NCBI GenBank assembly: GCA_014378495.1
Contig: JACMNP010000066.1
Location: forward strand, 1-32,473
DNA length: 32,473 bases
Source of the DNA: Methylotenera sp.
GTDB taxonomy: Bacteria > Pseudomonadota > Gammaproteobacteria > Burkholderiales > Methylophilaceae
Direction of reading: 5' to 3'
Positions 1 to 32,473 of the stretch are shown one piece after another. The notes below the pieces were generated by a model. That model ran no database searches. It was not told where the DNA came from and saw only the letters and a program-made list of their open reading frames with translations. Every line of letters begins with the position of its first letter. The first letter of the stretch is position 1. Both the position numbers and the translations under genes were made by a program.

Positions 1-46
1 ATGGTTTTAGGAAGTTAATCGATAGTTAAGTATAATTTTAACCTAT

Positions 47-1141
47 ATGACGACTGAACCCAAAAAATCAGCACCAAAAAATCTTTTTACTAACAATCGC
101 TGGTTGATATTTATCGCGATTATTGGCTTTTTACTCTATTTACTGCTGCCCGTACTCACGCCATTTTTAGTAGCGGCAATTTTGGCTTATATCTGCGACC
201 CACTTGTGGATAAGCTTAGTGTCATGGGCAAATATAAGCTTGTGATTGGTCGAACATTAGCAACCGTATTAGTGATGATCGCTATTTTCGGCGGTATTAC
301 CTTACTATTTTTAATTTTAGTACCTCTATTGCAAAAAGAATCTTTTTTAATTGCAGAGCGTTTGCCCACTGTGATTGGCAATATTCGCAATACGATTGAG
401 CCCTGGTTACAAGCCAAATTCGGCATAAGCTTTGCAATCGACAGCACACAAATTCAGCAAATTATCACTAAAAACTGGAAAACTGCAGGAGACTTACTTG
501 GCAATGTATTAGTCATGGCGGGCAACCATGGCATGGCCCTTATCGGCATCATCGCCAATATTTTGTTACTCCCTGTGGTGTTATTTTATTTACTACGTGA
601 CTGGGATATTTTAGTCGCAAAAATTGGTGAGCTTATACCGCTAGAATGGCATGATAGAACGTTTAACTTGGCTAAAGAAATAGATCATGTACTCGCTGGT
701 TTTTTACGTGGCCAATTAAGTGTGATGCTCGCCATGAGCGTGTTTTATGCTGCAGGTTTGTGGCTAGCAGGGCTAGATATGGCATTACCAATTGGCATGG
801 TTGCAGGGCTATTAGGGTTTGTACCTTATTTAGGCTTTGCGTTAGGCGTCCTACTCGCTGTAATGGTTGCTGCTTTACAATTTACCAGTATTGGTCAGAC
901 AGTGCCTGTAGTCATTGTATTTGGCTTAGGTCAGTTATTAGAAAGCATGGTGCTGACACCACAATTAGTGGGTACGCGTATTGGCCTGCATCCGGTGGTT
1001 GTCATTTTTGCTTTATTGGCAGGTGGACAATTATTCGGCTTTACTGGAGTATTGCTAGCACTGCCTGTAAGCGCTGCGCTGGCAGTGGGGTTGCGCCATA
1101 CCAAAGATAATTATCTACACAGCGATACTTATCTTAAATAA
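47..1141 (+). CDS. AI-2E family transporter / PerM-like permease
   Basis: 364 aa multi-TM ORF; C-terminal motifs such as GLLGFVPYLGF and LTPQLVGTRIGLHPVVVIFALLAGGQLFGFTGVLLALP are typical of the family; upstream of hda as in many betaproteobacteria. Confidence 0.9.
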   Translation: MTTEPKKSAPKNLFTNNRWLIFIAIIGFLLYLLLPVLTPFLVAAILAYICDPLVDKLSVMGKYKLVIGRTLATVLVMIAIFGGITLLFLILVPLLQKESFLIAERLPTVIGNIRNTIEPWLQAKFGISFAIDSTQIQQIITKNWKTAGDLLGNVLVMAGNHGMALIGIIANILLLPVVLFYLLRDWDILVAKIGELIPLEWHDRTFNLAKEIDHVLAGFLRGQLSVMLAMSVFYAAGLWLAGLDMALPIGMVAGLLGFVPYLGFALGVLLAVMVAALQFTSIGQTVPVVIVFGLGQLLESMVLTPQLVGTRIGLHPVVVIFALLAGGQLFGFTGVLLALPVSAALAVGLRHTKDNYLHSDTYLK

Positions 1142-1164
1142 TTAGCCATTGCTTGACTTAACGC

Positions 1165-1770
1165 ATGAAACAACTCTTACTCGACATTAAACCGGCGGCA
1201 CCGCCTACCTTGCATAATTTTGTAATGGGACGTAATGCTGAAGCACTTGCCAGCTTAAGTGATGTTTTTTCTAATACTGCACAATCGCATTTTATTTACC
1301 TTTGGGGTGAAGTTGGCAGTGGCAAAAGCCATCTGTTACAAGCATGCAAAGCACGCAATACACATATTGCAGATAATGTACATTTACTCAATGCCCAAGC
1401 CCAGATTGACTTATTCAACGTATATAACCAACTTAAAGAATCTGGCGGCATATTGATAACAGCAGGCTTGCATGCGCCAACACAAATGGGATTGCGTGAC
1501 GATTTAGCGACGCGATTAGCTTGGGGTTTGGTTTATCAACTACTGCCGCTCAATGATGCTGAAAAAGCTTTAGCATTAAATAATCACGCTGCAGAACGAG
1601 GTATGCGCTTACCTACTGAAGTGGTAGATTACTGCCTACGTTATTTAAAGCGCGATTTATCTACGCTGATGTCTACTCTAGATGCGCTCGATGAATGGTC
1701 TCTCACGACCAAGAAGCCTGTTACCGTGCCCATGTTGCGCCAATTACTGCAATTGAATTTGGAAATTTAG
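1165..1770 (+). CDS. hda: DnaA regulatory inactivator Hda (short form)
   Basis: Walker A GEVGSGKSH; TRLAWGLVYQLLPL, AERGMRLPTEVVDYCLRYLKRDLSTLMSTLDALDEWSL; DnaA/Hda family. Confidence 0.88.
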   Translation: MKQLLLDIKPAAPPTLHNFVMGRNAEALASLSDVFSNTAQSHFIYLWGEVGSGKSHLLQACKARNTHIADNVHLLNAQAQIDLFNVYNQLKESGGILITAGLHAPTQMGLRDDLATRLAWGLVYQLLPLNDAEKALALNNHAAERGMRLPTEVVDYCLRYLKRDLSTLMSTLDALDEWSLTTKKPVTVPMLRQLLQLNLEI

Positions 1771-3087
1771 TTGATCACGATGAGTGGTAATTTTTTATTA
1801 GTCTCAATCGCTTTTTTTCTAATCATTTTAAATGGCTTTTTTGTGGCGGCTGAATTCGGCCTAGTTAAAATGCGTGCCACGCGCGTTCGCACCATTGCGA
1901 AAACATTTGGCTGGCGCGGTCGCATGTTAGCTAAAGTGCATGTTAATTTAGATGCTTACTTATCTGCCTGCCAACTTGGCATTACCTTGGCGTCGCTAGG
2001 TCTTGGCTGGGTGGGAGAGCCTGCTTTTGTCGCATTAATAGAACCATTATTAGTCAGTGTAGGCGTCACTAGTCTAAAACTGATTCATGGCGTTTCGTTT
2101 GTGGTTGCATTTCTTTCAATCTCCTATTTGCACATTGTGATTGGTGAATTAGTACCAAAATCATTAGCTATTCGCATGTCTGAACGCGTTAGCTTGTGGA
2201 CTTCCCCAGCCTTATATATGTTTTATTGGGCGATGTTTCCAGCGATATGGGTATTAAATAAGAGCTCAAATTTAGTCATAGGCTTACTTAAATTAAAAAC
2301 CAAAGCTGGTCACGAGTCACATTACTCTACTGAAGAACTTAAATTAATTTTACGAAGTTCCAGACCAACTGATGAGTTTAGTAACGAAGAATGGAAAATA
2401 TTGGCGCAAGCCATTGATTTTAGAGAATTAGAAGTATCTGATTTGATGCACCCATTTAATGAAGTAGTGGCATTACTTGAGCACGAATCTTTTAATGAAA
2501 GTATGGATCGCGTAGTACAACATAGATTTAGCCGCTATCCGATTTTAGACCAAGATGGAATTGTGACTGGCATCGTCCATATTAAAGATATTTTTGTGGC
2601 TATACGCAAAAATTCAGCTTTTGAAGACATGAATAGTCTTGCGAAACCAGCACAATTTATTGCCCCTAATACTAACGCTACTGATTTATTTAGACGGTTA
2701 CAAAAAGGTGCCCCCCATTTCACGATAGTTGGTTTTGAAAACGAACCGCCTATAGGCTTTATCACTTTGGATAACTTACTTTCAGCGCTGGTTGGTGATA
2801 TTCGTGATGAATTTAAACAAGCAAACAGCCAATGGACGAAACTGGATGATGGCTCATTGCTTGGTAAAGGCTCACTACCATTAAACACATTAGAACGTAC
2901 TTTAGGTATTGATATTGAATCTGACGATGCGGATTCAATTGCAGGTTTGATTCTCTGGGCCCTAGAAGATTTACCAAAAGAAGGTCAGCGCATTCCATTT
3001 AAAGCATTTGATGTTGTCGTCAAAAAAATGATTGGTCCGCGTATTTTATTAGTTAGAGTTTATCCAAAAAGTTTACATTATGATTAG
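1771..3087 (+). CDS. hemolysin/CNNM-type transporter (DUF21 + CBS + CorC_HlyC)
   Basis: N-terminal DUF21 membrane domain (NGFFVAAEFGLVKMRATRV), CBS pair, C-terminal CorC-like domain. Confidence 0.9.
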   Translation: MITMSGNFLLVSIAFFLIILNGFFVAAEFGLVKMRATRVRTIAKTFGWRGRMLAKVHVNLDAYLSACQLGITLASLGLGWVGEPAFVALIEPLLVSVGVTSLKLIHGVSFVVAFLSISYLHIVIGELVPKSLAIRMSERVSLWTSPALYMFYWAMFPAIWVLNKSSNLVIGLLKLKTKAGHESHYSTEELKLILRSSRPTDEFSNEEWKILAQAIDFRELEVSDLMHPFNEVVALLEHESFNESMDRVVQHRFSRYPILDQDGIVTGIVHIKDIFVAIRKNSAFEDMNSLAKPAQFIAPNTNATDLFRRLQKGAPHFTIVGFENEPPIGFITLDNLLSALVGDIRDEFKQANSQWTKLDDGSLLGKGSLPLNTLERTLGIDIESDDADSIAGLILWALEDLPKEGQRIPFKAFDVVVKKMIGPRILLVRVYPKSLHYD

Positions 3088-4717
3088 AGTGACCGAAATT
3101 AAGCTACCACTTGAGCTTCAGCCAGATGAAGTTGCAAGTAAAATCAAAGCCACATTAATTAAAAAGTTAGCCATTAACGCGGCAGATATAGTTGAATACA
3201 CTATTTTTAAACGCGGTATTGACGCACGCAAAGCAAATGCCATTTTGCTGGTCTATTCGTTGGATGTCATTATCAAAGGTGAGGCTAAGGTATTAGCGAA
3301 ATTAAAAAAAGATCCACATGTAAAGATAGCGCCTGATGCTTCTTACAAGTTTGTGGCGAATGCACCAGTCAGTCTTAAAAATAGACCTATCGTCATAGGT
3401 TTAGGGCCTGCTGGGCTTTTTGCTGCTTTAATTTTAGCGCAATCTGGCTTTAAACCGTTAGTGTTAGAGCGTGGTAAAGCAGTACGTGAACGCACAAAAG
3501 ATACGTTCAACTTATGGCGTAAAAGTGTACTTAACCCAGAGTCTAATGTGCAATTTGGCGAAGGCGGCGCGGGCACTTTTTCTGATGGAAAACTCTGGAG
3601 CCAGATTAAAGACCCTAAGCACTATGGCCGTAAAGTACTTCAAGAGTTTGTAAAAGCAGGTGCTCCTGCTGAAATTTTATACGTAAGCCATCCCCATATT
3701 GGCACATTTAGATTAGTGGGAATGGTGGAAGAAATGCGTAATACCATTGAAGCATTGGGCGGCGAAATTCGCTTTCAAGCGAAAGTGAATGATATTGAAC
3801 TGGGAAATAATGCTGCAGGACAAAGCGAAGTTCAGGCAGTAGTATTGGCAAATGGTGAGCGTATTGAAGCTAACCATGTCGTATTAGCAATTGGTCATAG
3901 CGCAAGAGATACTTTTGAAATGCTCTATGAAAAAGGCATTTATATTGAAGCTAAACCATTTTCTATCGGTTTTAGGATCGAGCATCCGCAATCATTAATA
4001 GACCATGCGCGTCATGGGCCAAACGCACAACACCCAATTTTAGGTGCAGCAGACTATAAGCTAGTGCACCATGCAAGTAATGGTCGTAGTGTATACAGTT
4101 TTTGTATGTGCCCAGGCGGTACAGTGGTAGCAGCAGCCTCTGAGGAAGGTCGTGTTGTGACTAACGGCATGAGCCAATATTCGCGCAATGAACGTAATGC
4201 AAACGCAGGCATCGTAGTGGGGATTACGCCAGAAGTAGACTTCCCAGGGCACCCATTAGCTGGCATGGAATTACAACGTAAATGGGAAAGTCAGGCCTAT
4301 TTGCTAGGCGGCAGTACTTACCAAGCACCAGGACAGTTGATTGGCGATTTTCTAGCCAATCAACCTTCGACCAAGTTTGGTGAAGTAACGCCTTCTTATA
4401 CGCCAGGTGTGCACTTAACCAATTTAGACACAGCCTTACCTGACTTTGCCATTGCTGCAATTCGTGAAGCGATTCCGCAATTTGCCAAGCAAATTAAAGG
4501 CTTTGATTTAGCTGACGGTATATTGACAGGAGTTGAAACTCGCACATCATCGCCCATTCGGATTAAACGTAATGATGATGACTTACAAAGTATTAATACT
4601 AAAGGCTTATACCCTACTGGCGAGGGTGCTGGCTACGCTGGCGGCATATTATCTGCTGGGGTCGATGGCATTAGAGTCGCAGAAGCAGTGGCTTTAAGTA
4701 TTGTGAATGCTACTTAG
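3080..4717 (+). CDS. NAD(P)/FAD-dependent dehydrogenase
   Basis: GLGPAGLFAALILAQSGFKPLVLERG dinucleotide motif; NVQFGEGGAGTFSDGKLWSQIKD; PTGEGAGYAGGILSAGVDGIRVAEA; overlaps the upstream stop by 8 bp (ATGATTAG). Confidence 0.88.
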   Translation: MIRVTEIKLPLELQPDEVASKIKATLIKKLAINAADIVEYTIFKRGIDARKANAILLVYSLDVIIKGEAKVLAKLKKDPHVKIAPDASYKFVANAPVSLKNRPIVIGLGPAGLFAALILAQSGFKPLVLERGKAVRERTKDTFNLWRKSVLNPESNVQFGEGGAGTFSDGKLWSQIKDPKHYGRKVLQEFVKAGAPAEILYVSHPHIGTFRLVGMVEEMRNTIEALGGEIRFQAKVNDIELGNNAAGQSEVQAVVLANGERIEANHVVLAIGHSARDTFEMLYEKGIYIEAKPFSIGFRIEHPQSLIDHARHGPNAQHPILGAADYKLVHHASNGRSVYSFCMCPGGTVVAAASEEGRVVTNGMSQYSRNERNANAGIVVGITPEVDFPGHPLAGMELQRKWESQAYLLGGSTYQAPGQLIGDFLANQPSTKFGEVTPSYTPGVHLTNLDTALPDFAIAAIREAIPQFAKQIKGFDLADGILTGVETRTSSPIRIKRNDDDLQSINTKGLYPTGEGAGYAGGILSAGVDGIRVAEAVALSIVNAT

Positions 4718-4731
4718 CAATAACACTAAAA

Positions 4732-4743
4732 TTTAATATTAAA
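4732..4743. repeat. 12-bp perfect palindrome TTTAATATTAAA upstream of the chaA-like gene
   Basis: read directly from sequence. Confidence 0.6.
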
Positions 4744-4749
4744 ATGAGT

Positions 4750-4771
4750 ATTTTGTAACTAAGTACAAAAT
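4750..4771. repeat. inverted repeat ATTTTGTA-ACTAAG-TACAAAAT (possible operator or weak hairpin)
   Basis: perfect 8-bp arms, 6-nt loop, 36 bp before the ATG of the chaA-like gene. Confidence 0.6.
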
Positions 4772-4807
4772 GATAGCGCAAAAAGTGATTACAATAAAAG
4801 TAATAAT

Positions 4808-5935
4808 ATGAATGATGAATTAAAAATTGCTAAGAAAATTGCAACTTGGTCAATCGTTGCGCCAACTCTTGCTTGCTTAATACTTGCTGGCAGTCAATTA
4901 GGTTTTAGCTTAGGTTTTATAGACTCACTCATTATGGCTGTGGGGCTAGTTGGGGCGGTATTAGCTGCCGTACATCATGCTGAAGTGGTTGCACATAAAT
5001 TAGGCGAACCATTTGGTACTTTGTTATTGGCAGTAGCAATAACGGTGATTGAAGTCGCACTTATCATCTCACTGATGCTCACAGGTGGCGCTGAAACCGC
5101 AGCTTTAGCGCGTGATACGGTGTTTGCTGCAGTCATGATTATCGTATCTGGCATTGTTGGACTATGCATGCTAATTGGCGGTGTGCTTTATAAAGAGCAA
5201 ACGTTTAAATTACATGGAGCAAATGCAGCCCTTACCACGCTTGCGGCGATTGTAGTTTTAACCTTGATGTTGCCAAACTATACCACCACAAGCGCCGGCC
5301 CAATTTACAGTGCCAGTCAGTTAGGATTTATCGCTATTGTCTCACTAGTGCTATATTTTACTTTTGTGTTTGTGCAGGTGATTCGCCACAGAAATTATTT
5401 TTTAGATGCTAACGATAACAATGATGATGCTCCAACGGCTAACGTCCAAATTGCGTCACCGCAATCATCGGCAACTAATACAAAAATAGCGCTGATTAGT
5501 ACAGCATTGCTATTGGTTTGTTTAGTGGCGGTGGTTCTACTCGCCAAATCACTTGCACCTGATATTGAGTCGGTAGTCGCTTTGATTGGTGCACCGCATC
5601 AGCTTGTTGGCGTTATCATTGCAAGTATAGTATTACTGCCAGAAGGCTTAGCTGCAGTGCGTGCCGCCCGAAAAAATATGTTTCAAACAAGCCTTAATTT
5701 AGCATTAGGTTCTGCATTGGCTAGTATTGGTCTCACTATTCCAGCGGTAGCTATTTTATCGCTGATAACAGGCTGGACGCTCATGCTAGGCATTGATATG
5801 AAATCTACAGTATTGTTGTTATTAGCATTATTTGTGAGCGCATTATCCTTAGTGACTGGGCGCACAAACATTTTGCAGGGCGTAATCCTTTTGGTCATTT
5901 TTGCCGTGTATTTATTTACGACAGTGATTCCATAG
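4808..5935 (+). CDS. chaA: calcium:proton antiporter, ChaA-like
   Basis: 375 aa; HAEVVAHKLGEPFGTLLLAVAITVIEVALIISLM and the second-half repeat VVALIGAPHQLVGVIIASIVLLPEGLAAVRAARKN; CaCA superfamily. Confidence 0.85.
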   Translation: MNDELKIAKKIATWSIVAPTLACLILAGSQLGFSLGFIDSLIMAVGLVGAVLAAVHHAEVVAHKLGEPFGTLLLAVAITVIEVALIISLMLTGGAETAALARDTVFAAVMIIVSGIVGLCMLIGGVLYKEQTFKLHGANAALTTLAAIVVLTLMLPNYTTTSAGPIYSASQLGFIAIVSLVLYFTFVFVQVIRHRNYFLDANDNNDDAPTANVQIASPQSSATNTKIALISTALLLVCLVAVVLLAKSLAPDIESVVALIGAPHQLVGVIIASIVLLPEGLAAVRAARKNMFQTSLNLALGSALASIGLTIPAVAILSLITGWTLMLGIDMKSTVLLLLALFVSALSLVTGRTNILQGVILLVIFAVYLFTTVIP

Positions 5936-5944
5936 TAAAAGAGA

Positions 5945-6262
5945 TTAGGCCTGTGTCACAGCAATATCTTGCGTGGCAGTTGCACCCTCATTATCATGCC
6001 ATGTCACTGCAACCATATCGCCCACTTTAGCGCCTTTTACGCGAAACGTAAGATAAGGATTTTTAGAGATTCCCGTACCCCACTGTGCTTCTAATACGGG
6101 TTTGCCATTCAAAGTAGCGGTCACTAGTTGCACAAAATGTGCAGGAATCAACTGACCAAAATCATCCTTTTTATGCCCAGTTTCCATTGGGTGACTCATT
6201 AATACTTTGACTTCTACAAACTCGCCCTTAAGTTGAGCACGCATTTTCATATTATCGGTCAT
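5945..6262 (-). CDS. soxZ: thiosulfate oxidation carrier complex protein SoxZ
   Basis: KVLMSHPMETGHKKDDFGQLIPAHFV and WGTGISKNPYLTFRVKGAKVGDMVAVTWHDN; start refined to MTDNMKMRAQ with an AAAGGAG ribosome-binding site; the listed ORF start at 6286 is probably too far upstream. Confidence 0.9.
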   Translation of the reverse strand: MTDNMKMRAQLKGEFVEVKVLMSHPMETGHKKDDFGQLIPAHFVQLVTATLNGKPVLEAQWGTGISKNPYLTFRVKGAKVGDMVAVTWHDNEGATATQDIAVTQA

Positions 6263-6276
6263 CACAAAACGCTCCT

Positions 6277-6711
6277 TTAACCACAACCATTTTCAAGCAC
6301 CACCACATTTTTAGCATTTGTAAAATACTGGTCACCTGCTTTTACTATTATTTTAATATCCGAAGTTTCTGCCATTTTTATGCGTGTAATCACATAAGGC
6401 TCAGCGCCGTTACTAAACATAAATGTAGCAATTAATGGTGTAGGGTTATGCTCTACTAAAATTGCAATTGACTCTGTATTAGCGATATTACTTCTAATTT
6501 CCACTTGAACAATCGCACCATTTTCTGCACGATCTGGTGCGGTAATTTCAACATCTTTACTCAATAATGTATTATTAATCGCAAGATTTTTGGTAGCTTC
6601 ATTCAGATTAACGGTTTCAAATGCAGCTTTATTCCAAACAGCGGCTAATGCACTCATAGGTGCGAGTACGATTAAACTAAGTAAGCGCAATACAAAATTT
6701 CTACGTTGCAT
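6277..6711 (-). CDS. soxY: thiosulfate oxidation carrier protein SoxY
   Basis: N-terminal RR-containing signal MQRRNFVLRLLSLIVL; ARxx-type SoxY body; C-terminal ...VVVLENGCG; start refined to the ATG at 6711 preceded by AGGGAAC. Confidence 0.85.
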   Translation of the reverse strand: MQRRNFVLRLLSLIVLAPMSALAAVWNKAAFETVNLNEATKNLAINNTLLSKDVEITAPDRAENGAIVQVEIRSNIANTESIAILVEHNPTPLIATFMFSNGAEPYVITRIKMAETSDIKIIVKAGDQYFTNAKNVVVLENGCG

Positions 6712-6756
6712 TATTTGTTCCCTATGTTCACTAAAGATGCTCACTAAAAGTGTTTG

Positions 6757-8271
6757 CTAAAGCTTCGCTTTTTTCTCATAATCCAACATCCGACGTAGCT
6801 CTTTTAAACGCGCCTCTACAATCGATTTTTGATAAAAATCACCATCATTCGCCTTAGTCGCCAACTCCATTTGGTCAACTGACTTTACTAAATCATATTT
6901 TTTATAATACGCTTCACCTTGTGCTTGGTAGCTAAGTAACTGCTTATTTTGCATAGTATAAGCCTTTGCCAGCAGTTCATATAAATAGGCATCATCAGGA
7001 TACAATCCCTGCTTTTCTTTCACCAACTTTACTGCGCTATCGGCTTGTTTAATCGCTAAAAAGTGCTCAGCATATCCATAAATAAGTGCGCGACTATCAG
7101 GAAAAAGTTTCAACGCAGCTGCGTATTGTTTAGCCGCCAATTGCGGATTATTCTTCGCTACCGCTATACGAGCACTCAAACTTTCTATCATGGCATGTTG
7201 TGGCGCGTTCTTTTTTAACCATGTCACTTCTTGTTCAGCTTTTACTAAATCATTTTTACGCAATAAGGCTACCGCTAAACCATAATGCTCAGTCGCTTCG
7301 TTGGTATATCGATGCTCACGAATATTTTGCTCAAACACATCAATATCGCTTTGAACAGCACCATAGCTGGCACGTAATTTTGCCCGCACATACTGAAACT
7401 CAATACTATCTGGCACTTGTTTATACTGCATCCGCGCAACGCGGTTTGCCACATCGGCAATCCGCTCACTGGTAAGCGGGTGTGTACGTAAAAACCCTGG
7501 CGCATTACCCTCAGCAAAGCGCGTACCACGTTGTAATGTAGTAAAAAAAGCAGGCATGGCGCGCACATCAAAACCCGCACTATCCAATATTTGTAATCCA
7601 ATACGGTCAGCCTCACGTTCATGTTCGCGCGTGTAATCTAATTGACTTTGTATCCCTACAGCACCCGCTGTAGTGAGCGCACCACTAGCTAACTCTGGAT
7701 TAGCACGCGCCACTAATAACGCCAACGCAATGCCCGCAATATTCTTAAAAGTATCATATTTTTGCGAAGCTAGCATCCGCGCCAAATGGTGTTGTGTTAC
7801 ATGGCCAATTTCATGGCCTAGCACACTAGCCAATTCAGACTCGCTATTTGCCGCTAAAATTAATCCTGTATGTACACCAACCACGCCGCCCGGCATAGCA
7901 AAAGCGTTGATAGAGTTATCTTCCACCACAAAAAAATTGAATTTTTGATGTTTATCTGGGCCACTGGCAACCAACCTTGAGCCCAGCACCTGCAAATAGT
8001 CTGTTACTTCAATGTCTTGTACCACATCATCGCTCACCGCTACATCACGCAAAATCTGCTCACCAATACGCTGTTCATCAAGTGCACTCAGCACAGTTTG
8101 CGAGGCATCGCCTAATTCAGGCAAATTGGTATCTGAATTTTGGTTAGGCAAGTTAGTATTTAAATACGGCACGCCCGTTAGAGTGGGTGGTCGTGCTGAA
8201 TCTAAAGCAGAGTCTGCTAAAGCAGTATTTGTAGCGAGCAAAACAACGATTAAAATAGTTTTTAACTTCAT
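6757..8271 (-). CDS. bepA: M48 family metalloprotease with TPR tail (BepA-like)
   Basis: signal peptide; [10 protein letters not shown] zinc motif; [15 protein letters not shown]-terminal TPR-like repeats. Confidence 0.88.
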
Positions 8272-8361
8272 TATTGTTATGATAATGGTTCTGTAGATTC
8301 AGTTCATGAAAAAAATGTATCAAAACATTACAATATTTTTATTTATCTCATTATTTTTACT

Positions 8362-8880
8362 ATGAACATCACACCAAAAAATCCAAACTCAAACACCAAT
8401 GAAAGCGCACTCACCCACTTTGATAGTAGCGGCCAAGCGCACATGGTAGATGTTGGAAAGAAAGCTGAAACGCACCGCATTGCTATTGCCACTGGCAAAA
8501 TCACTATGCTGCAAACAACCCTCAACCTTATTCAGCAAGGTAACGCTAAAAAAGGTGATGTATTAGGTATCGCCAGAATCGCCGCCATACAAGCCAGCAA
8601 AAAAACAGCCGATTTAATTCCCTTATGTCACCCTATGGGTTTAACCAGCGTTGCCGTCACGTTTGATATTGACGAAGTCAACTCCAGTATCTTATGCACA
8701 GTTACTACGGAAACCTACGGCAAAACAGGCGTAGAAATGGAAGCGTTGACCGCTGTGAGCGTAGGCCTATTAACGATTTATGATATGTGCAAAGCTGCTG
8801 ATAGAGGTATGGTGATTAGTGATATTAAAGTGTTGGAAAAACATGGTGGAAAATCTGGGGATTGGGTTGTTGAGAAATAA
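8362..8880 (+). CDS. moaC: cyclic pyranopterin monophosphate synthase MoaC
   Basis: [73 protein letters not shown]. Confidence 0.95.
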
Positions 8881-8920
8881 ATTGATTAACTCTAAATTTA
8901 TTGAAATATTTACAAAAAAA

Positions 8921-9244
8921 ATGTCTCAAGCACGGGCATCGAAAATTTGGAAATTCGCTTTTGATACATTTCTGAGTCGAGATATAATTCTTTTTATTCT
9001 GGGGATGGGCGTAACACATTTGTACTACATAAAATCAGTAAATGATTTAAAAGCAGATATTAAAGAGCAACGAAAATTTAACTCTTTACTTCTTCAAGGA
9101 ATAGAAAGTGCAGGAACAATTGAGTATTCACATGACGCACTAGGTAATGCTACGGGTGTCATTATTAAACTTAAGGCTAATGCCAAAGCAGAAGCAAATT
9201 CTACTGCGGAACTGAATAAAAACTCAGCTAACTTCGCCAAGTAA
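8921..9244 (+). CDS. small hypothetical protein with one predicted TM segment
   Basis: listed ORF starts at 8819 inside moaC; the in-frame ATG at 8921 (MSQARASKIWKF...) avoids the overlap; hydrophobic DIILFILGMGVTHLYYI followed by a polar/Ala-rich tail. Confidence 0.55.
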   Translation: MSQARASKIWKFAFDTFLSRDIILFILGMGVTHLYYIKSVNDLKADIKEQRKFNSLLLQGIESAGTIEYSHDALGNATGVIIKLKANAKAEANSTAELNKNSANFAK

Positions 9245-9246
9245 AG

Positions 9247-9271
9247 TTAAATAATCATTAGGTTTATTTAA
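9247..9271. terminator. candidate bidirectional hairpin TTAAATAA-tcattaggt-TTATTTAA between convergent genes
   Basis: perfect 8-bp arms, 9-nt loop, located between a plus-strand stop (9244) and a minus-strand stop (9303); AT-only stem so weak. Confidence 0.35.
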
Positions 9272-9302
9272 TTTCAATATACATTTTAATGTCTCAAAGT
9301 TA

Positions 9303-10382
9303 TCAAACACACTTGTAAGGTGTAGCATCAATCGTTGACATTTGACCCAACATCAAATTCGCCACCAATTCCGCACTTGCAGGTGCCATTGTCAAACCAT
9401 ACCTAAAATGCCCGGTATTTAAGTAAAGATTTTCAATAGTTGGATGCGCTGAAATAGTAGGCAGATTTTCTGGAGTACCAGGTCGCAAACCGCTCCAGTG
9501 CTTGATGATGGGTTGATTTTTTAGTTCTGGCATGATGGCTACTGCTTTTGCGCTGATTTCATCTAGCACAGCTTCTGTCACTGTGGCATCAAAGCCCACA
9601 TCTTCTAGAGTACTACCCGCCAGCAAGTACCCATCACGGCGCGGTATCATGTAAAAGCCTTCTTTATAGACAATTTGTTCTAAATTCTTTTGCGGTTTAT
9701 AGAGCAGTATTTGCCCGCGCATCGGCTTGATGTTTAGTTTAGCGGTAGTGTCTTTGAGTAACTCAAAGCTCCATGCACCTGAGGTGACGACAAATTGGTC
9801 TGCAGTTAATTTTTCACCGTTAACTGTTGCCCACTCCTTCAAGCTTGCTGTTTGTTGTAGTGGAATGAGCTCCGTGTGTTCTAGCATGGTGACATTGTTT
9901 TGCGCTAGCCATTTACGCATCGCTTGCATGAGATACGGCGGGCGTATTTGGCATACAGTTGGCAACCAAAGCGCGTCTTCGCCATTTGAAGAATACACAC
10001 CAAATGCAGCGGCTTTTACCTTTTGAATGGGCATCTGATTATTAGCACACCAAGTTTGCGCGGCTTCCCCATCAAAATTTGGCAAGATCAAAAAACCTGA
10101 TTGTTCAAAATGGGCGTCTATACCAGTTTCTTGCAGTAGTTGCTGACAAAGTTGGCGATAGGCATCTGCACCGTTATTAGTGAGCGCATTCACTTGCTCT
10201 GAGTACATCCATGGCACTAGCGGCAATAAAATACCACCTCCCGCCCAAGAAGATTCTCCCGAGTTTTGGCTGGCAATTTGGTTACGCTCCACAATAGTCA
10301 CGTTGCAACCGCGCTTTACCAATTCCATTGCGGTCATGCAGCCGACGATGCCGCCGCCTACGATCAGTACTTTTTTACGCAT
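9303..10382 (-). CDS. thiO: glycine oxidase ThiO / FAD-dependent oxidoreductase
   Basis: VLIVGGGIVGCMTAMELVKRGCNVTIVER; GQILLYKP; GYLLAGSTLEDVGFD; HWSGLRPGTPENLPTISAHP...GHFRYGLTMAPASAELVANL. Confidence 0.88.
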   Translation of the reverse strand: MRKKVLIVGGGIVGCMTAMELVKRGCNVTIVERNQIASQNSGESSWAGGGILLPLVPWMYSEQVNALTNNGADAYRQLCQQLLQETGIDAHFEQSGFLILPNFDGEAAQTWCANNQMPIQKVKAAAFGVYSSNGEDALWLPTVCQIRPPYLMQAMRKWLAQNNVTMLEHTELIPLQQTASLKEWATVNGEKLTADQFVVTSGAWSFELLKDTTAKLNIKPMRGQILLYKPQKNLEQIVYKEGFYMIPRRDGYLLAGSTLEDVGFDATVTEAVLDEISAKAVAIMPELKNQPIIKHWSGLRPGTPENLPTISAHPTIENLYLNTGHFRYGLTMAPASAELVANLMLGQMSTIDATPYKCV

Positions 10383-10391
10383 GATGTTTAA

Positions 10392-12377
10392 TTACTTAAT
10401 CGCCACGCGACCAATGAGTAAGGCATTTTGTGCATTCGTTAAACCTGTAGGGTGGCCCAATAGAACAATCACATCACCTTCTGCTAAAGTACTTTCAATC
10501 GTGGGTTCACTCCCCACTAAATTCGGCCGACGAATAACCTTAACTTCTACGTTAAAATTATCCAAGGTCATATCTACTAAACGTCTGCCGACCGCAAATG
10601 CGCCTGCTGAAATAATCACAGAATGTAATCTTACTTGCTGTTTCTCTAAATCTTGATTTTCAGCATCTGAAATACCGTGAAAAAAACCCTTGAAGAGTTT
10701 ATAACGCTCTTCTCTGAACAAACGTATGCGCTTAACCACACGGTTTAGGGGCACACCCAAAAGCATTAAGGCATGAGAAGCCAACATTAAGCTTCCTTCG
10801 AGCACTTCTGGTACTACTTCGGCTGCGCCCGCCTCGCGCAAGGCTTCCATATTGCTATCATCAACAGTACGCACAATCACTGGCAATTCTGGATAGTTCT
10901 CTTGCACCACATGTAGAATCTTCATAGCTGCTGGCGTGTCAGAATAACTAATTACCAACGCTTTAGCACGCGCTCCCCCTGCAGCCTCTAGCACCGCGCG
11001 CCTACCAGCATCACCGAACATCACATTCTCGCCTGCTGCCGCTGCCTCTAACACTCTTGCCGGATCAATGTCTAAGGCAATAAACTGAATATTCTCTTCT
11101 TTTAAAAAGCGGCCTAGATACTGCCCGCTACGGCCATAACCGCAAATAATCACGTGGCCACTTAGATTTTTACCAATATCATCAATATCTTGGACGACTT
11201 GGCCGCTATTACGGCTGTAACTACGCACCATTTTTCTTGCAATTCGACCATTATATTGAATTAAAAATGGAGCAACGACCATTGATAAGATGGCCGCCGC
11301 TAGTACTAACTGCAGTGCCGCGCCATCAATCAATTTTTGCTCCAATCCCAACGCTAAAATCACAAAACTAAATTCACCTGCTTGGGCTAATATCACACCA
11401 GTACGAATAGCAACACCAGACTCGTATTTAACTAATCTAACCACTAAAGTAATGACTGCTGCCTTGAGTAAAATAAATGCAACGAGGATTAATAGTACCA
11501 AGCCGATATTGTGAAAAATCTCTCGCCAATCAAGTAACATACCTACGCTGATAAAAAATAGTCCAAGCAAAATATCTCGGAATGGTGAAATATCTGATTC
11601 CACTTGATAACGGTAGCGTGTTTCTGAAATTAGCATACCCGCGATAAATGCACCTAGGGCATAGGATAAACCAGCCATTTTTGTAGCAAATGCAAGTAAT
11701 AATGTGACCATTAGCACGTTCATTACAAACAGTTCACGTGAGCGCTGGCTTGCTACCAAGCTAAACCAAGGGTTAATGAGCCACTTTCCAACAGTGAACA
11801 AAAACAATAACATCGCTGCTGCCTTTAGCATGGCTATGCCAAGCACATCTATTAAATTGGCATTAGCAATGCCTAATGCAGGAATCAATACCAAAATCGG
11901 CACTACTGCAATATCTTGGAACAGTAGAACACCTATACTTAAACGCCCATGCCGCGAATTTAAATCAACCCGTTCAGCCAGCATTTTTGAAACAATCGCA
12001 GTCGATGACATCGCTAATGCTGATCCAACAACAAAAGCTGCGGGCCAATTTAAACCAGAAAATTTGGCGATAGCCATAATAATAGCTAGCGTAATGGCGA
12101 CCTGTGCGCCACCCAAACCTAGCACTTTGTTGCGCATTGCATATAACTGCGGCAAGCTAAATTCTAAGCCAATACTAAACATTAAAAATACAATACCGAA
12201 TTCTGCAAACTCGCGATTTGCATCGCTATCTGGTAATAAACCAAAAGTATGTGGCCCTAGTGCTAAACCCACTAAAAAATAAGCCAACATTGCAGGTAAA
12301 CGCAAGGCACGAAATAGCGCAACGCCAAGCACTGAACTGGTAAGCAAAATTAAAATTAAGGGTAATGTGTCGAACAT
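10392..12377 (-). CDS. CPA2 monovalent cation:proton antiporter with TrkA-N/TrkA-C domains (KefB-like)
   Basis: 661 aa; LPAMLAYFLVGLALGPHTFGLL, GIVFLMFSIGLEFSLPQL, HVIICGYGRSGQYLGRFLKEENIQFIALDID. Confidence 0.92.
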   Translation of the reverse strand: MFDTLPLILILLTSSVLGVALFRALRLPAMLAYFLVGLALGPHTFGLLPDSDANREFAEFGIVFLMFSIGLEFSLPQLYAMRNKVLGLGGAQVAITLAIIMAIAKFSGLNWPAAFVVGSALAMSSTAIVSKMLAERVDLNSRHGRLSIGVLLFQDIAVVPILVLIPALGIANANLIDVLGIAMLKAAAMLLFLFTVGKWLINPWFSLVASQRSRELFVMNVLMVTLLLAFATKMAGLSYALGAFIAGMLISETRYRYQVESDISPFRDILLGLFFISVGMLLDWREIFHNIGLVLLILVAFILLKAAVITLVVRLVKYESGVAIRTGVILAQAGEFSFVILALGLEQKLIDGAALQLVLAAAILSMVVAPFLIQYNGRIARKMVRSYSRNSGQVVQDIDDIGKNLSGHVIICGYGRSGQYLGRFLKEENIQFIALDIDPARVLEAAAAGENVMFGDAGRRAVLEAAGGARAKALVISYSDTPAAMKILHVVQENYPELPVIVRTVDDSNMEALREAGAAEVVPEVLEGSLMLASHALMLLGVPLNRVVKRIRLFREERYKLFKGFFHGISDAENQDLEKQQVRLHSVIISAGAFAVGRRLVDMTLDNFNVEVKVIRRPNLVGSEPTIESTLAEGDVIVLLGHPTGLTNAQNALLIGRVAIK

Positions 12378-12481
12378 GCGCTACCTATGGAATTGAGGAT
12401 TTTTATTATTAAACTATTTTTTCGACTATTTTGTTTTTTGGTTGATTTTCGCTATTTACTGCGTCATATAAAAACTAGCAA

Positions 12482-12518
12482 TAGCAAAATTTGTGCCTAA
12501 AACAAAAAACTTTTGCTA
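12482..12518. repeat. inverted repeat TAGCAAAA ... TTTTGCTA with inner TTTGT ... ACAAA arms
   Basis: read directly; in the divergent intergenic region. Confidence 0.5.
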
Positions 12519-12604
12519 ATTTTACTAAAATTGTCGTGATTAGTGTCTATTTAAGCTTTATAAGTCTTACATTCCCTTTTATACTAACTGATAAATATGT
12601 AATT

Positions 12605-12641
12605 TTTAATAAACTCGTTTAATAAACCTAATGTTTATAAA
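12605..12641. repeat. three palindromic units TTTAATAAA / TTTAATAAA / TTTATAAA just upstream of kdsD
   Basis: TTTAATAAAC at 12605-12614 and 12618-12627 (13-bp period), TTTATAAA at 12634-12641. Confidence 0.55.
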
Positions 12642-12655
12642 GCCATTAAAGCACA

Positions 12656-13672
12656 ATGTCATTACCATTTAACCAACCAATACCTGCTGCAAATATCGGG
12701 GCTATCAAACAACCAACGTTGGCGTTGGCACGCGATATTTTATTGTTAGAAGCTAGCGAAATTGATGCTTTGGCTAAACGGCTAGACGATAATTTCACGA
12801 TGGCTGTAAGTCTGATTTTACAATGCCAAGGTCGTGTTGTGGTTAGTGGCATGGGCAAATCAGGTCATATCGGTGGCAAAATAGCCTCCACGTTTGCCAG
12901 TACGGGTACACCAGCATTTTTTATGCACCCCGCAGAAGCAAGCCACGGCGATTTAGGGATGATCACTACGGGCGATATTGTGATTGCGCTTTCAAATTCT
13001 GGGGAAAGCGATGAGATTCTTGCGATTGTCCCGCCACTTAAAAGGTTGGGCGCAAAAATCATTGCCATCACGGGCAAAAATTCCTCTTCACTCGCTAAAG
13101 CAGCGGATATTCATTTAAGTGCATCGGTTTCTAAAGAAGCGTGCCCACTGGGATTAGCGCCTACTTCAAGCACTACTGTAGCGTTAGCATTGGGTGATGC
13201 ATTAGCTTTATGCGTGTTGGACCAGCGTGATTTTACCGCGGAAGACTTCGCGCGCTCACATCCTGGTGGCAGCCTCGGAAGACGCTTATTGATTCATGTA
13301 GCAGACTTGATGCGCACTGGTGACAATATTCCGCAAGTGCTAGCCAAGGCTTCACTTTCTGATGGATTACTGGAAATGTCGCGCAAAGGACTAGGGCTAA
13401 CCGCAGTAGTCGATGCGAGCAATAAACCGATTGGTATTTTTACCGATGGAGATTTACGCCGTACATTTGAGCAAAATATTACTGTAGCAACGGCCAATAT
13501 CGCCAGTGTCATGCATGATAATCCATTAACGATTCATCAAGATCAATTAGCGATAGTCGCAGTTGAACTCATGGAAAAATACAAAATCAATGCATTGTTA
13601 GTCACGAACGATGCAGGAATTTTGGTAGGTGCATTAAATATGCATGATCTTTTATTAGCGAAGGTAGTGTAA
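12656..13672 (+). CDS. kdsD: arabinose-5-phosphate isomerase KdsD (KpsF/GutQ family)
   Basis: GMGKSGHIGGKIASTFASTGTPAFFMHPAEASHGDLGMI SIS domain; SHPGGSLGRRLL; C-terminal CBS pair. Confidence 0.95.
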   Translation: MSLPFNQPIPAANIGAIKQPTLALARDILLLEASEIDALAKRLDDNFTMAVSLILQCQGRVVVSGMGKSGHIGGKIASTFASTGTPAFFMHPAEASHGDLGMITTGDIVIALSNSGESDEILAIVPPLKRLGAKIIAITGKNSSSLAKAADIHLSASVSKEACPLGLAPTSSTTVALALGDALALCVLDQRDFTAEDFARSHPGGSLGRRLLIHVADLMRTGDNIPQVLAKASLSDGLLEMSRKGLGLTAVVDASNKPIGIFTDGDLRRTFEQNITVATANIASVMHDNPLTIHQDQLAIVAVELMEKYKINALLVTNDAGILVGALNMHDLLLAKVV

Positions 13673-13678
13673 ACAAAG

Positions 13679-14290
13679 ATGGCGGATACTGATATTGATC
13701 TTAAAACCACTAGTGAGTTAAATCTTGCAGAGTTAAGTATTACGGTAAGCGAGGATTTAAAATCACGCCTACAAAACATCAAGTTATTAGTGCTAGATGT
13801 TGATGGCGTAATGACGGATGGCGGCCTTACCATAGGCGATGATGGCCAAGAATATAAAACTTTTCATGCCCATGATGGTTTAGGGATGAAACTACTAAAA
13901 GCTTCAGGTGTTGAATTGGCGATTATCACTGGACGCACGTCAAATGTAGTAAAGAAACGCGCTGAAACTACGGGGGTGGCACACTTTTACCAGGGGGCAG
14001 AAGATAAATTAGTAGCGTTTAATGAGTTAATCAAAGCTAGCGGTTTGCAAGCCAACCAATGCGCTTTTATGGGCGATGACGTAGTAGATTTACCACCTAT
14101 GCTCAAATGTGGTTTAGCGATTGCCGTGCCAGCCGCACCAGAATTAGTGTTAAGACATGCGCATTACGTGACAAAAAAGTCAGGTGGTCATGGCGCAGTA
14201 CGCGAGATTTGTGAAATGATTATGCATGCACAAGGCACGTTTGACGGGCAGATGGCGCAATTTTTAACGCAGGCACAAATTGCTAATTAA
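13679..14290 (+). CDS. kdsC: 3-deoxy-D-manno-octulosonate 8-phosphate phosphatase KdsC
   Basis: LLVLDVDGVMTDGGLTIGDDGQEYKTFHAHDGLGMKLL; IITGRTS; FMGDDVVDLPPM; SGGHGAVREICE. Confidence 0.95.
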   Translation: MADTDIDLKTTSELNLAELSITVSEDLKSRLQNIKLLVLDVDGVMTDGGLTIGDDGQEYKTFHAHDGLGMKLLKASGVELAIITGRTSNVVKKRAETTGVAHFYQGAEDKLVAFNELIKASGLQANQCAFMGDDVVDLPPMLKCGLAIAVPAAPELVLRHAHYVTKKSGGHGAVREICEMIMHAQGTFDGQMAQFLTQAQIAN

Positions 14291-14309
14291 TAATATGATC
14301 AATATTATT
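14289..14309. repeat. hairpin AATAATAT-gatca-ATATTATT overlapping the kdsC stop codon
   Basis: perfect 8-bp arms, 5-nt loop. Confidence 0.55.
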
Positions 14310-14344
14310 GGCCGACCTGAGTTACGCCAATTAAAGCGCGCTGA

Positions 14345-15127
14345 ATGAGCTTAAGCAAGCGCTCTACCATTGTTTTTCCATTAGTGCTTTTATCAATATT
14401 AGCATTGCTAACCTTTTGGATTAATCATGTAGTCCAACCGCCTAAACCAAAAGTGGACGGTAGTAGCCGTCATGATGCTGATTATATTATGAGTAATTTT
14501 GTCACTACGCAAACGGATATCAATGGAGACTTACGTTATAAATTAGCGGCAGTAGAGATGATGCATTATCCAGATGACGATACCACTAATTTACAGCGAC
14601 CACGTTATACGCAGTTTGCTGTTGGCAAACCTTATACGCAAGCTGAAGGCTTACGTGGCTATGTTTCTAGCGATGGTGAAGAGGTACAACTTGTTGATAA
14701 CGTAAAAGTTACTCGTCAAGCTTTTGCAGAAAAAGGCGAAATGACGGTAGAAACAGAGTATCTTAACATTCGTCCTAACGATGAACTTGTCAGTACAAAA
14801 AGCCCAGTAGTAATAAGGCAAGCGCCAAAAACGGTGATTTATGCCACAGGTATGATTTATGAAAAAAAAACGCGCACTATTACCTTGCTCCATAAAGTGC
14901 GTGCACATTATGAAAATCCTTTACAGCAGAAGTCAGCGCTAAACCCTGATACTAATACCGGTAATTTAAAAGCATCAACGACAAATGAAACAAAAACTTT
15001 GAACGATAAAGTCATGGACAGAACAAAAACGATGACTAAAGCCAAGCCTAATAAAGTTTCAGCTTTAAAAAAGCCTAACATCACAACATCAAACACTGAT
15101 GCGCGCATTCGGAGACGCTATGAGTAA
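14345..15127 (+). CDS. lptC: LPS export system protein LptC with long polar C-terminal tail
   Basis: N-terminal TM anchor; HDADYIMSNFVTTQTDINGDLRYKLAAVEMMHYPDDDTT; position between kdsC and lptA. Confidence 0.88.
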   Translation: MSLSKRSTIVFPLVLLSILALLTFWINHVVQPPKPKVDGSSRHDADYIMSNFVTTQTDINGDLRYKLAAVEMMHYPDDDTTNLQRPRYTQFAVGKPYTQAEGLRGYVSSDGEEVQLVDNVKVTRQAFAEKGEMTVETEYLNIRPNDELVSTKSPVVIRQAPKTVIYATGMIYEKKTRTITLLHKVRAHYENPLQQKSALNPDTNTGNLKASTTNETKTLNDKVMDRTKTMTKAKPNKVSALKKPNITTSNTDARIRRRYE

Positions 15128-15869
15128 GCAGACCACTATTACAACACTTAAAACCATAAAGCGCTTTGTATCACCAAGTTTAATATGTTTAAGTTTGAGC
15201 TTTGCATCAGTGGGCTTTTCTTTACTGGGCTTGTCCTTATTAGTTCAATCAAATACTGTATTTGCCGAGGCAGCAGATCGTGATAAACCAATTGATTTAG
15301 AAGCTGATACGGTAAAAGTAGATGATGCTAAACAAATCAGTACCTATTCAGGAAATGTGATTTTAACGCAGGGCACTTTGATTATTCATGCAGATAAACT
15401 GGTTGTCCATGAAGATAGCTTAGGCTTTCAACATAGCACTTCGTTAGGTAACCCAACTACGTTCAAACAAAAACGCGAGGGTAAAAACGAGTATATGGAA
15501 GGTAGTGCTCAACGGATAGAATATGATGGTCGTATGGATAAAGTACAACTTTATACTAAGGCTTGGGTCAAACGCGGTGAAGATATTGTGCACGGCGATT
15601 ATATTAGTTATGACGCTAACGCCGAATATGCTGAAGTGATCGGCGGCCCAAAATCAACTGACGGCAGTTCAAGTGGCCGTGTTCGCGCAGTGATTCAGCC
15701 AAAAAATAAGAAAGCCACAGAGCCGACGACTGACAGCACAAAACCCAATACCAGCAAAGCTGATACACCAAATAGTGCAAGCACTTCTAGTAACGCAGTC
15801 ACCTTACCAGTAATCGTAAAAGATAATCGATTTAGCAGAAGCTTAGAAATTGGCAGTGATCCTAAATAA
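15120..15869 (+). CDS. lptA: lipopolysaccharide transport periplasmic protein LptA
   Basis: DKPIDLEADTVKVDDAKQISTYSGNVILTQGTLIIHADKLVV; the ATG at 15120 has GGAGA just upstream, so it is preferred over the 15099 ORF start. Confidence 0.9.
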   Translation: MSKQTTITTLKTIKRFVSPSLICLSLSFASVGFSLLGLSLLVQSNTVFAEAADRDKPIDLEADTVKVDDAKQISTYSGNVILTQGTLIIHADKLVVHEDSLGFQHSTSLGNPTTFKQKREGKNEYMEGSAQRIEYDGRMDKVQLYTKAWVKRGEDIVHGDYISYDANAEYAEVIGGPKSTDGSSSGRVRAVIQPKNKKATEPTTDSTKPNTSKADTPNSASTSSNAVTLPVIVKDNRFSRSLEIGSDPK

Positions 15870-15884
15870 ACCTCTGATGACAAG

Positions 15885-15932
15885 ATATTTAAAGAGCAAT
15901 ATTTAAATAGAAAACAAGACAAATAAAACAAG
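15885..15932. repeat. two direct repeat pairs with 14-bp period in the lptA-lptB spacer
   Basis: ATATTTAAA at 15885 and 15899; AAAACAAG at 15911 and 15925. Confidence 0.5.
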
Positions 15933-15947
15933 TTAAACAAAATCAAT

Positions 15948-16670
15948 ATGAGCGAACTGGTTGTTGAAAATCTGCGTAAATCTTACAAAACCCGCACTGT
16001 GGTGCAGGATATTTCTTTACGCTTAAAAAGTGGTGAAGTTGTCGGGTTACTTGGCCCTAACGGTGCAGGGAAAACCACAAGCTTTTATATGATGGTCGGT
16101 TTAGTTGCGCTAGATGAAGGTAGAATTTTGCTCGATGGTAAAGATTTAAGCCATATGCCGATTCATATGCGCGCCAGAATGGGCTTATCTTACTTACCAC
16201 AAGAGCCTTCTATTTTTCGTAAATTATCAGTCGCTGAGAATATTCTTGCAGTCTTACAACTACAAGAAATGACCGAAACTGAAATGGATGAAAAATTAGA
16301 ATCCTTACTGGAAGAGCTACATATTACGCATATTCGCGATAATGCCGCAGTCAGCTTGTCTGGTGGTGAACGCCGTCGCGTAGAAATTGCACGTTGTCTA
16401 GCCTCTAATCCTAGCTTTATTTTATTAGATGAACCATTTGCGGGTATCGACCCGATTGCAGTCATTGATATTCAAAAAATTATTCGTTTTTTAAGTGCGC
16501 GTGATATAGGTGTATTGATTACCGACCATAATGTACGTGAAACTTTGGGGATCTGTGACCGTGCATATATTGTGAATCAAGGCCATGTATTTGCTTCAGG
16601 TATTCCCAGTGAAATTGTAGAAAATGAAAGCGTACGCGAAGTTTATTTGGGTAAAGATTTTCGCCTATGA
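15948..16670 (+). CDS. lptB: LPS export ABC transporter ATPase LptB
   Basis: [73 protein letters not shown]. Confidence 0.97.
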
Positions 16671-18268
16671 AACAAGGAATGCAACTTAGGTTCTCGCAGA
16701 ACCTATCACTGACACCACAATTGCAGCAGGCTATCCGCTTGTTGCAGTTATCAACGCTTGAGCTTAATCAAGAAATTGATGTATTGATGCAAACCAACCC
16801 TTTGCTTGAAAGAGGCGAAGCTGGCGAAGATGAGTATGGCAATTTAGCAGATGATGGCGCAGACCAAGTGGCTGCTCATGAAAAAACGAATGAAGCCTTA
16901 CATGAGGATGTGCAAAAAAATGGCCAAGATGCCACGCCGGATTACGCAAAAGATACAGAAAATTTTAATACTGATTTTTCTGAGCGTGGTGTAGAGTCCA
17001 GTCAAATTGACGCGAATAAAGTTGAGTCTAGCGAACCTGCAGATTTTGATATAGGTGCGAGTGCTACAGACTTTTCGTCAGAATTTAGTGATGAGTTTGA
17101 TGAGTTTTCAAATGGTAGCCGTTGGGATGAAAACAGTACGCCAGCCGATGATGATAGCGACTTTAAACAACAAGAGACTTTGCAGGTTAGCTTGCGAGAA
17201 CACCTGCTTTCTCAGCTTAAATTAATGCCACTGTCTGAACGTGATCAAACACTTACACTGTTGCTGGTAGATAGCATTAATGAAGATGGTTACCTAGAAG
17301 AATCGCTGGAAGAAATTGCTGACAACATGCCGCTAGAGCTAGAAATAGAAGTTTTAGAATTGCAAACTGCATTGCGGCACATACAAAATCTAGACCCTGC
17401 TGGCGTTGGCGCACGTGGCTTGAGCGAATGCCTACTTTTACAATTAAGTTTATTGCCGATAGATACACCGCATTTATCGCTCGCCAGTGTAGTCACAAAA
17501 AGTCATTTGCCTGCATTAGGCGCCAGAGACTTTACCAAACTGCGTAAAGAACTTAGCTGTGATGAAGCTACGCTAAAAAACGTGCAGCAATTAATTACCA
17601 GTTTGAATCCTCGACCAGGTAGTGCATTCAGTATTATTGGTTCCGAACATTATATTCAGCATGAAGTGATTGTAAAAAAAGTAAAAGGCATTTGGATTGC
17701 AAGCCTCAATGATGGCGTGATTCCTAAGCTTAAAATCAACCAACTTTACGCAAGTATATTAAAACGTAATCGCGACAGCTCTAGCCAATACCTACAAAGC
17801 CAAATGCAAGAAGCGAAGTGGATGATTAAAAATATTCAGCAGCGTTTTTCTACCATCTTGCGCGTATCGCAAGCAATTGTTGATCGCCAGCGTAATTTTT
17901 TAGAATATGGCGAAGTAGCGATGCGCCCATTAGTGTTACGAGAAATTGCTGATGAGTTAGAGTTACATGAATCGACCATTTCACGGGTGACTACAAGTAA
18001 GTACATGCTCACTCCGCGTGGTATTTTTGAGCTTAAATACTTCTTTGGAAGTTCAGTGGCAACGGATACTGGCGGCACTTGCTCAGCCACGGCTATTCGT
18101 GCACTAATTAAGCAATTGGTAGAAGAAGAAAATCCGAAAAAGCCATATTCAGATAATCAAATTACAGATTTATTGGCGAAGCAAGGTATTGTAGTTGCAC
18201 GCCGCACTATTGCTAAATATCGCGAATCATTGAGCATTGCGCCTGCTAGTTTGAGAAAGACGCTCTAG
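16667..18268 (+). CDS. rpoN: RNA polymerase sigma-54 factor RpoN
   Basis: N-terminal [30 protein letters not shown]; RpoN box [16 protein letters not shown] overlap with lptB. Confidence 0.97.
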
Positions 18269-18271
18269 CCT

Positions 18272-18314
18272 TTTGTTATGGCTATTTTGATTATAAATTC
18301 AAAAGAATAACAAA
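18272..18314 (+). terminator. candidate nested hairpin downstream of rpoN
   Basis: outer TTTGTTAT/ATAACAAA (18272-18279 / 18307-18314), inner TTTTGA/TCAAAA (18285-18290 / 18299-18304), followed by the T-rich tttatttttcagttttt. Confidence 0.4.
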
Positions 18315-18435
18315 TTTATTTTTCAGTTTTTCTTACTTATTACTAAAGACTATACGCTCAATTCAATCCGAATAAATATCTTTTTTTCATTGGCACAGAC
18401 GCAATTTTTAGTAGTAAACTGAAATTGTTCGGTAA

Positions 18436-18549
18436 GTTTTGAAGTGCTAAAAAATTTCAACCTTTGATTATTTTTGTAGTAATTGTATTAAATGAAAGCA
18501 TGTGCATCAACAAAATATAGAAGGTCGAAAATCAAAGGCTACTCAAAAC
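18436..18549 (+). promoter_or_regulatory. candidate structured leader of hpf (nested long-range inverted repeats)
   Basis: GTTTTGA 18436-18442 with TCAAAAC 18543-18549, and CCTTTGATT 18461-18469 with AATCAAAGG 18530-18538, properly nested, ending about 30 nt before the hpf ATG. Confidence 0.45.
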
Positions 18550-18578
18550 TCAAGAACATTTTTGAAAAGGAGTAAGTC

Positions 18579-18905
18579 ATGAATTTACAATTAACTGGTC
18601 TTCATTTAGAAATTACACCTGCGATGCGTGATTATGTCACAAGCAAATTAGCCCGAATTAGCAGCCACTTTGACCATGTAATCGATGTCAAAGTCACTAT
18701 GAGTGTAGAAAAACTGGCCCAAAAGGTAGAGGCTACACTACATGTACCTGGCAACGATTTACATGCCGCGTGCGAGGATAATAATATGTATAGCGCAATT
18801 GATATGCTTACCGACAAGTTAGACCGTCAAGTGGTCAAACATAAAGAAAAAAATGCTGATCATCATAAAACGAATGGTGCAGTAAAACACCAAGTCATTC
18901 AGTAA
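18579..18905 (+). CDS. hpf: ribosome hibernation promoting factor (HPF/RaiA family)
   Basis: MNLQLTGLHLEITPAMRDYVTSKLARISSHFDHVIDVKVTMSVEK; DMLTDKLDRQVVKHKEK; SD AAAAGGAG. Confidence 0.95.
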   Translation: MNLQLTGLHLEITPAMRDYVTSKLARISSHFDHVIDVKVTMSVEKLAQKVEATLHVPGNDLHAACEDNNMYSAIDMLTDKLDRQVVKHKEKNADHHKTNGAVKHQVIQ

Positions 18906-18972
18906 ATCAGGTTTTCTATTAACCAAGTTATTTAATGTATAAAGCTGTTTTGTTAATTGTTAATCTTCAAAT

Positions 18973-19914
18973 ATGGCTCAAATAAACGTAACAGAGCTAT
19001 TCAAACAAACCCGCCTTAAGCTCAAATTGAAATGGATCGCTGGGCTTAATGGCGGGTCTAATACGCTAACTAGTCAAGCCGTTACCAAGCCGTCGTTAGC
19101 ACTTATTGGCCATCTTAATTTTGTGCATCCCAATCGTGTACAAGTGATGGGCTGTGCTGAAATGGACTATTTACGTAGCCTGCAAACAGTAGATGCTGAA
19201 CGTGCAATCGCTAATTTATATTCAACTGATTTAGCTGCAATTATTGTCGCTAATGGTGAGTCAGTACCTGAGTCTTTGATAGCGGCGGCTGATAGCCACA
19301 CAACACCACTATTCTCATCTCCACTGCGCAGCCCTGAATTAATGGATATTTTAAGTCATTTTTTAGCACTTGCCGTCGCTGAGTCAGTAAGTTTGCATGG
19401 TGTATTTATGGAAGTACAAGGCTTTGGTGCCTTAATTAAAGGCGATGCCGCCATCGGTAAAAGCGAATTGGCACTAGAACTTATTTCGCGTGGTCATCGC
19501 TTAATTGCGGATGATATTGTAGATTTTTTTCGCATTTCTCCTGAACGTATTGAAGGTCGATGCCCGGCTTTATTACAAGATTTTTTAGAAGTACGTGGAC
19601 TAGGTATTTTGAATATTCGTGCGCTATTTGGTGATAACTCGGTTAAACCAACCAAGCCACTAGATCTTATTATTCAACTAGAAATGGCTGACAAACTAGC
19701 ACCACAGCAATTAGACAGACTCAATATCAAAACGCAACTTGAAGAGGTATTGAGCGTCAAAATACCTAAAGTACAAATTCCAATTGCAGCAGGACGAAAT
19801 ATTGCTGTGCTGGTTGAAGTTGCGATTAGAAACCACATGCTATTGTTGCGTGGCATTAATGCAACCAAACAGTTTACCCAGCGGCAGCAACGTGAGATGA
19901 AAAAATCTAAATAG
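18973..19914 (+). CDS. hprK: HPr kinase/phosphorylase HprK
   Basis: P-loop GDAAIGKSELALELISRGHRLIADD; LEVRGLGILNIRALFG. Confidence 0.93.
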   Translation: MAQINVTELFKQTRLKLKLKWIAGLNGGSNTLTSQAVTKPSLALIGHLNFVHPNRVQVMGCAEMDYLRSLQTVDAERAIANLYSTDLAAIIVANGESVPESLIAAADSHTTPLFSSPLRSPELMDILSHFLALAVAESVSLHGVFMEVQGFGALIKGDAAIGKSELALELISRGHRLIADDIVDFFRISPERIEGRCPALLQDFLEVRGLGILNIRALFGDNSVKPTKPLDLIIQLEMADKLAPQQLDRLNIKTQLEEVLSVKIPKVQIPIAAGRNIAVLVEVAIRNHMLLLRGINATKQFTQRQQREMKKSK

Positions 19915-20026
19915 CGATTATTCATTAATAATACACATTTAGAATTACCCAGCGGGTGAATTTAGATAATTCTCACCAACACCCAGTGCTTACAAATAAT
20001 GAGTACTGATTTATACTTACATCATC

Positions 20027-20863
20027 ATGAAACAATTGATTATTGTCACAGGTCTCTCAGGCTCAGGTAAAAGTATTGCCTTACGTGCGCTAGAAGATAG
20101 CGGCTACTATTGTATAGATAATCTACCTGCGACTATGTTGCCGCAAATTGCACAACATTTAAGTGAAGCAAATCACGATCTTGTGGCTATTAGTATTGAT
20201 AGCCGAAGTGCGTCGATTGAAACATTGCCAGCACATATTGCACAATTAAAATCACAAAATATCGGTATTCAGGTCTTGTTTTTAGAATCTAACATTGAAA
20301 CCTTAGTCAAAAGATTTAGCGAAACAAGACGTAAACATCCTCTTAGCAAAGACAACAGCACACTCGCTGAGAGCATTGCCTATGAGCGGGAATTATTAGC
20401 TAATTTTGGTAGCTTAGGCCACGTGATTGATACTAGCCATTTAAGTGCAAACCAACTTAGGGCTTGGGTAAAAGATATTGTTGCTGGCGAACACACTGGG
20501 CTCACGTTGCTGTTTACTTCATTTGGTTTTAAGCATGGAATCCCGCTAGATGCAGACTTTGTATTTGATGTGCGTTGCCTGCCTAACCCACATTATGATC
20601 CAAATCTGCGAGACCTTACCGGACGGGACGCGCCTATTCAAGCCTTTTTAGAGAGCCACGATACGGTGCATGATATGCTGAAAGATATTCGTCATTATGT
20701 TGAAAAGTGGTTGCCATGTTTTATCATGGACAACCGCAGCTATTTAACAGTGGCTATTGGCTGCACCGGTGGTCAGCATCGATCAGTGTATTTTGTGGAG
20801 CAATTAAGTCAGTACTTTAGGTTAAAACAAAAGGTGTTAACGCGGCACCGAGAGTTAAAGTAG
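20027..20863 (+). CDS. rapZ: RNase adapter protein RapZ
   Basis: MKQLIIVTGLSGSGKSIALRALEDSGYYCIDNLPATML; FDVRCLPNPHYDPNLRDLTGRD; AIGCTGGQHRSVYFVE. Confidence 0.96.
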   Translation: MKQLIIVTGLSGSGKSIALRALEDSGYYCIDNLPATMLPQIAQHLSEANHDLVAISIDSRSASIETLPAHIAQLKSQNIGIQVLFLESNIETLVKRFSETRRKHPLSKDNSTLAESIAYERELLANFGSLGHVIDTSHLSANQLRAWVKDIVAGEHTGLTLLFTSFGFKHGIPLDADFVFDVRCLPNPHYDPNLRDLTGRDAPIQAFLESHDTVHDMLKDIRHYVEKWLPCFIMDNRSYLTVAIGCTGGQHRSVYFVEQLSQYFRLKQKVLTRHRELK

Positions 20864-20933
20864 TGACCTTGGCGCTTGTCCTATTGCTTGAAATTGATAG
20901 TTTATAAAAGTTTTTTTATTAGTTGAGATAAAA

Positions 20934-21350
20934 ATGATCGGCATTTTAATCATCACGCACGGTACTTTAGGTGAAAGCTTAATAGCATGTACAAAACATG
21001 TAATCGGTAGCGAGCCTAAACAGTTTGCATTACTTGCAGTCAGCAATCTTGATGACCCAAATGGCTTATTACCAGAGGCGCAAGCTTTGGTAAAAACACT
21101 CAATAGCGGAGATGGCGTATTGGTATTATCGGATATGTATGGTGCTACACCTTGTAATACTGTCGGTAAACTATTACAGCCAGGCGTGGTAGAAGGCGTT
21201 GCGGGTGTAAACTTGCCGATGCTAGTACGCACCATGACTTATAGACACGAACCATTGCTAACGCTGGTTGAAAAGGCCGTTAGTGGCGGCAGAGAAGGTG
21301 TGGTGCATTTCAGCCGAGAAACCTGCGAAAGATATGAGCAGAATGACTAA
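20934..21350 (+). CDS. PTS mannose-type EIIA component
   Basis: MIGILIITHGTLGESLIACTKHVIG with active-site His; VLVLSDMYGATPCNTV. Confidence 0.9.
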   Translation: MIGILIITHGTLGESLIACTKHVIGSEPKQFALLAVSNLDDPNGLLPEAQALVKTLNSGDGVLVLSDMYGATPCNTVGKLLQPGVVEGVAGVNLPMLVRTMTYRHEPLLTLVEKAVSGGREGVVHFSRETCERYEQND

Positions 21351-21413
21351 AATAATACAACCATACATACAATACGATTAAGCAAAAAAATAATATGATT
21401 AATAATAACTAAT

Positions 21414-21683
21414 ATGAAAAGCATAACGCTAGAAATCATCAATAAATTAGGTTTACATGCGCGCGCTTCAACCAAGCTTACGCAAACTGCTACCAAATTT
21501 GCTAGCGAGATTTGGATTACTCGCAATGGTCGTCGCGTTAATGCAAAAAGTATAATGGGAGTGATGATGCTTGCAGCCGCAAAAGGCTCTATGGTAGAGA
21601 TAGATGCAACTGGTGAGGATGAAACACAAGCCATTGATGCTTTATCAGCCCTGATTAACGACTACTTTGGTGAAGGTGGTTGA
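21414..21683 (+). CDS. ptsH: phosphocarrier protein HPr
   Basis: NKLGLHARASTKLTQTA active His; NAKSIMGVMMLAAAKGS regulatory Ser region. Confidence 0.95.
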   Translation: MKSITLEIINKLGLHARASTKLTQTATKFASEIWITRNGRRVNAKSIMGVMMLAAAKGSMVEIDATGEDETQAIDALSALINDYFGEGG

Positions 21684-21715
21684 TAGCCGCTTATGAACTT
21701 AAGCAACATCATTTC

Positions 21716-21742
21716 TCATGAATTTATGTATCATGAATTTAT
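21716..21742. repeat. 12-bp direct repeat TCATGAATTTAT x2 with 3-bp spacer
   Basis: 21716-21727 and 21731-21742. Confidence 0.7.
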
Positions 21743-21810
21743 TGCAACAATTTAATATGGCCATGGCTATTTGGGTATCACCATTTAGATATGACTCGGG
21801 AAACTATTGG

Positions 21811-21824
21811 AATGGGAAACCATT
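21811..21824 (+). promoter_or_regulatory. hairpin AATGG-GAAA-CCATT ending 5 nt before the ptsI start codon
   Basis: 5-bp stem, GNRA-type loop; occupies the expected Shine-Dalgarno position. Confidence 0.4.
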
Positions 21825-21829
21825 AGAAA

Positions 21830-23578
21830 ATGATTAGCTTCAGCATTCATGGGGTAGGTGTTTCTAGCGGCATTGCCGTAGGTCACGCACAGCTAATCTC
21901 AAACGCATTATTAGAGGTGGTGCATTACCAACTGCCTAAATATTTAATCGATGATGAGATTAAACGTTTTAGCGACGCAATAGCTACCGTTACCAATGAT
22001 TTAGAGCTTATTCACAGTAGTTTACGTAACAATTCGCCCGCAGAACTTAGCGCTTTTATTGGCACACATTTGATGATGCTGGCAGATAAGTCTTTATCTG
22101 AAATTCCCAAAGATATTATTAAAAATGAGCAATGCAATGCCGAATGGGCAATTAAGCTTCAAATGGATGAAATTGTTAATCAATTTGAACAAATTGAAGA
22201 TGAATATCTGCGTGAGCGCAAGCAGGATGTGGTTCAAGTAGTTGAACGCGTGATCAAAGTATTGCTTGGTCACCCGAGCCAATTAACAACTGATCAACAA
22301 ACTAGCGCCCAGCATTCTGAACGTAAAGTTATTTTAGTAGCCCATGACATTTCACCTGCCGATGCGATTCAGTTCAAGCAGCATCAATTTGCTGCATTTA
22401 TTACCGATGTAGGTGGTGTGACCTCACATACTGCCATTTTGGCACGCAGCCTAAATATTCCGTCGATTGTTGCACTACAAAAAGCGCGTGATTTGATTAA
22501 TGATGGTGAGCTGATTATTGTAGATGGTAGTCAGGGTGTGGTGATTGTCAATCCAGACAAAAGTATTTTAACTGAATATAAACTACGCCAAGATCAATGG
22601 GAGATTGAGCAACAAAAGCTACAGCGTATCAAGCTAACTAAGGCTGTGACGCTAGACGGCGCTAGTATTGAATTATTTGCCAATATTGAAGTGCCTGAAG
22701 ATGTCGCTAAAGTGAAAGCCGCAGGCGCAACAGGTATTGGCCTATATCGTACCGAATTTCTATTCATGAATCGGCGTGAAATGCCCGATGAAGAAGAGCA
22801 GTATATTGCCTATAAAACAGTCGCTGAAGATATGAAAGGTGCTGAAGTCACGATTCGTACCTTGGATCTAGGGGCCGATAAACAAATGAACCCCGATACT
22901 GTGGTGACATGTGCAAACCCTGCCCTGGGCTTGCGTGCTATTCGTTTATGTTTATCAGAGCCTCAAATTTTCCATACACAATTAAGAGCTTTATTACGTG
23001 CGTCGCACTATGGAAATATTAAAATATTAATTCCGATGCTTTCTACATTAGCAGAATTACGACAAACTAAACTCATGCTCGAACGAGCAAAACTAAGCTT
23101 ACGTAAACAAAATATTCCATTTAATGAAAATATTGCACTAGGCGGAATGATAGAAGTACCCGCAGCAGCAATCAATGCAGAAGCATTTGCGCAAGAGTTA
23201 GACTTTTTATCAATTGGCACTAATGATTTGATTCAATACACGCTAGCGATTGACCGCACCGACGATACCGTAGCGCATTTGTATAATCCATTGCATCCAT
23301 CGGTCTTAAAGTTAATATTAATGACTATTAAAGCAGGTGAAAAGTTAGGTAAATCTGTTTCAGTGTGTGGTGAAATGGCAGGTGACGCGAAACTTACTAA
23401 GTTATTGATTGGCATGGGTTTACGTCAGCTTTCTATGCATCCATCACACATACTGAGCGTGAAACAAAAAATATTACAAAGTGAGATGAGCAAGCTTAAT
23501 GCTAATGCACGTAAAGTTTTAGGGCTTACTGACATTGAAAAAATTGAACAGCTAGTCGCTAAATATAATGATATTTGA
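21830..23578 (+). CDS. ptsI: phosphoenolpyruvate-protein phosphotransferase (PTS enzyme I)
   Basis: GGVTSHTAILARSLNIPSIVA; GIGLYRTEFLFMNR; FLSIGTNDLIQYTLAIDRTDDTV; VSVCGEMAGD. Confidence 0.96.
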   Translation: MISFSIHGVGVSSGIAVGHAQLISNALLEVVHYQLPKYLIDDEIKRFSDAIATVTNDLELIHSSLRNNSPAELSAFIGTHLMMLADKSLSEIPKDIIKNEQCNAEWAIKLQMDEIVNQFEQIEDEYLRERKQDVVQVVERVIKVLLGHPSQLTTDQQTSAQHSERKVILVAHDISPADAIQFKQHQFAAFITDVGGVTSHTAILARSLNIPSIVALQKARDLINDGELIIVDGSQGVVIVNPDKSILTEYKLRQDQWEIEQQKLQRIKLTKAVTLDGASIELFANIEVPEDVAKVKAAGATGIGLYRTEFLFMNRREMPDEEEQYIAYKTVAEDMKGAEVTIRTLDLGADKQMNPDTVVTCANPALGLRAIRLCLSEPQIFHTQLRALLRASHYGNIKILIPMLSTLAELRQTKLMLERAKLSLRKQNIPFNENIALGGMIEVPAAAINAEAFAQELDFLSIGTNDLIQYTLAIDRTDDTVAHLYNPLHPSVLKLILMTIKAGEKLGKSVSVCGEMAGDAKLTKLLIGMGLRQLSMHPSHILSVKQKILQSEMSKLNANARKVLGLTDIEKIEQLVAKYNDI

Positions 23579-23606
23579 ATATTATTTCCACAATTAAGGA
23601 ATCACT

Positions 23607-23951
23607 ATGTCTACAGATTTAATCACGACACCTAGCAATGATGATAGAAATATCGCAACAGTGACGCATCTAGGCGGTACTGTTTTTTCATTTATTCCAG
23701 CCCTCATTGTTTGGGTACTTAAAAAAGATGATAGTGAATATATTTCAAATCAAGCAAAAGAAGCTTTAAATTTCCAAATTACTGTATTGATTGCCCAGTT
23801 TATTGCCGGCGTTTTAGCATTGATTTTGATTGGTTTTGTATTCATGGGGATTATTTGGCTGGCCAATATTGTTTTATGTATTATTGCCGCCATCTCTACT
23901 AGTAAGGGCGAAACTTATCGCTACCCACTAACTCTCAGACTTATCAATTAG
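23607..23951 (+). CDS. DUF4870 domain membrane protein
   Basis: AALNFQIT-type motif (QAKEALNFQITVLI), two hydrophobic segments, 114 aa. Confidence 0.8.
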   Translation: MSTDLITTPSNDDRNIATVTHLGGTVFSFIPALIVWVLKKDDSEYISNQAKEALNFQITVLIAQFIAGVLALILIGFVFMGIIWLANIVLCIIAAISTSKGETYRYPLTLRLIN

Positions 23952-23993
23952 GCTTTTTTGGGTTTAATCAATCAACAAGAAAGATTTATTATT

Positions 23994-26036
23994 TTGACTA
24001 CTAATACGCTAGAAAATAATCCACTTTTACATTTTTCAGGCTTGCCTAAATTTGAGGAAGTTAAAGCTGAACACGTTTCACCAGCCATTGAATACTTAAT
24101 TAACGACGCTAGAGAGACAATAGAAAAACTTGTTAATAGCAAAGATGAAGTAAGTTGGGATAACTTTGTCGCCAAGCTAGAAGATATGGAAGAGAATATG
24201 GGGCGTGCTTGGTCGCAAGTTGGCCACATGAATGGCGTAGTAAACAGTCCTGAACTCCGTGAGGCCTACAACGATAATCTTTCTAAACTCACTGATCTAT
24301 ATGCGGATTTGGGGCAAGATGAGCGCTTGTATGCTAAATATCGTGAATTACGGGCAAGCAAGAAATTTGATGCCTTGAGCATATCGCAGAAAAAAATTAT
24401 TGAAAATGAACTACGCGATTTTCGTTTAGGTGGCGCAGAGTTACCCACTGAACAAAAAGCACGTTATAAGGCTATTCAAGAAGAGTTATCTAAACTTTCT
24501 GCAAAATTTGAAGAAAATGTTTTAGATAACACTAATGATTACGCCCTTTATATTGAAGATAGTGCCACTTTAACGGGTATTCCAGAAGACGTGCTTCAAG
24601 CTGCAGCGGAAGCTGCAAAAGCAGATAATAAAGCTGGCTGGAAATTTACACTACACTTTCCATCTTATTTACCTGTATTGCAATATGGCGATAATCGCGA
24701 ATTGCGCGCTACGCTTTACCGTGCTTATGCAACACGCGCTTCTGAATTTAGTAAGCCTGAGTGGGATAACACACCGCTTATTTCACAAATTTTAAAATTA
24801 AAACTCGAAGCGGCCAATTTACTTGGTTTCGCCAATTATGCTGAGCTTTCAGTGGCCACAAAAATGGCCGAGTCAGCCAAACAAGTGAATGATTTTCTGT
24901 ACGATTTAGCTGAAAAAGCTAAACCCTATGCGCTTAGAGACAAGGAAGAGCTTGAAGAATATGCAGCTAAACTTGGCATTCATGATATGCAAGCATGGGA
25001 TGTTGCCTATGCCTCAGAAAAATTGCGCGAAGAAAAATATGCGTTTTCTGACTTAGAAGTAAAACAATACTTTCCTGAGAGTAAAGTGTTAGCGGGTTTA
25101 TTCAAAGTGGTAGAAACCATTTTTGGTGTGCACGTCAATCAATCGCAAGCATCTGTTTGGCATGAGTCAGCCAGTTTTTATGATATTAAAGATCATGCTG
25201 GCAACTTAATCGGTCAATTTTATTTAGACTTATATGCGCGCAACAACAAACGTGGTGGCGCGTGGATGGACGAAGCAATTACTCGCCGTAAAGTAGATGG
25301 TAAGCTGACAACACCAGTTGCATTTTTAACCTGCAATTTTTCAGCCCCAGTAGGAGGGAAACCAGCATTATTTACGCATGATGAAGTGAATACCATGTTC
25401 CACGAATTTGGTCACGGCTTACATCACATGCTCACGCAAGTAGATGATTATGGTGTTTCTGGTATTAAAGGTGTGGAATGGGATGCTGTTGAGTTACCAA
25501 GTCAGTTCATGGAAAATTTCTGTTGGGAATGGGAAGTATTGCGCAACATGACTGCACACGTTGATACTGGCGAGCAATTACCTCGCGCCCTATTTGACAA
25601 AATGGTAGCGGCTAAAAATTTTCAAGCGGGCATGCAAACGATGCGCCAAATTGAATTCTCATTGTTTGATATTCGCCTGCATGGTGAGTTTGACCCGAAT
25701 GGATGTGCAACATCTTTAGATTTAATCGAGTCGATACGTGATGAAGTAGCAGTTGTACGCCCACCAAAATGGAATCGCTTTCCAAATAACTTCACACATA
25801 TTTTTTCAGGTGGCTATGCAGCTGGCTACTACAGTTACAAGTGGGCAGAAGTACTTTCAGCCGATGCTTACAGCATGTTTGAAGAAGATGGCGTGCTATC
25901 AGCGGAGACAGGTAAACGCTACTGGCAAGAGATTTTGGCAAAAGGTGGTTCACGCCCCGCGTTGGAGTCGTTTACGGCGTTTCGTGGTCGTGAGCCCAAT
26001 ATCGACGCACTACTTCGCCATAATGGTATGAACTAA
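23994..26036 (+). CDS. prlC: oligopeptidase A (M3 family)
   Basis: FHEFGHGLHHML zinc motif; NPLLHFSGLPKFEEVKAEHVSPAIEYLI; no ATG start: TTG at 23994 (preceded by AAGAAAG) or TTG at 23958. Confidence 0.93.
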   Translation: MTTNTLENNPLLHFSGLPKFEEVKAEHVSPAIEYLINDARETIEKLVNSKDEVSWDNFVAKLEDMEENMGRAWSQVGHMNGVVNSPELREAYNDNLSKLTDLYADLGQDERLYAKYRELRASKKFDALSISQKKIIENELRDFRLGGAELPTEQKARYKAIQEELSKLSAKFEENVLDNTNDYALYIEDSATLTGIPEDVLQAAAEAAKADNKAGWKFTLHFPSYLPVLQYGDNRELRATLYRAYATRASEFSKPEWDNTPLISQILKLKLEAANLLGFANYAELSVATKMAESAKQVNDFLYDLAEKAKPYALRDKEELEEYAAKLGIHDMQAWDVAYASEKLREEKYAFSDLEVKQYFPESKVLAGLFKVVETIFGVHVNQSQASVWHESASFYDIKDHAGNLIGQFYLDLYARNNKRGGAWMDEAITRRKVDGKLTTPVAFLTCNFSAPVGGKPALFTHDEVNTMFHEFGHGLHHMLTQVDDYGVSGIKGVEWDAVELPSQFMENFCWEWEVLRNMTAHVDTGEQLPRALFDKMVAAKNFQAGMQTMRQIEFSLFDIRLHGEFDPNGCATSLDLIESIRDEVAVVRPPKWNRFPNNFTHIFSGGYAAGYYSYKWAEVLSADAYSMFEEDGVLSAETGKRYWQEILAKGGSRPALESFTAFRGREPNIDALLRHNGMN

Positions 26037-26144
26037 GGCTGCAAAATATTACCGCCCTCATATCGAGAGTAAGATAATAAGACGATAAAGTGATTAACTG
26101 CCGGTGTCGTGTTTCGGGTGAGAGAAGATAATGAGAGATAGAGA

Positions 26145-26927
26145 TTGAAGCTTGCTACATGGAACGTAAACTCCCTCACAGTGAGGTTGCCGCACGTATT
26201 AGATTGGCTACGTGACCACCAACCTGATGTTTTATGTTTGCAAGAAACAAAGCAGGAAGATAGTAAGTTTCCATATGTGGCGTTGAAAGAAGCAGGTTAT
26301 AACGCGGTCCATGTTGGCCAAAAAACCTACAATGGTGTGGCAATTTTAAGTCGCCATGAAATGACCGATGTTACCTATGGTATTGCTGGTTCGCATAGTG
26401 TTGATGACTCTGATGTTGAGCAAAAGCGTGCCATTAGCGCGATTATCAATGGCATCCGCGTGGTATGTGTATACATTGTAAATGGACAGGCAGTAGATTC
26501 AGATAAATACCAATATAAAATGCGTTGGTTAACAGCATTAACTAATTGGCTAGAGTCAGAGCTCATTAAGTATCCTAAATTGGTATTGCTTGGTGACTAC
26601 AATATTGCACCAGAAGACCGTGATTGCCATGACCCTGCTGCTTGGGTAGGCCAAATATTAGTCAGCCCTCCTGAACGACAAGCCTTTCAAAAGCTAATCG
26701 CTTTGGGCCTACATGATAGTTTTAGACTATTTGACCAAGCCGAAAAAAGCTTTAGTTGGTGGGACTACCGCATGATGGGATTTAGGCGCAATTTTGGAAT
26801 GCGTATTGACCATATTTTGGTGAGTGATGCGCTTAAAAATAGTTGCACGGCTGCCTACATTGATAAATTGCCACGTAAGCTAGAACGTCCTTCAGACCAT
26901 ACGCCAGTGGTTTTAGAGCTGGCTTAG
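26145..26927 (+). CDS. xth: exodeoxyribonuclease III
   Basis: MKLATWNVNSLTVRLPHVLDWL; LCLQETK; GDYNIAPEDRD; MRIDHILVSD; SDHTPV; TTG start. Confidence 0.94.
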   Translation: MKLATWNVNSLTVRLPHVLDWLRDHQPDVLCLQETKQEDSKFPYVALKEAGYNAVHVGQKTYNGVAILSRHEMTDVTYGIAGSHSVDDSDVEQKRAISAIINGIRVVCVYIVNGQAVDSDKYQYKMRWLTALTNWLESELIKYPKLVLLGDYNIAPEDRDCHDPAAWVGQILVSPPERQAFQKLIALGLHDSFRLFDQAEKSFSWWDYRMMGFRRNFGMRIDHILVSDALKNSCTAAYIDKLPRKLERPSDHTPVVLELA

Positions 26928-26944
26928 ATTACAAAAAACCAATA

Positions 26945-28348
26945 TCAACCTTTAATCTTAATACCTAGCTGTTTGAGTTTACGGTATAAATGCGTACGTT
27001 CTAATCCTGCAATCTCAGCAAGTTTACTCATATTATTGGTTACATCTTTTAAGTGGTGTGCAAAATAAAGCCGCTCAAAATCGTCACGTGCCTCGCGCAG
27101 CGGTTGGTTTAACTTAATATCTAATTGTGGTACCTGACCGTTATGTGGATGCTGGCCATTGAGTGCATTTGTGCTTGAACCTAAATACGCGTTTTCTGAA
27201 TGCCATTCAGCTGAAGCGTTTTGCACAACACTCCCCTGCTTTTGATAGGAATTGCCTTGCTGAGTATTATCAATAGAAGCATCGTCGAATTGATGCATGA
27301 TGCGATTCACATCATCTAGCGTGATTTTTTCACCCAGACTCGTTTGTATCAAATTGCGAATCACAGCATCTAACTGTGCCAAATCACCAGGCCAATTTGC
27401 ATTACGCAGACCATTTAAAGCGGCAATATCAAACTCACGATATTCAATACCAGCCAGCTCTAACTGCAAATTAGCAATCGCAACGGCTAAATCAGGAATG
27501 TCTTCTTTATGCTCATCTAAAGCAGGAACCCGCAGCGACACAGCAGATAAAGCTTGCAATAAGTTATGATCAAACAAGCCTTCTGCCTGCAGTTTTGGCA
27601 AATTCTCGCTGGTGCTACACACCACGCGCACATTGTATTTATCTGATTTTGTGATCAGTAACAACAAGCCTTTTTGCTCAGTTTTGCTTAAATCGGCAAT
27701 CTCAGTAATATATAGCACACCATCACGGATAGTTTCCAAAATATCTAAGGGTGCACTTGCTAATTGCCCAAACTCTGTGAGTTGTAGCCAAGGTGTATTT
27801 TGACTTTGTAAATAACGCGCGCATAGTTCTGCACCACAACCTTTGGGTCCTATCAATAATACTGGCCCAGGGCTAATACTAGAGCTGCCAGCAATTTTAT
27901 CTAAGCGATCTTTTAGCGCCACCACAATTGGGCTTTTACCTAAATTCACTAATGTCATTTCAGACTTTGGTAATTGCTCACCATGCTTTAAGGCTGCCCC
28001 TACAGTTTTTAAGAGCTTTTGTAGGGCGATTGGTTTTTCTAAAAAGTCAAAAGCACCGATTCGTGTCGCTTCAACCGCGGTATCAATCGTGCCATGGCCA
28101 GACATCATCACTACCGGCATCGTCAATAATGCATTATTCGCCCACTCTTTAAGCAAACTGATACCGTCACAATCCGGCATCCAAATATCTAGCAATACAA
28201 CATCTGGCCGCTCATGCAAACGAGCAGCCCTCGCAGCAGCAGCATTTTCAGCTAATTGAACGCTATAGCCTTCATCTTGTAAAATATCGCGCAATAATTC
28301 ACGAATGCCGATTTCATCATCTACCACTAATATATGTTTTGATGCCAT
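26945..28348 (-). CDS. NtrX-like response regulator with degenerate AAA+ domain and Fis-type HTH
   Basis: REC domain (VVDDEIGIRELLRDIL, VVLLDIWMPDCDG); RVPALDEHKEDIPDLA and NWPGDLAQLD relics of the sigma-54 activator domain; C-terminal Fis HTH; adjacent to NtrY. Confidence 0.88.
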   Translation of the reverse strand: MASKHILVVDDEIGIRELLRDILQDEGYSVQLAENAAAARAARLHERPDVVLLDIWMPDCDGISLLKEWANNALLTMPVVMMSGHGTIDTAVEATRIGAFDFLEKPIALQKLLKTVGAALKHGEQLPKSEMTLVNLGKSPIVVALKDRLDKIAGSSSISPGPVLLIGPKGCGAELCARYLQSQNTPWLQLTEFGQLASAPLDILETIRDGVLYITEIADLSKTEQKGLLLLITKSDKYNVRVVCSTSENLPKLQAEGLFDHNLLQALSAVSLRVPALDEHKEDIPDLAVAIANLQLELAGIEYREFDIAALNGLRNANWPGDLAQLDAVIRNLIQTSLGEKITLDDVNRIMHQFDDASIDNTQQGNSYQKQGSVVQNASAEWHSENAYLGSSTNALNGQHPHNGQVPQLDIKLNQPLREARDDFERLYFAHHLKDVTNNMSKLAEIAGLERTHLYRKLKQLGIKIKG

Positions 28349-28395
28349 ACCGTCTATTTTCTTAATGTTAAGCCATCATTGTTAGGAAGGTTTAT

Positions 28396-30570
28396 TTATT
28401 TTACAAGCGGAATACTAATGGTTACAACTGCGCCTGATTTTTTTAAATCTGATGCTTTTATATTTAAATTATCGCCCGTTATATTTTCAATTTTAATACT
28501 ACCTTTATGTTCTTCAATAATTTTTTTAACAATGGCTAAACCTAAGCCAGTACCATGTGACTTAGTCGTCATATATGGCTCAAAAGCGTGTGGCATCATC
28601 TCAGTAGGAAAACCTGCTCCATTATCTTCTACTGATAATACTAACATGTCGTTGACTACTTCAGTTTTCACTATAATTTTGGGGGCAGCATGGGTTGTAA
28701 GGGCATCTTGGGCATTCTGTAATAGATTATGTAACACTTGGCGCAGCATAGTCCCGTCACCTTTAATGCTGCAATCTCGCTTTTCTAAATCAAGTTTAAT
28801 TTTAGAACCATTTGCTTGAGTGCCAAGTAAATCATACAGTGATACCACTTCACTAATTAGTTTGTTTAAATCCAAACGTTCTAATTGCGGTGTAGGTGAG
28901 CGCGCATATTCACTAAATTCATTGACCATTGTTTTCATGGCGTGCACTTGATTCACAATTGTTTGAGTAGAACGTTTAAGCATCTCTGCATCGGTATCAT
29001 CTAATTTACTGTGTAATTTATGTGCCATTCGCTCGGCCGAAAGCTGTATTGGCGTGAGTGGATTTTTAATCTCGTGCGCTAGTCTTCTTGCGACCTCTCC
29101 CCAAGCTGCATCACGCTGTGCTTGTATCATCGTGGTTGCATCATCAAACACTGCGACATATCCACCATCTGGCAAACGCGTGCCACGTAAAGTTAAAATC
29201 TGTTTGCCTTGAGCACTCGCTAACTCGATTTGAGTTTGTATTTCATCTTTTTGTGTGGCCGCTTGTGCGTCATCTTGTTCTGTATGTGCAGCAATCGCGT
29301 TCAAAAAACTTTCTAATCGCGTTTGTTTAACAGTAATTTTATCTAAGGTTAACCCAACATAGCTCTCTAAATTAATACCCAAAATATTAGAAGCAGCTTG
29401 GTTGAATGTACGCAACTCTCCCCGCTCATTTAGCGCCAATACGCCCGAAGACAAATGTGCCAGTATCGTCTCTAAATAACCCCGTGCGGCTTCAACCCGC
29501 GCACGATTTCTATCTGCAGCCTTAGTAGCATCACCTAGCTGTTGCGTCATGCTATTAAAAGACTGTACTAATACGCCTAGCTCATCCTTTCCATGAGCAG
29601 GCAACATGGTGCTGTAATCACCGCTGGCAATCGCCTTAGTACCTTCGGCCAACACAGTTAGTGGTGCAGATAATCTGCGACTCAATACAAAAGCAATCGC
29701 CACCGCAGTGAGCATCGCCAACATCATGACTAACGTTAATGTAAGCGCAAACACCTCTCTTAGTGAAGTGCGACTGTAAGAAAGCTGCTGATAATCCTGA
29801 TAGACATCCTGTACTGCTTCAGCCGTAGTCGCGAGTGATTTTGGTACAGGTTGTAATAATTGTAAAATACGGACTTCACCCGTTAAATCTTGCACATTGA
29901 CTGGTGCCAACACGCGTAAATAAAGCCCTTTTTTGCCAATCGGCTCAATACTGCTATAAATACGTTGTCGTGCTTGTCTGAGTTGCGCCACACTAGGTAA
30001 CTCAGGTAAAAAACTAGTTGAATCACTACTAGAGACTGCTAAAATTCTACCTTGTACTGTGAGTAACGCTGCTTCCTGAATGCCACTTTTTTCGCGCAAA
30101 TCATTCAGCATAGAAAAATGCGTGTTCGCTGGCTGAAAAGCCAAACTAGTCGCCATACTTTCGCCTTTTTCCTTAACGTCAGCCAACATAATATCGAGTG
30201 CAGTACGGCCTAGATTAAGACCGCCTTCTAACGCTGCTTCTACTTTAACATTAAACCAAGATTCAATAGACCGCGTTAAAAAATTGACTGATACCAGATA
30301 TACGATTAAACCTGGAATAATGGCCATCAATACAAAAGTAGCAAGTAATCTTAAAGTAAAGCGACTACCTACTACGCGCGCACGGATTTTGCGATATAAC
30401 CCAAAAAGTTGCACACCAATCAGTACAATCAGAAAGACTGCCAATGCAATATTCAGTGCCACTAGCAAAGTGTAATATTCGCCAGAAGCCGCAGTATTAG
30501 CACTAGCATTAGAAAGTAAGTAGAGTAAAATTGCGCCTAATGTAGCGCTAGTGAAAACGATATATTTCAT
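28396..30570 (-). CDS. ntrY: NtrY-like sensor histidine kinase
   Basis: N-terminal TMs, HAMP, PAS, H-box RRLAHEIKNPLTPIQLSAERM, N/G boxes LLQNAQDAL, DNGAGFP, GTGLGLAIVKKIIEEH. Confidence 0.92.
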   Translation of the reverse strand: MKYIVFTSATLGAILLYLLSNASANTAASGEYYTLLVALNIALAVFLIVLIGVQLFGLYRKIRARVVGSRFTLRLLATFVLMAIIPGLIVYLVSVNFLTRSIESWFNVKVEAALEGGLNLGRTALDIMLADVKEKGESMATSLAFQPANTHFSMLNDLREKSGIQEAALLTVQGRILAVSSSDSTSFLPELPSVAQLRQARQRIYSSIEPIGKKGLYLRVLAPVNVQDLTGEVRILQLLQPVPKSLATTAEAVQDVYQDYQQLSYSRTSLREVFALTLTLVMMLAMLTAVAIAFVLSRRLSAPLTVLAEGTKAIASGDYSTMLPAHGKDELGVLVQSFNSMTQQLGDATKAADRNRARVEAARGYLETILAHLSSGVLALNERGELRTFNQAASNILGINLESYVGLTLDKITVKQTRLESFLNAIAAHTEQDDAQAATQKDEIQTQIELASAQGKQILTLRGTRLPDGGYVAVFDDATTMIQAQRDAAWGEVARRLAHEIKNPLTPIQLSAERMAHKLHSKLDDTDAEMLKRSTQTIVNQVHAMKTMVNEFSEYARSPTPQLERLDLNKLISEVVSLYDLLGTQANGSKIKLDLEKRDCSIKGDGTMLRQVLHNLLQNAQDALTTHAAPKIIVKTEVVNDMLVLSVEDNGAGFPTEMMPHAFEPYMTTKSHGTGLGLAIVKKIIEEHKGSIKIENITGDNLNIKASDLKKSGAVVTISIPLVK

Positions 30571-30601
30571 TTACTAAAGTGGTTCATTTAAACGATATTT
30601 C

Positions 30602-31198
30602 TCATTTAAATAGGTTGGGCGACCACTCAAAGCGTTGCGAGGTCATTTTCCAATCATCTGAGCCAATCGCATCTACTTGCAAAGCCTTAGGTAACTTGGT
30701 TTGGTCTAAACGCATGAGCAAAATGGCGTTATAAACTACTCCCTTTTCGACATCTGATTTTTGAAATACTTTAAAATCACTAATGTCTGACAGCGCATCA
30801 ATAGCATCATCTAAACTAGCAAACGTTTTTTGCTGATCGCCTCGCGTGAGTAAATACTGTCGTGAAAGCGGGTGATAGCTCAATGCGATACGGCGTGTAA
30901 CCGTCGCAATTTCATCATCAAACCAATACTTTCTCGGTTGAACTAGTTGAAACTCAATGATGAAATTGAGCACAAAACCCTTAACAATGGCTTGCTCTAT
31001 CTCTTCACTAAACTTAATCTCAACATCAGCATTAAGCACGTAGCTATCTTCTACCAGCTCTAGCTCAGCATTTTCAATATTCAACCCACTTCCATTGGCG
31101 ATAGCAACGTTGGCGACCATCGCCAACAAGCACGCAAAAAAACCAGTGAAAAGAGATTGTTTAATTTTTTTGCAATAATGCATAAAAGAAGCCGTCAT
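30602..31198 (-). CDS. DUF4390 domain exported protein
   Basis: signal peptide; RKYWFDDEIATVTRRIALSYHPLSRQYLLTRG; between ntrY and rsmB as in many betaproteobacteria; alternative start at 31183. Confidence 0.82.
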   Translation of the reverse strand: MTASFMHYCKKIKQSLFTGFFACLLAMVANVAIANGSGLNIENAELELVEDSYVLNADVEIKFSEEIEQAIVKGFVLNFIIEFQLVQPRKYWFDDEIATVTRRIALSYHPLSRQYLLTRGDQQKTFASLDDAIDALSDISDFKVFQKSDVEKGVVYNAILLMRLDQTKLPKALQVDAIGSDDWKMTSQRFEWSPNLFK

Positions 31199-32473
31199 GT
31201 GCGGTAGATGGAATCAGTTGGCCATTAATATGTGTCAGGTTCGGCTGCAATTGCGTCACCATTGACACATCAGTCAATAATTGAAAAGGCAGTTGTATTG
31301 CATCTGGATTATTTTGTAAAAATTTGTCCACTTGTCCTTGATTCTCTTCATAAAAAACTGAACATGTAACATAAAGTAATTTACCACCCTTTGCTAACAT
31401 CTGCCACAAACTGGGTAAAATTTTAGCTTGTTGGGCAACAAAAGAAGTAACATCAGCCTCGCGACGCAACCATTTGATATCTACGTGACGACGAACAATA
31501 CCAGAAGCTGTGCATGGCACATCTGCTAAAATTCTGTCAAAAGGCTCACCATTCCACCAACTGGTAGAAGAAGCATCGCCAACGATTAAGTTAGCCTGCA
31601 AATTTAATCGGTCTAAATTACTTTGCACACGTTGCAAACGCGTTTCATCACTATCAAGCGAAGTCATTGCCACATCTGACAACTCAAGAATATGTCCAGT
31701 TTTACCACCAGGCGCGCAACAAGCATCTAAGACGCTTATGCCTAGTTGTAAGTCTAATAAAGGCGCAGCTAGCTGGGCACCGTAATCTTGTACAGAAACA
31801 ATCCCATCCAGAAAACCTGGTATTTTTTCTACTGGTTGCGGTTTAGTTAAAATAACTGCTTGCGCGCCTATTTGCGTTGCTTCTATATCTTGACGCGCTA
31901 ATAATTGTAGATAATCCTGCATAGTGATTTTGAGTGTATTCACCCGCAAAGTCATCGGTGGATGTTGATTACCTGTTTGCAAGATACTTTGCCAATGATC
32001 TGGATACTGAATTTTTAGCTTATTAATCCACCACTGAGGGTAAGAGTAAGTCGCAACTTCACTGACACTCAACTGTTTAGCCAATTGGTCTTTTTGACGC
32101 AAAAAATTACGCAAAATCCCGTTAACCAAACCTTTAGCCCAAGCTTTTGGCGCCGGTCTTTTAAGCTGATTCACTGCGTGCACAGCTTGATTAACCACTG
32201 TAAAAGAATCCGCCTTATCATGCAATAACTGAAAAACTGCCACTAATAGCAATGCATGAATACGCTCATCCGTCAGCGGCTTTTCCATGAGTTGCGTAAG
32301 ATAAGCATCAATCTCGCCATAAAAGCGCAAGGTGCCATAACTTAAATCTGCCGCAGCACCTTTTTGTTGAGGTGTAGCATTAGGAAATAAAGACAATGCC
32401 GCAGGCAACGCCAAAGTAAGGTTACGACCAGAAAACACTTGATGCACAGCATCAGCGGCGATAAGTTGAGAGA
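31161..32473 (-). CDS. rsmB: 16S rRNA (cytosine-967-C5)-methyltransferase RsmB, truncated at window edge
   Basis: LDACCAPGGKTGHILEL; DRILADVPCTASGIVRRHVDIKWLRR; YVTCSVFYEENQGQ; the reading frame stays open upstream of the listed GTG start to the window end (SQLIAADAVHQVFSGRNLTLALP). Confidence 0.93.
   Translation of the reverse strand, partial: SQLIAADAVHQVFSGRNLTLALPAALSLFPNATPQQKGAAADLSYGTLRFYGEIDAYLTQLMEKPLTDERIHALLLVAVFQLLHDKADSFTVVNQAVHAVNQLKRPAPKAWAKGLVNGILRNFLRQKDQLAKQLSVSEVATYSYPQWWINKLKIQYPDHWQSILQTGNQHPPMTLRVNTLKITMQDYLQLLARQDIEATQIGAQAVILTKPQPVEKIPGFLDGIVSVQDYGAQLAAPLLDLQLGISVLDACCAPGGKTGHILELSDVAMTSLDSDETRLQRVQSNLDRLNLQANLIVGDASSTSWWNGEPFDRILADVPCTASGIVRRHVDIKWLRREADVTSFVAQQAKILPSLWQMLAKGGKLLYVTCSVFYEENQGQVDKFLQNNPDAIQLPFQLLTDVSMVTQLQPNLTHINGQLIPSTAHDGFFYALLQKN

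Follow-up and report, generated by a model that had tools for sequence, protein, structure and literature searches.

Erosion of the AAA+ domain in the NtrX response regulator of Methylotenera is shared across the sampled beta-proteobacteria

Introduction

The stretch of DNA analysed here (32,473 nucleotides from Methylotenera sp., contig JACMNP010000066.1), hereafter the window, contains an NtrX-like response regulator gene whose central AAA+ domain appears to have lost its catalytic residues, together with the gene for sigma54, rpoN. Is this loss real, is it peculiar to this protein, and what could such a regulator do? Part of the background is already known: NtrX proteins of beta-proteobacteria have been described as devoid of an AAA+ domain, the Pfam family PF14532 exists, the structure of a relative has been solved (PDB 3co5), and the loss of the GAFTGA motif in NtrX has been reported.

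Anatomy of the NtrX gene and its locus

The protein is the beta-proteobacterial NtrX, called PlrR in Bordetella, that is, the regulator of the rsmB-plrP-ntrY-ntrX locus. The gene, its domains and its neighbours are located as follows.

26945..28348, minus strand: ntrX-type response regulator gene, 467 aa, beta-proteobacterial NtrX/PlrR clade (ORF, Pfam, orthologues)
27983..28348, minus strand: receiver domain, residues 1-122, phosphoacceptor D54 (PF00072, 102.6 bits)
27518..27943, minus strand: eroded AAA+ core, residues 136-277, PF14532 Sigma54_activ_2 (157.7 bits; AlphaFold2 pLDDT about 83-98)
27827..27850, minus strand: Walker A position GPKGCGAE, residues 167-174, with Ala in place of Lys (alignment and residue census)
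27698..27724, minus strand: Walker B position DGVLYITEI, residues 209-217, with Thr in place of Asp (alignment and residue census)
27545..27574, minus strand: arginine-finger region FDHNLLQALS, residues 259-268, with Asp in place of the first Arg (alignment and residue census)
27278..27514, minus strand: AAA+ lid, residues 279-357 (PF25601, 31 bits)
27368..27397, minus strand: sensor II position NWPGDLAQLD, residues 318-327, Arg lost (alignment and residue census)
27134..27259, minus strand: disordered linker, residues 364-405 (pLDDT below 50; alignment)
26966..27082, minus strand: Fis-type HTH, residues 423-461 (PF02954, 19.3 bits; ERTHLYRK core)
28396..30570, minus strand: ntrY/plrS sensor histidine kinase, 724 aa (Pfam HATPase_c, HisKA, HAMP, PAS, NtrY_N)
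30602..31198, minus strand: plrP homologue, DUF4390 protein (PF14334, 175.7 bits)
31161..32447, minus strand: rsmB 16S rRNA methyltransferase (profile matches)
16667..18268, plus strand: rpoN, intact (profile match)

The ntrX reading frame runs through 467 codons without interruption. The central domain matches PF14532 over the whole profile (positions 1-138 of 138), above the curated Pfam cut-off of 25 bits, and the NtrX equivalog NF051870 is the top model among those of NCBIfam, although its 250.9 bits are far under the curated cut-off of 600. The four degenerate motifs quoted in the original prediction are all present between 27300 and 27960. The Walker A Lys, the Walker B Asp, both arginine fingers and the sensor II Arg are missing, and the alignment shows that the 18-residue segment of the GAFTGA loop is deleted. 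The segment between Walker A and Walker B is indeed shorter, as had been noticed, with an alignment spacing of 35 residues vs 53 in nearly all gamma-proteobacterial NtrX. The marks of a sigma54 enhancer-binding protein (GAFTGA, the Walker A Lys and Walker B Asp, the arginine fingers and the sensor II Arg) are therefore absent from this protein. In contrast, the phosphoacceptor network and the Fis-type HTH with its ERTHLYRK core are intact. The receiver and the HTH, described as intact, are recovered too, and so is the lid; the HTH scores marginally below its Pfam cut-off (19.3 vs 22 bits), with HTH_8 matched in 41 of 42 relatives. The linker between the lid and the HTH (27134-27259) is predicted to be disordered and exceeds the length found in the relatives aligned.

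Upstream of ntrX and on the same strand lie ntrY, the DUF4390 gene and rsmB, which form the conserved rsmB-plrP(DUF4390)-ntrY-ntrX cluster. The same order is known from NtrYX systems of both beta- and gamma-proteobacteria, among them Bordetella PlrSR, of which PlrP is the proposed third component (PMC13001219). With this gene cluster, its receiver residues, its HTH core and its eroded AAA+ domain, the window NtrX shows the features of the beta NtrX/PlrR clade.

The rpoN gene is intact, as originally stated. Its presence is no paradox, because the same genome encodes two further sigma54-type regulators, one PilR-like with an upstream histidine kinase and one other response regulator, both carrying GAFTGA and the Walker A motif GESGSGKE. 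Nor can the erosion of the AAA+ domain be attributed to a loss of sigma54, since 141 of the 150 genomes examined in the order carry rpoN, as does the window. The vicinity of rpoN and the Pfam family name, Sigma-54 interaction domain, could suggest that NtrX is itself a functional sigma54 enhancer-binding protein whose catalytic residues are displaced or atypical. We consider this highly improbable: a GAFTGA-like segment is absent, 18 residues are deleted at the position of the loop, and the Walker A Lys, the Walker B Asp, the arginine fingers and sensor II have been lost together.

Distribution of the erosion among NtrX orthologues

Of 60 genomes of the family, 57 contain an NtrX orthologue, as do 233 of 250 from the order. 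The nearest named relatives of the window protein are from Methylotenera metagenome-assembled genomes (MAGs), and the single best match (80% identity) is from a proteobacterial MAG. The survey, built from genome searches and from tracing DUF4390 loci, gathered 161 distinct NtrX proteins: 94 from beta-proteobacteria with the domain, 46 from gamma-proteobacteria, and 21 from beta-proteobacteria without an AAA+ domain. The receiver residues D10, D11, D54, S83 and K105 are invariant in all 161, and the HTH core ERTHLYRK is present in 145 of them.

The active site of the AAA+ domain follows a different pattern. The Walker A Lys is kept in 1/94 domain-bearing beta sequences vs 40/46 gamma sequences, the Walker B Asp in 6/94 vs 17/46, and the sensor II Arg in 0/94 vs 35/46. 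The first arginine finger is Asp or Glu in 90/94 beta proteins and Arg in 36/46 gamma proteins. Two elements of the nucleotide site are better preserved, namely a Glu or Asp at Walker B, retained in 86/94 beta sequences, and the Walker A glycine G170, invariant in 42 orthologues. The only beta protein of the 94 that keeps the Walker A Lys (L202 from genome G281, GEPGAGKR) has lost its remaining active-site residues. Judging from these residues, nucleotide binding remains conceivable in beta NtrX, because L202 keeps this Lys and the Walker B acidic residue is so widely retained.

The ungapped 35-residue spacing and the identical lost residues recur in independent genomes, across most beta families. 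The erosion described in the original prediction is therefore real, and it is not peculiar to this protein: it is shared across the sampled beta-proteobacteria, and GAFTGA was already absent in the gamma NtrX sampled. A frameshift or a sequencing or assembly error, which the fragmented assembly and the 79% completeness of the genome might have suggested as the source of the odd segment, is refuted, because the reading frame is continuous and independent genomes within the genus, the family and the order show these residues and this spacing again; we give this reading a practically negligible probability.

The sampled gamma NtrX are devoid of GAFTGA, and their segment reads ELFGSEEGE-like, so the loss of this motif is older than the 18-residue deletion. 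Caulobacter NtrX has likewise been reported to be devoid of GAFTGA (PMC10274813). At the other extreme, eight of the 21 domain-less beta NtrX were scanned with Pfam. All eight matched the receiver and HTH_8 models, in one case with HTH_8 under the Pfam cut-off, and none matched an AAA model. The shortest beta forms consist of a receiver plus HTH_8 only; therefore, the NtrX family works without the ATPase.

Two further observations concern unusual sequences. In L267 (G056), from a 1.3 Mb genome of the same family, the AAA+ remnant has drifted strongly, with TIYTDAVY at the Walker A position, and the receiver residues and HTH core are retained despite this drift; in three of the four genomes of its genus, no NtrX match was found at 1e-40. 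Among gamma-proteobacteria, L243, L248, L251 and L268 have shortened AAA+ cores with 37-39 residues between Walker A and Walker B, and two of them retain the Walker A Lys. These four proteins sit on separate branches of the NtrY tree described below, and their cores were shortened independently.

Evolutionary history

The history of the domain was reconstructed on a tree of 116 NtrY kinases; the partner protein was used so that the NtrX columns bearing the traits stay out of the inference. This was a quick reconstruction, in which SH-aLRT was the sole measure of support. Several of its gamma branches are long, and the details within the gamma-proteobacteria are therefore uncertain. The class labels for the short gamma forms (d_shortgamma) and for the degenerate 35-residue forms (D_degen35) were set by hand from the alignment.

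The beta sequences fall on one side of a single branch (SH-aLRT 100), and every one of them carries either an eroded AAA+ domain or none. Therefore, the erosion most simply predates the sampled beta-proteobacteria. A recent loss peculiar to the Methylotenera strain is ruled out by the same survey and tree. The complete disappearance of the domain within the beta-proteobacteria needs three changes, all three forced by well-supported branches, and thus occurred at least three times.

Fold and selection on the AAA+ remnant

The AlphaFold2 model of the window NtrX, computed with 42 orthologues, has a mean pLDDT of 85.1 and a pTM of 0.61, with the AAA+ core and lid mostly above 90 (about 95 for the AAA+/lid region). 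Its top fold match in the PDB is Brucella NtrX (5m7p, E 6.8e-29), followed by NtrC1 and other family members. The structural modelling suggested at the outset is thus consistent with a preserved AAA+ fold.

Over 13 close, domain-bearing beta pairs, hand-picked from a longer pair list, the pooled dN/dS reached 0.099 in the core and 0.082 in the lid, compared with 0.029 in the receiver and 0.030 in the HTH; an estimate over greedy pairs was discarded because these included distant, compositionally biased pairs, some of them domain-less. At equal receiver distance (about 0.3), the AAA core differs by 0.62 in beta vs 0.48 in gamma NtrX, while the HTH shows no excess in beta (0.36 vs 0.39). The greater divergence of the beta core, together with a dN/dS of about 0.10, indicates at the sequence level that the remnant is under purifying selection, with a constraint that is relaxed yet far from absent.

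These results bear on two other readings of the domain. The first is that it binds a nucleotide or a small molecule without hydrolysis, functioning as a ligand-gated pseudo-ATPase rather than as an inert spacer. The confidently predicted fold and the purifying selection would agree with this, as would the invariant G170, the mostly retained Walker B Glu/Asp, and the PDB titles of relatives, which include ATP- or ADP-bound NtrX (5m7n, 5m7p) and the c-di-GMP-binding VpsR. Nevertheless, the Walker A Lys and the sensor II Arg are gone almost everywhere in beta NtrX, the core has diverged more there than in gamma NtrX, and the domain was dropped outright several times, so that a ligand is not essential in general. 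We therefore regard ligand gating as possible but doubtful. The second reading is that the domain is a passive relic heading for loss, tolerated and without a role. The relaxation relative to gamma orthologues, the complete disappearance of the domain on at least three independent occasions in beta, with more shortened forms in gamma, and the strong drift in the small-genome relative L267 all point in this direction, and the need for fold stability alone could yield part of the signal seen in dN/dS, spacing and fold. Substitution rates far from neutral in both core and lid, a 35-residue spacing constant in most families and the high-confidence fold make this reading unlikely.

Comparison with known systems

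The closest known systems are the beta NtrX/PlrR proteins (Bordetella PlrSR, and NtrYX of Herbaspirillum and Neisseria), with which the window locus shares the rsmB-plrP-ntrY-ntrX order (PMC13001219) and the window protein the combination of a receiver and a Fis-type HTH, a canonical AAA+ ATPase being absent. In PMC13001219, which cites Bonato et al. (2016), beta NtrX are stated to lack the AAA+ domain; in contrast, the window NtrX and most of the sampled beta families keep an eroded one, and its complete loss is limited to some lineages.

The AAA+ part of a putative two-component response regulator, solved as PDB 3co5, aligns with the window NtrX over 93 residues without gaps. It is similarly eroded, with GEAGSPFE at the Walker A position and GGVLYVGDI at the Walker B position, but it is an isolated domain of a related protein, unlike the full-length window NtrX. 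We take 3co5 to come from the NtrX of Neisseria gonorrhoeae; to our knowledge, its function has not been the subject of a publication. Brucella NtrX (5m7n, 5m7o, 5m7p) is the best full-length match in both fold and sequence and is also devoid of GAFTGA. Unlike the window protein, it retains the Walker A Lys, the Walker B Asp, the Arg of the arginine finger and a full-length core, and was crystallised with ATP and ADP according to the PDB titles.

Members of the wider family without GAFTGA are known to act at sigma70 promoters (PMC10274813). In the NtrC proteins of Rhodobacter capsulatus and Caulobacter, a deletion in loop 1 removes GAFTGA, as in the window NtrX, and both are phosphorylation-dependent DNA-binding regulators of such promoters (PMC10274813). 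However, they retain more of the ATPase, and ATP binding has been reported to matter for R. capsulatus NtrC, whereas in the window NtrX the nucleotide site itself is eroded.

Proposed function and significance

Signal reception and DNA binding have kept their protein parts, whereas those that would remodel sigma54 are gone, which makes phosphorylation-controlled binding at main-sigma-factor promoters the most likely mode of action. Very probably, then, the window protein is a DNA-binding regulator that is controlled by phosphorylation and independent of sigma54, and its pseudo-AAA+ domain is structural; this is the best explanation of our observations. The original prediction of such a regulator, with an AAA+ fold but putatively no ATPase activity, fits the conservation of the receiver and HTH, the clade-wide loss of residues and the modelled fold. 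In the proposed mechanism, NtrY would set the phosphorylation of D54, and the periplasmic DUF4390 protein would probably modulate NtrY, by analogy with the proposal for Bordetella PlrP/PlrS. Phosphorylated NtrX would then bind DNA through its C-terminal Fis-type HTH and, once bound, could activate or repress promoters of the main sigma factor. The pseudo-AAA+ module, presumably unable to couple ATP hydrolysis to sigma54 remodelling, may be maintained by selection as a spacer or as a scaffold for dimers or oligomers. We infer, in this mechanism, the lack of ATPase activity and of sigma54 contact, the scaffold role, the sigma70-type promoters and the PlrP-like input.

A more speculative and distinctly improbable variant is that the AAA+ domain of beta NtrX was repurposed as a nucleotide-independent control module. 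The conserved acidic residue in place of the former arginine finger, D260 in the window protein, might then set the dimer state through a new intra- or intermolecular contact, and the domain-less lineages would have replaced this control in another way.

Reports of essentiality suggest that the NtrYX system matters. The ntrX gene of Azoarcus has been described as putatively essential (PMC9769520), that of Herbaspirillum is among the candidate essential genes (PMC5086560), and in Bordetella it is the phosphorylated form of PlrR that is reported as essential in vitro (PMC13001219).

The window NtrX is thus unexceptional within a family that has been described in part, and the finding extends to the whole family and is for the most part known already. 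The survey adds one point: the AAA+ domain is present but dead in most of the sampled beta families and was lost completely several times, which refines the statement that beta NtrX lack it. The orthologues form a graded series, from an intact AAA+ domain in gamma NtrX, through a folded, active-site-dead domain in most beta NtrX, to complete loss on at least three occasions, and sigma54 stays in nearly all of these genomes. Beta NtrX therefore offer a testable system for the passage from a motor-domain regulator to a plain DNA-binding response regulator. They also call for caution, as the Pfam name Sigma-54 interaction domain is unsafe for predicting sigma54 dependence.

Binding motif and mraZ leaders

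A regulon was sought with the proposed NtrX motif GCAN9TGC (PMC7240162). The motif is not enriched in the window (17 occurrences vs 18.4 expected). Upstream of mraZ in Methylophilaceae it occurs in 5 of 24 genes, more than in plain shuffles (mean 0.8), but at scattered positions, and no conserved site was found there. Without enrichment in the window or a conserved mraZ site, a regulon defined by this motif was rejected.

The upstream regions of these mraZ genes (L350-L379) share other features. After a conserved promoter-like CTTGC...TATAGT come GTGG repeats, and many genomes then have a hairpin whose stem measures about 15 bp and whose loop region reads CTAAGGG or CTCATCTCC. No Rfam match to this leader hairpin was found in the five loci searched; in three examples, the hairpin folds stably.
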